Source: Bdellovibrionales bacterium
Lineage (GTDB): Bacteria; Bdellovibrionota; Bdellovibrionia; Bdellovibrionales; UBA1609
DNA: 64,000 nucleotides
Assembly (NCBI GenBank): GCA_019637855.1
Contig: JAHBUX010000001.1
Coordinates: forward strand, 643,337 to 707,336
Direction of reading: 5' to 3'
Part shown: in pieces, positions 1-64,000 of the stretch
Layout of the letters: the number at the start of each line of letters is the position of its first letter
Numbering within the stretch: position 1 is the stretch's first letter
The notes under the pieces: model-generated
Databases searched by the model: none
Told to the model about the DNA's origin: nothing
What the model saw: the letters and a program-made list of their open reading frames with translations, nothing else
Position numbers and translations under genes: made by a program

Positions 1-50
1 TGGCGCATTTCTTGTAGTGCCTAACAGGGTATTATTGCAGGAGGTGCGTC

Positions 51-920
51 GTGCCGCGCTCAGGAATTTGGAAAGGCTCCATTAGCTTCGGTCTCTTGAA
101 TATCCCGGTGTCTCTCCACACCGCCGAAGAAAGCAAAGAGCTGCACTTCAACATGCTCGACTCAAAAGACTTCTCGCCCATCAAATACCGCAAGGTGAAC
201 GCCAACACCGGGCGCGAAGTTCCCTATGAGCGCATCGTCAAAGGCTATGAGTACGAACCCGACCAATACGTGGTGATCAGTAAGGCGGATTTCGCGGCGG
301 CCAATCCTAAAGCCACGCAGACAATTGATATTGAAGACTTCGTTCTGTTGGATGAGATCGACACAATGATGTTTGAGCGGCCCTACTATCTCTCACCGCA
401 AAAGAACGGCGAGAAGGGCTACTTCCTCTTGCGCGATGCTTTACGCCACACCAAGAAGGTGGCCATCGGCAAGATCGTTATTCGTACCAAACAGCATCTT
501 GGCGCCATTATGGCAAAAGGGGACTACCTAGTCTTAGAACTGCTGCGTTTTGCGCATGAGGTGCGCGAGGTGCATGAGGTTGACTTGCTTGAGGGAATTA
601 AGAGCAAAGGTCGCTACAATCCGCGCGAGTTGAAGATGGCGGAGGAATTGATCAAAGGTATGACCGCCAAGTGGGAGCCTGACAAGTACGACGACACCTA
701 TCACGAGGACATCATGAAGCGCATTAAGCAGAAGGTGAAAGCGGGCAAGACTCATGTCATCGAATCGGTCGATGAACCGGTGGAGAAGGTCGAGCCCAGC
801 AAGGTGGTCGATCTTTTGCCGTTGCTACGCCAAAGCTTGGCGGGCAAAGGCAAGAAACCTGGGCGCAGTCCGCGTAAGAGTCGTGCCAAAGTGAAAGAGC
901 GTCATGAAACCGCTGGCTGA
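51..920 (+). CDS. ku: Ku, NHEJ DNA end-binding protein
   Basis: Bacterial Ku homodimer that encircles broken DNA ends and recruits LigD for non-homologous end joining. The start MPRSGIWKGSISFGLLNIPV is the family hallmark, and the Ku core runs to about residue 255. The last ~35 residues are Lys/Arg rich, as expected of a DNA-binding tail. At 289 aa it has the usual bacterial length. The GTG start follows a strong AGGAGG ribosome site. The 3' end overlaps ligD by 17 nt, so the two are co-translated. The assignment is close to certain; only the start of transcription upstream of base 1 is unseen. Confidence 0.97.
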   Translation: MPRSGIWKGSISFGLLNIPVSLHTAEESKELHFNMLDSKDFSPIKYRKVNANTGREVPYERIVKGYEYEPDQYVVISKADFAAANPKATQTIDIEDFVLLDEIDTMMFERPYYLSPQKNGEKGYFLLRDALRHTKKVAIGKIVIRTKQHLGAIMAKGDYLVLELLRFAHEVREVHEVDLLEGIKSKGRYNPRELKMAEELIKGMTAKWEPDKYDDTYHEDIMKRIKQKVKAGKTHVIESVDEPVEKVEPSKVVDLLPLLRQSLAGKGKKPGRSPRKSRAKVKERHETAG

Positions 921-3273
921 GTACAAACGCAAACGCGACTTCCGCCTCACCCGCGAACCATCAGGTGCAAAAGCCAAGCGCGGCCGTAAAGGCAAAGGCC
1001 TAACTTTTGTTATTCAAGAACATCACGCCTCCCATCTGCACTATGACTTTCGCTTGGAGTGGGATGGGGTTTTGAAAAGTTGGGCGGTGCCCAAAGGCCC
1101 ATCGCTCGATCCCAAGCAGCGGCGTTTGGCAGTACAGGTTGAAGATCATCCTTTGGATTATGCGACCTTCACCGGCACGATTCCGAAAGGGGAGTATGGC
1201 GCCGGTGAAGTGTATCGCTGGGATATGGGAACATGGACTCCGGGCAATGATCCTGATGAGGGCTTGCGCAAAGGCCGTCTTGAGTTCGCCTTAGAGGGCG
1301 GTAAGCTGCACGGCGGTTGGCTGTTGGTGCGCACCCGTGCCACTTCGGGTACCAAGACGCAGTGGCTGTTGATCAAAAGACATGATCAGTATGCCGAGGA
1401 GGGAGTGGGAAAAGTCGAAGCACTCCCGGACTACGTAAAACCGCAGCTCGCTCAGCTTGTCACACGACCGCCCACAGGGCCTGATTGGGTGCATGAGATC
1501 AAGTTTGACGGCTATCGCATTCAGGCCCATATCGAAAAAGGTCGCGTTCGACTTTACACTCGGCGTGGTCACGACTGGACTACCAAGTATAAGAGCCTCG
1601 CGAAAGCGCTTGCCGGGTTGGATGTGGAGAATGCCATCGTGGATGGCGAGGTGGTGTGGCAGGACGAAAAAGGCCACAGCAGCTTTCAAAAACTGCAAAA
1701 CGCCATGAAGGCGGAGAGCACCGAAGCCCTGGTGTATTGGGCTTTCGATTTGCTTTATCTAGATGGCAAGAGCCTGATGTCACTCCCTTTGATTGCGCGC
1801 AAAGACCGTTTGCAGAAACTCATTTCCCGCCTGGATCGGCCGCACGTGCGTTATAGCGAACACTTCCGTGAGTCGGGAGAACAGTTGCTTAAAGCCATGT
1901 GTAAGATGGAACTTGAAGGTGTGATCTCCAAGCGCGCCGATCGCCCGTACGCCTCCGGACGGCGTGACGATTGGACAAAAACAAAATGCAGTCGCCGCCA
2001 AGAGTTTGTGATCGGCGGTTTTACCGAGGCCCGCGGTTCGCGCCATGGTTTCGGCTCTCTTTTGTTAGGTGTGTATCAGAGCGGAGAGTTCACCTATGTT
2101 GGTAAAGTCGGAACCGGTTTCGACCAGCGCGGTTTGGAAAGCATGTACAAAAAGCTATTGAAGGTTGAGACGAAGACGTCGCCTTTTGTACACAAGCCCC
2201 CTGGTCGCAACAATCATTGGGTAAAACCTAAGATGGTGGCGGAGGTGAGTTTTTCCGAGTGGACGGCGGATCGGCACCTGCGGGTGCCTGTGTTTCACGC
2301 TCTCAGAGCCGATAAGGCTCCGGAGCAGATCACGGTTGAAATCCCTAAAGAGGTGATCGCCGATCACGTGGTCGAGAAACACCGACCTGCTAAACCGCGC
2401 GCGCCAATCAAGGCCCTAACGGGAATACCTCGCGTCACTCATCCCGATCGCATGATCTATGCGAAGGAGAAGCTGACGAAACTCGACGTGGCCAAATTCT
2501 ATCAGGCTGTGGCGCTCTGGATGGTTCCTCATATCGCCGATCGTCCGCTGTCGCTCTTGCGCTGTACTGATAGTGCGATCAAGGGCTGTTTTTTTAACAA
2601 ACATTTTCCAACCAAGCTGCCCAAATCGCTGATCGCGGTGCCTGAAAAGGGTAAGGCTCCTTTCTTTGCCATCGATTCGGCCGAGGGCCTAGCGACGCTG
2701 ATCCAATACGGAGCTCTTGAGATCCACCCCTGGAATTGTCATCGCCAAGATATTGAAGCACCCGATCAAATCGTGCTGGATTTCGACCCTGGTCCTGAGG
2801 TGGATTTCGAAACGGTCAAAGAGGGGGCGGTTGAGCTACGTGATCTGCTGGCGCATCTAGGTTTGAAGTCTTGGTTGAAGGTGACCGGAGGTAAAGGACT
2901 GCACGTGCAGTTCCCATTTGAGCCGGCTTATGACTGGGAAACGGTAAAAAACTTTTCGAAGACCTTGGTGCTCGAGATGGTGTCGCGCCATCCGGATTTG
3001 TATACCGCCAATATGGCGAAGAAGGCGCGTAGCGGAAAAATTTTTTTAGATTATCTGCGCAATGGTCGCGGGGCCACGGCCATCGCGCCTTACTCCCTGC
3101 GAGCCCGTGAAACGAGTGCGGTGGCGATGCCCATTGCGTGGAGCGAGCTTGGAAAGTTAAAAGCCTCCAACCAGTTCACTCTGGCGGAGGCTCTTAAGTA
3201 TTTGAAGAAGCGAAAGATGGACCCCTGGCGCGATTATTTCAAAACCAGCCAGAAAATCGACCTGCTTAATTGA
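904..3273 (+). CDS. ligD: LigD, multifunctional NHEJ DNA ligase D
   Basis: ATP-dependent repair ligase with end-processing domains, partner of Ku. Domain order is phosphoesterase (about residues 20-180, motif HHASHLHYDFRLEWDG), ligase (about 185-480, with adenylation motif EIKFDGYR whose lysine is near residue 200, and the later EGVISK motif), then archaeo-eukaryotic primase-type polymerase (about 510-785, metal-binding LDFDPG). This PE-Lig-Pol order is that of Pseudomonas LigD rather than the mycobacterial order. At 789 aa it carries all three activities. It overlaps ku by 17 nt, and its 3' end overlaps the convergent gene at 3266 by 8 nt. Catalytic motifs look intact. Confidence 0.97.
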   Translation: MKPLAEYKRKRDFRLTREPSGAKAKRGRKGKGLTFVIQEHHASHLHYDFRLEWDGVLKSWAVPKGPSLDPKQRRLAVQVEDHPLDYATFTGTIPKGEYGAGEVYRWDMGTWTPGNDPDEGLRKGRLEFALEGGKLHGGWLLVRTRATSGTKTQWLLIKRHDQYAEEGVGKVEALPDYVKPQLAQLVTRPPTGPDWVHEIKFDGYRIQAHIEKGRVRLYTRRGHDWTTKYKSLAKALAGLDVENAIVDGEVVWQDEKGHSSFQKLQNAMKAESTEALVYWAFDLLYLDGKSLMSLPLIARKDRLQKLISRLDRPHVRYSEHFRESGEQLLKAMCKMELEGVISKRADRPYASGRRDDWTKTKCSRRQEFVIGGFTEARGSRHGFGSLLLGVYQSGEFTYVGKVGTGFDQRGLESMYKKLLKVETKTSPFVHKPPGRNNHWVKPKMVAEVSFSEWTADRHLRVPVFHALRADKAPEQITVEIPKEVIADHVVEKHRPAKPRAPIKALTGIPRVTHPDRMIYAKEKLTKLDVAKFYQAVALWMVPHIADRPLSLLRCTDSAIKGCFFNKHFPTKLPKSLIAVPEKGKAPFFAIDSAEGLATLIQYGALEIHPWNCHRQDIEAPDQIVLDFDPGPEVDFETVKEGAVELRDLLAHLGLKSWLKVTGGKGLHVQFPFEPAYDWETVKNFSKTLVLEMVSRHPDLYTANMAKKARSGKIFLDYLRNGRGATAIAPYSLRARETSAVAMPIAWSELGKLKASNQFTLAEALKYLKKRKMDPWRDYFKTSQKIDLLN

Positions 3274-3688
3274 GCAGACGGATATTGGAACAGATAAATC
3301 CACGGCCATAGTTGGCGTTGCGTAGAGACACATCGATTTGGTTCTGACCCGAAGTCTCTGCGATCACCGAACGAGCGTTCAGGTTGGCGTAGACATTGAG
3401 CGGGTGAAGCAAGTCTTGTGAGGTGTAGGTGATATTCAAGGTCAATAGATGCCCATCGTATTGGGTCTGCATGCGAGCTCTCCACACCTCATACGGGAAG
3501 TCGGAATTGGGAAAATTGATGTCGCGAATCAGGTCCAAGTTACGGCTCATCGGTGTTGGGATGGTTTGCCAACCGCAACCAAAAGCATTGCATGAATAGG
3601 CTTTAGGAAAACAGGTCACTTCGACTTGCATAGCGAAAGCAGGTGTTGCGGCTGAGAGCAGGAAAAGCGCGAGCAGTGCGGATTTCAT
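3266..3688 (-). CDS. Exported protein of unknown function (140 aa)
   Basis: A clear Sec signal peptide (MKSALLALFLLSAATPAFA) is followed by a ~120-residue mature domain with four cysteines, three near the start (TCFP, SCNAFGCG) and one near the end (FICSN), so disulphide bonding in the periplasm is likely. The ribosome site AAAGGGGG lies 6 nt before the ATG. No family recognised. It is convergent with ligD, sharing 8 nt at the stop codons, and probably a single-gene unit. Confidence 0.75.
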   Translation of the reverse strand: MKSALLALFLLSAATPAFAMQVEVTCFPKAYSCNAFGCGWQTIPTPMSRNLDLIRDINFPNSDFPYEVWRARMQTQYDGHLLTLNITYTSQDLLHPLNVYANLNARSVIAETSGQNQIDVSLRNANYGRGFICSNIRLLN

Positions 3689-3746
3689 TGAATTCCCCCT
3701 TTGAAGTAACCAAGTTTTCCTCGGTCTATCGGGGGTGACAAATCTT

Positions 3747-3772
3747 TTCTCCGCGTCATAGAACGCGGAGAA
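3747..3772 (-). terminator. 10-bp hairpin downstream of the hibernation-factor-like gene
   Basis: Perfect inverted repeat TTCTCCGCGT / ACGCGGAGAA with a 6-nt loop, 15 nt past the stop of the minus-strand gene ending at 3788. The U-tract is poor on both strands (AAGATTTG on the minus strand), so it may be a weak terminator or an mRNA 3'-end stabiliser. Confidence 0.5.
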
Positions 3773-3787
3773 GCTTAACCGATACTA

Positions 3788-4084
3788 TTATTTATCGAAA
3801 CGCAGGGACTTCCACTTATCGAGCTGAGCAATGGCTTTTTCGAACAGTTTCGGAGCCATTTCATTCACCGTTTTGTCAGTGGCTTTGGCGACGAAGCTTT
3901 CGGCGCTAGAAGTGATTTTTACGACGCCTTCAAAAATGCCATTAGTCAAAGTCACAGTCACTTCCATCAGGGACTTGCTGGGCGACTTTAAGTGCAGCTG
4001 ATTCAGCACATAGTAAAGGCGTGAGCGCACATCATGGGACGGTTCGAAACCAGAGTAGTCAATTTTCACATCTTCAGACAACAT
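3788..4084 (-). CDS. Small HPF/RaiA-like protein, possible ribosome hibernation factor
   Basis: 98 residues with the strand-helix-strand-strand-strand-helix order expected of the S30AE/HPF fold: DVKIDYSGFEPS, helix SRLYYVLNQL, strands LMEVTVTLTN, FEGVVKITS and ESFVAKAT, then a long C-terminal helix. HPF-type proteins bind the ribosomal A and P sites in stationary phase. The similarity is by fold pattern and length only, so the function is inferred. It has a textbook AGGAGG ribosome site and an extended -10 upstream. A generic alpha/beta protein remains possible. Confidence 0.6.
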   Translation of the reverse strand: MLSEDVKIDYSGFEPSHDVRSRLYYVLNQLHLKSPSKSLMEVTVTLTNGIFEGVVKITSSAESFVAKATDKTVNEMAPKLFEKAIAQLDKWKSLRFDK

Positions 4085-4111
4085 TCGTACCTCCTAAGGC
4101 TCCTGAGAAAA

Positions 4112-4120
4112 ATTGTATCA
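4112..4120 (-). promoter_or_regulatory. Extended -10 promoter element
   Basis: Minus-strand TGATACAAT is a TGn extended -10 with a 5/6 match to TATAAT. It lies about 28 nt upstream of the ATG at 4084, leaving room for a short leader with the AGGAGG site. No matching -35 at 17 nt. A perfect TTGACA at 4183-4178 is too far away to pair with it. Confidence 0.4.
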
Positions 4121-4210
4121 GAGAAACGCAGAGAGCATGCGCAAAAAAATACTTATCTGAGGTATCGGGGTGAGTTTTGTCAACCAGCGTGGAAGTTTTT
4201 ACTCTTGTGA

Positions 4211-4498
4211 CTAGGGTGGCGTCACTGTGTGATCGTTCTCGCGTAGAGCGTCGGCTCTATGAGACGGAGGCGAGAACAAAAGATCGAGTTCTAGATGATC
4301 TTTGACCTCACAAATCTCTCGGTCGGTGAGTGCGTGATCAAACTTATTTTCTTTAGTCACACGGCTCTGGACCAAGGCCGCGTCGGCGACGGGAAGTTCC
4401 GCCGTTGACCACCAATACAGGGTGAATGCCGCCGCGAAGAAGAGAAGCGGAGCATATTCAAGAGCACGGTGGGCGATTTGGATCACTTTCGATCGCAT
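4211..4498 (-). CDS. Small single-pass membrane protein, unknown
   Basis: 95 residues: a short basic N-terminus, one hydrophobic segment (about residues 14-32, PLLFFAAAFTLYWW), then a polar tail with no motif I recognise. The topology suggests a tail-out inner-membrane protein or an uncleaved signal anchor. It is divergent from the Dus gene, separated by under 100 nt. Support is an open frame with a plausible membrane segment and no competing gene. Confidence 0.5.
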   Translation of the reverse strand: MRSKVIQIAHRALEYAPLLFFAAAFTLYWWSTAELPVADAALVQSRVTKENKFDHALTDREICEVKDHLELDLLFSPPSHRADALRENDHTVTPP

Positions 4499-4591
4499 AG
4501 GCTATCCATTCTAAACTTGTAAAATATACTATGAGGAAGTCTTTTGAAGGCTGATGACACGGCCGCCCAGGAAATCTATATTGCCGAACTC

Positions 4592-5608
4592 ATGACTGAA
4601 CAGGAACTGCTAGAAAATCTACGCCGGAATCCCTTTGTTCTGGCGCCAATGGCCGGCATTACCGATCGCCCGTTTCGCTCCTTCATGCGCGAAATGGGCT
4701 GCGGGATTGTGGTCAGCGAGCTGGTGAGCGCCACCGGTTTGAAGTTTTCTTCCGCTAAGACGCTCAAGCTGATGGAATTCGACTCCACTCAACACCCGGT
4801 GGGCATTCAGTTGTTTGGCGAAAACTTTGAGCATCTGACAGATGCGGCCAAAATGGTGGAGCAAATGGGTGCCGACTTTGTCGACCTTAACTTTGGCTGT
4901 CCAGTCCCTAAAGTGGTCAACAAAGGTGCCGGTAGTGCGTGTTTAAAAGATCTGACTCGGCTTCGCGATGTGATTCGGGCGGCCAAGTCGGGGATTCAGA
5001 TTCCACTAACCATTAAGATTCGTACCGGTTGGGACGCTCACACTCGCAATTCGCATGAGGTCTTGCAGGTGGCGGCGGATGAGGGCGTCACTTGGGTGGC
5101 CATTCATGGTCGCACGCGTGCAGCTGCGTACACAGGCTTGGCCGATTGGGATTACATTCGCGAAGTGAAGGCACAGGCCAAAGTTCCAGTGTTGGGCAAT
5201 GGCGACATCGTTACGGCTCGCCAGGCGGTGGGGCGTTTGCAAACCAGCGCTTGTGATGCGGTGATGATTGGGCGCGGTTGTTTGAAAAATCCGCGAATTT
5301 TCCGCGAGGCCTTGGCTTTGCGGGCCGAGGTGCAGAGCGAGAATGTGCCGTTGGAAAAGATCGTGTCGCGTCTTTGTGATCACTTAGAGGGCTTTTACGA
5401 CGAACGCCTAACACTGATTCAGATGCGCAAGTTCGCGTCTTGGTACTCTTCCGGCTTCCCGGGGGCGGCCGCATTTCGCAAAGAGATTTTTCAGCTGCAT
5501 GAGCGCAGCGAAACCCTCGATCGTATTCATGGATTTTTTGCTGAACTGAACGAAGTCGCTCAGAGCGATACCAGTCATGAAGCATTTCTTATGGGTGGTC
5601 ACGGCTAG
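4592..5608 (+). CDS. dusB: tRNA-dihydrouridine synthase (DusB-type)
   Basis: FMN- and NADPH-dependent enzyme reducing uridine to dihydrouridine in the tRNA D-loop. Key signatures are APMAGITDRPFRSF (FMN-binding start of the TIM barrel), DLNFGCPVPKVVNKGAGSA with the conserved GCP cysteine, KIRTGWD, IHGRTR and NGDI. I chose the ATG at 4592 (338 aa, 22 residues before the barrel). An in-frame TTG at 4544 behind GAGGAAG would add 16 residues; the TATACT at 4525-4530 would place a transcription start almost on that TTG, which favours 4592. Single gene, 17 nt from the convergent mtgA. Confidence 0.93.
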   Translation: MTEQELLENLRRNPFVLAPMAGITDRPFRSFMREMGCGIVVSELVSATGLKFSSAKTLKLMEFDSTQHPVGIQLFGENFEHLTDAAKMVEQMGADFVDLNFGCPVPKVVNKGAGSACLKDLTRLRDVIRAAKSGIQIPLTIKIRTGWDAHTRNSHEVLQVAADEGVTWVAIHGRTRAAAYTGLADWDYIREVKAQAKVPVLGNGDIVTARQAVGRLQTSACDAVMIGRGCLKNPRIFREALALRAEVQSENVPLEKIVSRLCDHLEGFYDERLTLIQMRKFASWYSSGFPGAAAFRKEIFQLHERSETLDRIHGFFAELNEVAQSDTSHEAFLMGGHG

Positions 5609-5625
5609 TTCAGCTGTGCCGTAGT

Positions 5626-6675
5626 TTACTGAAAATCCTCGATAGGTTGGTCGTCGATGGTGGGTGCAGCCGCATCACCGCTGTCTTCTATGGGGGAAGA
5701 ATCCGTCATATCTTCTGAAGCTGGGGCCTTGGAATACGTGGGCTTCGGTCCGCGACTACGGCTGTGTGAAGCCTGGCCGTCATCCAGCGAGGTGTCTTCT
5801 TCCACCATTCTCTCAATTGCTTCTTCGTCTAGAACGTTGTCGTTGGACTGCACATTGCTGACCGGGACGTCGGTGTCCAAACTATAGGTGGTTGAGCCGC
5901 CGAAGGAACCGATGCTCAGGCCGCCCCAAGGAAAGCCGTCGATCGAGGCCACGGCCGTTTGATAGGCGGGCGCTGAAAGTTTTCCGAACGATTGCATCCG
6001 ATTTAAAATGATCTTCACCATTTTCTTTGAAAATGGCGTCAATTGACCGGCGCGGTAACTCTGCGAGTATTTTTTTGGATTGGGAAGAAGCGAAGCTAAC
6101 CAGGCGGCTTCCAAAGGGTGCAAGGCGCTGGGACTCTTTTTGAAGTAGTGCAAAGAGGCGGGCTTGATACCATATAAACCCGGGCCAAACTCCACCACAT
6201 TGAGGTACTTCTCTAAAATCAAATTCTTGTCGAAGCGGTTTTCGATAGCGTTAGCCAGGTAGGCCTCTTTGACTTTGCGCCAGATGCTTTTCTCTTGATC
6301 CAGAAAAACGTTTTTGGCCAATTGCTGGGTGAGCGTCGAACCGCCGCGCCGAAAGCCGCCGGAGGTGAGATTGGCAGTCATGCTCTCTTTCATCTCATGC
6401 CAGTCGAAACCTTTATGGTTGTAGAACGAACCGTCTTCCGCGGCGATCACGGCGTGCACCACGTAAGGTGAGATGTCTTTGATCTTCACGTAGCTTTCGC
6501 TGCCGGGGCAGAGCTTCACTTTGAACATTGAGGTGGTGAAGCATTTTTCTAAGATACCGACGTCGGGGAGGGTGAGGATCGCCGCCACAGCCACCACACC
6601 GACCAACACCAACAGGCTGATGGAAAATACGGTGACGTAACCTAGAAACTTAATCTTACGTAGTAGCCAATTCAT
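5626..6675 (-). CDS. mtgA: Monofunctional peptidoglycan glycosyltransferase (GT51)
   Basis: Polymerises lipid II into glycan strands at the inner membrane. One N-terminal membrane helix (about residues 10-33) precedes a GT51 domain (about 65-230) with the catalytic-Glu motif AAEDGSFYNHKGFD, GGSTLTQQLAKN, ENRFDKNLILEKYLN and EAAWLASLLPNP. No transpeptidase domain, so it is MtgA-like rather than a class A PBP. The last ~100 residues are an acidic, Ser/Asp-rich, disordered-looking extension absent from typical ~240-residue MtgA proteins. It overlaps the upstream SDR gene by 4 nt (ATGA). Confidence 0.92.
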   Translation of the reverse strand: MNWLLRKIKFLGYVTVFSISLLVLVGVVAVAAILTLPDVGILEKCFTTSMFKVKLCPGSESYVKIKDISPYVVHAVIAAEDGSFYNHKGFDWHEMKESMTANLTSGGFRRGGSTLTQQLAKNVFLDQEKSIWRKVKEAYLANAIENRFDKNLILEKYLNVVEFGPGLYGIKPASLHYFKKSPSALHPLEAAWLASLLPNPKKYSQSYRAGQLTPFSKKMVKIILNRMQSFGKLSAPAYQTAVASIDGFPWGGLSIGSFGGSTTYSLDTDVPVSNVQSNDNVLDEEAIERMVEEDTSLDDGQASHSRSRGPKPTYSKAPASEDMTDSSPIEDSGDAAAPTIDDQPIEDFQ

Positions 6676-7652
6676 CGTAGCAAGCCCTCTTGTCTCATCC
6701 AGTCGACGCTCTCTTTAAGAGCCATATCCGCAGGGCGCGGACGAAAACCAAGCTCGCGCTCGGCCTTACTATGATCAAACCAGTGATACAAAACAGCCGT
6801 CCAGGCATTTTCGCTATTGAGTGGCCCTTTACGGCCGAAGGCCTCAAGGACATCACCGACCTTACCAAGGGCGTGGAGAGCGAAGGCTGGCAGATAAATA
6901 GAGGGCGGTTTTACGCCTGCGAGCCGCGCGATACGGTCAAACAGATCATGTATGGTGATATTTTCGCCGCTTAAGATATAGCGTTCGCCGTTGCGACCGC
7001 GCGTACGAGCAGCCAGAACGGCGTCAATCACATCATGGACCGAGACTACACTAACTCCACCTGGGGTGTAAAAAGGCAGGCGGCCTTGCGCCACCTTCAA
7101 CTGCGTTTTGCGACTCCCTTTTTTTGCATCGGCGGCGCCGTAGATTGTCGAAGGATTTAAAATCACTGCGCGCAAATTTCCCGCCCGGCACGCGTCACGC
7201 ACTAGCTCTTCGGCCTGACGTTTGGTTTCAAAATAGCCTAGATTTAATCGCGTCAGATTGAATGGCGAGCTTTCGTTTAACGGAATGCGGTCGAAGCTGG
7301 CGCCTACGGCCACCACGGAGCTCATATAAATAAGTTGTTTACCTGAATTCTGTAGGGCCTCGACGACATGACGAGTTCCACCCACGTTCACTCGGTCCAT
7401 AAGCTCGCGCTGTGCGCGTGAATAACCGACGACGCCGGCCAAGTGGAAAACTGTATCAACGTCCTGACAGGCGGCCCGCACGCTCTCGGCGTCCGTTACA
7501 TCACCAATGCGCGAGACGAAAGGCAAGTCGGCAAGATCCTCTAGATTGGAAGACTTACGATGGAGAACGTGAACGCTCTCGCCATTGTCTATAAGACGTC
7601 GGACTAGCCATGCTCCAACGAATCCTGTTGCACCTGTAACTAAGACTGCCAT
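6672..7652 (-). CDS. NAD-dependent epimerase/dehydratase, extended SDR family
   Basis: Rossmann enzyme with TGATGFVGAWL (NAD(P)-binding TGxxGxxG, residues 7-14), the DVxDVDTVFHLAG motif, MSSVVAVGAS and the YFETK catalytic pair (YxxxK). The overall pattern is that of dihydroflavonol-4-reductase or HpnA-like members that act on sugar nucleotides, steroids or isoprenoids; the substrate cannot be read from sequence. It is the first gene of a two-gene unit with mtgA, coupled by ATGA, which hints at an envelope role but does not prove it. Confidence 0.88.
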   Translation of the reverse strand: MAVLVTGATGFVGAWLVRRLIDNGESVHVLHRKSSNLEDLADLPFVSRIGDVTDAESVRAACQDVDTVFHLAGVVGYSRAQRELMDRVNVGGTRHVVEALQNSGKQLIYMSSVVAVGASFDRIPLNESSPFNLTRLNLGYFETKRQAEELVRDACRAGNLRAVILNPSTIYGAADAKKGSRKTQLKVAQGRLPFYTPGGVSVVSVHDVIDAVLAARTRGRNGERYILSGENITIHDLFDRIARLAGVKPPSIYLPAFALHALGKVGDVLEAFGRKGPLNSENAWTAVLYHWFDHSKAERELGFRPRPADMALKESVDWMRQEGLLR

Positions 7653-7771
7653 TGAAGATGGTTATTACACCGAAAGTCCGTGAAATCAAAAACTACAATG
7701 CAACCTTTTGTGGTTAGTCCGCCACCGATGGTAATCTTTAGACTAAAGACATCTCCCGGGGGAATGAATCC

Positions 7772-8236
7772 ATGAGTAGCAGCCTGCTTAAGAACCTCTA
7801 CCTGTTTAAGAATCTAAAGCCGAACGAACTGGATGCGATCGGTGCCCTCGGCGAGTCGCAGCAGTTTATGGCGGGCGACACGGTCTTCGTACGCGGCGAA
7901 GCCGCAAAAGCACTGTACTTAATCAAGCACGGCTCCGTGAAAATTCAGCAGACGGCCAAGAACGGTGACAATATTGACGTGGCGACGCTGGCGACGGGAA
8001 GCCACTTTGGTGAGATGGCTTTTGTGGATGGAGAGCCGCGCTCAGCCACCGCGGCGGCGGCGGAGATGACCGAAATGATCATCATTCCCTATGAAAAGCT
8101 GGCGCTCTATCTGAAGACGAACACCGAGGTAGCGGTGAAGTTTTACCGCGAACTTTCGCATTTTCTGGCAGGACGTTTGCGCGCCACTACGAGCGACCTT
8201 AGCTATGCGCGCGAAAAAAACCTGAGCCATATGTAA
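7772..8236 (+). CDS. Stand-alone cyclic-nucleotide-binding domain protein
   Basis: 154 residues made almost entirely of one CRP-type cNMP-binding domain (about residues 8-125). The phosphate-binding cassette FGEMAFVDGEPRSAT has the ribose-contacting Glu and phosphate-binding Arg, so ligand binding is plausible. There is no helix-turn-helix or catalytic domain; the last ~30 residues form a helix. It sits 15 nt upstream of motA on the same strand and probably shares its transcript, suggesting a second-messenger input to the flagellar stator. The ribosome site is GGGGGAAT. Confidence 0.88.
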   Translation: MSSSLLKNLYLFKNLKPNELDAIGALGESQQFMAGDTVFVRGEAAKALYLIKHGSVKIQQTAKNGDNIDVATLATGSHFGEMAFVDGEPRSATAAAAEMTEMIIIPYEKLALYLKTNTEVAVKFYRELSHFLAGRLRATTSDLSYAREKNLSHM

Positions 8237-8251
8237 CAAGGGGTAAGAGCC

Positions 8252-9010
8252 ATGCAAATCACCACGATATTCGGCCTCCTGATCGGTATCGGCGGCATTC
8301 TGATCGGCAATCTGCTCGAGGGCGGTAGCACCGGCTCCTTAATGCAGGCCACTGCTGCATTGATCGTATTCGGTGGAACTTTTGGGGCCGTGATCGTCAG
8401 TAATCGCAAAGAGGATTTGCGTATGGCTCTCGGCGCCCTTCGCCAGGTATTTGGCGGCAGTGAGACCAGCGAACGCAATTTGGTGGCCAAAGAGATCATT
8501 CAATCGGCCCAGTTGGCGCGTCGCGAATCTCTGCTCGCCTTGGAAAAGCAAGTGGGAAAATTCCGTGATCCGTTTATGCGCACGGTGTACCGCTTCGCCA
8601 TCGACGGTGTAGACCCCGAAGTTTTACGCCGGATCTTCGAAGAGGAGATTGCGGTCAATGAACGCCGTAAGATGGCCGCTGCCAAGGTATGGGGCGATGC
8701 CGGTGGTTTTGCGCCGACGATTGGAATCATCGGTGCGGTGTTGGGGCTGATCAGCGTGATGGCCAATATCACCGACACGTCGATGTTAGGGCAAGGGATC
8801 GCCGTAGCGTTCGTGGCCACCATTTATGGCGTAGGTTCGGCCAACTTGGTGTTCATACCCATTTCTAACAAACTCAAAACCTTGATTCGGTTCCGTTCGG
8901 AAACCGAGCGTATGGTTCTAGAGGGGGCGTTGGCTGTAGTGAATGGTTTGAATCCGTATTTGATCGAGCAGAAGATGCGGGCCTTCACGGCTGAGGTTCA
9001 AGCTTCATGA
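8252..9010 (+). CDS. motA: MotA, flagellar stator ion-channel subunit
   Basis: 252-residue MotA/PomA-type stator protein. It has two N-terminal membrane helices (about 5-50), a cytoplasmic loop with charged residues for rotor contact, and two C-terminal helices (GGFAPTIGIIGAVLGLI and GQGIAVAFVATIYGVGSAN). Its length is nearer to sodium-type PomA (~253) than to E. coli MotA (295), but ion specificity cannot be settled here. It overlaps motB by 4 nt. The alternative TolQ/ExbB assignment is excluded by the partner MotB and by a separate tolQ at 15.9 kb. Confidence 0.95.
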   Translation: MQITTIFGLLIGIGGILIGNLLEGGSTGSLMQATAALIVFGGTFGAVIVSNRKEDLRMALGALRQVFGGSETSERNLVAKEIIQSAQLARRESLLALEKQVGKFRDPFMRTVYRFAIDGVDPEVLRRIFEEEIAVNERRKMAAAKVWGDAGGFAPTIGIIGAVLGLISVMANITDTSMLGQGIAVAFVATIYGVGSANLVFIPISNKLKTLIRFRSETERMVLEGALAVVNGLNPYLIEQKMRAFTAEVQAS

Positions 9011-9741
9011 GTTACGATGAGCACGACAACGAGAGTTCAAGCAACGATCGTTGGTTGGTGTCTTACGCCGACTTCATGACTTTGATGTTTGCCTTCTTTG
9101 CCGTGCTCTTTGCCACTTCACAAAAAGACATGGACAAAGCGCGCGAGTTTCAAGACTCAGTGAAGCGCTATTTGATCAAAGCCGGCGCGTTTGGCGAGAG
9201 CGGGGCGCAAGTCAATCAAGGACAAAGGATGGATTCGCCCATCGAGCAACCGATTCCCAGTTTTCGACCCGATAAAAAAGAGGCCGCCACTCAGCAGGAT
9301 GATGCCGAGGAATTTATTGCTTCCAAACTGAGTAAGGCCGAGCGCGAGAAATACATATTGGATTTGCAGTCTGACGAGATGGGCGTGCGTATCACGTTGC
9401 CGGCTTCGGCCCTCTTTAGCGCGCAGAGCGAACGGTTTCGTGAGGATGCCGTGCCATTTCTGGGCAAGCTCAGCGAGTTGTTGGGTCAGAGCAAACGTAA
9501 AATTCTGATCGAGGGTCACGTGTCGCCGGGTGAAATGGGTAGTTTTAAATCAACCTGGGATTTCTCGTCGGCGCGTGCGGTGAACGCCCTGCGCTTTATG
9601 CAGAAAAGACAGAACTTAGCGTCAGATCATCTTGTTGCAGCCACCCTGGCCGATAGCCGTCCGCTGTTTAAAGGCCAAGAAAAAGCCGCGCTGAACTCGC
9701 GGCTTGAAATCGTACTGCTAAATGAAGATTCGGGATTCTAA
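9007..9741 (+). CDS. motB: MotB, peptidoglycan-anchored flagellar stator subunit
   Basis: Partner of MotA. The single membrane helix contains the ion-carrying aspartate in WLVSYADFMTLMFAFF (about residues 16-31). A linker follows, and a C-terminal OmpA-like peptidoglycan-binding domain covers about 135-240. The 244-residue length is typical. The start overlaps motA as ATGA. The 3' end shares the tetranucleotide CTAA with the stop of the convergent lipoprotein gene, leaving no room for a terminator. Confidence 0.95.
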   Translation: MSYDEHDNESSSNDRWLVSYADFMTLMFAFFAVLFATSQKDMDKAREFQDSVKRYLIKAGAFGESGAQVNQGQRMDSPIEQPIPSFRPDKKEAATQQDDAEEFIASKLSKAEREKYILDLQSDEMGVRITLPASALFSAQSERFREDAVPFLGKLSELLGQSKRKILIEGHVSPGEMGSFKSTWDFSSARAVNALRFMQKRQNLASDHLVAATLADSRPLFKGQEKAALNSRLEIVLLNEDSGF

Positions 9742-10376
9742 GACTTCGGAACTTTGCTTTCGTCGACGGTGATCTCCACTTCAACGCGGCGGTTGGCGGA
9801 GCGACCGGCGGCCGTTTTGTTATCACCGATAGGAGCCTCTGGCCCCATACCGATCACAGTGATCGTGTCCGTAGGAACGCCCCCTTTGACCAATTCTTCA
9901 CGCACAGCCGACGCCCGTTGCTCTGAAAGAGTTTTGTTGGTGGCGGGTGAGCCCGTGCTGTCCGTGTAACCTTTGATGGTTAAAACGTTTTCCGGATACT
10001 TTTTAATAATGGCGGCCATTTGCGAAAGATTGTTGGTGGCGCCGGCTTTAAGGCCTGCTTTTCCGCTATCGAACAAGATGTCGCTTTTAAGTTTAGCCAC
10101 CAAGCCTTGTTCCGTGCGCTTGGTTTCAGCGATTTTTTCTAATTCTTTGGCTTGCTTGTCCATGCGGTGGCCGACCGTGGCGCCTAAGCCGCCACCTAGT
10201 GCTGCACCGATGGCAGCGCCTTTTCCGCGGTTGCCTGTTTGATGACCAACGATGGCGCCTACTCCGGCGCCGACAGCGGCTCCGATACCAGCACCATAAG
10301 CGGTGTTTTTACCAGCAGATTCGCAACCCGCGGCAGCGATGGATAAAGCGACAATAGCAATGGTGTTTAAGCGCAT
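9738..10376 (-). CDS. OmpA-family lipoprotein with glycine-zipper region
   Basis: Signal peptide with lipobox AAAGC (Cys18), then a Gly/Ala-rich glycine zipper (about 25-75), then an OmpA/Pal-type peptidoglycan-binding domain (about 95-205) with LTIKGYTDSTGS and NRRVEVEI. YiaD is the nearest known architecture. It probably tethers the outer membrane to the wall. It is not next to tolB and is not a plain Pal, because of the zipper. The ribosome site TAGGAGG is strong. It is convergent with motB, overlapping by 4 nt. Confidence 0.88.
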   Translation of the reverse strand: MRLNTIAIVALSIAAAGCESAGKNTAYGAGIGAAVGAGVGAIVGHQTGNRGKGAAIGAALGGGLGATVGHRMDKQAKELEKIAETKRTEQGLVAKLKSDILFDSGKAGLKAGATNNLSQMAAIIKKYPENVLTIKGYTDSTGSPATNKTLSEQRASAVREELVKGGVPTDTITVIGMGPEAPIGDNKTAAGRSANRRVEVEITVDESKVPKS

Positions 10377-10430
10377 TAAGCCTCCTAAGTTTGAAATTCA
10401 TCATGGACGCTTTGAAAAACGAATTCAAGT

Positions 10431-10446
10431 CTCGACCTCAGTCGAG
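10431..10446. repeat. Inverted repeat CTCGAC-ctca-GTCGAG in a divergent intergenic region
   Basis: Perfect 6-bp arms with a 4-nt loop, followed on the plus strand by GTTTTC. It lies between the divergent genes starting at 10376 and 10484, so an operator or small hairpin is more likely than a terminator. The arms are short. Confidence 0.3.
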
Positions 10447-10483
10447 GTTTTCAAATTTAGAACTGATCCGCCGATAGACTTAT

Positions 10484-10891
10484 ATGATCCGCGTGCTCAT
10501 TGTGTCTGTTTGCGGTGTTTTCTTATCGGGCTGCACCAACGGCGGCTCACTCACTTTGGTTAACTCGTTCTCACTGGGATCCAGCGTCGGCAGTCCGAAT
10601 GCTGAGTTGAAGGGGCATTGCCTTTCTGCTGGGACGGCCGTGGTGTTGAACGATGGGTACTGCACCGAATTTTACCGAACGCCACAATCCACTGACGTTC
10701 CTCCTATCCTGTGCACACTTATGTTTGGCTTGTACTGGTCGGGTGAATGCCCGCGACCACATGGTCTCGAAGGCCGCTGTCTAGTGCGCACGGGCGATGA
10801 AATCAATGCCACGTACTTTGCTTTCAATCCCAACGGCCCGACCGCATGTTCGACCGCTTTGGGAAACTGGCAAACACCAGGCTATTTCTAA
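10484..10891 (+). CDS. Small lipoprotein of unknown function
   Basis: The N-terminus MIRVLIVSVCGVFLSGC ends in a good lipobox (LSGC, Cys17). The ~118-residue mature part has eight cysteines in pairs (GHC, GYC, ILC, GEC, GRC, ACS), suggesting a disulphide-rich outer-membrane or periplasmic protein. No family recognised. No Shine-Dalgarno is visible before the ATG, which lies inside TATATGATC, so a leaderless or poorly translated message is possible. Its stop is 15 nt from the end of convergent glnE. Confidence 0.65.
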   Translation: MIRVLIVSVCGVFLSGCTNGGSLTLVNSFSLGSSVGSPNAELKGHCLSAGTAVVLNDGYCTEFYRTPQSTDVPPILCTLMFGLYWSGECPRPHGLEGRCLVRTGDEINATYFAFNPNGPTACSTALGNWQTPGYF

Positions 10892-10906
10892 GTTCTCACG
10901 TCAAAT

Positions 10907-13366
10907 TTAAATTTTCAAACCGGTAGGATCTAAGGTGTTAAGAATCTGTCGCGCTTCCGCGGCGGCTTCGCTTAGGCGTGTCCAGGCGCGCTCATTGGAA
11001 AGCCCCATCAGCGAAGCGGCTTTGCTGATCGTCGGATGATCTTTGGTGACACGTGAAACTTTGTGCGGGGAGGCCAGATTGAACATCTGCTCGAAACGGC
11101 GCAGCTCCAAATAGAGAGCCTTCAATTTGGGACCGGCCGAACCCCACAGCGCTTGATTGGCCGCAAGTTGATCGATCATCGTTAGTGTCGAAGCTCCCGC
11201 GGGAGCGAGACGACTGTTGAGCAGTGCCGTCTGCACGGCGAACTCAATATCGATCAAGCCGCCAGGTATGTATTTAAGATCAAGAGAATCTCCGTCTTCC
11301 GGCTTAAGCAGTTTTTCACGAATGCGCTTAAGTTCTTCAAGATCCGCGGAGGTAAGGTGCTTTTGCACCAGCTCCTCTACCGGCAAGCGCGTGTTGGTAT
11401 CGAGTGGGCGCGCTCGTAAGTAGGCTTGGCGTTCCCAGGGCTGAGCGGCTGTCGTCCAATACTCAAGCAGTCTGTCTTTGGCCACTAACAACGGGCCTGA
11501 TTGGCCCGAAGGCCTGAGGCGCAGATCGACATCGTAGAGGTTTCCGCTCTTTAGTGGATCGGTGAGGCGCGAGATAAATCGGCGTGCGACCTTGAAATCA
11601 TCCTGATGAGGTGTGTGCGGCGTGATGAAGACAAAATCTAAGTCGGAACGCAGTCCCAGCTCGCGACCGCCCCATTTGCCGAGGGCCACGATCTCGATCT
11701 GTGATTGCGGAAACTCGCTTTTCAACTGCTTGAGCAATTGCAAGCTGATCTGATCGGCGGTGGAGCTGATGCGTTCAAACAGCGCAGGCAAATCCCCATC
11801 CGAGAGAAACTGGTTGGCAGCCCAGATTTCCGTTAGCAGTTTGCGCTCAGACATCTGCTGCAGCAAGTTCTGAACGTCGTCGGACCAAGCCTCATCCACT
11901 TGCAGAATAAAGTGATCGAGCAGTTCGGGCCGGGCTGCCAAAATGGAGCCGAGGTAAGGTGAAAGACAGAAGAGCCGCGCCAGGTCTTCGATCAGACGCG
12001 GCGAATGCAAAAGCATTGAGAAGAACGTCGCCTTACCACGCGTAGCGCGCACGAAGTCGAGCAAAATGTTAAGCCCGAGATCGCGATCCAAACCCTCATG
12101 TTTGGCCAGCTGAACGACAAAGGTAAAAAGGAACTCCTGTCGGGCGCGTTCATCACGATCGTTCTTGTGGGAGAGCGCGGTGGCTTTGATCAAATGATCC
12201 CAAGTCTCTTCGAAGTTCTTAAATCCGAGGGCGGCGAGCCATTGGCGTTGATCCGCTTCGGTGGCTGGTAGCCGTTGCTGGTGCAGATTGACCTGGCCGA
12301 GCAGGGCCGACACAATTTTGTCCACGCGCTGCATGCGAGTCTGCAGGTCGGCTCGCGAGTTTAAGGTTGGAACCGGTGGAGCAGGGGTGGACAACACATG
12401 CGTTTGCCGATCGGCAACTGACTGTACGAGGTTCTCGTTGTGGCGAAAGACCCAATAGCTCTCCAGCAGAAAGTCGGCCTCGGACGGCGTCAGCAAACCC
12501 TTTGCCGCCAAAAGTTTTAGCGCCTTTCCTGTAGAGCGTGTGCGCAGCTCGGGAAGTTTACCACCATTTAAAACCAGCAACGAATGCACAAAAAGTTCGA
12601 TATCCCGAATGCCGCCGACCTCCAATTTCAGATGTAGCTCGTTTTCGCGGCGTTCAAATCCTTTTTGATGCACTTGCGAGCGTAGGGCCTTTAAGTCGTC
12701 CAGCAGGGTGAAATCCAAAAACTTACGAAATGAAAAATGGCGGGCCAGGTCTTCGATCTGTGCTCTCAAAGTCGGGCTTCCCGTGATCGGTCGCAAACGC
12801 ACAAGAGCTAAGCGTTCCCAGGTTTCACCTTGGCTCCAATAGTAATCTTGAAACTGTGAAGGCGACGTCATCAGCGGTCCCATCTTACCGCCGGGGCGCA
12901 AATCGAAATCAAGGCGATAGCAAAATCCCCATTCGCTTTGAGCTTGCAGCGCCTGTTGAAAGCGGCGCAGGCCTTTTTCTATCGTCAACGCTTGCCGAAG
13001 ATCAGCCACCACGATCATGTCGATATCGGAGCTTAAGTTGAGCTCATCAGCTCCCTGCTTTCCTAAAGCCACCAGCAACGCTTCACACTCATCAAGGCCG
13101 CAAGCGCTCCACGTCTCGCATAGGAGCTGATCGGCGACAGCGCTCCAATATGCACATACGGTTTCTGTGTCTGAAGTTTGAAAGTAGGTGGCTAAGACGC
13201 ATTCCATCCAAGCGCGATGGCGGCGGGCGTGCAAGGATGGAATGGTGGGCTCTGTGATCAGGCGTTCGTAGCGTGCGAAGGCAGAGCTTGATGCTCTTGC
13301 CGTGGCCAATTGTTCAGAGGAGTAGGTGTCTAATCCAGGAAGGGTGACCACTTCGGTTTGTCCCAA
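10907..13366 (-). CDS. glnE: GlnE, glutamine synthetase adenylyltransferase/deadenylylase
   Basis: Bifunctional enzyme that switches glutamine synthetase off by adenylylation and on again by phosphorolysis. Two nucleotidyltransferase domains are visible: the N-terminal removase (ALGKQGADELNLSSDIDMI) and the C-terminal transferase (ALGKWGGRELGLRSDLDFVF), each followed by a helical PII-UTase-like segment. At 819 aa it is shorter than the E. coli enzyme (946), mainly at the N-terminus. The TTG start lies behind GGAAGA and overlaps the 3' end of tolB by 37 nt, so glnE is the last gene of the tol operon. No glnB or glnA is in view. Confidence 0.93.
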   Translation of the reverse strand: MGQTEVVTLPGLDTYSSEQLATARASSSAFARYERLITEPTIPSLHARRHRAWMECVLATYFQTSDTETVCAYWSAVADQLLCETWSACGLDECEALLVALGKQGADELNLSSDIDMIVVADLRQALTIEKGLRRFQQALQAQSEWGFCYRLDFDLRPGGKMGPLMTSPSQFQDYYWSQGETWERLALVRLRPITGSPTLRAQIEDLARHFSFRKFLDFTLLDDLKALRSQVHQKGFERRENELHLKLEVGGIRDIELFVHSLLVLNGGKLPELRTRSTGKALKLLAAKGLLTPSEADFLLESYWVFRHNENLVQSVADRQTHVLSTPAPPVPTLNSRADLQTRMQRVDKIVSALLGQVNLHQQRLPATEADQRQWLAALGFKNFEETWDHLIKATALSHKNDRDERARQEFLFTFVVQLAKHEGLDRDLGLNILLDFVRATRGKATFFSMLLHSPRLIEDLARLFCLSPYLGSILAARPELLDHFILQVDEAWSDDVQNLLQQMSERKLLTEIWAANQFLSDGDLPALFERISSTADQISLQLLKQLKSEFPQSQIEIVALGKWGGRELGLRSDLDFVFITPHTPHQDDFKVARRFISRLTDPLKSGNLYDVDLRLRPSGQSGPLLVAKDRLLEYWTTAAQPWERQAYLRARPLDTNTRLPVEELVQKHLTSADLEELKRIREKLLKPEDGDSLDLKYIPGGLIDIEFAVQTALLNSRLAPAGASTLTMIDQLAANQALWGSAGPKLKALYLELRRFEQMFNLASPHKVSRVTKDHPTISKAASLMGLSNERAWTRLSEAAAEARQILNTLDPTGLKI

Positions 13367-14709
13367 TTGTGTTTATCTTCCGTGATCCGGCGCTCATTGG
13401 TGCCGTCGGGACTCACGATATAGAGTTGTAGGTTGCCGGTGCGATCGCTGGTGAACACGATGTTGCGGCCGTCGGGCGACCAACTGGGACTCTCGTTGTT
13501 GGCCGGCTTGCCGTTAGGTTTAGTGGCGTCAGTCAAACGCTTGAGATTGCTGCCGTCGGTGTTCATCGTGAAGATATCGAAGTGGCCTTTGTCTTGGCCG
13601 GCGAAGGCCAAAGTCTTGCCGTCAGGCGACCATGCCGGCGAAGCGTTGTATTTGCCCGCCAAAGTCAGGCGGCGCACATTGCTTCCATCCGCATTCATCA
13701 AATAGATCATGGGGCGCCCCGAGCGATCGGAAGAAAACGCCACCTGTTTGCCGTCGGGAGAGATCGCGGCTTCCACGTTCATGGCGCGGTTAGGGCCTTT
13801 GGTTAGCGGGGTGACGGTTTGTCCATCGGCTGTAGCTCGGAAAAGATCGGCGGAGCCGTCTTTGGATAAAGTGAGGATAAAGTTTTTGTCACCGGGGAAA
13901 AACGCCGCGCCCGAATTCAAACCTTTGCGATAGGACACCAGCCAGCGTTTGCCGGTCGCGATCTCGAAGAAAAACAAATCGCTATTGCGCATCTTCTGCG
14001 CTTTGTGAAAGGCGAAAGCGGTGTAAGCGATCTTGTCGCCGGTCGTGCTCCAAGTCGGGGAGAGGGCGATCGATTGATGGGTGGTGATCTTTTGTTCAGC
14101 GGCGCCGTCCCAATCCATCAGGTAGATCTCTTTCACCGGATCGCCCGGTGTCTGGCGCGAAGCTGTGATCTTGCTGATGAACATGCCGCGCTTACCAGTG
14201 AGGGCCTTCACCAAGTCATTGGCAAAAGTGTGTGCCATGCGCCGATAAGAAGAGGTCGCGCCTTTGTAGTTCTTGCTCAAAACCACTCGCGTCGTAGGCA
14301 CGTGATAAACGTACACTTCGAACGAAAGGTCGTTGCCCACGACGGAATAGGACGAGCGCACTAAAAATTCTGCGCCGATGGTTTTCCAGCTGTCGAACTT
14401 AAAACCGTTGGGATCACCGGGGGCGGGGCGCATGCCGACTTTATTGGTATCTTCAAGAAAAGCTTCGGGCTTAATGAACGTGAAGAAGTTTGAAACTGTC
14501 AGGTCGTTCACGATCACGCGATAGAGATTCTGGCCGACTTGAATGTGTGCGGCATTGGTCTTTTGGGTCCCGATGTATTGCGGCGGCGGAAACGCCATCA
14601 GACTTTTCTTAACCGCCGCTTGGCCGACGTCGATAATGATATCGCCGGGCTTCTCTTGAGCGAAGAGTGGTGTGGACAATAAAACGATCAGTAGGACAAA
14701 TAAGCGCAT
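13330..14709 (-). CDS. tolB: TolB, periplasmic beta-propeller of the Tol-Pal system
   Basis: Sec signal peptide (MRLFVLLIVLLSTPLFA), an N-terminal alpha/beta domain (about 25-160), and a six-bladed propeller built from WD40-like PD40 repeats such as AISPDGKQVAFSSDRSG and PSWSPDGRNIVFTSDRTG (about 190-455). TolB links Pal and TolA during outer-membrane constriction at division. It sits 19 nt downstream of tolA. Its end is overlapped by glnE. No pal follows it, unlike in enterobacteria. Confidence 0.95.
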   Translation of the reverse strand: MRLFVLLIVLLSTPLFAQEKPGDIIIDVGQAAVKKSLMAFPPPQYIGTQKTNAAHIQVGQNLYRVIVNDLTVSNFFTFIKPEAFLEDTNKVGMRPAPGDPNGFKFDSWKTIGAEFLVRSSYSVVGNDLSFEVYVYHVPTTRVVLSKNYKGATSSYRRMAHTFANDLVKALTGKRGMFISKITASRQTPGDPVKEIYLMDWDGAAEQKITTHQSIALSPTWSTTGDKIAYTAFAFHKAQKMRNSDLFFFEIATGKRWLVSYRKGLNSGAAFFPGDKNFILTLSKDGSADLFRATADGQTVTPLTKGPNRAMNVEAAISPDGKQVAFSSDRSGRPMIYLMNADGSNVRRLTLAGKYNASPAWSPDGKTLAFAGQDKGHFDIFTMNTDGSNLKRLTDATKPNGKPANNESPSWSPDGRNIVFTSDRTGNLQLYIVSPDGTNERRITEDKHNWDKPKWSPFLD

Positions 14710-14728
14710 AAAAAACCTCGCTTAGGTA

Positions 14729-15466
14729 TTATTGCGGAAATCGGAACAGAAGGCCAATGCTCGCTGCGCGCGCACGTAAGCGCTGCGGCGGGGGAGGTAA
14801 GGGTGAGCTGGCCTCGACGGCCTCAATGGCTTTGGCGTCGAACACTTCATTGCCGGAAGGCCCTTCGATGACTTTTTTAACGATGAATCCGCGTTCATCT
14901 ATGAACACGCGAATAATGGTCCGGTAGCCGCCATCGGCCAACCACTGCGGGACGCTGTTGTGTTGGGCGACGGTCGCGCGCACTTCGCTTAAGTAGCGAT
15001 CGAAGTCCAGGCGCTCCATCCCGGTTGGCGAATCGCCTTCCGATACTTGATTGCCCTTAACCACTTTGCTGGTCTCCGCTTTGGCGTCTTTTTCCCTCTT
15101 GAGATCTTGTTTGATCTTCTCCAAAGCGCTCATGGCCTTGAGCTTTTCCATCGCTTTCTGCTGACTCTTGCTTAGGTCTTTCTTTTTTGTCTTGTCGGGA
15201 ACGGTGGGAACGTCGGCTTTCACTTCTGGCTTAGGTGTAGGTGGAACCGGCTTCACCTCTTTGACTTCGGGCTTAGCCACGGGTTTGGCGGGTTCCGTGG
15301 GAAACTCCGCCGCCTTTTCCGGCAGGCCGACGATGTCGACGCGAATGGCGTTTTTAATCTCGAAGGGCTCGACCGGCATAACGACCGCGCGCAAGAAGAT
15401 CAGTGTGACCACGATGCCGTGGCCCAACACGGAGATCCATATGGCCCGCGAGAAACTGTCGGTCAT
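14729..15466 (-). CDS. tolA: TolA-like energy-transducing protein with TonB-type C-terminus
   Basis: One N-terminal membrane helix (about 9-28), a Pro/Lys-rich stretch (about 55-95), a Lys/Glu-rich helical stretch (about 95-140), and a C-terminal TonB/TolA domain (about 155-245) that carries IIRVFIDERGFI and LPPPPQRLRA. At 245 aa it is much shorter than E. coli TolA (421), so the periplasmic helix spans less distance. Placement between tolR and tolB fixes the name. It overlaps tolR by 4 nt. Confidence 0.9.
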   Translation of the reverse strand: MTDSFSRAIWISVLGHGIVVTLIFLRAVVMPVEPFEIKNAIRVDIVGLPEKAAEFPTEPAKPVAKPEVKEVKPVPPTPKPEVKADVPTVPDKTKKKDLSKSQQKAMEKLKAMSALEKIKQDLKREKDAKAETSKVVKGNQVSEGDSPTGMERLDFDRYLSEVRATVAQHNSVPQWLADGGYRTIIRVFIDERGFIVKKVIEGPSGNEVFDAKAIEAVEASSPLPPPPQRLRARAASIGLLFRFPQ

Positions 15467-15882
15467 TGTCCCCCGGCTTTGGGCAGAGTGATGAGGCCGA
15501 TTTGGTAAATGCCGGCGGCGCGAATCTCTCCCATGACTTCGGCCACGGTGCCGTAATCGACGGCTTTGTCGGCTTGCAAATAGATCTGTTTGTTCTTGCG
15601 GGTCGAGAAGATAGCCTTGAGCTTGGTGCCCACATTTTTCACCGACATCTCCGTCGAACCGGCCATCAAGCTGCGATCTTTTTTAATCACCAGAATAAAA
15701 GGCTCATCATTGGTCGCGACGCCGGAGTTGGCGGTTTCCGGCAGCTGCACATCCAGCCCTTGCTGCATCATGGGTGCTGTGACCATGAAAATGATCAATA
15801 GCACTAGCATCACGTCCACCAGGGGAGTGACGTTGATCTCGCTTAAGACTGTGCGTGAGCCATTGCTGGGTCCGGCGGCCAT
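15463..15882 (-). CDS. tolR: TolR/ExbD-family biopolymer transport protein
   Basis: 139 residues: cytoplasmic start, one membrane helix (about 20-40) with the proton-carrying aspartate in EINVTPLVDVMLVLLIIFMV, and a periplasmic domain with ILVIKKDRS and YLQADKAVDYGTV. It forms the force-generating TolQR complex with the upstream gene. It starts 2 nt after tolQ and overlaps tolA by 4 nt. Confidence 0.95.
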   Translation of the reverse strand: MAAGPSNGSRTVLSEINVTPLVDVMLVLLIIFMVTAPMMQQGLDVQLPETANSGVATNDEPFILVIKKDRSLMAGSTEMSVKNVGTKLKAIFSTRKNKQIYLQADKAVDYGTVAEVMGEIRAAGIYQIGLITLPKAGGQ

Positions 15883-15884
15883 GG

Positions 15885-16631
15885 TCAGTTCCTGAAGAAG
15901 TTGCGTTTAGCGAGGTTCAGGAAGTCCGAAGAGAAGTTGTTGAGTGCCAGCTCCTGTTTTTTAATGCGGGTGACGAACATGTTGTAGCCGATGGTGGCCG
16001 GGATAGCGGCGGCTAGACCGATTCCGGTAGCGATAAGCGCTTCCGCGATACCAGGCGCCACTACCGCCAGAGATGCAGATCCGGTTTGGCCGATATGTTG
16101 AAACGAGCCCATGATGCCCCATACTGTGCCAAACAGTCCGACGAAGGGACCGACGCTGCCGACAGTGGCCAGAAAAATCAGACGCGCTTCGAGCCGGCTT
16201 ATTTCAATATCTGAGGCTTTGCGCAAGGCCCTTTGCAAATTGTCGAGTCCGGTCAAAATCGGTGCGTCGCTTTCCGAGTTCGAAGAGGACAGCAGGTTGC
16301 TCTCGGCAATCTTTTTTAGTTCGACATAACCGGAGCGAAACAGCGCGGCCATATTGCTATCGGGATAGTCTTTCAGATTGTCGTTCACATCTTCGAGAGA
16401 GCCGGCTTTCCAGAACTTTTCTTCGAAGGGAATATTCGCCTCTTCGACGGCTTTGAACTGGCGCTGTTTTTGAACCATGATGGCCCACGAAACAACGGAC
16501 ATCACAACGAGCGAGAGTAAAACCAATTGCACAACGAAGCTGGCGGAGGCGATGGCATGCCAAGCACTGGTGTTGGTGGCAACTTGGACGGTATCTGCGG
16601 ACGCGACGGGTACGAGCAATGATGCAAACAT
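15885..16631 (-). CDS. tolQ: TolQ/ExbB-family proton-channel subunit
   Basis: 248 residues with three membrane helices (about 28-50, 150-172, 187-210) and the conserved core LATVGSVGPFVGLFGTVWGIM plus EALIATGIGLAAAIPA. The start MFASLLVPVASADT resembles a cleavable signal, so the true start or an extra N-terminal segment is uncertain; the core begins near SASFVVQLVLL. It is the first classical gene of tolQRAB, preceded 41 nt upstream by the GDPD-like gene. Confidence 0.95.
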   Translation of the reverse strand: MFASLLVPVASADTVQVATNTSAWHAIASASFVVQLVLLSLVVMSVVSWAIMVQKQRQFKAVEEANIPFEEKFWKAGSLEDVNDNLKDYPDSNMAALFRSGYVELKKIAESNLLSSSNSESDAPILTGLDNLQRALRKASDIEISRLEARLIFLATVGSVGPFVGLFGTVWGIMGSFQHIGQTGSASLAVVAPGIAEALIATGIGLAAAIPATIGYNMFVTRIKKQELALNNFSSDFLNLAKRNFFRN

Positions 16632-16672
16632 GGAAAAAGGCTAAGCCGGAAATGCTCCGGATGCAACGGTCG

Positions 16673-17377
16673 TTACGGGCTTCGTGTCAAACGCCCGTCG
16701 ATGGGAAATTCGGGATTTTTCTCTGCGTCGACAGTGGTGTCCCACAGGATGCGTTTTTTACGACGATGCAATTCTTCAACCTCATCTACGTTTAAGAGCG
16801 AGCCATTTTCTTTTTTCGCTGAGGCCACAAAAAAATCCGGCCAAATATCGATGACCGATGCCAGCTGTAGACTGGAAAACAAATGCAGGCGTAGCAAAGA
16901 GCCAGTGTCTGCGGCGTACAACCATTGTGGTGCTCTTTTGCGCAAGTGACGGGCCACGATTTGTGCTGGAGCATAGACGGCAAAACGCTTGGTTTGATCA
17001 AACTTGCTCACGCTATCCACAAGTTTATCCAGATCGATGATGTCCGTCGCATCGATTTTCAGCAGCCAGTCGACCTGCGGAGATTTTTCGAGCACTGCGC
17101 TGAGGGCCATAGGAGTGGAGCACGGGATTTGCCACTCGCCGCTTTTAGAACGGTGTATTGGCACCATAACGATATCGTTACTGGTGAAGCGCGGGTTCTG
17201 GCAGAGGGTTTCAAGTGGTGGTAGGGTCACGTTCCACTCGCTCTTTTCGAACCATACGTGCGGAGGGTCGGCGAATTGCTGTTGCGCCCCCACCCAACGG
17301 ACAAAAACTACGGCAAAAACAGTCAGAATTAGAACGCCCGCTGTAATGGCGATCAACTTGGCTAGGCTCACGAGCAT
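16673..17377 (-). CDS. Membrane-anchored, catalytically degenerate GDPD-like protein
   Basis: 234 residues with one N-terminal membrane helix (about 5-28). The rest follows the glycerophosphodiester phosphodiesterase TIM-barrel pattern: a STPMALSAVLEKSP segment like the family's IPTLEEVLE, then LLKID, then ARHLRKRAPQWLYAAD, DFFVAS, EVEELHRRKKRILW and the closing DGRLTRSP, which matches the family's DGIITDRP. The catalytic HRG..ENT and ELD/HD positions are not preserved (NDIVMVPIHR..PC instead). It is probably inactive and used for binding or scaffolding. It lies 41 nt upstream of tolQ on the same strand. The family call is by eye and tentative. Confidence 0.6.
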   Translation of the reverse strand: MLVSLAKLIAITAGVLILTVFAVVFVRWVGAQQQFADPPHVWFEKSEWNVTLPPLETLCQNPRFTSNDIVMVPIHRSKSGEWQIPCSTPMALSAVLEKSPQVDWLLKIDATDIIDLDKLVDSVSKFDQTKRFAVYAPAQIVARHLRKRAPQWLYAADTGSLLRLHLFSSLQLASVIDIWPDFFVASAKKENGSLLNVDEVEELHRRKKRILWDTTVDAEKNPEFPIDGRLTRSP

Positions 17378-17404
17378 CGGTAACTACCTTACATCTCTTA
17401 CAAT

Positions 17405-17428
17405 GCCTTGAACTGCGCGGTGCAAGGC
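17405..17428. promoter_or_regulatory. Inverted repeat upstream of the suf operon, candidate Rrf2 operator
   Basis: GCCTTG-12 nt-CAAGGC, 6-bp perfect arms spanning 24 bp, in the 181-nt region between the divergent genes at 17377 and 17559. Rrf2 regulators bind dyads of about this length near their own promoters. The sequence does not match the classical IscR type 1 site, so this is a guess from position and symmetry. Confidence 0.3.
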
Positions 17429-17558
17429 GGTACTTCATTTAAGTCAAAAAAGAGCGTATATAGCTGATTATTCACTTGCTTCTCGACTGGGTTTCATTTA
17501 GCCCCATAGCCATCCCAAGTCAAGAAACGCAAGTCCTTCAAAGAGGATAGGTAAGTTC

Positions 17559-18011
17559 GTGAATCGTTTGAACCGCAAGGTCGAATACGCCCTGATGGCG
17601 CTGAAAGTGATGGCTCAGAAGCGAGCTGGAGAGCTGACCTCTGCCAAAGAGGTGGTGGATCAAACGGGTTGTCCCTTTGATGCCACCGCGCGTGTTTTGC
17701 AACAGATGGCGCAAAAAGGAATTCTTCGCTCCGAACAAGGGGCGCATGGCGGTTACGTTTTAATCCGCGATCTCGCCCGCGTGAGCTTTTTCGAGTTAAA
17801 CGAAGTCATCCTGGGGCCGGTGGCGTTGGCCAAGTGCCTGCAAGACAGCGACTGCGATTTGAAATCCCGTTGCAATATTCTGTCTCCGATCAGCGTACTG
17901 AACCGTAAGATGGCCGAGTTTTATCAAGACTTAAGCGTCGGCGAACTTCTGCGGGTGAAAGAACGAGGAGAGGCACCGCTTGTTGCTGACTTGAGTGAGG
18001 TGTCGCCGTGA
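17559..18011 (+). CDS. Rrf2-family Fe-S-sensing repressor of the suf operon (IscR/SufR-like)
   Basis: Winged-helix regulator with [16 protein letters not shown], the recognition helix region ([20 protein letters not shown]) and wing [12 protein letters not shown]. Three cysteines spaced C-x5-C-x5-C ([14 protein letters not shown]) reproduce IscR Cys92/98/104, so it should ligate a [2Fe-2S] cluster and sense Fe-S supply. The GTG start lies 7 nt after AGG in GGATAGG. Its stop overlaps the sufB start as GTGA. Position fixes the regulon: feedback control of the operon it heads. Confidence 0.92.
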
Positions 18012-19432
18012 CCGATCTTAAGACGGAATACAAACATGGCTTCGTCACTTCGGTAGAGACGGAGACCATTCGCAAAGGTCTTGATGAAGAGGTCATTCGC
18101 TTGATCTCAGCCAAAAAGAACGAGCCCGAGTGGTTGCTTGAATATCGTTTGAAGGCCTATCGCCATTGGTTGACTCTCGAAGAGCCACACTGGGCGAAAG
18201 CGGATTACGCGCCTATCGATTACAATGCGCTGTACTATTACTCAGCCCCGAAATCGGTTGAGGAAAAACCTAAATCGCTGGATGACTTAGATCCAGAGCT
18301 TCTGGCGACTTTTGAACGCTTGGGTATTCCGCTCAGTGAACAAAAGCGCATTTCGGGTGTGGCCATCGACGCGGTTTTTGATTCCGTGTCTTTGGGTACA
18401 ACACATAAAGACGTTTTGGAAAAAGCGGGCGTGATCTTTTGCTCGATTTCGGAGGCGGTGAAGACCCATCCCGAATTGGTGCGCAAGTATCTGGGCACAG
18501 TGGTGCCTCATACAGACAATTTTTTTGCCGCTTTAAACGCGGCTGTGTTTTCCGATGGTTCCTTTTGTTACATCCCCCGGGGTGTGACTTGCCCGCTGGA
18601 TCTTTCGACTTATTTCCGTATCAACGCCAAAGAAACCGGTCAGTTCGAGCGCACGTTGCTGATCGCAGATCAAGGCAGTTTCGTGAATTACCTCGAAGGC
18701 TGCACGGCTCCTCAGCGCGACGAGAACCAGTTGCATGCGGCGGTGGTAGAGCTGGTTGCGTTGGACGATGCCGAGATCCGCTACTCGACCGTGCAAAATT
18801 GGTACACCGGCGATCGTGAAGGCCGCGGCGGCATTTACAACTTCGTCACTAAGCGCGGCAAATGCGTTGGCCGAAACTCCAAGATCTCGTGGACGCAAGT
18901 GGAGGCCGGGTCGAGCATCACCTGGAAGTATCCTTCTTGTATTCTACAGGGCGAGAACTCCGTGGGAGCATTTTACTCGGTGGCGTTGACTCATGACCGT
19001 ATGCAGGCCGACACCGGGACCAAGATGATTCACATCGGTAAGAACACCCGCAGCACCATTGTGTCTAAGGGCATTTCGACGGGCAAATCAGTGAACAGCT
19101 ATCGCGGTCTGGTGAAGATCATGCCGACGGCATCTGGCGCGCGCAATTTCTCACAGTGCGATTCAATGCTGGTGGGAGACCGGGCGGGTGCAAACACGTT
19201 CCCTTATATTGAAGTGAAGAACGACAGCGCGGTTGTGGAACATGAAGCCTCCACTTCGCGTATCAGTGAAGACCAATTGTTTTATCTGCAGTCGCGTGGG
19301 CTCAGCCAAGAAGAGACGATCTCTCTTTTGGTCAACGGTTTCTGCAAAGATGTGTTCAAGCAACTGCCGCTCGAGTTTTCGGTCGAGGCGGTCAAGCTGA
19401 TTGAAATGAAGTTGGAAAATAGCATCGGATAG
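18008..19432 (+). CDS. sufB: SufB, Fe-S cluster scaffold subunit
   Basis: Scaffold of the SufBC2D complex. 474 residues, normal length. Signature stretches include [51 protein letters not shown], the cluster-site cysteine in FSQCDSML, and [15 protein letters not shown] start inside the upstream rrf2 stop. sufC follows after 8 nt with an AGGA ribosome site. Confidence 0.97.
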
Positions 19433-19440
19433 GAAGAAAA

Positions 19441-20202
19441 ATGCTTAAGGTTAAAAATCTGCACGCCCGCATCGGCGACAAAGAAGTGCTCAAAGGCTTG
19501 AATCTGGAGATCAAGCCCGGAGAAGTTCACGCCATCATGGGGCCCAATGGCTCAGGTAAGAGCACGCTATCGAAGGTTTTGGCCGGACATCCCGATTACG
19601 AAGTGACCTCCGGTAGTGTGGATTTTGAGGTCGACTTCCAAGATCGCGATCTTTTGACGATGGCGCCTGACGAGCGTGCCCGTCAGGGTGTGTTCTTGGC
19701 CTTTCAATACCCGATCGAAGTGCCGGGGGTTTCAAACATCACGTTTTTGCGCGCGGCCTTTAACTCAGTTTGCCGCGCACAGGGTGTGAAAGAGATGGGC
19801 GAAGAGGACTTTCGCAAATTCGTGGAGCAAAAGGCCGCGTTGGTCGATTTGAATCCGAGCTTCCTGGAGAGAGCCGTGAATGAAGGGTTCTCGGGCGGGG
19901 AGAAAAAGCGCAACGAGATCCTGCAAATGGCGGTGCTGTCGCCGCGCCTGGCGATTTTGGATGAAACCGACTCAGGCTTGGATATCGACTCGTTGAAGGT
20001 GGTGGCGCAAGGTGTGAACAAACTGCGTAACAAGAACAATGCGATTTTGCTCATCACGCATTACCAACGTTTGCTCGACTATATCGTGCCCGATCATGTG
20101 CATGTCTTGGCCGGTGGACGCATCTTGCAGTCGGGCGACAAGACGTTGGCGCAAAAGTTGGAACAGCACGGCTATGACTGGCTGGTGAAAGCGGGCGTAT
20201 GA
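19441..20202 (+). CDS. sufC: SufC, ABC-type ATPase of the SUF system
   Basis: 253 residues. Walker A is GPNGSGKST (about 33-41), the signature is [11 protein letters not shown], Walker B is [12 protein letters not shown], and the switch His is in LLITHYQR. It drives conformational change in SufBCD for cluster assembly. ATG start after AGGAAGAAAA. The 3' end overlaps sufD as ATGA. Confidence 0.97.
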
Positions 20203-21458
20203 GTTTTATCGACCGGGCAAAAACTCAGTTTGAAGGGCGTTTGAAAGACGCGCGGGGACATGAGAAGAATTTCCGCGAGCAGGCATGGTCGGAGTTCGAC
20301 CGCCTGGGCTTGCCCGATCGTAAGAACGAGGCGTGGAAATATTCGGCGTTAAGGGACATTGTAAAGACTGAGTGGCCCGAAGCTCCGGCGGTGGCCAGTG
20401 TTCCGGCCTACGTAGTGACTCTGCGTGAACGCTATCAAATTGATTTCGATGTCCTTGTTTTGATCAATGGCCGTTTGAATCTACAAGCCTCGGTGGTCTC
20501 CGCGGAACTAAAGCCGTGCTTGAGCTCCCCACAATACGACGGTCGTCGGCTGTTCGAAGATGGTTTTACCAGTTTGGCGGCGGCGGTCAGCCACGGCGGC
20601 GTGCGTATCAACGTGCCCGCCGGCCTGCGCTTGCAGCGCCCCGTTTTGCTCTTGCGCGTGCAGCAGGGTGATCCTGCTTGGGCCGCTGTTTACAATGAGA
20701 TTCGCTTGGGTGCCGATAGCCGTTTGGATATGGCTGAACTCTTCACTAGTGTGGCTTCGTCCTATCTGCGAACGGAAATCAGCCAAGCTCATATCGGCGT
20801 CGGTGCGCAACTGCATTGGCTGCGCTTACAAGAAGAGCCGTTGAGTGCTTCGCACTTCTGCGATGTGGATGCCCGGCTGGAAGAGGCGGCCGAGCTCCAT
20901 CTGGATCAGATCAATGCCGGTAGCCGCTGGGCCCGAACTAGCCTACGGGCGGAAATTTTGGGTCGTGAAGCCGAGGCTGCCATCCATGGCATCAGCTTTG
21001 GCCGCGAAGAACAGCATATCGATCAGCGCATTTTGGTCAGCCATCAAGCGGGCGAATCACGTTCAAGTCAGTTGTTCAAAGGCGTACTCAAGGATCAAGC
21101 GCGGGGCGTGGTGAACGGGAAGATCTATATCGCGCAGAACGCTCAAAAGGTAACCTCTTCGCAGCTCAATCACACATTGCTCTTAAGTCCTGGGGCTGAG
21201 GCCGACACCAAACCCGAACTCGAGATCTATGCGGATGACGTGAAGGCCAATCACGGAGCTTCGATCGGACGCATGGATCGTGACAAGATTTTCTATTTGA
21301 TCAGCAGAGGGATTCCCCCGGCTGAAGCACAGCAGATGCTGGCGCATGCTTTTGTGGGCGACGTGTTGATGAAGATCTCTAGTCGCGATTTGCGTCGCCT
21401 TGCCGGTGAGCGCTTAACCGGTCTGCTACCGGACTTTGCTACGGAGCTGGAAGCATGA
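20199..21458 (+). CDS. sufD: SufD, Fe-S assembly complex subunit
   Basis: SufB paralogue and partner. 419 residues with the right-handed beta-helix core and C-terminal motif [20 protein letters not shown] plus [17 protein letters not shown]. It contributes to iron entry at the SufB-SufD interface. The N-terminal region ([20 protein letters not shown]) matches the family. It overlaps both neighbours by 4 nt. Confidence 0.96.
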
Positions 21459-22669
21459 GTATCGATCAAGCCGTGCGTGATCAGTTTCCTCAATTGCAGC
21501 GACGGGTACGCGATCGCCGGTTGGTGTATTTGGATAGCGCGGCCACCACGCTCAAGCCTATGAGTGTGATCGAAGCGGTGCGCCGCCATATGAGCGAAGG
21601 CGCGGCCAATGTCCACCGTGGCGCACATTTTTTGAGTGATGAGGCGACAGAGCAGTTTGAGCATGTGCGCGAGCTCGCCCGCCGCTTTTTCAATGCCGAA
21701 TCAAAGAACGAGATCGTCATCACTCGCGGCACGACCGACGGGCTGAATTTGTTAGCGCACACTTTAGGTTCGCGCCTGAAGGAAGGCGATGAGATTTTGC
21801 TGTCGCAGATGGAGCATCATTCGAACATCGTGCCCTGGCAGCTCGCAGCTTTGCGCCACAGGGCCGTGGTGCGTTTCGTACCGGTGCTCGACAATGGTGC
21901 TTTGGACTTGAAAGCATTTAAATCCATGCTCTCGGCGAAGACTAAGATCGTGAGTCTTGTGCATTTGTCCAATGCGCTTGGCACCCTCAACCCGCTGGCG
22001 GAACTTTTCACTGCGGCCAAGAGCGTGGGGGCGATCACGGTCGCCGATGCCGCGCAGTCGGCTTCAGTGACACCGTTGGATGTGCGTGCCTTAGGTGCAG
22101 ATTTTGTCGCGCTTTCGGCGCATAAAATGTTCGGCCCGACCGGTGTAGGTCTGCTGTACGGAAAAATGTCTGAACTTGAAAAGCTTCCTCCTTACCAAGG
22201 CGGCGGCTCGATGATATCGGAAGTGCGCGAGGACGGTGTCGACTTTCTTGCGCCACCGCATCGCTTTGAAGCCGGAACTCCTCCCATCGCTGAAGTGATG
22301 GGCTTGGGTGCGGCCATGGAATTCATTTTAGAAATCGGCTACGAGAAACTCAAAAGCCACGAACGCGCGATCATGGCTGCCGCGGAGAAGGGCTTAAACG
22401 CTTTGGGTGGGATTCGCCGCATCGGTCAGGCGCCGGAACATAGTCACGTGCTCTCGTTCTTGATTGACGGCCATCATCCTTCCGATGTGGGCGCCATTCT
22501 TGACGAACAGGGCGTGGCGGTCCGCGCCGGTCACCACTGCTGTCAGCCTCTGATGCGTCGTTTTGGCATTCCCGGCACGGTACGCGCCTCCTTCTCCGTT
22601 TACACCAGCGAAGAGGATGTGCGAGATTTCGTAGCCGCTGTTAAGAAAGCAAAGGACCTGCTCGCATGA
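21455..22669 (+). CDS. sufS: SufS, class II cysteine desulfurase
   Basis: PLP enzyme that takes sulfur from cysteine for cluster assembly. 404 residues with TTDGLNLLAHTLG, the PLP lysine in LSAHKMFGPTGVGLLYGK, and the persulfide cysteine in VRAGHHCCQPLM. No sufE or sufU lies in the operon, so the sulfur acceptor is encoded elsewhere or replaced. It overlaps sufD and nfu by 4 nt each. Confidence 0.96.
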   Translation: MSIDQAVRDQFPQLQRRVRDRRLVYLDSAATTLKPMSVIEAVRRHMSEGAANVHRGAHFLSDEATEQFEHVRELARRFFNAESKNEIVITRGTTDGLNLLAHTLGSRLKEGDEILLSQMEHHSNIVPWQLAALRHRAVVRFVPVLDNGALDLKAFKSMLSAKTKIVSLVHLSNALGTLNPLAELFTAAKSVGAITVADAAQSASVTPLDVRALGADFVALSAHKMFGPTGVGLLYGKMSELEKLPPYQGGGSMISEVREDGVDFLAPPHRFEAGTPPIAEVMGLGAAMEFILEIGYEKLKSHERAIMAAAEKGLNALGGIRRIGQAPEHSHVLSFLIDGHHPSDVGAILDEQGVAVRAGHHCCQPLMRRFGIPGTVRASFSVYTSEEDVRDFVAAVKKAKDLLA

Positions 22670-23250
22670 CACCGACACTAGATCCGAAAGACCTTTTGAT
22701 TCGCACTTTACCCACGCCGAATCCATACGCGCTGAAGTTCGTGCTCAACGCGCCCTTCAAGGAAGAGGGCAAGGCCACCTTCAGTTCTCCGGCCGAGGCC
22801 GATGAGCTGCCCTTGGTGCGCGATCTATTCGACATCGACGGAGTGAGGCAGGTGCACTTGTTTCAGAATACGCTTTCTGTCACCCATACCGGTGAATTGG
22901 AAAATGACGATATCGATTCCCAGGTCACCGCGGTGATCCGCAGTCGTTATCCGATCCACAATGCGAAATTTGGCGACGCTGTCAAATTGGCCCGCCCGCG
23001 CAATCCCAACAACGATCCGAAGCTGGAATTGATCGAAGAGATTTTGGATCGTACCATTCGGCCCGGTTTACAGGCTGATGGCGGCGATATCGAAGTTTTG
23101 GAATTGGCGGACAATGAATTGCGCATTCGCTATCAGGGTGCTTGTGGTGGATGCCCGAGCTCGAGCGCTGGCACTTTGGATGCCATTCAAGGAATCTTAC
23201 GCAACGAACTTCCCAGTGATGATCTGATTGTCGTCCCTATGATGGATTAG
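22666..23250 (+). CDS. nfu: Nfu-type Fe-S carrier with N-terminal Nfu domain
   Basis: 194 residues. The N-terminal Nfu_N-like domain (about 10-105) starts with RTLPTPNPYALKFVLN and ends in the SRYPI region. The C-terminal NifU-type thioredoxin-like domain (about 118-192) has the cluster-binding CxxC in YQGACGGCPSSSAG. It most likely delivers [4Fe-4S] clusters to client proteins after SufBCD. It is the last suf gene. Its stop overlaps the convergent gene at 23247 by 4 nt. Confidence 0.93.
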   Translation: MTPTLDPKDLLIRTLPTPNPYALKFVLNAPFKEEGKATFSSPAEADELPLVRDLFDIDGVRQVHLFQNTLSVTHTGELENDDIDSQVTAVIRSRYPIHNAKFGDAVKLARPRNPNNDPKLELIEEILDRTIRPGLQADGGDIEVLELADNELRIRYQGACGGCPSSSAGTLDAIQGILRNELPSDDLIVVPMMD

Positions 23251-23834
23251 TGGAAGACCTTCAGTTTACCTGTCGCCTCGGCGTCGGCTTTGCTCGACTT
23301 ATGCAGGTTCTTACGACCGGCATCCAAAACAGGTTCCAATAAAGTGTTGTATTGGGTGGACTGCGCAAAGCGTGTGCCGCCTTTGGCCGCACTGGCAATC
23401 AGGTGCACCTGATGATTTGCGCCGCTCAGGCTTTTTAGGGTTAGAGTGACTTCAGCCGGTTTGCCGGGCGCCAACACTGCGATTTGTCCTTTGAGTTCGC
23501 CGTTGACGACTTGCACGTCGGCGGGCAGTGACCATTTGTAGTCTACGTTTTCTAGCGCCACGCTGGAAGAGATTGTCGCGCGCATGACAAAAACATCGCC
23601 TGACTTCTCCGGGCGCTCGCCGATCAGATCGACGGCGGCCTCCACCGGGCCTTGCAGCTTTTCGGTGTGTCGGTGCAGAGGTGCCTCGACCGTGCCGAGC
23701 ACCAGTTCTTTCTTCAGCGCCGCGGGATCGCGGCCAGGGGGTGTCGTCGGGGCGCTCTCTTCAGCGCGATTGGCGGCCAAAGCGATGGCCACCACAAAGG
23801 TCATGGTCATCAAGGCACTATAGTTGCTCGACAT
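23247..23834 (-). CDS. Exported protein of unknown function, probable Ig-like fold
   Basis: 195 residues with a hydrophobic N-terminus (about 5-24) consistent with a signal peptide or anchor. The mature part is beta-rich (DVFVMRATISSSV, VDYKWSLPADVQVVNGEL, KPAEVTLTLKSLS, HQVHLIASA), suggesting an immunoglobulin-like domain. The ATG sits 8 nt after AAGGA and overlaps the end of the metalloprotease lipoprotein gene by 25 nt, so the two are co-expressed and could act together. Confidence 0.72.
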   Translation of the reverse strand: MSSNYSALMTMTFVVAIALAANRAEESAPTTPPGRDPAALKKELVLGTVEAPLHRHTEKLQGPVEAAVDLIGERPEKSGDVFVMRATISSSVALENVDYKWSLPADVQVVNGELKGQIAVLAPGKPAEVTLTLKSLSGANHQVHLIASAAKGGTRFAQSTQYNTLLEPVLDAGRKNLHKSSKADAEATGKLKVFH

Positions 23835-25675
23835 AACGTCTGTCCTTCGTACTTAAGATTGTAGTAAGCGGGCGTTCCGATGCCGCTTCCGGTATAAACA
23901 AAGACATTCAGGAGATAATTGGCGCCAGCGGTCATGTTGAATGTCACCGGCTCAGACTCAACCACCAACGGGCTGACGGGGTTCTTGCGGCTGACCCCAG
24001 CCCAGCTGGCGCTGGCACCGTAGGTGTAGTCCTCTTTGTAGATGTAAAGGTCCAAGTCCGCCTCTTGGGCGTTGCCGTCGACGTCTTTGTATTCCAGCGT
24101 GATGGTTTTGCTTCCGCTCACCGGCGCTTTGAAATGAAAGAAATCGTTGTTGTTTAGCAGGTCGGATTTCGCAAATGAGCCATCGTCGCCACTGTAGGAT
24201 GCGGGTGAGATACTGAAGTAGTAGCCACCGGGGTAAGGAGCGGCTCCACAGGATGTGGTGGTTAAGTATTGGCCGTACTCGGAGGTGTCGCCGTCATGGC
24301 GGTTGGCGGCGCGCGCGTCGGACCAATCGGTGGCGTTGTAGTCCCGTTGAATCAAGTGCAATAAACCGATGTTGCGGAAAGCGTAAAGAGAGTAGGGGAA
24401 GCCTTGGGTCGTTGAACTAAAGGCGGCCCAAATTTCGTTGAAGGCGTTCGAGATGGTCTCGTTCGCTCCGCCGAAACCACCGTTGTCGGGGTTGGTGTCG
24501 ATAACATCCCAAAGCATGCGGGAAACCGAGAACTCGCGAAAGTTCCCTTCCCCGGTCTGCGTGGGATAGTCGTAACCGGCCGCGCTCAAAACCGTTTCGA
24601 GGTCGACGTAAAACGCCATATCGGTCTCACCATCGTCGTTGCCGATGGTGTCGATATAATGATTGTCACCGCGGACAGCTGCTTGAAAGAAGTTGCCCCA
24701 GCCTTCGCTCCACGCCAGGCGAGGATCGATGGGTTTCGTGCCGGTGTGTTGGCCGCCCGGTGAGTCCGATATGCCTATGATGTCTTCTAAGAAATGACCA
24801 TATTCGTGAATAATGACCGAGTCGTCGAAGTGGTCGGTGTCCGAGCTGTTCAAGTCGCCATTCTGGCCGCCCAGAATAAATAGACGAGAGTAGTCGGGCA
24901 GGTAAAAGCTCAAACCACCGGTGCCGCCGAAATAATTGTTGGGGTTATAGCCGTTGGTCCAGTATGCGGTGACTTTGGGAATTCGGCCGGAAGTGGGCGA
25001 GCTGGTTTTGTTCAAGGTGGTCATGCTGGCGGTGACGCTCTTGCAGCCGGTGAAGGAACTGCAGTTGCTGACTTGAGAGCGTAAGTACGCATTGGCATTG
25101 TAAAGCTGATCCAGGATATTGAAGGCCGCCCCGAGCGCGTCGCCGTCGGCGGCGGCTGTCAACATACCTATATTGACAGATCCGTTGGTGGTGACGTTGG
25201 CCGTTAGCGAATAGAATTGATTTTTCTCGGGTTGGTTCAAGACAGAGGCGTAGAGCAGAGTGTTGTTGGCGCGTGAATTTACGCTGACGGTGTAGGTGGT
25301 ATTGCCGCGAGGCAGCTGCAGACTGAAGGAGCCCGTTCCACTGTCGGCGCATTGAACCACATTGCCGCTTGAGTCCGTGACACGGATCTCAGCGCCCCGG
25401 ATCGGGTGAGCGGTCGCGGGATGGAGACCGGATAGGGAAGCCGTGCCTAGCCCACCCACGCTGGCGTTGCCCCAAACATTGCGCCGGATATAGCGGGCAC
25501 TACCGGTGATAGTGACCGGGTCGCCATAGCTGTAGGTCGTCGAGCAAAATGCGGCTTCGGCCGGACCTTGATAGGTCGGCGACACCCGGCCATTGGTCGC
25601 CAGGTTTGAACTCTTCTTGGTCATACAACCAGAGACGAAAATAGAGAAAAACAGAAGGGCCAACCCACACTTCAT
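23810..25675 (-). CDS. Lipoprotein zinc metalloprotease (HEYGH), surface or periplasmic
   Basis: Lipoprotein signal (MKCGLALLFFSIFVSGC, lipobox VSGC) followed by a beta-rich region with GAEIRVTDSSGNVV (carboxypeptidase-regulatory-like, about 95-165). A metallopeptidase core follows with HEYGH (HExxH zinc site, about residue 290), RLAWSEGWGNFFQAA as the probable downstream ligand region, and RMLWDVID. The C-terminus is beta-rich and resembles a pre-peptidase or binding domain (DLDLYIYK, PVTFNMTAGANYLLNVFVY). I chose the ATG at 25675; a GTG at 25684 adds three residues. The exact peptidase family is not identified; host- or prey-protein degradation is plausible but unproven. Confidence 0.78.
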   Translation of the reverse strand: MKCGLALLFFSIFVSGCMTKKSSNLATNGRVSPTYQGPAEAAFCSTTYSYGDPVTITGSARYIRRNVWGNASVGGLGTASLSGLHPATAHPIRGAEIRVTDSSGNVVQCADSGTGSFSLQLPRGNTTYTVSVNSRANNTLLYASVLNQPEKNQFYSLTANVTTNGSVNIGMLTAAADGDALGAAFNILDQLYNANAYLRSQVSNCSSFTGCKSVTASMTTLNKTSSPTSGRIPKVTAYWTNGYNPNNYFGGTGGLSFYLPDYSRLFILGGQNGDLNSSDTDHFDDSVIIHEYGHFLEDIIGISDSPGGQHTGTKPIDPRLAWSEGWGNFFQAAVRGDNHYIDTIGNDDGETDMAFYVDLETVLSAAGYDYPTQTGEGNFREFSVSRMLWDVIDTNPDNGGFGGANETISNAFNEIWAAFSSTTQGFPYSLYAFRNIGLLHLIQRDYNATDWSDARAANRHDGDTSEYGQYLTTTSCGAAPYPGGYYFSISPASYSGDDGSFAKSDLLNNNDFFHFKAPVSGSKTITLEYKDVDGNAQEADLDLYIYKEDYTYGASASWAGVSRKNPVSPLVVESEPVTFNMTAGANYLLNVFVYTGSGIGTPAYYNLKYEGQTLCRATIVP

Positions 25676-25824
25676 ACCTCCCACTTATCGGCAAACTTCG
25701 ACCTTAGTTTGAGGACTTAGGTATGACCAAACATTGGGCACAACCAGTGTGTTCGCGGCGCTCTCTGTTTTAGAATTTTGCGCCTGGCTGGAGTCTAGTT
25801 TTGCGAGCGTCCCAAATTGAGCCG

Positions 25825-25833
25825 TGCTATATT
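25825..25833 (+). promoter_or_regulatory. Extended -10 promoter for the YHVQTED-ftsEX-envC-ctpA unit
   Basis: TGCTATATT is an extended -10 (TGn plus 5/6 TATAAT). A start of transcription near 25840 would leave a ~28-nt leader carrying GGAGG before the GTG at 25868, and would exclude the upstream TTG at 25817 as a start codon. No good -35. Confidence 0.45.
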
Positions 25834-25867
25834 TATCTCGACTGGCCAAGGGTCGGAGGCGTTTCAA

Positions 25868-26125
25868 GTGGTTGAAAAGGGTTTCAATTCAGACGTGTCA
25901 TGGTTGGGAACTCAGTACCATGTGCAGACCGAAGATTGGGGAAATGAAAACCCGTTTTTGGTTAGTCGCGTTTTTCGCAATGGCGCCGTCGTGAAGAGCA
26001 TAAAGACCGGCTATCACGAAGTGCTGCCCAGTGGTCCCACTTCTCAGAGCAAAGCCATTCGTCTGGCGATGAAGATCCAGCATCAAGAAATTCTGGACCT
26101 GCTGCTTTCTGGCAAACTTCTGTAG
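25868..26125 (+). CDS. Conserved small protein of the YHVQTED type, unknown function
   Basis: 85 residues beginning VVEKGFNSDVSWLGTQYHVQTEDWG. Proteins with FN-x-V-x-(F/Y)-x-G-x-x-YHVQTED followed by NP-x(3)-(S/T)-x-V-F-x-G are, from memory, common in deltaproteobacterial genomes and remain uncharacterised. The GTG start at 25868 has GGAGG 8 nt upstream. An in-frame TTG at 25817 has no ribosome site and lies upstream of the likely transcription start. Its stop codon abuts a hairpin that covers the ftsE ribosome site, suggesting coupling to ftsE. Confidence 0.78.
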   Translation: MVEKGFNSDVSWLGTQYHVQTEDWGNENPFLVSRVFRNGAVVKSIKTGYHEVLPSGPTSQSKAIRLAMKIQHQEILDLLLSGKLL

Positions 26126-26145
26126 CCCTCGATAAACTAGAGGGC
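26125..26145 (+). promoter_or_regulatory. Hairpin sequestering the ftsE ribosome-binding site
   Basis: GCCCTC-9 nt-GAGGGC, perfect 6-bp stem. The 3' arm contains the only SD-like bases (GAGGG) before the ftsE ATG at 26146, and the 5' arm begins at the last base of the upstream stop codon. A ribosome terminating on the upstream gene would open it, giving translational coupling. Confidence 0.5.
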
Positions 26146-26799
26146 ATGATTAGTTTTTCGCATGCCTACAAAGTATTTCCCAATGGCTATCAAGGTCTGC
26201 GCAACGTCAGTTTTGAAATCGAAAAAGGCGAATTTGTTTTTCTGAGCGGTCCCAGCGGCGCCGGGAAAACCACATTGTTTCGTCTGATTTCTGGTTTTGA
26301 TCGACCGTCATCGGGTGAAGTAAATGTGCTCGGTACCGATGTCTCCTCTTTGACTTCTTCGGCGATTCCATACTTCCGCCGTCGTATCGGCGTGATCTAT
26401 CAGGATTTTCGTCTCTTACGTGATCGCACGGTTTTTGAGAACGTCGCAATGCCACTCATGGTGCGCGGAGATCGTCATCTGGCCATTGAGCGACGTGTGC
26501 GCGAAGTGTTGGAGCAGGTGGGTTTGAGCTTTCGCCTCAGCAACTTTCCAGATGAGATTTCGGGGGGAGAACAGCAGCGGGTGGCAATCGCACGGGCATT
26601 AATTCATCATCCTGGCGTTTTAGTGGCCGATGAGCCTACCGGAAACTTGGATCAAGACATGAGCAATGAAATTTTCAAGCTGCTCGAAATGGTCAACGCT
26701 CAGGGCACGACCGTTTTCGTAGCCACTCATGATGCTGATTTGATCCGCCGCAAGCCTTATCGTGTGGTGCGCATTCACGAAGGTGAGGTGAGCGCGTGA
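26146..26799 (+). CDS. ftsE: FtsE, ATPase of the FtsEX division complex
   Basis: 217 residues. Walker A is GPSGAGKTT (about 36-44), the Q-loop is in IYQDFRLL, the signature is ISGGEQQRVAIARAL, Walker B is VLVADEPTGNLD, and the H-loop is ATHDADL. With FtsX it signals across the inner membrane to activate septal peptidoglycan hydrolysis. The GAGGG before the ATG is too close and paired in a hairpin. The 3' end overlaps ftsX as GTGA. Confidence 0.96.
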   Translation: MISFSHAYKVFPNGYQGLRNVSFEIEKGEFVFLSGPSGAGKTTLFRLISGFDRPSSGEVNVLGTDVSSLTSSAIPYFRRRIGVIYQDFRLLRDRTVFENVAMPLMVRGDRHLAIERRVREVLEQVGLSFRLSNFPDEISGGEQQRVAIARALIHHPGVLVADEPTGNLDQDMSNEIFKLLEMVNAQGTTVFVATHDADLIRRKPYRVVRIHEGEVSA

Positions 26800-27716
26800 A
26801 CCAGCTCATGAGTCAGCATCTGTTTCGCGCCTGGCGTAAGCACTGGGCCTTACAAGTGGCCTCGGTCACCATCATGACCATGGTGCTTATGATGCTTAAC
26901 TTTCTCTTCCTCGGTTATTCGGCTTTCAATGGCACGATCGAGCACTGGGGGCGCGGTTTGGAAATGACCGTGTATCTCAAAGATGGCGCACCTGATTGGG
27001 CCTTGGAGAAATTAGAGAAGTCGATGCGCACGAGCCGTGAGTTCGATGAAGTGCACTTTACTGGGAAGTCTGAGGCGACCAAGAAATTTTTAACCGCATT
27101 GGGGCCGGAATCGCTCGATCTGCTTGCGGATCCCAAATGGAAATCGCCGATTCCCGCCAGTCTTGACGCGAAACTGTCTGACAAAGTGGCCACCTCATCA
27201 CGTGTTCAGGTCATGGAAGGCTGGAGCGCGAAGCTCAAGGCTAACGAGTATGTGGAAGATGTCTTTTACGGTCAGGGTTGGGTAGAAAACTTCGCCAGTT
27301 TTCTCGGCGGTGCACGCGGTCTCGTGGTGCTGTTCTGGGCGCTTAGTTTGAGTGTCGGGCTGATGATCGTCAGCAACTGCATTCGTCTCTCTTTTCTGCA
27401 ACGCCGAGATGAAATTGAAGTGCTCGAATTGGTCGGGGCTACGTCGCGCTTTATTCGTATGCCCTATATTTTCGAAGGCGTGGTCCTGGGGCTTGTCGCC
27501 TCGCTGTGTTCCCTGGCTTTGAGCTATGGCATGCATGCGCTGCTGCTCAATTGGTTGGCTGGGAAATGGTCGTTCTGGGTGGCGCTCCAAGCGTTATCTC
27601 CGCTCGAGCCTTGGTCCGTGATGGTGAATCTGGTTTCGGGCGTGGCCTTTGGCGCCTTAGGGGCTTGGAACTGCGTGCGCCGGATTAACACCGGCTGGTC
27701 GGCTGCGGCGGGATAA
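26796..27716 (+). CDS. ftsX: FtsX, membrane subunit of the FtsEX complex
   Basis: 306 residues with four membrane helices (about 22-45, 170-195, 220-245, 270-295), a large periplasmic loop between helices 1 and 2 (about 48-165), and RRDEIEVLELVGAT, the conserved cytoplasmic coupling region. It transmits FtsE ATPase cycles to the periplasmic activator encoded next. GTG start overlapping ftsE. Confidence 0.95.
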   Translation: MNQLMSQHLFRAWRKHWALQVASVTIMTMVLMMLNFLFLGYSAFNGTIEHWGRGLEMTVYLKDGAPDWALEKLEKSMRTSREFDEVHFTGKSEATKKFLTALGPESLDLLADPKWKSPIPASLDAKLSDKVATSSRVQVMEGWSAKLKANEYVEDVFYGQGWVENFASFLGGARGLVVLFWALSLSVGLMIVSNCIRLSFLQRRDEIEVLELVGATSRFIRMPYIFEGVVLGLVASLCSLALSYGMHALLLNWLAGKWSFWVALQALSPLEPWSVMVNLVSGVAFGALGAWNCVRRINTGWSAAAG

Positions 27717-27717
27717 A

Positions 27718-28818
27718 ATGTTGTTGGGATTGGCTTTCTCTATTCAGATTGCGGCGGCTGAGCCGAACCCTGCGGAAAAATCTGTAGTCGCCGATCAAAT
27801 TCAGTCGGCAAGAGCCAGTATCTCGGAAACCGAAAAGCAACAGCGTGAGGCGCTAAGTCACCTTTTTGTGATCAATCAACGCATCAAAGACATGGCCAAG
27901 AAGAGTGCGCGACTCAATAATCGCGCTATGGAGCAAGAGGGGCATGTGCGTGTACTGGCGCAGGATGTGCGCGGCCTTGAAGACAAATCGCAGCAGTCCA
28001 AAGATCTGCTGAATCGTCGGTTGCGGCAGCTTTATCATGACCGCAGCCAAAATTCGTTTCAATGGTTGTTCTCGGCTCAAACTCCTGTCGAGATGGAGCG
28101 TAATCACCGTTTTTTGAAACTTATGATCGACAGTGATCATAAGCAGTTGAAACGCTACCTCACCGATCTGCGCGAGTTGCGCGCCAAGCGTAGTCGTTTA
28201 AAGGGCATGGTGGGGCGTCTGGCTGAGATGCAAAAAGAACTGCAAACGCAAGAGGCGCAACTCACGGATCAGATGCGCATCAAATCGCGTATGCTGGCTG
28301 AACTGAAAAAATCAAAAGATTCTAAGCTGAGCGAGTTAAAGGGACTGCGCCAGTCCAACAAAGACCTCAGTGGTGAAGTCACCTTGGCCTTCTTTGAACG
28401 CAAAGGTTCTCTGCGCCCTCCGATCGACGCTCGACTTGCGCGCGAATTCGGTACTTTCGTTGATCCGACATTTCGCTTTCGGCTGATGCACAAAGGTCTG
28501 TTTTACAGCGCTTCATCTGGCGGCGCCGTCAATGCGATTTACGCGGGGCGGGTGGCCCTGGCCACTAGTATTCCGGGCTTTGGCAAAACGGTGATTCTCG
28601 ATCATGGCGACAACTACTATTCAGTGTATGCCTTCTGCTCACAACTCAAGGTGAGGGAGGGTAGCGAGGTTCGGGACGGCGACTTGGTCGCGCTTTCCGG
28701 GTCGGGTTCGCCGCTCTTTGGACCAGGACTTTATTTTGAAATTCGGCATTTCACGGATGCCGTTGACCCTCGTTCTTGGATCAAGGAACCTGGATTAAGG
28801 ACTGCTCATGCGGATTAG
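27718..28818 (+). CDS. envC: EnvC-like amidase activator: coiled coil plus degenerate LytM (M23) domain
   Basis: Signal peptide (MLLGLAFSIQIAAA), a long coiled coil (about 25-225) and a C-terminal M23/LytM domain (about 255-355). The zinc ligands are lost: the first HxxxD site reads HKGLFYS, the HLHFE site reads LYFEI, and the YAH site reads YAF. This is the state of EnvC, which activates amidases instead of cutting peptidoglycan itself. It starts 1 nt after the ftsX stop. FtsX should recruit it through the coiled coil. Confidence 0.9.
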   Translation: MLLGLAFSIQIAAAEPNPAEKSVVADQIQSARASISETEKQQREALSHLFVINQRIKDMAKKSARLNNRAMEQEGHVRVLAQDVRGLEDKSQQSKDLLNRRLRQLYHDRSQNSFQWLFSAQTPVEMERNHRFLKLMIDSDHKQLKRYLTDLRELRAKRSRLKGMVGRLAEMQKELQTQEAQLTDQMRIKSRMLAELKKSKDSKLSELKGLRQSNKDLSGEVTLAFFERKGSLRPPIDARLAREFGTFVDPTFRFRLMHKGLFYSASSGGAVNAIYAGRVALATSIPGFGKTVILDHGDNYYSVYAFCSQLKVREGSEVRDGDLVALSGSGSPLFGPGLYFEIRHFTDAVDPRSWIKEPGLRTAHAD

Positions 28819-28827
28819 GAGACGGTT

Positions 28828-30309
28828 ATGAAACAAAAAAAGTTTAATCGTTGGACGGTGCTTGCGGGATTTTTGACCGCCGCAGTTCTGACTGTCACCA
28901 CCGCTCCCACGCTTAAAGCTTACGCGGAAGAGCGCTACCAAGAGCTGCAGCTGTTCGCCAAGGTTCTGAACTTGGTTCAACAGTACTATGTCGAAGAGGT
29001 CGATACCAAAAAACTGATCTACGGCGGGATCAAAGGCATGCTGCGCGAACTTGATCCGCATACCAATTTCTTACCACCGGATATCTACAAGGAATTTGAG
29101 ACAGAAACGAGTGGTGAGTTCGGCGGTATTGGTATCGAAATCACCGTTCAAAGTGGAATTCTCACTGTTATTTCTCCCATCGAAGATACTCCCGCATGGA
29201 AAGCTGGCATCAAAGCTGGGGATAAGATCGTGGATATCGACGGCGAGTCGACGAAAGGTTTTTCTCTGGTTGAGGCGGCTCAACGCATGAAGGGTAAAAA
29301 AGGGCAGAAGATCCGCATGGGCATTTTCCGTGAGGGCTTCGACAAGCCGAAAGAATTCGTGATCGAGCGTGGCACGGTAAAGATCAAATCGGTGAAGTAC
29401 CTCGATTTAGAAGAAGGTTATGCCTATGTTCGCGTGACTAGCTTTATCGAGAACTCGGCCCCCGATCTCGAGAAAGTTTTAAAGGCGCACGATAAGAAAT
29501 ATAAAGGCACGAAAGGCGTGATTATCGATTTGCGCCGCAATCCGGGCGGTCTGCTGGATCAAGCGGTTCAGATCAGCGACCTGTTCTTGGAGAAGGGTAC
29601 GATCGTCAGCACCATGGGCCGCAATCAGAAAGAGAAAGAAGTGGTATACGCCAAGAAGGCGGGCACGCTTCCGAACTTCCCGTTGATCGTTTTGATCGAT
29701 GAGTACAGCGCCTCTGCATCTGAGATTTTGGCCGGTGCTCTGCAAGACAACAAGCGCGCTTTGATCATGGGCCACCGCAGTTTCGGTAAGGGCTCTGTGC
29801 AGTCCGTGGTGAAGCTTGGCGACGGATCAGGCCTGAAGCTGACCGTGGGACGTTATTACACGCCAAGCGGTCGCAGCATTCAGGCTTACGGGATCGTGCC
29901 CGACATCGAGCTTGAAGACCTAGCCGCGGATGTCTTGGATCAGGCTCGCGTGAAGCGAGATATCCATCGCGAAAAGGACATGCGTGGCCACTTGATCGGC
30001 GACACCGACGATGACGCCAACTCAGGCCCCGCTGCGGCCACTGACAAAGCTAAGGCCAACAACAAAAAGGCCGTGGCCGATAAAAAGAAAGATGAGCCGA
30101 AGAAAATTCAGTATTGGTGGACAGAAACTGAAGGTAAGCCGGAGAAAGATCTCACGGCTAAAGACAAACTCTTGAAAGATGATTTTCAGGTGCAGCAAGC
30201 CTACAACTACTTAAAGGCTTGGGTGGTGATTGAAGATCAGAAGACGGTGCCCGCCACATCTGCAGCGGCCTCGGGAGCACCCACGGCCGCTCCGACCAAG
30301 ACGCAGTAG
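28828..30309 (+). CDS. ctpA: CtpA, carboxy-terminal processing protease (S41)
   Basis: 493 residues: N-terminal signal anchor (about 10-33), PDZ domain (about 90-175, with GGIGIEITVQSGILTVISPI), S41 serine protease domain with Ser in SASASEILAGAL and Lys in SFGKGSVQ, then an Ala/Lys-rich C-terminal stretch (about 385-430) and a short end domain. It processes periplasmic proteins and, in several bacteria, controls peptidoglycan hydrolases. Strong AGGAGA ribosome site. The order ftsE-ftsX-envC-ctpA suggests wall-remodelling control. Confidence 0.95.
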   Translation: MKQKKFNRWTVLAGFLTAAVLTVTTAPTLKAYAEERYQELQLFAKVLNLVQQYYVEEVDTKKLIYGGIKGMLRELDPHTNFLPPDIYKEFETETSGEFGGIGIEITVQSGILTVISPIEDTPAWKAGIKAGDKIVDIDGESTKGFSLVEAAQRMKGKKGQKIRMGIFREGFDKPKEFVIERGTVKIKSVKYLDLEEGYAYVRVTSFIENSAPDLEKVLKAHDKKYKGTKGVIIDLRRNPGGLLDQAVQISDLFLEKGTIVSTMGRNQKEKEVVYAKKAGTLPNFPLIVLIDEYSASASEILAGALQDNKRALIMGHRSFGKGSVQSVVKLGDGSGLKLTVGRYYTPSGRSIQAYGIVPDIELEDLAADVLDQARVKRDIHREKDMRGHLIGDTDDDANSGPAAATDKAKANNKKAVADKKKDEPKKIQYWWTETEGKPEKDLTAKDKLLKDDFQVQQAYNYLKAWVVIEDQKTVPATSAAASGAPTAAPTKTQ

Positions 30310-30322
30310 CCCTGCGTCTTGG
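30296..30322. terminator. 11-bp hairpin at the ctpA/tig convergent junction
   Basis: CCAAGACGCAG-tagcc-CTGCGTCTTGG, a perfect 11-bp stem whose loop begins with the ctpA stop codon. Neither strand has a U-tract, so it may act on both messages as a stabiliser or pause site rather than as a classical intrinsic terminator. Confidence 0.5.
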
Positions 30323-30330
30323 CAAGCGTG

Positions 30331-31647
30331 CTAGATGTCTTTTTCGTTTTCTAGTTTCTCTTTGGCGACTTCGGTTACCGTGGCTTTATCCATAAGATAA
30401 TTCACCACTTTTTCTTCGGTCACTTGGAACATCAGACGCGAACGACGTTCGGGTTTGCCATAGAACTCATTTAAACGAGCCATTTCGATACCAGTCTGTT
30501 GCGAGTACTCAACAATTTTGGCGTCGACTTCTGCTTTAGTGGCACGCAAGCCTAGCTTGTCGGCCAAAGTGTCGAGCAAGAAGGTCGACTTGACCATAAA
30601 GGTGGCGGACTGTTCGAACTCGCCGCCCCACTTTTTCTTGTACTCTTCGAAGTCACCATCGGCCATGCCTTGCTGTTTCAGGCGACCTTTAAAGTCCTCT
30701 TCCAGTGACTGCTTTTGTTGCTCCACTAAGCTGCGGGGAGCCTCAACCGGATTGGCTTCAACCAGGGCGCGCACGATGCGGTTCTTCACATCTTCTTGGA
30801 TGCGCTTGGTTTCGGATTCTTCGATGTCTTTGCGAATGCGGGCTTTCAAATCATCTAGAGATTGGAAGTCGCCGACCTTTTTGGCTAGGTCGTCATTCAG
30901 TTCCGGCAGGCGTTTTTTCTTCATGCCCGACAGTTTGGTTTGAAAGGTCACCGGTGCGCCGCTCAAGGTGGGTTCGTGGTACGGATCGGGGAACTTGAGG
31001 TTCAAAGTTCGGTTGTCGCCAATGCGCATGCCGAGCAAGCCATCTTCGAAACCTTCGATAAATTGATTGGTACCAATCTCGAGCTGATGTCCCTTTGCAG
31101 AACCATTGGGCAGCGGCTGGCCATTCACGAAACCGTCAAAATCGACTTCGGCCACATCGCCCTTTTCCAGGCCGCGATCTTCGAATACCGGCACCAGTTC
31201 AGCTTGGCCGCTACGGATGTTTTCCAGGATCGACTCGACGCGATCGTTAGGAATTTCTAATTTTTCTTTCATCACCGGAAGACCGTCGTATTTTTTCAAC
31301 TGCACTTCGGGACGCACTTCGAATTCAGCGGTGAAGCCGAAATCTTTGTTTTCCATAATGGGTTCGAAAGAAACCTTCGGGTAGCCCACCGGCTCGAGCT
31401 TATGTTCGTCGAGAGCGTTCTGATACGATTCGTTGATCAGATCGTTCATCACGTCGCTTTTCACCTGCTCGGCATACATCGATTTGATGGTGGCGATCGG
31501 TGCCTTGCCCTGACGGAAACCCTTTATGTTGGCCTTTTTCTGAATTGCCTTATAAACTTTGTCGAATGCTTGTTGGACCTTTTCGGCCGGGATTTGAACG
31601 TTGATTTTACGCGATAAACCTTCAAGCTTATCTACCGTCGATTTCAT
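30331..31647 (-). CDS. tig: Trigger factor, ribosome-associated chaperone and prolyl isomerase
   Basis: 438 residues in the normal three-domain order: ribosome-binding N-domain with the signature GFRQGKAPI (about 42-50), FKBP-type PPIase (about 155-245, with GDVAEVDFDGFVNGQPL), and an alpha-helical C-terminal chaperone region. It binds near the exit tunnel via L23. The ATG follows AAAGGAGAG. It is not next to clpP here (about 10 kb away), although the tig-clpP-clpX-lon order is common in other bacteria. Confidence 0.96.
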   Translation of the reverse strand: MKSTVDKLEGLSRKINVQIPAEKVQQAFDKVYKAIQKKANIKGFRQGKAPIATIKSMYAEQVKSDVMNDLINESYQNALDEHKLEPVGYPKVSFEPIMENKDFGFTAEFEVRPEVQLKKYDGLPVMKEKLEIPNDRVESILENIRSGQAELVPVFEDRGLEKGDVAEVDFDGFVNGQPLPNGSAKGHQLEIGTNQFIEGFEDGLLGMRIGDNRTLNLKFPDPYHEPTLSGAPVTFQTKLSGMKKKRLPELNDDLAKKVGDFQSLDDLKARIRKDIEESETKRIQEDVKNRIVRALVEANPVEAPRSLVEQQKQSLEEDFKGRLKQQGMADGDFEEYKKKWGGEFEQSATFMVKSTFLLDTLADKLGLRATKAEVDAKIVEYSQQTGIEMARLNEFYGKPERRSRLMFQVTEEKVVNYLMDKATVTEVAKEKLENEKDI

Positions 31648-31740
31648 GGGCTCTCCTTTAAGTGCCCGAGTGATTTATCCTTTATGCCGCAGTTTGCCAA
31701 CCCGTAATCCAGCCCAATTGTGCGGCGCAGGAGCGGGGTC

Positions 31741-32589
31741 ATGATTCACTTAATTTCAGGCAAGGGCGGTGTCGGCAAATCCACTGTGGCTGCGGCTTTG
31801 GCGTGGCACCTGGCCGCCAACGGACGGCGTACGCTTTTGGTGGAGTTAGGCGATCGCAGCTACTTCCGCCATGTCTTTCAAGCTGATGTGGGGGCACATC
31901 CAGTTCAGATCAATAGCCATCTGACGGTCACCCGTTGGGAGGGCGAGGTATGCTTGAAAGAGTATCTTCTTCATTTGATCAAAATCGAACGCGTAGTGAA
32001 TTTGTTTTTCGACAATAAGGTGATGAAGGCCTTGGTGCAGGCTGCCCCAGCGCTTAAAGAGCTGGCGTTGCTGGGCAAGATCACCAGCGGCGTGCGCCGG
32101 ATCGGCCCCGCCTTGCCTTACGATGAGATCGTGGTCGACACCTACGCCACCGGGCACTTTCGCGCTTTGTGGCGTGCCCCTATGGGACTGGCCGAGGCGA
32201 TTCCGTTCGGGCCGATGGGAGAGCAGTCGCGCGCGATCGTGGCCGCGATGAAAAACCCCGAGCAAGTGCGCTACTACGTGGTGATGATTCCCGAAGAGCT
32301 TCCGGTGACCGAGGGGTTGGAGCTGGCGCGCGATATTCAAAACGAGCTCGAGCAACAACCGCACTTGGTTTTGAACCGCTGGCTCGAGAGCCCGCTGCGG
32401 CTGGAGCAGCTCAAAGCTTTTCATGGCCACGGTTTTGCCGACTATCTTTCCGTTTTACTGGAGCGGCAAAACCATTCATGTAAAACCGCAGAGAGTCGCG
32501 GACTGCCGTTTGCGCGCCTGCCATGGCTGTTCACCAACAACGTTTCCGAACGCATCGCTAAGCTGGCGCCACACATGGAGGCGCTATGA
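31741..32589 (+). CDS. ArsA/Get3-like ATPase, first of a pair
   Basis: 282 residues from the ATG at 31741, which has AGGAG 7 nt upstream; a GTG at 31720 has no ribosome site. The deviant Walker A ISGKGGVGKST keeps the signature lysine, and switch VDTYATGHFRAL matches the DTAPTGHT motif of ArsA/Get3. No Get3 CxxC zinc pair and no arsenite cysteine triad is present. The nearest analogues I know are the paired actinobacterial ATPases Rv3679/Rv3680. It overlaps the second ATPase by 4 nt, so a heterodimer is likely. Confidence 0.85.
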   Translation: MIHLISGKGGVGKSTVAAALAWHLAANGRRTLLVELGDRSYFRHVFQADVGAHPVQINSHLTVTRWEGEVCLKEYLLHLIKIERVVNLFFDNKVMKALVQAAPALKELALLGKITSGVRRIGPALPYDEIVVDTYATGHFRALWRAPMGLAEAIPFGPMGEQSRAIVAAMKNPEQVRYYVVMIPEELPVTEGLELARDIQNELEQQPHLVLNRWLESPLRLEQLKAFHGHGFADYLSVLLERQNHSCKTAESRGLPFARLPWLFTNNVSERIAKLAPHMEAL

Positions 32590-33677
32590 TTGATCTGCTT
32601 AAGCGCCATCGCGTGTTGATCTGCGCCGGCACAGGTGGCGTTGGCAAAACTTCTTTGTCAGCAAGTCTCGGAGTGTTGGCGGCGCAGTCCGGCTTGCGCA
32701 CTTTGGTTCTGACCATCGATCCCGCACACCGCTTGGCTCAGGCTTTGGGTTTGGAGAAGCAGGCGGGAGTCGACGTGCCTGTACCGGCGGTGCCTGGCTT
32801 ACACGCCTGCATGATCGATCCGCGCAGCGAGTTCGATGAATTCGTGCTGGGTTCGGTCGACAACACGATTGCCAAAGGGCTGTTCAACAACCGCTTGTAT
32901 CAGCAACTGGTGTCCAATTTGAATGGCAGTCAAGAGTTCACCTCACTAGTGCGGTTGTTGAAGTCCGTGCGTGATCCGAACTACGACTTGGTTATTCTTG
33001 ATACGCCACCGACCCAGAACGCAGTGGATTTCCTTAAGGCTCCTGAGCGACTGTACGCGCTTTTCCAAGACACAGTGATTGGATGGTTCGCGCATCCCGA
33101 AAAAGAAGAGAGCTTTATCAAACGCACTCTGCATCGCGGCACCCGCCTAGTGACCACGGCGCTTGAAGCGGTGACAGGCAGTAAGTTTATCGCAGAGCTA
33201 AAAGATTTCTTCACGCATATCTCTCATCTGCGCGGCCGCATCTCTGAGATCAGCTGGCAGGTGGGCGATTTGCTGCATGCGGAATCCACAGGGTTTATTT
33301 TGGTCACCGGATTCGACGAGACCAAGTTGAAGGAAGCGCTCGAGTTCCAGGCCGATCTGCAGGGGGAAAACCTGCATTTGCGGGCCGTGATTGTGAACCG
33401 CTGGTTTCCCGAATGGAGTGAAGGTTCACACCAGTGGTCGGCGGAATGGTCGCATAGTGCCGACTTTAAAGAGCTTAAGGAGTTTTACGAACGTTTTTCC
33501 GAGTTTTTCCGTCAACGGCAGGAAGCCTATGACCGTTTTGTGCATCACCTAGGACAAACGGGCGCCGATCCATCCCCCGTCTTAAAGCTGCCGGATTTTA
33601 AAAATACGGTGCAGGGGATTGAGGATTTAACCCGGGTCGCAACGACCATAAACGAGAAATGGAGATCTTTGCCATGA
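32586..33677 (+). CDS. ArsA/Get3-like ATPase, second of a pair
   Basis: 363 residues. P-loop CAGTGGVGKTS has Thr where the signature lysine normally stands, so it may depend on its partner for catalysis. Other motifs are LTIDPAHRLAQALG, the switch LDTPPTQNAVDFL (like the DTPPS..ALDFL form of actinobacterial partners) and VIVNRWFP. The larger size reflects a helical insertion (about 100-215) that in Get3 relatives forms the client-binding groove. ATGA overlaps on both sides. Confidence 0.86.
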   Translation: MIDLLKRHRVLICAGTGGVGKTSLSASLGVLAAQSGLRTLVLTIDPAHRLAQALGLEKQAGVDVPVPAVPGLHACMIDPRSEFDEFVLGSVDNTIAKGLFNNRLYQQLVSNLNGSQEFTSLVRLLKSVRDPNYDLVILDTPPTQNAVDFLKAPERLYALFQDTVIGWFAHPEKEESFIKRTLHRGTRLVTTALEAVTGSKFIAELKDFFTHISHLRGRISEISWQVGDLLHAESTGFILVTGFDETKLKEALEFQADLQGENLHLRAVIVNRWFPEWSEGSHQWSAEWSHSADFKELKEFYERFSEFFRQRQEAYDRFVHHLGQTGADPSPVLKLPDFKNTVQGIEDLTRVATTINEKWRSLP

Positions 33678-34726
33678 AGATACGAGCCTTATGGACGCTG
33701 GCCTTCTGCCTACTGTCCGCCTGCGCGAGCCAATCCAAGATCGAGCAAACGGAATTCCAAGATGAAAACCATCCTGATTTCGGCCGCGGTTTGAAAGCGC
33801 TTGAACGAGAGGACTATGGAACGGCCGCCTCGATTTTCGATCGTCTGCTTGTGCAGAGTCCGGCCAGCGAGATGGATCTGGTGACCAGTTTTAATTCGGG
33901 CAATGCTTACGAGGGACTGGGAAATTGCAACAAAGCCAGCGAACGTTATCGTGAAGTCGTGCGGGGTTCGGCAGGCAAGTTTCCGGGCATCGAGGCGCAA
34001 GCCCTTTATCGTCTAAGCCTAACCTATGAATGTCTGGGACAAGATACCAAAACCGTGACCTCTTTACTCGATGCCAAGAAACGCGAAAAGCAGTTGCCGA
34101 TGGAGGTGGCGCGCGCCGAGATTCCCGCCCGCTTAGCGGCGGCCTATTCGCGATTGGGCAACAAGGCCAAAGCGCTCGAATACTTCAATGAGGCCAGCGA
34201 GGGTTTGAAATCGATTGCCGGAAACGGCAGTACGCCGCGCGCCCAAAAAGAAGCTCTCGGCAAAACTTTGTTCTACATGGGGCATTTGAATCCGGCACAA
34301 AAGCTAGCGGAAGTGGAACCGATCGGCTACTTGCAGGCGCTCTCTATGCAGCAACCCTATTTGCTACAGGCGGTGGAGATGGGGCATCAGGTGTGGTCGC
34401 GCAAAGCCGCCGAGGATTTGAATATGGCCTATGACAATATGCTGCGTTTTCAAATTGCCGACCCTGAAAAACGCAATCAGTTCTACACGCGGGCGTTACA
34501 GGTGATCGGTGAGCTGCGCAAGATTCGCTTGCCGGACGCTGGCAAGGCCGAAGATGAGGTCTTCGCTAAAGTGGATCGCACCGAAAGGCGCATCCAAAAT
34601 GAAATTGCCACGATTGCCGAGACCACGCGCCTGACTCCGGATGCGGAGAAGCGCGAGGGCTTGCGCCGCCAAGGCCGACCGGTAGACCCTAGAACCAAAC
34701 CCCCGGTGAAACGGATAAAAAAATGA
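33674..34726 (+). CDS. TPR-repeat lipoprotein
   Basis: Start chosen at the ATG at 33674, which overlaps the upstream stop as ATGA and has GGAG 9 nt before it; a start at 33659 lacks support. Signal peptide with lipobox LSAC (MKIRALWTLAFCLLSAC). Mature protein with tetratricopeptide-like repeats: RGLKALEREDYGTAASIFD, FNSGNAYEGLGNCNKASERY, ALYRLSLTYECLGQD and RLAAAYSRLGNKAKALEYF (about 40-190), then a helical region. No enzymatic motif. It is probably an outer- or inner-leaflet anchored scaffold in the five-gene ATPase operon. Confidence 0.82.
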   Translation: MKIRALWTLAFCLLSACASQSKIEQTEFQDENHPDFGRGLKALEREDYGTAASIFDRLLVQSPASEMDLVTSFNSGNAYEGLGNCNKASERYREVVRGSAGKFPGIEAQALYRLSLTYECLGQDTKTVTSLLDAKKREKQLPMEVARAEIPARLAAAYSRLGNKAKALEYFNEASEGLKSIAGNGSTPRAQKEALGKTLFYMGHLNPAQKLAEVEPIGYLQALSMQQPYLLQAVEMGHQVWSRKAAEDLNMAYDNMLRFQIADPEKRNQFYTRALQVIGELRKIRLPDAGKAEDEVFAKVDRTERRIQNEIATIAETTRLTPDAEKREGLRRQGRPVDPRTKPPVKRIKK

Positions 34727-35433
34727 TCTCGGATTTCCGCTCGGGCCTGACCTTCTGGTGGCGTGGATGGGGGCATCTCCTGAAGCATCGCTCGCTTCTT
34801 TCGGTGGCCATCATGCCGCTGATTCTGTCGGGGCTTTTTGCGTTCGGTTTTGTGTGGTTGATCTTTTCCTATCTGCCGTTCTGGGTGCATAGCCTGATCG
34901 GCGCCGTAATCGGGATCGCCGCCGGATTCTGGTACGATCTGATTTACTATCCACTGATCATCGGCGGCGGTTTGGTGGTCTTTGTCGCTGCTCTCTACGT
35001 CAGTTTTTTACTTTTGCGTTTGGTGGCGGTTCCGTTTTACGCGCTACTGGCGGAGCGTACTCTTAATCAGCTGGGCAAAACGACAGATACCTCCTGGCCG
35101 ACTTTGCTTCGCATGTTTCGCTCATGTCTGGTCAAAACTTTGATATTGCTTTTGATCGGCGTGGTTTTATTCGTGTTCTCTTTTGTCCCGGTGCTGAACG
35201 TTCTGGCTATCGCTGCCGCCTTGTTCATCATGGCCTTTGACTGCATGGATTTCGCATTTGAAGCTTGCGGCATGGGCCTAAGAAAGCGCGTGACGTACCT
35301 GATACGCGAGCGTGCGCAATGGTCGGGCATGGCGCTAGGCCTCGCGTTGACTTTGCCCATACCCGGTCTTACGCTCCTCGTGATTCCCGGCGCCGTTGTG
35401 GGTTGCGCCTTGATTTTGAAAGAGCATAAATGA
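34723..35433 (+). CDS. EI24/CysZ-like polytopic membrane protein
   Basis: 236 residues with about six hydrophobic segments (around 25-50, 52-72, 80-105, 140-165, 168-188, 205-230) and the EI24-family pattern FRSGLTFWWRGWGHLLKHRSL at the start and PFYALLAERT in the middle. CysZ, the best-known member, imports sulfate, but many EI24 proteins are untested. It overlaps both neighbours by 4 nt. Followed by gshA, so a sulfur link is possible and unproven. Confidence 0.75.
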   Translation: MISDFRSGLTFWWRGWGHLLKHRSLLSVAIMPLILSGLFAFGFVWLIFSYLPFWVHSLIGAVIGIAAGFWYDLIYYPLIIGGGLVVFVAALYVSFLLLRLVAVPFYALLAERTLNQLGKTTDTSWPTLLRMFRSCLVKTLILLLIGVVLFVFSFVPVLNVLAIAAALFIMAFDCMDFAFEACGMGLRKRVTYLIRERAQWSGMALGLALTLPIPGLTLLVIPGAVVGCALILKEHK

Positions 35434-36689
35434 ATCACGAGCTTCTGCACCGAAAGATCGTCGACAATTGTGAACAGGTTCAATCCTGGTTCAAGGCCAA
35501 GAGCACGGGCTTGGCTTTCCCTTTTTACTCGAGCTTCGATCTGCGCGATGCCGGTTTTAAGCTAGGTCCGGTGGACGCCAATATTTTCCCGGCGGGTTTC
35601 AATAACATCTGCCGCGTCGATCGCGACAACTCCATGGAAGTGGCCAAAGAGTTTTTAGATAGCCACTACTCCACCGATACACGCAAAATCCTTCTGCTGA
35701 CAGAGGAGCACACGGGCAATCCCTACTACTGGGACAATGTGCTGGCACTGCAAACCATTTTGCAAGGCGCCGGTCGAGAAGTGCGCCTGGCTGTGCCGAA
35801 GCCGTTGGAAGCTCCGCTGCAGCTCACCAGTGCTTCCGGAACAGCGGTGACTGTGGCATCCGCCATCCGCAATGGGGGCGGCGTGGACATCGACGGCTTC
35901 CGACCCGATCTGATTATTTCCAACAATGACTTTAGCTTGCAGTATGAAGAGTGGGCCAAAGATCTGGAAACGCCCATGAACCCTCCGCGTGAGCTTGGCT
36001 GGTACCGTCGGCGCAAAGACCGCTTTTTCAAAGTCTATAACGAGTTCGCTGGCGAATTTGCGGATCTGCTCAAATTGGATCCGTGGACCCTGCAGGTCGA
36101 GACCGAAGTTTTCTCTGGTTTTGAAGTGGATGATGAAAACAGTCGTGATCAGCTGGCCGCAGCCGCACAAAAGATCTACGACCGTGTAAAAGCCAAATAT
36201 GCGGCCCACGGAATTTCGCGCGAGCCGTTTCTGTTCGTAAAAAACAATGCGGGTACCTATGGTCTTGGCGTCATCCAGGTAAGGCACCCTGACGAAATCA
36301 AAGCGTGGAACTACAAAGCCCGCAAAAAAATGAAAGCGGCCAAAGGTGGTCGCGAGATCACAGAGGTGATTATCCAGGAGGGCATCCCCACCACCACATT
36401 GGCGGAGGGTGGGAAGACGGCCGAGCCGGTGATCTACATGATCGGTTGCCAGCTTTCCGGCGGTTTTTTACGCGCCCATGGCGAGAAGGCCGATGACGAT
36501 AGTCTCAATTCGCCCGGTGCGGTTTTTCAGCGCCTATGTGTGGCGGATCTGAATGTGAAGATGGAAGGCTGTCCGATGGAGAACTCCTATGGCTGGGTGG
36601 CCAAACTGGCCTTCTTGTCGGTGGCTCGTGAGGCTAAAGAGTTGGGCGTGGAGTTTAAAAACTACCGCGCCGCGGGGCCTTGTTCCTGA
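35430..36689 (+). CDS. gshA: Glutamate-cysteine ligase, proteobacterial GshA-type family
   Basis: 419 residues matching the distinct GshA family (Pfam GshA type) with PFYSSFDLRDAGFKLGPVDAN, FPAGFNNIC, LLLTEEHTGNPYYWDNV, LIISNNDFSLQYEEW, FLFVKNNAGTYGLGVIQV, and EVIIQEGIPTT. It makes gamma-glutamylcysteine, the first step to glutathione. No gshB is in view. It is the last of five genes joined by 4-nt overlaps. Its 3' end overlaps the convergent protease-like gene by 28 nt. The family call is from memory of its motif pattern. Confidence 0.85.
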   Translation: MNHELLHRKIVDNCEQVQSWFKAKSTGLAFPFYSSFDLRDAGFKLGPVDANIFPAGFNNICRVDRDNSMEVAKEFLDSHYSTDTRKILLLTEEHTGNPYYWDNVLALQTILQGAGREVRLAVPKPLEAPLQLTSASGTAVTVASAIRNGGGVDIDGFRPDLIISNNDFSLQYEEWAKDLETPMNPPRELGWYRRRKDRFFKVYNEFAGEFADLLKLDPWTLQVETEVFSGFEVDDENSRDQLAAAAQKIYDRVKAKYAAHGISREPFLFVKNNAGTYGLGVIQVRHPDEIKAWNYKARKKMKAAKGGREITEVIIQEGIPTTTLAEGGKTAEPVIYMIGCQLSGGFLRAHGEKADDDSLNSPGAVFQRLCVADLNVKMEGCPMENSYGWVAKLAFLSVAREAKELGVEFKNYRAAGPCS

Positions 36690-37966
36690 GTGTCCGTCGC
36701 CATTTGTAACTGCGTGCCCAATGCGAAGCGCACTCGTTCGTAGCGCAAAACTGCAACCACTCCAAGATTGTCGGTGAGTCCTGTCTCGATTTTTCCTTCG
36801 CTTCCAGACACGCCGGTGAGCGGTCCCAAAACCACGGGGCGATCTAGCAATAAACCCGCGATGCTCGTTCCCGCCGGGAAATACAGTGGTGCGCCGGAAG
36901 CGCCCCGCTGTGCATAGGCATTAAAGAAAAAGCGTTGGTAGTTGGGATCGAAGGTCACGATGCCGCGGGTGCGGAGCACGCTCACCGGATCCTTTCGGCG
37001 CCATAGGCCGTCCGCTCCGTCGTAGTATGTGCCGGGAAAACTCAACATCTCCGCGCGTCGGCCAGAGAGCTCTCGTAGCGCATTCGTAGCGCAAGCTAGG
37101 ATGTCATTCGGCCGCAACTCACAACCCTTCACCAGCAGGCGATCCCAGGTCAGATAAAAGAATTTCTTGCCGGCTGAAACAGGCTTGAGCGTGTGTCCCT
37201 CTTTGTCGTCGGTAGCGGGCAGAAAAACAGCCAAGTCTTCCATAGGAGGACCGAATTGAAAATGACTGGCCACAAAGCCTAGGCGTGCGGCCGCAATTCC
37301 GCGGACCTCATGGCTTTCACGGTCAAAAATAAAGGCCTTGTCCATGTGATTTTTAGGGCAGTGATCCGCACTGATCATACGGCTTTGCGCATCGACAAAA
37401 AATGTGCAGGACCGAGTCACGCCTACAGTGAGTGGCAGATCATCGATCGCGTCACCCTGGATAAATTCTGATTCGGCTAAACTGCGATCGATCACAAAAC
37501 AAATTTGGAATCCGCCCTGTCTATACGAACGCATGTGGCAGGTCAGCGCGTAACGGCGCTCGTTCAGCTGTAAGTTCGCCTGCGCTAGCTTTTCAATGAT
37601 GGGGGCGCGCCCTTCCTCTTGGCTCACGATCATTTGTTTGGCCAAGGGACGTAATTCTTCGTTCACAGTCTGCACAAGATCGGGGTAGGACCCCTCACAT
37701 TGGGTGATAAATTTCTCACCCATCTGTGCACACGAGCGAATCACCAGACCTGAGCGGTAGAGTTGTGAACTTTCTAACCGTGCGTACGAGACCAGTTGTC
37801 GTACTTCCGGGCCGACCATGCTGGAAGGCTTCGTCGGCGTGTTCCATACGAAAGATTTTTGCCATTGATAAAAACAGCCGCGGAGTGCCTCCGCGTCTCC
37901 GGCGCAATCGGCCAAAGCCGTTGGCGCAGCGAAGAGCAGAGAAAAAAGGAGGGCAGTTAAACGCAT
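36662..37966 (-). CDS. Exported protein with trypsin-like (chymotrypsin-fold) serine protease features
   Basis: Start set at the ATG at 37966 behind AAAGGA, giving signal peptide MRLTALLFSLLFAAPTALA. A ~140-residue unknown N-terminal region is followed by a trypsin-like pattern in order: CTFFVDAQSRMISADHCP (His region, like TAAHC), MEDLAVFLP (Asp region, like DIALL), and GASGAPLYFPAGTSIAGLL (Ser region, like GxSGxPL..G). The spacing fits a ~240-residue protease domain. The fold and triad are inferred from these three islands only. It could also be an inactive relative. Confidence 0.65.
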   Translation of the reverse strand: MRLTALLFSLLFAAPTALADCAGDAEALRGCFYQWQKSFVWNTPTKPSSMVGPEVRQLVSYARLESSQLYRSGLVIRSCAQMGEKFITQCEGSYPDLVQTVNEELRPLAKQMIVSQEEGRAPIIEKLAQANLQLNERRYALTCHMRSYRQGGFQICFVIDRSLAESEFIQGDAIDDLPLTVGVTRSCTFFVDAQSRMISADHCPKNHMDKAFIFDRESHEVRGIAAARLGFVASHFQFGPPMEDLAVFLPATDDKEGHTLKPVSAGKKFFYLTWDRLLVKGCELRPNDILACATNALRELSGRRAEMLSFPGTYYDGADGLWRRKDPVSVLRTRGIVTFDPNYQRFFFNAYAQRGASGAPLYFPAGTSIAGLLLDRPVVLGPLTGVSGSEGKIETGLTDNLGVVAVLRYERVRFALGTQLQMATDTQEQGPAAR

Positions 37967-38145
37967 CGCATCCTTTTTCCAGGCAATGCCTCGTTTCGTC
38001 AATTGGCGTTGAAATCATTTCCCGTATTCCGACCTGAAATCAGGTGTTTATAAACAAGTTTTTGAGGTTTAGGGCATTACCTATGATACACCCGACTGGC
38101 CCTGGGTCCATTGTGAAGGGATCGGATTCGCCCGATAATAGAGTT

Positions 38146-38832
38146 ATGCGCCTGTTTTCAATCGCCCTTTTGTTCTTAGCTGCAGTTGGTTTTGCTAACC
38201 ACCTGACCACGCGTTCGTGGGGTGGGGCCGTTTACGTTTACGTGGGGGAGCGCCGCGCTCCGGCCTCCGTGCGTTCGGTCAGCGACTATTCGGCCATCGA
38301 TCGACGCGCTCTTTATCGGTCTATCCATGGTCAGCTAATGTCGACTGCGGGCGCTTCCATCCGCGACGGTGTTGTGGGAGTGCGCTTGGGGCATCCGCTT
38401 ATTCCACGTGAAGAAGGTGGCGGACGTGAGTTTGCCTGCCCAATCGCCGGTCATGTTGGCGTTTACGATCGCGTTGAACTTACGTTTTATGGAACGGGAA
38501 TCACGGCGAGTGGTGAGTCTCCGCTGTTGATTATCGACAATGGTTGTCAGGCCAGTGCGCAACTCGACACGCTTGATACGGTTTGGATTCCCATGCAGAA
38601 AATCATTGCTTTGGGTCCCAAAGATCAAGAGCTAGAGACCGACACGCAACCCCCGATGTATATTCGTCTGCAGAATATTCCTGGTGAATGGCCCGAGAAC
38701 TGGGTGCTGACCGGTGTGCGCTTTTACCGCTCGGACAGTGAAGATCGTGGCATGAGCCTCGACGCTGACAAGCTCAAAGCCGATGCGGCCACCGCTTCAA
38801 TGCTTTCTTTCGAGTGGAAAGTGAAGCGTTAA
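38146..38832 (+). CDS. Exported or membrane-anchored protein, unknown
   Basis: 228 residues from the ATG at 38146, which begins a good signal or anchor (MRLFSIALLFLAAVGFA). The open frame extends upstream to a GTG at 38044 and an ATG at 38083, but those would place ~20-34 hydrophilic residues before the signal. The mature region is beta-rich (VGVYDRVELTFYGTGI, SPLLIIDNGCQ) with no known motif. No clear ribosome site. The stop overlaps the convergent gene by 4 nt. Confidence 0.65.
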   Translation: MRLFSIALLFLAAVGFANHLTTRSWGGAVYVYVGERRAPASVRSVSDYSAIDRRALYRSIHGQLMSTAGASIRDGVVGVRLGHPLIPREEGGGREFACPIAGHVGVYDRVELTFYGTGITASGESPLLIIDNGCQASAQLDTLDTVWIPMQKIIALGPKDQELETDTQPPMYIRLQNIPGEWPENWVLTGVRFYRSDSEDRGMSLDADKLKADAATASMLSFEWKVKR

Positions 38833-39692
38833 AACCTGGCGCCGAGATTCAGGCCCAACATGGTGGTGCGATTTTTGGGCTCGATAAACTTACCGACTAC
38901 ATCCGACGTTTCAATATCCCATACCTGATAGTAGATCGACGAAGTCATACTAATGCCGGCCACTTGAAATTCAGAGCCTGTGCGCACGCTATAACCTGAA
39001 CCGCTGGGTTGATTGTGCACGATATCGGAGGCCCCCTTCACAGCATCCCCCATTTTAGAAGTGGTCGAACCGTTGAGGTAGATATCGAGCTCTGCTCCCA
39101 TGGTCCAAACGAACGTGGAACCGACTTTGCGCGCGCTGGTCACGCCTACTGGCAAATAGAGATAGACGGCCTCCCGACGGTAAGCCGTGCTTCCATCCAC
39201 TTTGTTGTTCAATTGCCAGCGTCCGAGTCCGCCGTACAGATCAAGTGCGTGTGTCGCGGTGTTGATCAGAGTGGAGCCGTAGACACCCTTGAATTCCACG
39301 ATGGCATCTTTGGACTTTGCGCTGTTAGGGGTGGTGTGAGTGTAGTCACCATCCTTGTCAAAATGCATGATGCCGCCGTCATAGCTATTGCTGCTACTCG
39401 TGGCGTAGCGCAGATCCGCCATCAGATACGACGGGCGAACACTCGACTGCAGGTGATGGCGGTAGATACCGGCCAGTTCGACCAGAGTTCCGCCGATCTT
39501 CATCACGCCGGGTTCGTCATAGTGATAGTTGATCAGGCCCGTGGTGAGTGCCCACGGTTTGGCTGCCAGCTCGGCCGCCAGTCCGGTCCGTGCTTGAGGA
39601 GGACGCAATTGTGTGCGGGTTTTTACCTGCGCACCAGCAAATGACGACAGCAGTGTCAGCGACACCAGTAGGGACCATCTTTGTAGACTCAT
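38829..39692 (-). CDS. Probable outer-membrane beta-barrel protein
   Basis: 287 residues: signal peptide (MSLQRWSLLVSLTLLSSFAGA), then alternating hydrophobic/polar strands (ALTTGLINYHYD, AVYLYLPVGVTSA, FVWTMGAELDIYL, ISMTSSIYYQVWD, TMLGLNLGARF) ending in a C-terminal phenylalanine, the hallmark recognised by the BAM machinery. I do not recognise a family. Stop shared with the convergent gene. Transcribed apart from pepA. Confidence 0.7.
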   Translation of the reverse strand: MSLQRWSLLVSLTLLSSFAGAQVKTRTQLRPPQARTGLAAELAAKPWALTTGLINYHYDEPGVMKIGGTLVELAGIYRHHLQSSVRPSYLMADLRYATSSSNSYDGGIMHFDKDGDYTHTTPNSAKSKDAIVEFKGVYGSTLINTATHALDLYGGLGRWQLNNKVDGSTAYRREAVYLYLPVGVTSARKVGSTFVWTMGAELDIYLNGSTTSKMGDAVKGASDIVHNQPSGSGYSVRTGSEFQVAGISMTSSIYYQVWDIETSDVVGKFIEPKNRTTMLGLNLGARF

Positions 39693-39787
39693 AAGGCCTC
39701 CGACACGACGGGAATCGAGGCTAAAATTGCAGAAAGCGAGCCATGCTTTAAATGCAGATGGCGTTGCTATAACGAATTTAAGAGGTG

Positions 39788-39810
39788 TGGGGCCTGGCTA
39801 ACAGGCCCCA
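39788..39810 (-). terminator. 9-bp hairpin after pepA
   Basis: TGGGGCCTG-gctaa-CAGGCCCCA, GC-rich perfect stem 20 nt past the pepA stop. The minus-strand tail CACCTCTTAAATT is only weakly U-rich, so termination may be partial. Confidence 0.5.
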
Positions 39811-39829
39811 GCTCGTCAGTCGGTGACGG

Positions 39830-41350
39830 TTAGAAGCTCTCGGTCAGATCAACGAACGTACGGACCATCACACCGGATGCGCCCTTCTTCGGATTGTACG
39901 GAAAGCGATGGGCCACGTTCCACGCCGTACCGGCGATATCGAAGTGTGCCCAGGGAATGTCGCGCCCAACGAACTCCTCTAAGAAAGCTGCCGCCGTCGA
40001 GCTGCCGGCCATGCGACCGCCCGAGATATTGACCAAATCCGCGTGCGTGCCTTTGATGTCGTCCACATGGAAATCGTCGAGCGGCATCGGCCACACCCAT
40101 TCGCCCGATTGCTGAGAGGCATCTTGGATGCGCTTCATCAGTTTGCGGTCGCGAGTGAATACGCCAGTGTAGGTGTTGCCTAAAGCAACTAAGATCGCGC
40201 CGGTCAAAGTGGCGACGTCAAACATGGCCACTGGCTTGCGTTCAGCCCCATAAGCAAGGGCGTCGCCCAGGATCAAGCGACCCTCAGCGTCGGTGTTGAA
40301 CACTTCGACTGTTTTGCCGTTACGACCGACGTAAACGTCGCCGGGTTTAAGAGCGCTCGGGCCGGGCATGTTTTCAGTCGACGGCACCAAACCGATGACG
40401 TTCACTTTGACCTTCAGACGGGCCAAAGCCAGCATGGTTCCGATCACCGCCGCGCCACCGCACATGTCGTACTTCATCTCTTCCATCGAAGCGGAGGGCT
40501 TGATGCTGATACCACCGGTATCGAAGGTAAGACCTTTACCAACAAAGCAGATTGGAGCTTGGCCCTTACCGCCGCCGTTGTATTCCATGATGATAAAACG
40601 CGGGTCTTCGTCGCTCCCTTGGGTGACCGCCAACAGACCGCCAAAGCTCTCTTTCTTGATGCGGGCTTTGTCCCAAACAGTGACTTTCAGGCCGGTGCCT
40701 TTGGCGGCTTTCACAGTCTCATTCGCTAAAATCGTGGGCGTCATATAGTTGCCCGGATTGTCGCCCAACCAACGCGTGAAGTTCTGGCACTCGACCAGAA
40801 TTTCGGCCCGCTTGTGCGCTTTGAGAATGGCGGCACTGGGGGCAGCACTAAACAGCAGCGACACTTGCTCTAGAGTCGGTTTCTTATCTTTTTCTTTCTC
40901 AGATTTCTTGTTGAGGTTTTTCAGATCGGTGAACTCGTAAGCGGAGAGTTCGATGCCTTCAGTCAAAGCTCCGACGGCCTGATCGGTGGCGCGAGTGAAC
41001 TTCAGCAAGGAGTCTGCGTGGACGGCGGCCGAAGTGACTTTGTGGCTTTTCAAAAGGCCGTATACGACCGAGCCGGCGACGCGAATGGCTTCGTTGTCGA
41101 GTTTTGCCGTGCTACCCAAACCGACCAGAGCGACATTTTTGAAGCCGTCGGCGTTGGCGAGACGAAAAAACAAGGTCTCTTTGCGGTCGCCCGTAAAACC
41201 AAAGTCCTGTTGTGCTGCCGAGACGATGGCGTTGAGGTCGGTCGAGAGTTTTGCCGTGATCGGCTTGCCGGACTTGCTGTCCTTTGCCGCGAACACGACC
41301 AAAGTGGAGAGATCCGTAGCCTTCAAGCCCTTTTTCAGAACGACTTTCAT
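39830..41350 (-). CDS. pepA: Leucyl aminopeptidase (M17, PepA)
   Basis: Di-metal cytosolic aminopeptidase. 506 residues from the ATG at 41350, which has GAGGA 6 nt upstream; the frame extends 28 codons further without a ribosome site. Motifs: VGKGLTFDTGGISIKPSASM (metal and substrate lysine region), MKYDMCGGAA, VNVIGLVPSTENMP and the M17 signature NTDAEGRLILGDAL. It recycles peptides left by Clp and Lon, encoded just downstream on the other strand. In some bacteria PepA also binds DNA. Confidence 0.95.
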   Translation of the reverse strand: MKVVLKKGLKATDLSTLVVFAAKDSKSGKPITAKLSTDLNAIVSAAQQDFGFTGDRKETLFFRLANADGFKNVALVGLGSTAKLDNEAIRVAGSVVYGLLKSHKVTSAAVHADSLLKFTRATDQAVGALTEGIELSAYEFTDLKNLNKKSEKEKDKKPTLEQVSLLFSAAPSAAILKAHKRAEILVECQNFTRWLGDNPGNYMTPTILANETVKAAKGTGLKVTVWDKARIKKESFGGLLAVTQGSDEDPRFIIMEYNGGGKGQAPICFVGKGLTFDTGGISIKPSASMEEMKYDMCGGAAVIGTMLALARLKVKVNVIGLVPSTENMPGPSALKPGDVYVGRNGKTVEVFNTDAEGRLILGDALAYGAERKPVAMFDVATLTGAILVALGNTYTGVFTRDRKLMKRIQDASQQSGEWVWPMPLDDFHVDDIKGTHADLVNISGGRMAGSSTAAAFLEEFVGRDIPWAHFDIAGTAWNVAHRFPYNPKKGASGVMVRTFVDLTESF

Positions 41351-41471
41351 GTTTTTTCCTCGAGAGTTGGCGAGTTCATTACGCACAGCAAAACCTGTAC
41401 GGTGTCTGACTCGACTTGAGGCCCGTGATAGCACAGCGTATAACCCGAATAAAGGCTTTTCCTAGCGCTCT

Positions 41472-41511
41472 AGTTCTCATGGAATTTTCCCGAGAAGTTC
41501 TTGTCAGAACT
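41472..41511. promoter_or_regulatory. Three AGTTCT/AGAACT half-sites at the clpP promoter
   Basis: AGTTCT at 41472-41477 and 41496-41501, and its inverse AGAACT at 41506-41511. The last two form a perfect dyad AGTTCT-tgtc-AGAACT that overlaps the -35 box, the layout of a repressor operator. The cognate regulator is unknown. Confidence 0.4.
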
Positions 41512-41528
41512 AAGGAAAACTCCATATT
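41501..41528 (+). promoter_or_regulatory. Sigma-70-like promoter of clpP
   Basis: TTGTCA (5/6 of TTGACA), 16-nt spacer, CATATT (4/6 of TATAAT). A start near 41535 leaves AAGGGGAG and the GTG at 41560 on the leader, in agreement with the chosen clpP start. Confidence 0.5.
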
Positions 41529-41559
41529 GGGAGTAAGCCTTCTTAAGGGGAGTACAACT

Positions 41560-42177
41560 GTGAATATGAATCTTGTTCCGATCGTCGTCGAGCAGACTGC
41601 ACGCGGTGAGCGCAGCTATGACATTTACTCGCGCTTGCTCAAGGAGCGCATCATCTTGCTCGGTACTCCCGTGACGGACGATGTGGCCAACATCGTGATC
41701 GCGCAGATGTTTTTCCTCGAGATGGAAAACCCGGATCGCGACATTCACTTGTACATCAACTCGCCGGGCGGAAGTGTGAGCGCCGGGTTGGCGATTTACG
41801 ACATTATGCAATTTGTAAAATGCGAAGTGAGCACGTACTGTATCGGCATGGCTGCGAGCATGGGTTCACTCCTCTTGACAGCAGGCGCCAAAGGTAAGCG
41901 GTTCATCCTGCCGCATTCGAAAACCATGATTCACCAACCCTTGATCGGTGGCGGCGGCGGTGGTCTCTCCGGACAAGTGAGCGATATTGAAATTCACGCC
42001 AAAGAAATGGTGAATACCAAGCGCAAACTCACTGAAATTTATGTAAAACATACCGGTCGTGACTTTGACTTCCTGACTGCGGCCATGGATCGCGATAGAT
42101 ATTTGAGCGCTGAAGAGTCGAAGGACTTCGGTTTGGTCGACCACGTGGTAGAGAAGCGCAACAAGGATAAGAAGTAA
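41560..42177 (+). CDS. clpP: ClpP, ATP-dependent protease proteolytic subunit
   Basis: 205 residues from GTG 41560, 7 nt after AAGGGGAG; the open frame extends 48 codons upstream through the promoter and is not used. Catalytic Ser100 (GMAASMGS), His125 (SKTMIHQP) and Asp179 (AMDRDRYLS). Between the histidine and the conserved DIEIHA, there is a glycine run ([10 protein letters not shown]) that makes this stretch five residues longer than in E. coli ClpP. It forms the 14-mer barrel used by ClpX, which starts 3 nt after its stop. Confidence 0.96.
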
Positions 42178-42180
42178 TTT

Positions 42181-43497
42181 ATGAGCGTGAATAGCAAAGA
42201 GAAAAACAACTACGGGACCTTGTGCTGCAGCTTCTGTGGGAAAAGCCAGAAGGAAGTTAAGAAGCTGATCGCCGGCCCCGGCGTTTACATCTGCGACGAG
42301 TGCATTGAGCTGTGTAACGACATCATCGCTGAAGAGCGTGAGCGCGAAGAGAGCACCAAGGTGCAACTCTCGGTTCCGAAACCGGTCGATATCAAATCGT
42401 TCCTCGACGACTATGTCATTGGCCAAGAGAAAGCCAAGAAGACGTTGTCGGTGGCCGTGCACAACCACTACAAGCGCATTAACTTTATGAAAGGTGGCCG
42501 TGCTAAGAAAGAGGACGTTGAGATTTCAAAATCCAACATCCTGCTGATCGGCCCCACCGGTTCGGGTAAAACCCTGCTGGCGCAAACTATCGCGAAGATT
42601 CTGAACGTTCCGTTTGCGATGGCCGATGCGACTGCGTTGACTGAAGCCGGTTATGTGGGTGAGGACGTCGAAAACGTCGTTCTGAACCTGCTGCAAGCCG
42701 CCGATTACGACATCGAAAAGTGCCAAAAAGGCGTGATCTACATCGATGAGATCGACAAGATCTCTCGTAAGAGTGAAAACCCGTCCATCACTCGCGACGT
42801 GAGCGGTGAAGGCGTGCAACAGGCTCTGTTGAAGATCCTGGAAGGCACGGTGGCCAACTTGCCCCCGAAGGGCGGCCGCAAGCATCCGCAGCAGGAGTTC
42901 ATTCAGGTCGATACCACCAACATTTTGTTCATCGTAGGTGGCGCATTTGTCGGTTTGGACAAGATCATCGAGGGTCGTATGACCAGCAAATCGATGGGTA
43001 TTGCCGCGGACATTCTGACCAAAGAAGAAAAAATGACCGCCAAGGACAACCTGCTGCAAAAGATCGAGCCGGATGACCTTGTTCGTTTCGGTTTGATTCC
43101 TGAGTTCATTGGTCGTTTACCGTCGATCGCCGTGCTGGATCCTTTGGACGAAGCCGCGCTGATCGAGATCCTGGTTAAGCCGAAGAACGCTTTGACCAAG
43201 CAGTACGCCAAGCTGTTCTCGTACGAGAATGTCGACCTGAAGTTTGAGGATTCCGCGTTGAAAGCCATCGCTCAAGAAGCCATCAAGCGCAATACGGGCG
43301 CGCGTGGCCTGCGCGGTGTGATCGAAGCGGCGATGCTCGACATCATGTTCGAGATCCCCTCAAAGACTAATGTCAAAGAGGTGATCATCACGGAAGCCGT
43401 GATCGCCCGTCACGAGAAGCCCGAAGTCATCCTGGGCCGCGAAATGGCAAAACCCGCCAACGGCGGCAAAGACAAAGACTCCGCCGAATCCGCTTAA
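42181..43497 (+). CDS. clpX: ClpX, AAA+ unfoldase of ClpXP
   Basis: 438 residues. N-terminal C4 zinc domain ([11 protein letters not shown]...CDECIELC), Walker A GPTGSGKT, Walker [10 protein letters not shown], the pore-loop region around [10 protein letters not shown], and sensor residues in the C-terminal AAA lid ([12 protein letters not shown]). It delivers substrates to ClpP. A strong intrinsic terminator follows, so clpPX is a closed two-gene unit. Confidence 0.97.
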
Positions 43498-43526
43498 AGG
43501 TAGGGCCTAACATTTCCGGAAATATA

Positions 43527-43562
43527 CGCGATCTGAGTAATGTCAGATCGCGTTTTTGTTTG
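43527..43562 (+). terminator. Intrinsic terminator of clpPX
   Basis: CGCGATCTGA-gtaatg-TCAGATCGCG, a perfect 10-bp stem, followed directly by TTTTTGTTTG, 30 nt after the clpX stop. Classical rho-independent terminator on the plus strand. Confidence 0.92.
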
Positions 43563-43614
43563 TGGGCAGCACCCGCAGTTTCCAATTCCTACCGCTGGAC
43601 GGGCCATCAGACTT

Positions 43615-43631
43615 CTGACATCTGATGTCAG
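43615..43631. repeat. 17-bp palindrome CTGACATC-t-GATGTCAG
   Basis: Perfect 8-bp arms around one central base, in the clpX-lon gap. The size and symmetry suit a dimeric regulator's operator. No promoter is obvious right next to it; the lon promoter lies 195 nt downstream. Confidence 0.4.
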
Positions 43632-43794
43632 TCGCAGATTCAGTATCGGTTGTGGTGGGAACTGTCGGGTCACAAAAGCACGCGTACAAAATCATAGGGG
43701 CGAAAGTGGAAGCCCTCGCGGGGCGTGACTCCTCAACTAGACCTTTCGTAATTCACCGCTTTTCAAAACACGGTTCCGGTTAGCACGCGTCGAG

Positions 43795-43810
43795 AAATTT
43801 TCCCTCGCCC
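43795..43810. repeat. Copy 1 of a 16-nt intergenic repeat (AAATTTTCCCTCGCCC)
   Basis: Identical, in the same orientation, to 62021-62036. This copy sits 15 nt upstream of the lon -35 box, in UP-element or activator position. Confidence 0.4.
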
Positions 43811-43825
43811 TCGCGCAAAGCGGCT

Positions 43826-43854
43826 TTGACGACTGCCGCATTTGGTCTCAAAAT
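43826..43854 (+). promoter_or_regulatory. Sigma-70-like promoter of lon
   Basis: TTGACG (5/6), 17-nt spacer, CAAAAT (4/6). A small dyad CAAAG-cgg-CTTTG (43816-43828) overlaps the -35 box. The leader would be about 60 nt with AGGAG before the lon ATG. Confidence 0.55.
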
Positions 43855-43922
43855 GGGTTTAAGTACTTTTGAATCCCACGGGGGGAGCAGAAGACCATCT
43901 CAAGAAAAGAGAAGGAGAGGCT

Positions 43923-46382
43923 ATGAGCACAACTTCAGGGACCTCGGGTACACAGAAGCTTCCGTTACTGCCCTTACGTGATCTGATCATTTTTCCCCAC
44001 ATGATGATGCCTTTGTTCGTGGGCCGCGAAAAATCCATCAACGCTTTGGAAGAGGCGATGAGCAAGCAAACCGACATCGTGTTGGCCGCTCAACGTGACG
44101 CCAAAACCAACAGCCCCGAACCGAAGGACATCTACTCGGTTGGAACCGTTGGCACGATCATTCAGCTGCTGCGCTTGCCCGATGGAACGGTGAAAGTTCT
44201 AGTTGAAGGCAAACGTCGCGTTCGCATCAAAGATTACATTCAAACCGACGGTTTCTTCATGGTGGAGAGCGAAGACATCAACGAAGTCATCGCCAATGAG
44301 ACCGAAGCCAAAGCCTTGGTGCGCTCGGTGAAGTCGACGTTTGAAACCTATGTCAAACTGAACAAGCGCATTCCGCCGGAAATCCTGATGCGTGTTTCTA
44401 CCATCGACGACATTGGTGAACTGGCCGATATCATCGTAGCTCAGTTGAACCTAAAACTCGAAGACAAGCAGAAGATCCTTGAGATCTTTGATCCGGGCCA
44501 ACGTTTGGAAGAGCTGCTCAACTTGATGACCAGCGAGATCGAGATCCTCGAGGTCGAGAAAAAGATCCGCAATCGGGTGAAGAAGCAGATGGAGAAGTCT
44601 CAGAAAGAGTACTATCTCAACGAACAAATGCAGGCCATCCAGAAGGAGCTTGGCGAGAAAGACGACTATCAAGCCGAACTGCAAGAGCTGGAAGAACGCG
44701 CCGCTAAGAAGAAGTGGACCAAAGAGGCCACCGAGCGTGTACGCAAAGAGATCAAAAAGCTCAAGATGATGTCGCCGATGTCGGCTGAAGCCACCGTGGT
44801 TCGCAACTACATCGACTGGATGCTGGATCTGCCGTGGAGAGACTATGCGGAAGAGAAGCACGACATCGAAGAGGCTGAGAAAATCTTGGACGAGGATCAC
44901 TACGGTCTTGAGAAGGTCAAAGAGCGTATCCTCGAGCACTTGGCTGTTCAGGCACTGACCGACAAATTGCGTGGCCCGATTTTGTGCCTTGTGGGCCCCC
45001 CTGGTGTTGGTAAAACCTCGCTGGCTCGCTCGGTGGCGCGCTCGTTGAATCGCCCATTCACCCGCATTTCGCTCGGTGGCGTGCGTGATGAAGCTGAGAT
45101 TCGCGGTCACCGTAAAACCTACGTGGGCGCTATGCCCGGTAAGATCATTCAGGCTCTGCGCAAAGTCGACAAAGGCAATCCGCTTATCCTGCTCGATGAA
45201 GTCGACAAGATGAGCATGGATTTCCGCGGTGATCCGTCGGCCGCTCTGCTGGAAGTGCTCGACCCTGAACAGAATAGCACTTTCCAAGATCACTACCTGG
45301 AAGTGGACTACGACCTGTCACCGGTCTTGTTCTTCACGACAGCGAACTCTTTGCACCCGATCCCGCGGCCGTTGCTGGATCGTATGGAAGTGATTCAACT
45401 CGAGGGTTACACGGAGAGCGAAAAGTTCAACATCGCTAAGAAGTACCTGGTACCTAAGCAGATCGAGATGCATGGCCTGCAAGACCGCAAAGTGTCGTTC
45501 AACGAACAGGCGGTCAAAGAGATCATCCGTTCGTACACGCGTGAGGCTGGTGTACGTAATCTGGAGCGCCAAGTCGCTACGGTTTGCCGTAAGCTGGCCA
45601 AGGACATCGTGCGCGAAGAAATGAAAGCCACGCACGGTAAGAAGGGCAGCAAAGTTCCGAAGTCGAACACCAGTCATGTGATCACGCCGAAGAAAGTGAC
45701 CGAGTACCTTGGTTCGAACAAATACAAGTTCGGCAAGATCGAGGGCGCCAACGAAATCGGCCTGACCAATGGTATGGCGTGGACGGAAGTCGGCGGCGAT
45801 CTGTTGGTGGTGGAAGTTTCGGTTGTACCGGGTAAGGGCAAGTTCACCGTCACTGGTCAGTTGGGTGAAGTAATGAAAGAGTCCTGCTCGGCGGCCATGA
45901 GTTACGTGCGTTCCCGCGGACCTTTGTTCGGCGTTGATAAAGAGTACTTTGCTAACACCGACGTTCACATTCACGTTCCGGAAGGCGCGATTCCCAAAGA
46001 CGGTCCGTCAGCTGGTATCGCCATTACCACTTCAATCGTTTCGGCCATGATGCGCGTGCCGGTGAAGCGTACGGTCGCGATGACCGGCGAGGTCACCTTG
46101 CGCGGTCGCGTTCTGGCCATCGGCGGCTTGAAAGAAAAGATCATGGCCGCTCACCGCGGTGGTATCCGTCTGATCATCTGCCCGAAAGAGAACGAAAAAG
46201 ACCTGAAGGATGTACCGAAGGAAGTGATCAAAGACTTGAAAGTGATCTTGGTGGATCACGTCGATCAAGTTTTGGTGAACGCTTTGGATGTGAAAAACGC
46301 CAAAGAAATCTTCAAGGCGCGCGGCGAGCGCGGTTCAGGTTTGAAAGCTCAGTACACGGGACAAACCGCTCACACGCACTAG
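43923..46382 (+). CDS. lon: Lon, ATP-dependent AAA+ serine protease
   Basis: 819 residues from the ATG at 43923 behind AGGAGAGG; 18 upstream codons in frame have no ribosome site. LAN substrate-binding domain (about 12-205, [16 protein letters not shown]), helical linker, AAA+ with Walker [10 protein letters not shown] and Walker [12 protein letters not shown], and C-terminal protease with the Ser696/Lys739 dyad (KDGPSAG and LKEKIMAAH). Main quality-control protease; its own promoter and terminator separate it from clpPX. Confidence 0.97.
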
Positions 46383-46405
46383 TCCGTATTCGCAATGCAA
46401 TTTCC

Positions 46406-46436
46406 AAGGGCTCCAGAAATGGGGCCCTTTTTATTT
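46406..46436 (+). terminator. Intrinsic terminator of lon
   Basis: AAGGGCTCC-agaaat-GGGGCCCTT (9 pairs, one G-U) followed by TTTATTT, 23 nt past the lon stop. Confidence 0.9.
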
Positions 46437-46648
46437 CTGATGGAGAGGCTCGAACGGGTGCGGCAAGCGGTCAGCGTCAGCGCCTTCTCGAATAAAATCG
46501 AGTCTCTCGTATCTCTCCTGATGCATCAATTTAACGGGCCATGTCGGTGGACCCTGTAAAACACACAAGGGGCGGGCTCTTCGGAGTTTCGCTTGGGTTT
46601 GATTAAGATCTGTTTTACAAATTCTTACACAGCCCAGGGGATAAGAGG

Positions 46649-47794
46649 GTGGGGGAACAGCGAGTGATCAACTCGGCACCGGAAATTACCGACGCCATGA
46701 AACAGGCAACGGAGCTTTTCGAACTCGGAAAGCTCAAGGGCGAGCTCGGCGATTTTCAGACCTCCATCGCTAAACTTGAAGAAGCGGCGGTCATTTACGC
46801 CAGCGAACGTCAGCATCGTCTTTACATCAAATGTTTAACTCTGTGTTTGCGCATGTACGCGGAGATGGAAGATCAGAAGGCGCTGAACTCCATCAAGGAT
46901 CGCTTGCACGAGTATGTCTCGCGCGAACAGATCGAGCTCAACTCGACGACCTATTACACTTTGGCGTTGGTCGCATCCTATAAAGCTGAATACGCCCAGG
47001 CGCTTGAACATCTTGAGCGCGCCTTAGCACTGGCTCTGGCTGACGACTCCAAAGAGGACATGTGCTACGCCATTCACGGTTTAGCGGCGGTCTATTGGAG
47101 TCTTGGTCGTACCGAAGACTCTTTGAAAGAGATCTACAATCTGCGCGTCTTCTTCCAAGTGATGAAGTTACCAGATCTCGAAGTGTCTTCGCAGATTTTG
47201 AATGGTTATATCCTAGTTAGCTTAAAGCGTTTCGATGAAGCCTTGGATGTGTTCTGGGCGGCCTTTGAATCGTTGAAGAATCAGAAGAACATGTACACCT
47301 ACGTCAGCTTGCTGTTCGCTATGGGTTACGCCTATGGCGAAGCTGGCGAGATCGATCTGGCGAAAACGTATATGCGATTGGCGCAGCAGATGGCGGACCC
47401 GAACAACTTCGTGTTCCTCTTGCGCAAGATCAACATGTTCTTCCAAAAGGTATCGGGTCGAAGCGAGAACGCGTTTGATCTGGTCTTCAACTCGGCTTCC
47501 AATTCGGTGGTCGAGCGCAAGAAGGGTAAGATCGACTTCAAAAACCAGTTCATCTTACTTGATATGTTGAAGCTGTTTTTGCGTAGCCCGGGCGAAGTGT
47601 ACTCCAAAGAAGCACTGGTCAAGGCCGTGTGGAAGCAGGAGTACGATCCGTCCGTACATGACAATAAAATTTATGTGACTATCAAACGGCTTCGTCAGTT
47701 GATCGAGCCGGATTTTGATAAACCCAAATACATTTATCGCGCGAAGAATGGTTATTACTTGAACCGCAATGCGCGTGTGCAGATTGAGCAGTGA
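46649..47794 (+). CDS. TPR protein with C-terminal winged-helix DNA-binding domain
   Basis: 381 residues. The N-terminal two thirds are TPR-like helical repeats (KQATELFELGKLKGELGDF, YTLALVASYKAEYAQALEHL, AVYWSLGRTEDSLKEIYNL, ALDVFWAAFESLKNQ). The C-terminal ~100 residues are an OmpR/PhoB-type winged helix (LDMLKLFLRSPGEVYSKEAL, VHDNKIYVTIKRLRQLIEP, GYYLN). In SARP/BTAD regulators the winged helix comes first, so this order is reversed. No receiver domain. GTG start; a second GTG at 46664 behind GGGGGA is an equal candidate. Probably a transcription factor sensing a protein or peptide via its TPRs. Confidence 0.8.
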   Translation: MGEQRVINSAPEITDAMKQATELFELGKLKGELGDFQTSIAKLEEAAVIYASERQHRLYIKCLTLCLRMYAEMEDQKALNSIKDRLHEYVSREQIELNSTTYYTLALVASYKAEYAQALEHLERALALALADDSKEDMCYAIHGLAAVYWSLGRTEDSLKEIYNLRVFFQVMKLPDLEVSSQILNGYILVSLKRFDEALDVFWAAFESLKNQKNMYTYVSLLFAMGYAYGEAGEIDLAKTYMRLAQQMADPNNFVFLLRKINMFFQKVSGRSENAFDLVFNSASNSVVERKKGKIDFKNQFILLDMLKLFLRSPGEVYSKEALVKAVWKQEYDPSVHDNKIYVTIKRLRQLIEPDFDKPKYIYRAKNGYYLNRNARVQIEQ

Positions 47795-47811
47795 GGACAG
47801 GGGATAGAACG

Positions 47812-48324
47812 ATGACAGTCATGCAACGAATTTTAGGCCTGCTCCTGTTGGCCACCCTCTGCGGGGCTGCTCAAGCACAGACCTATAGACCTTTGGGCGA
47901 CGGTATGCCTTTACCCTGGCCGTTCCCGTGGGCCAAAGATTGTCCGGTGGATTGGGAATCGATGCAGGGCCGCTACGCCCTCATGCCCAGCGACACCAAA
48001 GAGCAGATCAATCTTAAGATTACCGTGGTGAAGCAGTTGAACTTCACGGTGGTGCGTGTGTCGCGCTTTGGCCCGGATGGCATCATTATCGCCGATGGCT
48101 ACACTTGGATTCCGTTAAAACAAAAGACCGTACGGCTGTGGCTCTTCCCGCTTCGTCGCGGCGACCCACCGACCTGGGCTGTTCTGAAGCTTTATCACCA
48201 GAACAGCTATGCCCGCGAATGTGCTCAGGAAGCTTTGGTGCCCATCCTGACGTTGGAACAGGTCGACAACACCATCCACCGGCAGGCCCAATACCGCCTA
48301 GTGCGAGTTAGCCTGAGAAATTAG
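47812..48324 (+). CDS. Exported protein of unknown function (170 aa)
   Basis: The ATG at 47812 has AGGGG 8 nt upstream and starts a signal peptide (MTVMQRILGLLLLATLCGAAQA). Mature part has a Pro/Trp-rich start (PLPWPFPWAKDCPVDWES) and beta strands. Two cysteines. It lies 17 nt downstream of the TPR regulator gene and is probably co-transcribed. No family recognised. Confidence 0.7.
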   Translation: MTVMQRILGLLLLATLCGAAQAQTYRPLGDGMPLPWPFPWAKDCPVDWESMQGRYALMPSDTKEQINLKITVVKQLNFTVVRVSRFGPDGIIIADGYTWIPLKQKTVRLWLFPLRRGDPPTWAVLKLYHQNSYARECAQEALVPILTLEQVDNTIHRQAQYRLVRVSLRN

Positions 48325-48375
48325 TCGACAGCCGCCCGCCAATTCGTTACGTTGGCGGTCCATTTCTACCAGAAT

Positions 48376-48451
48376 AGGGAATTAGCTCAGTTGGTAGAGC
48401 GCCACCCTTACAAGGTGGATGTCGTCGGTTCGAGCCCGGCATTCCCTACCA
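48376..48451 (+). tRNA. tRNA-Val (anticodon UAC)
   Basis: 76 nt folding as a full cloverleaf: acceptor AGGGAAT/ATTCCCT, D-arm GCTC..GAGC, anticodon stem CCACC/GGTGG with loop CTTACAA (anticodon TAC, valine), 5-nt variable loop, T-arm GTCGG-TTCGAGC-CCGGC, discriminator A and an encoded CCA. No integrase or attachment repeat is nearby. Confidence 0.97.
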
Positions 48452-48514
48452 TTCCATCAGACCGGTGGTCTGGTCGACTACTGCCTCCCCATTCTGCTTA
48501 CATTCTGTTGTGTT

Positions 48515-48532
48515 GGCCTGCTACTGCAGGCC
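48515..48532. repeat. Hairpin GGCCTGC-tact-GCAGGCC downstream of tRNA-Val
   Basis: Perfect 7-bp stem, 64 nt past the tRNA. No U-tract follows. It may be a processing or pausing structure on the tRNA precursor. Confidence 0.35.
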
Positions 48533-48613
48533 GTGTTCGCGCTTTGCGCTCACATTCTTTCCGTTTGCTTGTGGCGAGAAAGTTGGGCCCAATTATATTT
48601 GGGGGAGGGATTT

Positions 48614-48934
48614 ATGCCTAAAACGTACGTCGTTATTTTGGGTGCGTTTGCATGGTCTATCGCAGGGTGTGGGATGCTTTCGCAGGGCTCTCAACGACAG
48701 CCTGCTAGCGTTGTCACCTGTACGGCCAGTTGTGTTCTTGATCGCAGTGTCGTTACAGTTCAGGGTAAGGGCTTGGATGCCCAGGACGCGCTCTCTATGC
48801 TCAAGCAAAAGTGCGATAGCGCCGGCCGAGAGGCTAAATCCGGATCGCATTACTTGGCGACATCCGTTGCGAAGCCGAACGCGGCCCATACATCCAATCA
48901 AACAGAATTTGATATCGGCAAAGCCTGTCTTTAG
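48614..48934 (+). CDS. Small lipoprotein, unknown
   Basis: 106 residues. The ATG follows GGGGGAGGGA. Lipoprotein signal MPKTYVVILGAFAWSIAGC (lipobox IAGC). The mature part has five further cysteines (TCTASC, KC, ACL), so disulphides are likely. The open frame runs far upstream into the tRNA, but nothing supports a longer product. No family recognised. Confidence 0.65.
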   Translation: MPKTYVVILGAFAWSIAGCGMLSQGSQRQPASVVTCTASCVLDRSVVTVQGKGLDAQDALSMLKQKCDSAGREAKSGSHYLATSVAKPNAAHTSNQTEFDIGKACL

Positions 48935-48954
48935 TTGCAGGTAATCAAATCCAA

Positions 48955-49383
48955 TTACGGAGCGAGAGAAGGCTCAGCTACGGTCGGAAGGACTCGCAGC
49001 TGCTCTGAACATGACTGGGATTGCAGCCATTTGTGAAGCTTCATCCGCAACCGGTCCACACCCTTCAATGCATTTTCTTGCAAGCGAACACGGAAGTTGA
49101 TCGTCTCGCCGAAAATTAGATCGGGATTTACGTAAGTAGTGATTTCCGTTTGATCCGTAGAGAGTTCGGTCAACAGCGGCAATGACTCCTCTGGAGAGCC
49201 GTAGACATGAGCCTGCCAAGATTTAACTCCACGCGGGCTCAGTTCCAAATTGATCAACCATCCGCCTGTAAGAGTCTCGATCTGCAGTTGGATTTCGTTC
49301 GTCATCAACCACGCCCGAGTGAGATTTGCGGCAGGGGCCAATGGCGGGAATAACGCCAAGATACAAAGTACAACTTTTCGCAT
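48955..49383 (-). CDS. Exported protein of unknown function (142 aa)
   Basis: Signal peptide (MRKVVLCILALFPPLAPA) and a beta-rich mature domain (EIQLQIETLTGGWLINLEL, VKSWQAHVYGS, TINFRVRLQENAL). One late cysteine. It is convergent with the small lipoprotein, 20 nt away. No family recognised. Confidence 0.65.
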   Translation of the reverse strand: MRKVVLCILALFPPLAPAANLTRAWLMTNEIQLQIETLTGGWLINLELSPRGVKSWQAHVYGSPEESLPLLTELSTDQTEITTYVNPDLIFGETINFRVRLQENALKGVDRLRMKLHKWLQSQSCSEQLRVLPTVAEPSLAP

Positions 49384-49572
49384 GCCGATGCTTAAGAGCT
49401 AACTCGCAGACGGTCAACTAAACGTAGGTTTCATTTTCATTGCTTGATCAACAAGGAAGGGGCTTAAAGAGCTTCGTAAGGAGTTCTGTTAAAACCGGGA
49501 ATTGCTTTCAAATCGAGTGTCCACGCGGGCCTAAATGCTGGACAGGGTTCGGGGCGCTCGCTACGAGAATCC

Positions 49573-51930
49573 ATGTCCTCCGCAGTGACCGGGCTTACCA
49601 CAGCCCAAGCCAAACAACAGTTTGAAAAATTTGGTCCCAATGGTCTGAAAGAAGAGAAGAAGAATCCTCTTTTAGCCTTTCTACGCTATTTCTCCAATCC
49701 GATGGCGTGGATGATTGAGGCGGCCGCCGTTATGGCCTTGGTCATTGGCGACTATGGTGACTTCAGCATCATCCTCACCCTTCTGGTCTTCAATGCCATC
49801 TTGGGTTTTTGGGAAGAGCATTCCGCCTCCAACGCGCTTGCAGCTTTGAAAAGCGCGTTGGCGACCGAAGCCCGCGTGCTCCGCGATGGTGTTTGGCAGC
49901 AGATCAATGCAAGGGATTTGGTTCCCGGAGATATTTTGCAACTGCGTTTGGGCGACGTGTGCCCGGCCGATGTCAAGCTGATCAGTGGTGAGTATTTAAA
50001 TGTCGATCAATCGGCGTTAACCGGAGAGTCTTTGCCAGTCACCAAAAAGATCGGTGATGCGGCTTATTCAGGCTCGATTGTGAAGATGGGAGAGATGGTC
50101 GGCGAGGTCTCCGCCACTGGGGCACAGACCTATTTCGGTAAAACCGCAGGTCTCGTGCAAGGAGCGGGATCGACGTCGCACTTCCAGAAAGCCGTGATGC
50201 GCATCGGAGATTTTCTGATCGCCATGGCCGTGGTGCTAGCGCTTGTCCTGGTCACGGTTCAACTGAGTCGTGGTGAGGATATCCTGCATGTGGCCGAGTT
50301 TGTTTTGATTCTTTTGGTTGCGGCCGTGCCGGTGGCTATGCCCGCAGTTCTGTCGGTGACCATGGCCATGGGAGCAAAACTTCTAGCCATGCGTAAAGTG
50401 ATCGTGTCACGCCTTGAGGCCATTGAAGAGCTGGCTGGAATGGACCTGCTCTGCTCCGACAAAACGGGAACCCTCACGCAAAATAAAATGACCTTGGGAC
50501 AAATCCTCACTTGGCAGGGCTCAACCGAGGACGACGTGCTTTTGGCTGGCGCTTTGGCTTCGAAAGCGGCCGACCGAGATCCCATCGATCTGGCTGTGTT
50601 GAACGCACTCAAAAGTCCGACCGAAATGAATGGCTTTACGCAAACGGCGTACACGCCCTTCGATCCGATCGGCAAACGCACCGAAGCTACCATCAGTAAC
50701 GCCGGTAGGACTTTCTATGTCAGTAAAGGCACGCCGCAGGTGATTTTTAACATGTGCAAACTGGCGCCGCCCGATCTGGCGCTGGCGCAAGGTTTGATTT
50801 TGGATTTGGCCAAAAAGGGCGATCGCACCTTGGCTGTCGCTCGCGCGGAAACTCAAGGGGCGTGGCGTTTGCTCGGCATTCTTTCGATGTCCGATCCTCC
50901 GCGGCCCGATTCTAGAGCCACCATTGCCGCGGCCGAAGGTTACGGTGTCGCTGTGAAGATGGTGACTGGTGACAACGCCGCCATCGCTTGTGAGATCGCC
51001 TCGCAATTGGGAATGGGCGCGCATATTCAACCGGCTGGCGATCTGTTTCAAGGAACGAAGCCCTCCCCTGAGCTTGCGGCACAGGTCGAGAAGGCCGATG
51101 GTTTCGCGCAAGTCTTTCCTGAGCATAAGTATGAGATCGTCAAACTGTTGCAGGACCGTGGCCATATCGTTGGCATGACTGGCGATGGCGCAAACGATGC
51201 GCCGGCCCTGAAACAAGCCGATGTGGGTATCGCGGTCTCAGGAGCGACCGATGCGGCTCGCGCCGCGGCGGCTCTTGTTCTGACAGAGCCCGGATTAAGC
51301 GTTATCATTCGTGGAATCGAAGAGGCCCGTCGCATCTTCGCGCGCATGACCAGCTACACGATCTATCGCATCGCCATGACGGTCAACATCATGTTCTTCA
51401 TCGTGATAGCCACGTTGACCTACGGATTTTTTCCCCTCACGCCTTTGATGATCATCGCTTTGGCGCTGCTCGACGATCTGCCTATTCTGACCATCGCTTT
51501 TGACAGGGCGGAAGTGGCGCCACGCCCAGTGCGCTGGAAGATGGGTCGTTTGCTGGCCGTTTCTTCTGTACTCGGAGTGTTGGCGGTCGTACAGAGCTTT
51601 GGCCTGATGTACATCGGCGTGTCGGTTTGGCAAATGGGCCGTGATCAGATGCAGACCATGATGTTCCTGCAGCTTCTGGTCGGCGGCCACCTTCTACTCT
51701 TTGTTGCGCGCGCCAAGGGAGCTCTCTGGCAAACTCCGCGACCAGGGCGGCGACTGTTTCTGGCCATAGTTACGACGCAGGTACTGGCCGTGATGATGTG
51801 CGCCTTTGGTTGGGGAGTGCCGGCGATCTCGTGGAACGTGATCGCGCAAGTGTGGGGCTATTGCTTAGTGTGGATGCTGATTTCCGATGTGATCAAGCGC
51901 CTTCTTTACCTGAACCGGAGTTTTGCATGA
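49573..51930 (+). CDS. P-type H+-ATPase (P3A, plasma-membrane proton pump type)
   Basis: 785 residues. N-terminal cation-ATPase domain (GLTTAQAKQQFEKFGPNGL), actuator loop with TGES (SALTGESLPVTK), phosphorylation motif CSDKTGTLTQNKM, hinge MTGDGANDAPALKQADVGIAV, and about ten membrane helices. The pattern (short N-terminus, no heavy-metal domain) is that of bacterial P3A proton pumps such as PMA1 relatives without the regulatory C-tail. It uses ATP to expel H+. First of four coupled genes; its stop overlaps ppk2 as ATGA. No clear ribosome site before the ATG. Confidence 0.92.
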   Translation: MSSAVTGLTTAQAKQQFEKFGPNGLKEEKKNPLLAFLRYFSNPMAWMIEAAAVMALVIGDYGDFSIILTLLVFNAILGFWEEHSASNALAALKSALATEARVLRDGVWQQINARDLVPGDILQLRLGDVCPADVKLISGEYLNVDQSALTGESLPVTKKIGDAAYSGSIVKMGEMVGEVSATGAQTYFGKTAGLVQGAGSTSHFQKAVMRIGDFLIAMAVVLALVLVTVQLSRGEDILHVAEFVLILLVAAVPVAMPAVLSVTMAMGAKLLAMRKVIVSRLEAIEELAGMDLLCSDKTGTLTQNKMTLGQILTWQGSTEDDVLLAGALASKAADRDPIDLAVLNALKSPTEMNGFTQTAYTPFDPIGKRTEATISNAGRTFYVSKGTPQVIFNMCKLAPPDLALAQGLILDLAKKGDRTLAVARAETQGAWRLLGILSMSDPPRPDSRATIAAAEGYGVAVKMVTGDNAAIACEIASQLGMGAHIQPAGDLFQGTKPSPELAAQVEKADGFAQVFPEHKYEIVKLLQDRGHIVGMTGDGANDAPALKQADVGIAVSGATDAARAAAALVLTEPGLSVIIRGIEEARRIFARMTSYTIYRIAMTVNIMFFIVIATLTYGFFPLTPLMIIALALLDDLPILTIAFDRAEVAPRPVRWKMGRLLAVSSVLGVLAVVQSFGLMYIGVSVWQMGRDQMQTMMFLQLLVGGHLLLFVARAKGALWQTPRPGRRLFLAIVTTQVLAVMMCAFGWGVPAISWNVIAQVWGYCLVWMLISDVIKRLLYLNRSFA

Positions 51931-52793
51931 GCTATATAAAATCTCTTTTGATCAAACCTGGCCACAAGGTGCGTCTGTCCAAGATCGACCCGGATTTTAC
52001 CGCAGGTTTTAAGGACGATCAGTCGACCCAAGACAAGATGGCTAAACACACGGCTCGTCTACGCGATCTGCAGTATCATCTATACGCGGAAGGTAAGCAG
52101 TCGCTGTTGATCTGCCTACAAGGCTTGGATGGCGCCGGCAAAGACGGAACCATCAATCACGTACTAGGCGCGATGAATCCACAGGGCACTCAGGTGCATG
52201 GATTTAAAGTTCCTTCGAAAGAAGAAGCCGCTCACGATTTTTTGTGGCGCGTTCATAAGGTCACTCCCGGCAAAGGAACGGTGACGATATTTAACCGTTC
52301 GCACTATGAAGATGTACTGGTTGTGCGCGTACATAACCTTGTACCTAAGTCCGTATGGTCTCAGCGTTATGAGATGATCAATGAGTTCGAGCGCACGTTG
52401 GTGTCGAGCGGTACGCGCATCTTGAAATTCTATTTGCATATCAGCCCTGAAGAGCAACTCAAACGCTTTGCCGAGCGTCTCAAAGATCCCGCCCGGCATT
52501 GGAAGATCAGCGAGAGCGACTATAGCGAGCGCCAGCTCTGGCCCGAATATACGAAGGCCTACGAAGACTGCCTGTCAAAGACCAGCACCAAGCATGCGCC
52601 TTGGTATGCGATCCCGTCGAACAACAAATGGTTCCGCAATTTGGCTGTGGGTAAGATCGTGATGGAGACTATGCGCGAGATGAAAATGAAAATCCCGGCG
52701 CCCACCATTGACATTGACGATATCGAACGAAAGTACGCCGCGGCTGTACGCTCGGCCAAAAAAATGCATCGGGAGCTGAATCGCATTGATTAG
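51927..52793 (+). CDS. ppk2: PPK2-family polyphosphate:nucleotide phosphotransferase
   Basis: 288 residues. Walker A-like QGLDGAGKDGTI, the lid-region motif FNRSHYEDVLVVRVH and FERTLVSSGTRILKFYLHIS identify PPK2. The pattern (HDFLWRVH, FNRSHYEDVL) fits the PPK2 subgroup several of whose members phosphorylate AMP and ADP to ATP using polyphosphate. ATGA overlap with the proton-pump gene and an 8-nt overlap with the SulP gene. Context suggests local ATP regeneration for the pump. Confidence 0.9.
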   Translation: MSYIKSLLIKPGHKVRLSKIDPDFTAGFKDDQSTQDKMAKHTARLRDLQYHLYAEGKQSLLICLQGLDGAGKDGTINHVLGAMNPQGTQVHGFKVPSKEEAAHDFLWRVHKVTPGKGTVTIFNRSHYEDVLVVRVHNLVPKSVWSQRYEMINEFERTLVSSGTRILKFYLHISPEEQLKRFAERLKDPARHWKISESDYSERQLWPEYTKAYEDCLSKTSTKHAPWYAIPSNNKWFRNLAVGKIVMETMREMKMKIPAPTIDIDDIERKYAAAVRSAKKMHRELNRID

Positions 52794-54312
52794 TCTTAAG
52801 CAACCCGGCATTTCGCGTGATGTATTGGCGGGCTTAACGCTGGCCGCGGTCGGCATTCCTGAAGTGATGGGCTATACGCGTATTATCGGTACGCCGGTGA
52901 TCACCGGTCTCTACACTTTGCTTTTGCCGGTGATCCTTTTTGCCTTGTTTGGCTCTTCGCGCCGACTTGTCATCGGAGCGGACTCGGCCACGGCAGCCGT
53001 TGTTGCTGCGGCTCTGGTCGGAATGGCATCTCATTCCACACCAGAGTACGTTGAGCTCACAGCACTCATCGCTTTGATCTCGGGTGTGCTACTGCTGCTT
53101 GCCCGCGTTTTGCATTTGGGCTTTGTGGCCAACTTTCTTTCGCGTACGGTGTTGATCGGTTTTCTTAGCGGAGTGGGCGTGCAGGTGGCAATAGGCGAAT
53201 TGCGCGGAATGGACACCGACACGCCGTCGCTCATCTTGGCGGCCGCAGCCTTGGTAGTCCTTTTCGGCTTCCAGTTCTTTGCCCCACGCTGGCCCGGCGC
53301 TTTGATCGCGGTCGTTGTATCAATCATCGCCAGTTACACGCTGGATTTTCACAGCATGGGCATCGCCATATTGGGCGACGTCCCCAGCGGGCTGCCGGAG
53401 TTTTCTCTTCCCACACTTTCTTTTGCGAACGTCACCACGTTGATGACTGTTTCGATCTCTTGCGTGTTTGTCATCCTAGCGCAAAGTGCAGCGACCGCGC
53501 GGGCCTATGCTTTGCGCTACGGTGAGTCTTTAGATGAAGATCGCGATCTTATCGGCCTTGGTTTGGCCAATCTTGGCGCCGCTCTAAGCGGAACGTTCGT
53601 GGTGAACGGTAGTCCCACGAAGACCGAAATCCTGGACGCAGCGGGTGGCCGCAGCCAATGGGCGCAGCTGACAACGGCTTTGACCGTGCTATTGGTGCTG
53701 TTGTTTCTAACCGGTCCTCTAGCCTATCTGCCGCGTATGCTGCTGACGGCAATCGTGTTTATGATCGGCGTGCGCTTGATCGATTGGCGGGGCTTAAAAG
53801 ATATCCAACAAAAGAGTCGCAGCGAGTTTTTGTTGGCACTGCTTACCGCCGCCACTGTTGTATTCATTGGCGTCGAGCAGGGAATTGCATTGGCGATGGT
53901 CCTATCGCTGCTCAATCATGTGCGCAACAGCTATGAACCGCGTACGGCCTTAGTCACTCCCGGCGCAGAAGGTGAATGGAAGTTGGTGCCGGTCTCGTCA
54001 GCCGCCTGCTATTCCCCCGGCCTTTTGATTTATTGGTTCGGTGCCGATCTGTTTTACGCCAACGCCGATCGCTTCGTGCAAGAGCTCGAGGTTTTGGCCG
54101 ATAGCTGCCAGCCAAAATGGTTAGCCATTCAGGCCGACGCGATCACGGACATCGATTATTCCGCAGGCAATGAAGTGCACCAGATTCTAAACAAGCTCGC
54201 CGCGCGGGGAATCACCGTGGTTTGGGTTCAGATGAACGCGGCACAAGCCCCTATCGGCCGCCGGTTTTCCACGGTGGCTGAATGTGCACAAGCTTATGAG
54301 GATGCAAAATGA
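52786..54312 (+). CDS. SulP-family anion transporter with STAS domain
   Basis: 508 residues. Twelve to fourteen hydrophobic segments, SulP signature DVLAGLTLAAVGIPEVMGYT, GADSATAAVVAAAL, and a C-terminal STAS domain (about 395-500, DIDYSAGNEVHQIL). Substrate could be sulfate, bicarbonate or another anion. TTG start with GGGAG 10 nt upstream, overlapping ppk2 by 8 nt; the 3' end overlaps the channel gene as ATGA. Confidence 0.9.
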   Translation: MISLKQPGISRDVLAGLTLAAVGIPEVMGYTRIIGTPVITGLYTLLLPVILFALFGSSRRLVIGADSATAAVVAAALVGMASHSTPEYVELTALIALISGVLLLLARVLHLGFVANFLSRTVLIGFLSGVGVQVAIGELRGMDTDTPSLILAAAALVVLFGFQFFAPRWPGALIAVVVSIIASYTLDFHSMGIAILGDVPSGLPEFSLPTLSFANVTTLMTVSISCVFVILAQSAATARAYALRYGESLDEDRDLIGLGLANLGAALSGTFVVNGSPTKTEILDAAGGRSQWAQLTTALTVLLVLLFLTGPLAYLPRMLLTAIVFMIGVRLIDWRGLKDIQQKSRSEFLLALLTAATVVFIGVEQGIALAMVLSLLNHVRNSYEPRTALVTPGAEGEWKLVPVSSAACYSPGLLIYWFGADLFYANADRFVQELEVLADSCQPKWLAIQADAITDIDYSAGNEVHQILNKLAARGITVVWVQMNAAQAPIGRRFSTVAECAQAYEDAK

Positions 54313-55049
54313 AAGCACGCTTAAACCGTATCAATATTGCCTTGCAAACTCCCATGTTGGCTTTAAGCCTGTTCTGGTTGGTCATTTTGGTTTTGGAATT
54401 GGTGCATGGCTTTACACCTATGCTTTTCACCTTGGGCACAGTGCTATGGGGATTGTTTCTGCTGCAGTTCTTTCTCAATCTGGCGGCGGCATCTAGTCTC
54501 AAACGGTTTGCTCTGGAGAACTGGCTCTTCGCTCTTGCTCTGGTGATTCCGATCTTACGTCTCTTTCATCTGCGCGATGAATTCCATTGGATCGGTTACC
54601 TTACGGCCACATCGGGTGCGCAGCTGGTGTGGGTCTTTGGCTCGATCAACTTGGGAATGCGGTCGCTACGCCAGGGGATGCAGCAGAGGGATCTCACTTT
54701 TGTTCTTTTTCTCACTTTGCTCGTCGTATTTGTTGGCGGGGCTGGACTCTATCACTTTGAGAACCCGGGACTGAAAACCTACACCGAAGCTCTGTACTGG
54801 ACAGCGATGCAGCTGACCACGATTGGTTCGGGTTATTCACCGCAAACGTCGGAAGGTCAGGTGATCTGTCTTGGCATTTCTATTTTCGCCTGTGCGGTGT
54901 TTGGTTATCTGACGGCGACGTTGGCGAGTTTCTTTATCGGCCAAAGTGCCGCGGATCCCGATGAGGGGCTTGCCAGCCAGCAATCGGTTCTAGATTTGCA
55001 GAACGAAATCAAGGCCCTTAGAGAAGAGATCCGCAGTTTTAAAAAATAG
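54309..55049 (+). CDS. K+-channel-like protein with atypical selectivity filter
   Basis: 246 residues with about six hydrophobic segments. The last pair flanks a pore loop, TEALYWTAMQLTTIGSGYSP, which follows the ion-channel pattern TT-hydrophobic-G, but has GSGY where K+ channels have GYGD. C-terminal ~35 residues form a coiled coil (LDLQNEIKALREEIRSF) suited to tetramer assembly. Last of the four coupled genes. Selectivity is uncertain because of the filter change. Confidence 0.82.
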   Translation: MKARLNRINIALQTPMLALSLFWLVILVLELVHGFTPMLFTLGTVLWGLFLLQFFLNLAAASSLKRFALENWLFALALVIPILRLFHLRDEFHWIGYLTATSGAQLVWVFGSINLGMRSLRQGMQQRDLTFVLFLTLLVVFVGGAGLYHFENPGLKTYTEALYWTAMQLTTIGSGYSPQTSEGQVICLGISIFACAVFGYLTATLASFFIGQSAADPDEGLASQQSVLDLQNEIKALREEIRSFKK

Positions 55050-55104
55050 GCGGCGTGCCTTGCTCTGGGGCGCGCTTGGACTTAAATGCCAGATGAGGTG
55101 AGTT

Positions 55105-56136
55105 ATGGAATATCGCAAATTTGGTCACGCAGGCTTAAAGGTCCCGGTTTTGAGTTATGGCACGGCCACCTTCGGCGGCACTAACGACTTTTTCAAACCG
55201 TGGGGCGACACCGATGTTAAGGAAGCCACGCGACTGATCGATGTGTGCGTGGACCATGGAGTGAACTTCTTTGATACCGCCGATACTTACTCAGGTGGCA
55301 CCTCCGAAGAAGTTTTAGGGCAAGCGCTACGCGGTAAGAGAGACCGTGTCTTGATCTCCACCAAAGGAAGCTTTCCGATGGGTGACGGCCCCAACGATAA
55401 AGGTTCCTCACGCTATCATCTGATCGAAGCGGCTGAGGCCAGTCTGAAACGTTTGGGCACCGATCACATTGATGTTTACTTTATGCACGGCTTCGATGCG
55501 CTGACTCCAGTGGAAGAGACTTTGCGGGCCCTCGACGATCTGATTCGCTCCGGCAAAGTGCGCTACATTGGTTGCTCGAATTTCTCCGGTTGGCACCTGA
55601 TGAAGTCGCTTGCCACCTCTGAGAAATATGGTTTGAACCGCTATGTTGTATATCAAGGATACTATTCGTTGATCGGTCGCGATTACGAGTGGGAACTCAT
55701 GCCTCTTGGTTTAGATCAAAATGTAGGACTGATGGTATGGAGCCCGTTGGGCTGGGGCCGTCTGACCGGAAAGATTCGCCGAGGTCAGCCGTTGCCCGAA
55801 GGTCGTTTGAAGAAAGGCGGTGCCACCGGTGGGCCGCAGGTAGACGATGAGCAATTGTTTGCCGTAGTCGATGTCTTGGACTCCATTGCGGCCGAGACTG
55901 GAAAGTCTGTTTCGCAAGTGGCTCTGAATTGGCTCTTGCAACGTCCGACAGTCTGTAACTTGGTGATAGGCGCGCGCAACGAAGAGCAGTTGAAGGAAAA
56001 CCTGGGTGCGGTTGGTTGGAATCTCACCGCCGATCAGGTGGCGCGACTGGAGGCAGTCACTCAGCGCCCGCCGGTGTATCCTTACTGGCATCAGATCGTT
56101 TCAGAGGAGCGCAATCCGAAGCCGACCAAGTGGTAG
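55105..56136 (+). CDS. Aldo/keto reductase
   Basis: 343 residues with an (alpha/beta)8 barrel and the catalytic tetrad visible: Asp and Tyr in FFDTADTYSGGTSEE, Lys in VLISTKG, His in DVYFMHGFD. Later motifs GCSNFSGWHL and LVIGARNEEQLKENLG bind NADPH. It resembles the YghZ/potassium-channel-beta branch of the family; substrate not predictable. GAGGTGA precedes the ATG. Probably its own unit. Confidence 0.93.
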   Translation: MEYRKFGHAGLKVPVLSYGTATFGGTNDFFKPWGDTDVKEATRLIDVCVDHGVNFFDTADTYSGGTSEEVLGQALRGKRDRVLISTKGSFPMGDGPNDKGSSRYHLIEAAEASLKRLGTDHIDVYFMHGFDALTPVEETLRALDDLIRSGKVRYIGCSNFSGWHLMKSLATSEKYGLNRYVVYQGYYSLIGRDYEWELMPLGLDQNVGLMVWSPLGWGRLTGKIRRGQPLPEGRLKKGGATGGPQVDDEQLFAVVDVLDSIAAETGKSVSQVALNWLLQRPTVCNLVIGARNEEQLKENLGAVGWNLTADQVARLEAVTQRPPVYPYWHQIVSEERNPKPTKW

Positions 56137-56185
56137 TGCGGAGCATGTGCTAGACAGTTTTGCGCCATTTTGCTAATTTGCCGAC

Positions 56186-57082
56186 ATGAAAAGACGCTTG
56201 TTAATCCTATTGAGTGTAGTTCCGGCCATCGCGATTCTAGTCTTGGCCGGCTGGATTTTTTCTGTGCAAAAAGAAACTGAAGAGCTCAAAGCTCGTGTCG
56301 AGTTGCAAGAGCAAGCTTCGGCACAGGCGGCGGAAGATGCGCAGGCGGCGCAAGAAGCGGCGCGCGCTGCCGAAGAGCAAAAGGCGGTTGAAGCCGCGGC
56401 TGCTCAAGCTGCGGATACCGCGGCACAGGCCGAAGTGGAAGCGCGTCGCTTGGAAAGTCTGCGTACGACTTTAAGCGAAGTGGAGAATGCATCTCGAAGA
56501 CAGCCACCTACGGGCAGCGTGGACACGTATATTCAGCGCGTGTCCCAGCGTCTGAGCGAGGCCGAAGCGCGTCTGCAGGCGATTGGGCAAGATGAGCGTG
56601 TTGTGAGTCAGAATGCACAGGTCTACAACCAACAGCAAATGGCCGCGCATGGAGAACAGCAAGCTGGGGTAGAGAATCAAGTGCAAGCACTCGACACTCA
56701 GATTCTTGAATTGCAAGCGCGTTTAAGATTGGCGCAGTCGCAGCCACCGACCGGCGAAAACGCCACTTTGCTCAATGACTTGAATACCCAGATCGCAACG
56801 GCGCGCACCCAGCGCGATCAGTTGAGTGCGCAGGCGAGAAATCTCGCGGCTGCGGCCCAAACTACGCAGGCCAACGTCACTCAACAAGCCGTTGCGGAGA
56901 ATGCGCAAGTTCGTCGCGAACGAGAGGAACTGCAACGTCAGGTTGCCGATATGCGCGCCGACCTTACCTATTGGCGCACGCAGAAAACCTCGGGCGCCCG
57001 TCGTGCGTATCAAACACGCGTCAATGAATTGCAGCAACAGATCCGCGAGCAAGAGGCAAAGGTCACTACATCTGTTCAGTAG
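56186..57082 (+). CDS. Membrane-anchored coiled-coil protein, unknown
   Basis: 298 residues: one N-terminal membrane helix (about 5-26) followed almost entirely by Ala/Glu/Gln-rich coiled coil with two breaks at QPPTG (about 110 and 190). No catalytic motif. The layout suggests a periplasmic rod or spacer protein. No Shine-Dalgarno visible before the ATG. It abuts the convergent glycosyltransferase gene with zero spacing. Confidence 0.7.
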   Translation: MKRRLLILLSVVPAIAILVLAGWIFSVQKETEELKARVELQEQASAQAAEDAQAAQEAARAAEEQKAVEAAAAQAADTAAQAEVEARRLESLRTTLSEVENASRRQPPTGSVDTYIQRVSQRLSEAEARLQAIGQDERVVSQNAQVYNQQQMAAHGEQQAGVENQVQALDTQILELQARLRLAQSQPPTGENATLLNDLNTQIATARTQRDQLSAQARNLAAAAQTTQANVTQQAVAENAQVRREREELQRQVADMRADLTYWRTQKTSGARRAYQTRVNELQQQIREQEAKVTTSVQ

Positions 57083-57967
57083 TTACGAAGCGCGTTTTGT
57101 GGGCTGTGCTTCAGGCACGGCCTTTTCACCCCGGCGCTGAATGCGCAGGCGCTGTAGACTCAAAGTCGAATCAAAATAAAATCCCAAGCCTACAAGCAAG
57201 GCGGCAAGACTTCCCAGTGTCGACTGCGTCACTCCTGTTGTAAGAGCGGCTGCTGTAAAGCTCAATGCGGCCAGCGGTTGGTAGAAGTAATGTGGTTGAA
57301 ACACCTTCAGGAGGCGTCCTATAGTCATAAGAATCTTCCAACCATCGCGGAAAGTGCGCAGTTTGGACGTACTGCCTTGCGGGCGCTCGACATAGGGAAT
57401 CGGCACCTCACAAAAGGCCAAGCCTTGTGCGATTGCCCTCACGGTCATCTCGGTCTCCACCTCAAAACCACGCGATTGCAAAACCACCTCGCGGGTAAAG
57501 CGACGGGAGAACACACGGAAACCGGTTAACAAATCTTGTACAGGGTAGCCAAACAGCAGGCGCACAGCATGAGTGAACATGCGGTTGCCCAAATAGTGCA
57601 GGGGTCGATAGGCGTCGGGTGAGCTACTCTCTAAGCGCGAACCATTCACCATTTCGTAGTTCATGGAATGCGCAATCGCCACTAGACGTTTGGCTTCGCT
57701 GGCGCGGTAAGTGCCATCGCCGTCCACCATCACATAATAGTCCGCATCTAAGACGCGAAACGCATGGCGAAGCACATGACCTTTGCCGCGCAAAGGGGAG
57801 TGTATCACTTGGGCTCCGGCGGCGCGTGCGCACTCGGCCGTTTGATCTTGCGAGCCGTTGTCCAAAACGAAAATACTCGCCTCCGGCATATGACGCAGGC
57901 AATCCTGAACCACGCGGGCGACGGTCAGCTCTTCGTTAAGACACGGAATGATGACGGCGATCTTCAT
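57083..57967 (-). CDS. Family 2 glycosyltransferase, dolichol-phosphate-sugar-synthase-like
   Basis: 294 residues. GT-A domain (about 1-225) with IPCLNEELTVARVV, VLDNGSQDQT, GKGHVLRHAF and the metal-binding MVDGDGTY, then two C-terminal membrane helices (about 235-275). Such enzymes attach sugars to polyprenyl phosphate for envelope glycan or glycoprotein synthesis. Start ATG 57967, with GTG 57970 as alternative. Same strand as the small gene upstream. Confidence 0.9.
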   Translation of the reverse strand: MKIAVIIPCLNEELTVARVVQDCLRHMPEASIFVLDNGSQDQTAECARAAGAQVIHSPLRGKGHVLRHAFRVLDADYYVMVDGDGTYRASEAKRLVAIAHSMNYEMVNGSRLESSSPDAYRPLHYLGNRMFTHAVRLLFGYPVQDLLTGFRVFSRRFTREVVLQSRGFEVETEMTVRAIAQGLAFCEVPIPYVERPQGSTSKLRTFRDGWKILMTIGRLLKVFQPHYFYQPLAALSFTAAALTTGVTQSTLGSLAALLVGLGFYFDSTLSLQRLRIQRRGEKAVPEAQPTKRAS

Positions 57968-58022
57968 CACAAGACTTATCGGAATAAAATGTTACGAAAT
58001 GAGCCAGCCCTAGGTCGGGAAA

Positions 58023-58355
58023 TCAGGCGTCGTCGGAGCCTTCGATGGAAGTGTCTCTATCGCCGCCTTTAGAGCGTACACCTTCACGGTTGCGTTTACT
58101 CCACTTGAGTCGGCAAGCTACAGCGTCGGCGGGATCGATTTGAATTTCACCCACAGTTCCGGTTTCCATCAATGGTTTCAGGCAAGTTTGATAAAAGTGG
58201 CGGCGTTCGGCGGGAGTATGGCCACGTTTGAAACCCGCAGCCTTACAGGCCTGCGTGAGCTTGCGACAAGGCCGCGTCTCTTTGGAGTTACGCGAAATGG
58301 CGTACACCGAGAGAATCGCAACTAGCACTATTCCAACAATAATCCCATTCCGCAC
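58023..58355 (-). CDS. Small single-pass membrane protein with cysteines, unknown
   Basis: GTG start at 58355 with AGAGG 5 nt upstream; the open frame extends to 58433 without support. 110 residues: N-terminal membrane helix (RNGIIVGIVLVAILSVYAI), then a small domain with four cysteines (PCRKLTQACKAAGF, YQTCLKPL, VACRLKW) and a charged tail. The cysteine spacing suggests a helical disulphide domain. 55 nt upstream of the GT2 gene on the same strand. Confidence 0.6.
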   Translation of the reverse strand: MRNGIIVGIVLVAILSVYAISRNSKETRPCRKLTQACKAAGFKRGHTPAERRHFYQTCLKPLMETGTVGEIQIDPADAVACRLKWSKRNREGVRSKGGDRDTSIEGSDDA

Positions 58356-58516
58356 AAAAACCTCTCTCACATAGGCTGCACCCTGTTTGCGGACCGCGCT
58401 AGGCATGACGCGTAACTGTGAACACATTTTCACCGCGGCTTAAGAGGGACTTCATCGTCGTTTGTTACATTGGCTGCAGACGAACCCCGATTAGCCCTCC
58501 TAGGTTCCTTTCTTTC

Positions 58517-58549
58517 AGGCGCGGGAAAGATTCCCGCGCCTGCCTTTTT
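58517..58549 (+). terminator. Strong orphan intrinsic terminator upstream of the EamA gene
   Basis: AGGCGCGGGAA-aga-TTCCCGCGCCT, a perfect 11-bp GC-rich stem, then GCCTTTTTG on the plus strand. The genes on its 5' side, back to 57083, are on the minus strand, and the minus-strand tail is not U-rich. It therefore ends either a small RNA or a prematurely terminated leader of the transporter gene, whose ATG is 21 nt past the T-run. Confidence 0.85.
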
Positions 58550-58569
58550 GTGGCAAATTGTCGCTTCCG

Positions 58570-59454
58570 ATGAATGCCACTCTCTCCTATATACTCACGC
58601 TGGCCTCTGCGGCGTGTTTCTCTTCCGCCAGCTTGGTCTTCGCCGATATTTCGCGGAAGGTTTCACCACTTTGGATGAACACTTTCAAAGCCATCGTGGC
58701 TTGGTTGTGTTTTCTCATTTCCATGGTGGCCTTCGGTTTGTGGAGCCCAGTCTCCTCCTCCGCCGTAGGCGCACTCTTGATCAGCGGCATGTTGGGTTTG
58801 GCCATTGGCGATATTTTTCTGCTCACGGCTTACGCGCGTATGGGTGCGGCCCGCACCCTGATCGTCTTCGGCTTTCAACCTCTGATGCTGGGAATCTCGG
58901 CGCACTTTCTTTTCGGTCAGGACCTTTATTGGCTGCGTTTGCTGGCGGTATTGTTTTTCATCGGCTGCCTTTTCGTTTTCAGTTTAGAGCGTTACAAGCG
59001 CGATGGTCACTGGGAGGTCTTCGGACTAGGAGCGGCTATGGTTGCCATGTTTTTTGATGGCAGTGGATTGCTGCTGTCACGCTGGGCTTTTGAGCAAACG
59101 CCGGATATGAGTGCCATCCAAGCCAATGTGTTTCGTACCAGTGGAGCGCTGTTCACGTTCTTAGTGATGGGAGGCTTCCGCAAGTTCGATATGCGTGCTG
59201 GTTGGCGCCGCCTGCCTAGTAAATCGCGAGTGCTGGCGGTCATCGCCTCAGTCTTCGGCTGCTATATTTCGCTGATTCTTTACCTTTCAGCCGTGAAGGT
59301 GGGGCACCTAGCGTCGGTGGCGGCGATTGGTTTGGCCGGACCGATTCTGACCTCTGTGGGTGAATGCATCTATGAACGCAAATGGCCTTCACCTTATTTG
59401 GTAGTCGCACTGTCTTTATTTACGATTGGTTTTCTAATTCTAACGCTGCTTTAA
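58570..59454 (+). CDS. EamA/DMT-family transporter
   Basis: 294 residues with ten hydrophobic segments in two EamA repeats (about 5-140 and 150-290), ending in LSLFTIGFLILTLL. Drug/metabolite transporters of this group export amino acids, nucleotides or drugs; the substrate is not predictable. ATG at 58570; a TTG at 58558 is in frame but neither has a clear ribosome site. It sits directly after a strong terminator, which suggests attenuation. The stop overlaps the convergent gene by 4 nt. Confidence 0.88.
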   Translation: MNATLSYILTLASAACFSSASLVFADISRKVSPLWMNTFKAIVAWLCFLISMVAFGLWSPVSSSAVGALLISGMLGLAIGDIFLLTAYARMGAARTLIVFGFQPLMLGISAHFLFGQDLYWLRLLAVLFFIGCLFVFSLERYKRDGHWEVFGLGAAMVAMFFDGSGLLLSRWAFEQTPDMSAIQANVFRTSGALFTFLVMGGFRKFDMRAGWRRLPSKSRVLAVIASVFGCYISLILYLSAVKVGHLASVAAIGLAGPILTSVGECIYERKWPSPYLVVALSLFTIGFLILTLL

Positions 59455-59837
59455 GCGGCGTTGCCGCCGCGGCGGGATTGCACATCGTTTACCATCTTCT
59501 CAGCGCCGGAGAGCTTGTACCAAACCCGCTCAGAAAAAACCACACACAGGCCGAGCGCAGGCAAAGTGAACAGAGTGGCGAAGACTCCAAACAGCACCTG
59601 CATTTTGAAATGCGGTTCTTCATTCCACAACTGGAAGCCGACGACCAAGGCGCCCACCAAGGAAATCAACATCAGCTGCAGAACCAAAAATGCCAGCAGC
59701 GCTAGGATCAAGACCCGGCGCGTGCCCTGCAAAGCGCGCATATAGGCGATAACGCCATATCGTTTAGCTTCACGCATAGCCTCAATCTTGGCGCGTTGAC
59801 CGATCAGAAAAAAGATCAGGCGCAAAATCCACTTCAA
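59451..59837 (-). CDS. Two-helix membrane protein, partner of YqjD-like protein
   Basis: 128 residues with two strong membrane helices (about 43-68 and 80-103) and basic ends. It is the second gene after the YqjD-like protein, overlapped by ATGA; in other bacteria YqjD genes are followed by small membrane proteins (YqjE/YqjK type, holin-superfamily-like), and this resembles YqjE in size and topology. Function unknown. Confidence 0.7.
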   Translation of the reverse strand: MKWILRLIFFLIGQRAKIEAMREAKRYGVIAYMRALQGTRRVLILALLAFLVLQLMLISLVGALVVGFQLWNEEPHFKMQVLFGVFATLFTLPALGLCVVFSERVWYKLSGAEKMVNDVQSRRGGNAA

Positions 59838-60148
59838 TCGCGTCTCCGGGTGCCGCTAAAACCAAACAAGAAGCCGAGCACAAAGAACACCAGGCCCACG
59901 ATACCGAGAGCCGCCCACGGATTTTTGCCGACTTGGTTTTCCACGCGGTCCTTGGCTTTCTTGGCCTCATCGCCGAATTTGTTACCGAGATCTTCGATGT
60001 GAGGCTTTAAGGTTTTCAAGGTCTCTTCGATCTTGTGAAGCTCTTGCTCGAGACGTCCGCGCAGCTCCGAGGCACTGCCTGCGCCGCTGCGAACGACGTC
60101 TTCCAATTCGTCGATGGCTTGGGAAAAATTGCGAGGTTTACCGCCCAT
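59834..60148 (-). CDS. YqjD/ElaB-family (DUF883) membrane-anchored protein
   Basis: 104 residues: a long amphipathic helical region (about 5-75, AIDELEDVVRSGAGSASELR, KAKDRVENQV) and a C-terminal membrane helix (NPWAALGIVGLVFFVLGFLFGF). This matches E. coli YqjD/ElaB, which tether ribosomes to the membrane in stationary phase. It heads a two-gene unit. Confidence 0.82.
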   Translation of the reverse strand: MGGKPRNFSQAIDELEDVVRSGAGSASELRGRLEQELHKIEETLKTLKPHIEDLGNKFGDEAKKAKDRVENQVGKNPWAALGIVGLVFFVLGFLFGFSGTRRRD

Positions 60149-60199
60149 GCTGACTACTCCTTTAAGGTACTAGCGTTATCGGAAGACTTGGGGTAGGTG

Positions 60200-60844
60200 A
60201 TGAGCATGGATTTCGAGACTTTGATCCAGCAGCCGGAAAGCCTGCGTGATGCAGCTTGGGAAGGCCGCTTTCTAGACGCCATATTGAATATGAAGGTGGA
60301 GGTTGTGGGCGATGAACCTCAGCCCGGACCTGACGGCTGGCCCTATCTGAAAGTGCGCACGGCTCCAGAGGCCGGGGAACCGTTTGCCCGTGTGGTGAAG
60401 TGGTTGGCCGGCCGGGGTATTGGTTTGGTGGTCAATGCTCATAAGATGGTTCCCGACTATGTTTTCACCTATGGGATGCTGTGGAACTACATGGAGACTG
60501 GTCGTTTTGTGATGCCCCATGGTCCCCAACCCGCCGGTGAAGTGGTGCTCGAGCCGGGGCAAAATCTGGTGATGGGCGCGCCAACACCCAAGTTTTTACC
60601 TGAATACGCACGCGAGGTTTTGCGCCAGTTCTTGGCCGATCAGGGCTTTAAGCATCCTCGTATATTGGTGATCACGACTCCCGACTATAAGAGTACCGAT
60701 CTGGCCTTTTCCGTGGAGTCATTGGGGAGCCTGCCGCCGGCGCAACAGAAGGTGATGGCTGAAGCGCTGTCATGGTTTTTGCCGCTGCATTACAATCTGG
60801 TTTTGCTGCCGGAACAGAACTTGCCCAAGTTCTTTCCCTTGTAA
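60200..60844 (+). CDS. Conserved cytosolic protein of unknown function
   Basis: 214 residues, no signal peptide or membrane helix. Alpha/beta composition (FARVVKWLAGRGIGLVVNA, PRILVITTPDYKSTDLAFSV, YNLVLLPEQNLPKFF). No motif recognised. The ATG at 60200 lies behind GGGGTAGG; ATG 60206 and GTG 60197 are alternatives. Divergent from the YqjD-like gene. Confidence 0.68.
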   Translation: MSMDFETLIQQPESLRDAAWEGRFLDAILNMKVEVVGDEPQPGPDGWPYLKVRTAPEAGEPFARVVKWLAGRGIGLVVNAHKMVPDYVFTYGMLWNYMETGRFVMPHGPQPAGEVVLEPGQNLVMGAPTPKFLPEYAREVLRQFLADQGFKHPRILVITTPDYKSTDLAFSVESLGSLPPAQQKVMAEALSWFLPLHYNLVLLPEQNLPKFFPL

Positions 60845-60952
60845 GAAGCACATACTGCGGCCAACTGTTAAACGTGAGCTGAGCGCGAGTTCCTTTTAAA
60901 GCGTCTATGAGGCGCCGTTTTTTGGCCTCGAATCTGCAAATTCTTCTCCGCG

Positions 60953-61489
60953 ATGACCGTTGGACGAATCTTTCTTTTAACCGCCGCCTTAACCTTCCAC
61001 ATGAAGTCGTATGCGGCGGCGTCTTGCCCAGAAATCTACGAAGCCGTCAGTAAAAACTACGTCAAGAAAGTTTCAAGACTTTCCAACGAAGCTTTCTCGG
61101 CAGGTGTGGTTTCCAAAGTGGGTGCAGGTGGTGTGGTGATGTGCGTACTGACGGCGCCGGCTGCAATTCCATGCGCGCTCGCTGTAGGCGGCATTGCCCT
61201 GATTGCCTATTGGCATCAGCGCGGCACACTGAGCGAGCTCGACAGGCTCGAGCAGATTCACAAAGTTAATTTAGTTTACAAAAAGATAAAGAGCGGAGCA
61301 GTGAAGGAGCGAGAGGTTCAGGAGTTCGTCCAAATGTTGGGTGTGGACGGACTGCGCGCGGAGGAAGCGCTTGGCAAAGTGGCCTGGCTTATGGAGTCAG
61401 GTTCACTTTGCCGGCGCGGTAAGCCGACGGCGCGATTGAGCAGCTTGCCGGATCACTTAAACGCCGTCACAGCGCGTACGTTGTTCTAG
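60953..61489 (+). CDS. Exported or membrane protein with central hydrophobic segment, unknown
   Basis: 178 residues: signal peptide (MTVGRIFLLTAALTFHMKSYAAA), a hydrophobic stretch at about 55-85 (VSKVGAGGVVMCVLTAPAAI and LAVGGIALIAYW) that may span or insert into a membrane, and a helical C-terminus. No family recognised. The stop shares CTAG with the convergent PilZ gene. Confidence 0.65.
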   Translation: MTVGRIFLLTAALTFHMKSYAAASCPEIYEAVSKNYVKKVSRLSNEAFSAGVVSKVGAGGVVMCVLTAPAAIPCALAVGGIALIAYWHQRGTLSELDRLEQIHKVNLVYKKIKSGAVKEREVQEFVQMLGVDGLRAEEALGKVAWLMESGSLCRRGKPTARLSSLPDHLNAVTARTLF

Positions 61490-61887
61490 GATTTTTCTCC
61501 GCTGGCGGCCAATTCGCCGGGTGCGGGGAGCAGTTCTACCAGACAGTCGCGCCAGTATTCGGGCACGTCGGCCGAGAACTTCACGGCGATCTCGAACTGC
61601 CCTTTACCTATATGGGTAGCGCGGGTGATCGTTCCGTCCAAATCCAAGTTCATTTGTGGCAAGTACATCACCACTTGGTGACCGACCAGGTTCTCCATGG
61701 TCAGGTTCTCTCTATATTCTTTGGGTACGAGCTGCGAACGCTCCACTTTAACCAAGAACCCGGATTGTGAGGCATCGGCGATCACGCCTTCGCGGGCAAT
61801 CACGTTGTAACTGGACAAAGAGGTCAATTCGGCGACGTGGATGAAGTCGACAACTTTTCTAGCTGCTACTCGGCGATCCGATTTCAT
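61486..61887 (-). CDS. PilZ-domain c-di-GMP-binding protein
   Basis: 133 residues with both c-di-GMP motifs of PilZ: RVAAR (RxxxR, residues 6-10) and DASQSGF (DxSxxG, about 38-43). The beta-barrel follows to about residue 120. A single-domain c-di-GMP receptor, likely an adaptor for motility or adhesion in view of motAB and mglA in the window. The ATG follows AAAGGA. The gene stands alone. Confidence 0.85.
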   Translation of the reverse strand: MKSDRRVAARKVVDFIHVAELTSLSSYNVIAREGVIADASQSGFLVKVERSQLVPKEYRENLTMENLVGHQVVMYLPQMNLDLDGTITRATHIGKGQFEIAVKFSADVPEYWRDCLVELLPAPGELAASGEKS

Positions 61888-62020
61888 TCGAGAGTTCCTT
61901 TGCTCGTGTTCATCAAACCTATCGGAGCACCTAGACCAAAGTTTAAGGGAGAGTTAGTCCGTTCTCATATCGAGACACAGGTTTTACGAATGAGACGCCG
62001 GTCGGTATCGGAACGACAGT

Positions 62021-62036
62021 AAATTTTCCCTCGCCC
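62021..62036. repeat. Copy 2 of a 16-nt intergenic repeat (AAATTTTCCCTCGCCC)
   Basis: Identical to 43795-43810 and also intergenic, here 134 nt upstream of the PilZ start and 17 nt past the PPTase stop. Could be a shared regulator site. Confidence 0.4.
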
Positions 62037-62052
62037 CTAAAGTTTTCGGACG

Positions 62053-62631
62053 TTAGTCCGGGAGAGCGGCATAGACGGCGTAGTGGGTGGAACCGCTATC
62101 ATAGAGCCAGCCATAGCCGGGGACGCTGGCGGTGAAGCGGTAGACCCCCGGGCCGTCTGGCTGCCAAGTCAGAATGCTCACTGCCGAGAGGACCTGAGGT
62201 TGGCTGCCGTCAGGAATGGATTTATAGGCGGCTTCTTTCGCCGCCCAAAGATAGGCGACCTGGGGGGCAGCCGCGATCTCACTGGCAGTGCACATTCTTT
62301 CAATCACGCCCTGAGTGATGCGAGCGGCGGTTTCAATATCTAAACCTACCGAAACAGGATGTCTGTCGCCGATCGCATGTGGGGCGTCTGCCAAAGCAAC
62401 CCAGCCGCCCTCGCTTGTGGCGTGTGAAATACTGATCGACCAACCATTCACCCTGGGCCGTTTGTGCAGATTGAGCAACGTTTCGCGATCTTCGGAGGCG
62501 GGTTCTAGCGCTTCAACCAGCGACTGGCGTATCAGCAGGCGAGATTGCGGACCATGGGCGCCCCATGCCGCTTCGCTCTTGTATTTGAGGCCGGGAATTT
62601 TCTCGGCTATTCGGCGAAGGCCTGAGGCCAT
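62053..62631 (-). CDS. 4'-phosphopantetheinyl transferase family protein
   Basis: 192 residues with the Sfp/AcpS superfamily motifs VGLDIE (magnesium-binding Asp) and WAAKEAAYK, plus WSISISHATSEGGWVA upstream. It transfers phosphopantetheine from CoA to a carrier protein (acyl carrier or peptidyl carrier). Starts inside the 3' end of nadA (25-nt overlap), so the two are coupled. No carrier protein gene is nearby. Confidence 0.9.
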   Translation of the reverse strand: MASGLRRIAEKIPGLKYKSEAAWGAHGPQSRLLIRQSLVEALEPASEDRETLLNLHKRPRVNGWSISISHATSEGGWVALADAPHAIGDRHPVSVGLDIETAARITQGVIERMCTASEIAAAPQVAYLWAAKEAAYKSIPDGSQPQVLSAVSILTWQPDGPGVYRFTASVPGYGWLYDSGSTHYAVYAALPD

Positions 62632-63575
62632 GTCACCTGCTCTCCGCGCGTGATCGCCAGCATACGGGTCAGGCTAGCACGCGCTTTTTCGATCAAGGCT
62701 GGGGCGAGCTCCACTTGCGGCTGCATATCCTGTAGCGCCTGCGCAACTTTCTCCAGCGTGTTCAATTTCATGTAAGGACACTCGTTACAGGCGCACGCGC
62801 CTTGGGCCGGTGCTTGCAACAAGAGGGCATCGGGACGGGCTTTTTGCATTTGGTGAAAAATGCCATGCTCGGTGGCCACGATAAACTCGTTCACTTCACG
62901 GTTGTTAGCCACCTCGTCGAGTAGTCGTTTGGTGGAGCCGATCACATCGGCATATTGCAAGACAGTTTCGTCGCACTCGGGGTGCGCCAGTACCAAGGCT
63001 TTCGGATGTTGCGATTTCAGTTCAAACAGGCGGCGCGCGGAAAACAGGATATGCACTTCGCAAGCGCCTGGCCACAGAATCATTTCGCGATCGAGTTTCT
63101 TGCTCAGGTAACGGCCGAGATTGCGATCGGGGCCAAATAAAATGCGGCGGTTTTTGGGGATCGCACCAATGATTTTTTCCGAGTTGCTCGAAGTTACGCA
63201 CACGTCGGTGATGCTCTTCACTTCGGCGCTGCTGTTGACGTAGGTCACGCAAATCGCATCGGGATACTGCCGTCGCCAGGCTAGATACTTTTCATAAGGT
63301 GAATGTTGAACCAGCGAGCAACCGGCATCCAAGTCGGGCAGCAAAACAGCTTTGTCGGGAGAGAGAATCTTTACGCTCTCGCCCATGAACACCACACCCG
63401 CCATCAGGATCACTGGGTTTGTGGCTTGCTCTCCCCATTGCGCGAGCGCCAGGCTGTCTCCGACGTGATCGGCGATGTCCTGGATCGGACCATCCTCGTA
63501 GTAATGCGCCAGAATCAAAGCGTTACGCTCTTTCTTCAGACGGCGAATACGATCTTTCACGTCTTCCATGCCCAT
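62607..63575 (-). CDS. nadA: NadA, quinolinate synthase
   Basis: [4Fe-4S] enzyme that condenses iminoaspartate with dihydroxyacetone phosphate to quinolinate for NAD. 322 residues. Cluster cysteines lie in PDLDAGCSL, WPGACEVH and ACNECPYMK. Other motifs: ILAHYYEDGPIQDIADHVGDS, GESVKILSP, HPECDE and TEHGIFHQM. No nadB or nadC is in this window. Depends on Fe-S supply, perhaps from the suf system at 17.6 kb. Confidence 0.96.
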   Translation of the reverse strand: MGMEDVKDRIRRLKKERNALILAHYYEDGPIQDIADHVGDSLALAQWGEQATNPVILMAGVVFMGESVKILSPDKAVLLPDLDAGCSLVQHSPYEKYLAWRRQYPDAICVTYVNSSAEVKSITDVCVTSSNSEKIIGAIPKNRRILFGPDRNLGRYLSKKLDREMILWPGACEVHILFSARRLFELKSQHPKALVLAHPECDETVLQYADVIGSTKRLLDEVANNREVNEFIVATEHGIFHQMQKARPDALLLQAPAQGACACNECPYMKLNTLEKVAQALQDMQPQVELAPALIEKARASLTRMLAITRGEQVTWPQAFAE

Positions 63576-63610
63576 CCGTATAGCACATTTCAGGTTTTAA
63601 AAGGAATACG

Positions 63611-64000
63611 TTAGAGATCGCCGCCCTTAAGGACGTTGATAATAGCTTTGGAGACTGTACGCAGCGATTCGAATACACCTTTGCCCTCTGAAGCGGTGCT
63701 TTCAAAGTCGACCGAGTTGTATTTATTCAAAGCGGCGCGCATTTCGGCAAGGGGAACGGCGTTGGGTAAATCACGCTTGTTATATTGAATGACCAGCGGG
63801 ATATCTTTGATGTCGTAGCCCTGCTGTTCCAGGTTTTTCTTTAGGTTTTCCATGGATTGAATATTCTCTTCCATGCGTTCGGCTTGCGAATCGGCGACGA
63901 ACACCACGCCATCCAAGCCCTTAAGGATCAGCTTGCGGGAGGGCTCGTAAACCACCTGACCAGGGACCGTGTACAAATGAAAGCGGGTCTTAAAGCCACG
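63611..64000 (-). CDS. mglA: MglA, Ras-like polarity GTPase (partial, N-terminus beyond the window)
   Basis: The frame is open through base 64000, so only the C-terminal ~129 residues are present. RGFKTRFHLYTVPGQVVYEP is the MglA hallmark (TVPGQ instead of the DxxG G3 motif), and QYNKRDLPNAV is the G4 motif. In Myxococcus and Bdellovibrio MglA sets leading-pole identity and drives gliding or pilus function. Missing the P-loop, which lies outside. It is transcribed toward nadA, 35 nt away. Confidence 0.9.
   Translation of the reverse strand, partial: RGFKTRFHLYTVPGQVVYEPSRKLILKGLDGVVFVADSQAERMEENIQSMENLKKNLEQQGYDIKDIPLVIQYNKRDLPNAVPLAEMRAALNKYNSVDFESTASEGKGVFESLRTVSKAIINVLKGGDL

Follow-up and report, generated by a model that had tools for sequence, protein, structure and literature searches.

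Five overlapping genes and their products

Within the window, that is, the whole stretch of 64,000 nucleotides that we have analysed, five overlapping open reading frames (ORFs) on the same strand occupy positions 31741-36689. By direct reading of the sequence, each of the four junctions is an ATGA (4-nt overlap), just as the initial annotation of a five-gene coupled operon had stated, and a search for promoters or terminators inside the operon found none above chance level. The genes, together with the divergent neighbour, are the following:

A1, 31741..32589, + strand: proposed lysine donor, a BagA-like (Rv3679-like) subunit of 282 aa with the signature Lys8 and a replaced switch-I Asp (VELGDRS)
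A2, 32586..33677, + strand: BagB-like (Rv3680-like) subunit, 363 aa; without signature Lys (GTGGVGKT), switch-I TIDPA (Asp45) and DTPP kept, longer helical insert; proposed catalytic subunit
TPR lipoprotein, 33674..34726, + strand: exported, 350 aa, lipobox Cys17 (LLSAC)
EI24, 34723..35433, + strand: EI24-family (PF07264) integral membrane protein, 236 aa, under the CysZ cut-off
GshA, 35430..36689, + strand: glutamate-cysteine ligase of the PF08886/TIGR02049 type, 419 aa, over the equivalog cut-off
Trigger factor (Tig), 30331..31647, - strand: divergent neighbour, named from sequence; context and not a proven part of the operon

The motifs first read in the two ATPases (GKGGVGKS and DTYATGH in A1, GTGGVGKTS and DTPPTQNA in A2) are present as described.

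The third gene product matches TPR_12 (Pfam) and is modelled as a wholly helical TPR array, for which the fold search returned generic TPR matches only. The lipobox Cys17 is invariant in 29/29 aligned homologues, one of them myxobacterial, and a scan with a strict lipobox pattern was positive in 34/54; weak TPR matches outside the order (28-30 bits) have signal-peptide-like N termini by eye and no clear lipobox. Since this cysteine is invariant, the mature protein lies outside the cytoplasm, where it cannot meet cytosolic ATPases. We have therefore abandoned the role of cytosolic adaptor initially proposed for it; a client, or a partner located in the envelope, is what it could be instead.

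The EI24 protein is well placed in its family (PF07264, 64.9 bits, cut-off 32) but scores only 64.2 bits against the CysZ sulfate transporter model NF003433 (cut-off 140). A CysZ or sulfate link was discarded on this ground, and the hint towards sulfur taken earlier from a "CysZ-like" protein loses most of its force, the more so as a large part of the order lacks EI24.

The assignment of GshA, the enzyme that opens the glutathione pathway, leaves little room for doubt (PF08886, 431.5 bits, cut-off 25; TIGR02049 equivalog, 347.2 bits, cut-off 293.9). The N-domain of a canonical GshB was not found in the source genome, nor in 55/59 genomes of the order. The only PF02955 match in the source genome was rejected as GshB, being RimK (452.9 bits vs 331), and the eukaryote-type glutathione synthetase PF03917 gave no match, although the control was likewise without any match. 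Because the same genome encodes a homologue of glyoxalase II and has six matches to the GST N-domain, thiol-dependent detoxification is likely. The thiol in use is a question raised by a conserved GshA without canonical GshB, for which gamma-glutamylcysteine, a non-canonical GshB or imported glutathione would be open alternatives.

The ATPase pair and its proposed composite ATP site

Both ATPases belong to the ArsA_ATPase family PF02374 (A1, 72.9 and A2, 119.5 bits; Pfam gathering cut-off 24.3), and in the whole genome they are the only proteins with matches to it longer than a short P-loop stretch. Their top NCBIfam models are BagA for A1 (104.8 bits) and BagB for A2 (197 bits), the NCBI names of Rv3679 and Rv3680. 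Since the mycobacterial equivalog cut-offs are missed (NF053622, 400; NF053621, 521), we have filed A1 and A2 in the wider BagA/BagB class only. The best PDB match of A2 is 6bs3_B (1.8e-42); A1 matches chain A of 6BS3 (2.1e-20), a match slightly surpassed in the sequence search by that to the two-domain ArsA of L. ferriphilum. The AF2 model of A1 (pLDDT 94.9) has 6bs3_A as its top fold match in the PDB; the alignments for structure prediction (A5 and A6) were built from related loci.

In a tree of 79 sequences, covering relatives from Actinomycetota, Myxococcota, Pseudomonadota and others but not M. tuberculosis Rv3679/Rv3680 themselves, all A1 proteins form one clade (99/94) and all A2 proteins another (100/99), with the ArsA proteins outside both. 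Because both clades hold actinobacterial relatives, BagA/BagB homologues, and ArsA stays apart, A1 and A2 are by sequence members of the BagA/BagB class, whose heterodimer structure is known (6BS3). Most simply, this is explained by a single split, predating the sampled phyla, that gave rise to the pair. The Get3/TRC40 model TIGR00345 (cut-off 135) gives 64.8 bits for A1 and 113.3 for A2, and the CxxC zinc motif is absent from both sequences. An identity as ArsA pump was discarded, as the scores against TIGR04291 (A1, 49.3; A2, 60) lie far under the cut-off of 650.

One genome (L227) contains a natural A1-A2 fusion of 869 aa. Long open frames in three other genomes (G145, G099, G095) were rejected as fusions, A1 and A2 being separate ORFs there, and the apparent absence of A2 in another (G174) is a contig-edge artefact (L233). 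Taken together, the homology, the single old split, the adjacent genes and the natural fusion make an obligate heterodimer of A1 and A2 very probable. The asymmetric heterodimer related to Rv3679/Rv3680 that had been suggested at the outset is thus supported by the family models, the 6bs3_A fold match, the tree and the fusion.

The most telling feature of the pair is the distribution of two residues. Among the aligned homologues, the signature Lys is found in 146/146 A1 and 0/152 A2 proteins, and the switch-I Asp in 152/152 A2 and 9/146 A1 proteins. The A2 lysine count is partly selected by pattern, given that 80 of these 152 came from a pattern scan of genome contigs; the other 72, obtained through protein searches or encoded in the window, all lack the signature Lys. 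The protein-search sets alone give the same picture (Lys, 74/74 A1 vs 0/72 A2; Asp, 4/74 A1 vs 72/72 A2). The pair also shares this Lys/Asp split with the M. tuberculosis members of the BagA/BagB class, in which Rv3679 has GKGGTGKST and LLVEVEGR, and Rv3680 GAGGVGKTT and LTIDPAKR. Only the lysine side of this had been recognised in the initial annotation, which overlooked that the switch-I Asp is lost reciprocally; it is this reciprocity that makes the asymmetry interpretable. The split itself may already be known.

In dimers of Get3 and ArsA the signature Lys reaches the nucleotide of the opposite protomer. The switch-I Asp of A2 lies in the column of Asp57 of yeast Get3, and the change D57N blocks hydrolysis in Get3. 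An entry in the PDB, 9ns5, by its title an ATP-bound Get3(D57N) complex, fits this effect of losing the switch-I Asp. As A2 never has the signature Lys, the pocket of A1 is incomplete in every pair, and the complementary split predicts one working composite ATP site, made of the pocket of A2 and the lysine of A1. The observed residue pattern makes a single hydrolytic site in the heterodimer probable. ATP-binding motifs intact in both subunits are reportedly needed (Whitaker, 2020), so the pocket of A1 should matter at least for binding. The signature Lys of MinD likewise acts on the ATP of the other protomer, and loss of this residue is not always inactivating in the superfamily, MSMEG_3743 and TadZ being examples (PMC10482377).

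The two subunits differ also between switch II and the next strand, where the A1 model has two helices only (residues 137-171) and A2 has, by sequence, about 94 residues. A short insert in A1 and a long one in A2 would make client binding, if any, lopsided.

Conservation of the neighbourhood

In the order of the window, A1 and A2 are adjacent in 54/54 loci. Where there is enough sequence around them, the TPR gene comes next in 43/44, GshA is present in 42/44 and EI24 in 28/44; the complete five-gene set is found in only 25/44, as many of the loci have no EI24 gene or none that is recognised. Within the order the genes on either side are conserved as well, all the way from envC-ctpA to pepA, so that shared gene order at this level is weak evidence of function. 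The flanks are mostly gone outside the order, where the divergent trigger factor upstream of A1 is found in 1/19 loci (47/48 within) and GshA is often retained (10/19 loci). Among the matches listed, GshA lies downstream on the same strand, no more than about 4 kb away, in 100/110 genomes with both places listed, and in 30/38 of those outside the order; both counts use listed places only and lean towards better-scoring matches. Linkage with GshA is thus conserved as initially supposed. Neither the pair nor GshA strictly depends on the other: there are genomes with the pair and no GshA or with GshA and no pair, and the pair persists where GshA was not found, as in family f13.

The combinations outside the order are varied: A1-A2-TPR-GshA (L098, L100, L103, L106), A1-A2-GshA (L109, L110), A1-A2-EI24 (L099, L104) and A1-A2-EI24-GshA (L105). 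Other phyla that have the pair are Actinomycetota and Myxococcota and, in a small number of records, Pseudomonadota, Thermodesulfobacteriota and Acidobacteriota. GshA stands beside it in none of the outside-phylum loci examined, and EI24 is missing or unrecognised in all of them. In three Myxococcaceae/Archangiaceae loci (L142, L159, L177) a homologous TPR lipoprotein follows the pair.

A possible role, alternatives and known systems

The operon is real and conserved, and its ATPase pair belongs to a known class that is functionally open. For M. tuberculosis the double deletion is said to lack a conspicuous growth defect, and the pair reportedly forms a new Get3-like class with its function left undetermined (Hu, 2019). 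Our literature searches found no biochemistry of the pair in the source species and nothing useful on its role in Bdellovibrio or Myxococcus. An ArsA homologue of B. bacteriovorus appears in the list of Castillo and Saier, who mention neither glutathione nor TPR.

Our proposal is an obligate A1-A2 heterodimer of Get3/ArsA fold and BagA/BagB class in which, of the two interface ATP sites, only one can be complete. This would be the pocket of A2, which has P-loop, switch-I Asp45 and switch II of its own and would be closed in trans by A1 Lys8. The pocket of A1, where the P-loop lysine is retained, is likely to bind nucleotide; it lacks the switch-I Asp and receives no lysine from A2. Driven by ATP binding and hydrolysis at the single site, the dimer would alternate between open and closed states like Get3, holding and releasing a hydrophobic client bound mostly, one may suppose, by the long helical insert of A2, that of A1 being short. 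EI24, the TPR lipoprotein and GshA would be produced together with the pair from one operon. In the weakest step, the pair might protect or deliver envelope proteins under thiol or electrophile stress. We give about an even chance to this explanation as a whole (a single-site heterodimer acting as chaperone or targeting factor for envelope proteins, linked to thiol stress), and put the chaperone or targeting role for hydrophobic or envelope proteins a shade below that. Glycerol and nitric oxide insults are met with low-molecular-weight thiols. The tie of the pair with thiol stress, which draws on reports linking mycobacterial bagAB to glycerol and nitric oxide toxicity, against which it is described as protective (PMC10597346, citing Whitaker, 2020), is tentative. 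It is doubtful that bacterial Get3-like heterodimers at large are single-site, BagA giving only the Lys in trans, and that those of Bdellovibrionota are envelope-dedicated and tied by the shared operon to a gamma-glutamylcysteine (GshB-less) thiol system.

The same mycobacterial reports, the general use of thiols against both insults and the fact that GshA is the most persistent linkage outside the order (among the matches listed) could also suit a pair that itself acts on thiol homeostasis or electrophile detoxification, and not on membrane proteins, with GshA as its core partner. We regard this as unlikely: no GshA adjoins the pair in any outside-phylum locus, the pair is kept in genomes without a detectable GshA, and Get3-fold ATPases with helical inserts mostly handle hydrophobic clients. 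An ArsA-like motor energising a permease (EI24) for an anion or thiol-related solute is rather improbable. The permease gene is missing or unrecognised in 16/44 order loci with enough sequence and in all outside-phylum loci, the ArsA cut-off is far from reached, that of CysZ is missed and the pair has no CxxC or clustered cysteines; yet EI24 follows A2 in families outside the order too (L099, L104, L105), once with a 4-nt overlap, and for ArsA homologues a part in powering several unrelated transporters has been suggested (PMC2963123). Equally improbable in our view is co-transcription by inheritance only, with no functional tie of the ATPases to GshA, EI24 or TPR. Conservation of everything from envC-ctpA to pepA would follow from it within the order, but outside it Tig is lost much more often than GshA, the three genes each recur with the pair in varied combinations, and the TPR lipoprotein follows the pair in Myxococcaceae also.

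The pair matters because the structure of the BagA/BagB ATPases is solved and we found no agreed function for them in the literature. An operon found across a phylum, in which GshA, a membrane protein and an exported lipoprotein accompany the pair, offers a genetic handle outside mycobacteria, and from the residue split follows a precise prediction for mutants, namely a single site with the lysine supplied in trans, which covers nearly all members. No description of this genomic setting (GshA, TPR lipoprotein, EI24) was found in the literature searched. What we consider new here, with the reservation already made for the split, is the complementary catalytic division, the natural A1-A2 fusion and the GshA linkage.

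With the ArsA arsenite-pump ATPase the pair shares the fold and the presence of two unlike ATPase halves, fused here in L227; on the other side, both ArsA halves keep GKGGVGKT/S, no ars genes are seen here and the scores are far under the cut-offs. Get3/TRC40 has the same fold, deviant Walker A, switch regions and helical subdomain (in A2), but is a homodimer, while the catalytic determinants are split here between two subunits, which lack the CxxC zinc motif and have no known tail-anchored clients or Get1/2 partners. The Myxococcaceae/Archangiaceae clusters resemble the operon in that the pair precedes a homologous TPR lipoprotein, and differ in having no GshA or EI24 and, in L142 and L159, an M48-type protease downstream. 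Actinobacterial pairs have WhiB and a transglycosylase-domain protein alongside instead of GshA, TPR lipoprotein and EI24. Nearest are BagA/BagB (Rv3679/Rv3680) of M. tuberculosis (PDB 6BS3-6BS5), from which A1 and A2 differ in their scores under the NCBIfam equivalog cut-offs and in a shorter BagA-like subunit. Common to both are adjacent genes, the heterodimeric Get3/ArsA fold (predicted here from sequence), the signature Lys in BagA only and the switch-I Asp in BagB only, and A1 and A2 share their two clades with the actinobacterial homologues.

GshA and the region downstream of it

The last gene of the five-gene operon, gshA, encodes glutamate-cysteine ligase and is conserved in this genome and its relatives, while canonical GshB (PF02951) was found neither here nor in 55 of 59 genomes of the order Bdellovibrionales. 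Taken together, these observations suggest that the thiol produced is gamma-glutamylcysteine, or else that an unknown GshB is at work. The features of this region are:

35430-36689 (+), gshA
36662-38002 (-), large ORF with a signal-peptide-like start, convergent with gshA
38044-38832, 262-aa protein of unknown function, between gshA and pepA

The large ORF shares 28 bp at its end with the 3' end of gshA; when the neighbouring genes of relatives were searched, no homologue of this ORF turned up at the corresponding position. The 262-aa protein is conserved in its position across most of the order.

Distribution of the ATPase pair

The pair formed by A1 (BagA-like) and A2 (BagB-like) was not found in six of 40 close relatives, some of these six genomes being incomplete. 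Since five of them are small (1.2-2.0 Mb; G004, G012, G016, G017 and G020), this suggests that the pair was lost along with genome reduction.

Two MAG records that carry the pair are titled Klebsiella pneumoniae (L171) and Bifidobacterium breve (L194). These titles are probably wrong, because the tree places their pairs with Polyangiaceae and Solirubrobacterales.

A natural fusion and a motif of A1

In a single genome of the phylum Bdellovibrionota (G164) both subunits are joined in one protein:

L227, complement 89-2698, natural A1-A2 fusion, 869 aa

A1 itself contains a conserved motif:

31945-31983, ExCLxEYxxHxxK, A1 residues 69-81

Once actinobacterial and other BagA sequences are added, this motif drops out of the consensus; among phylum members, Cys71 is present in 51 of 74 and His78 in 42 of 74.
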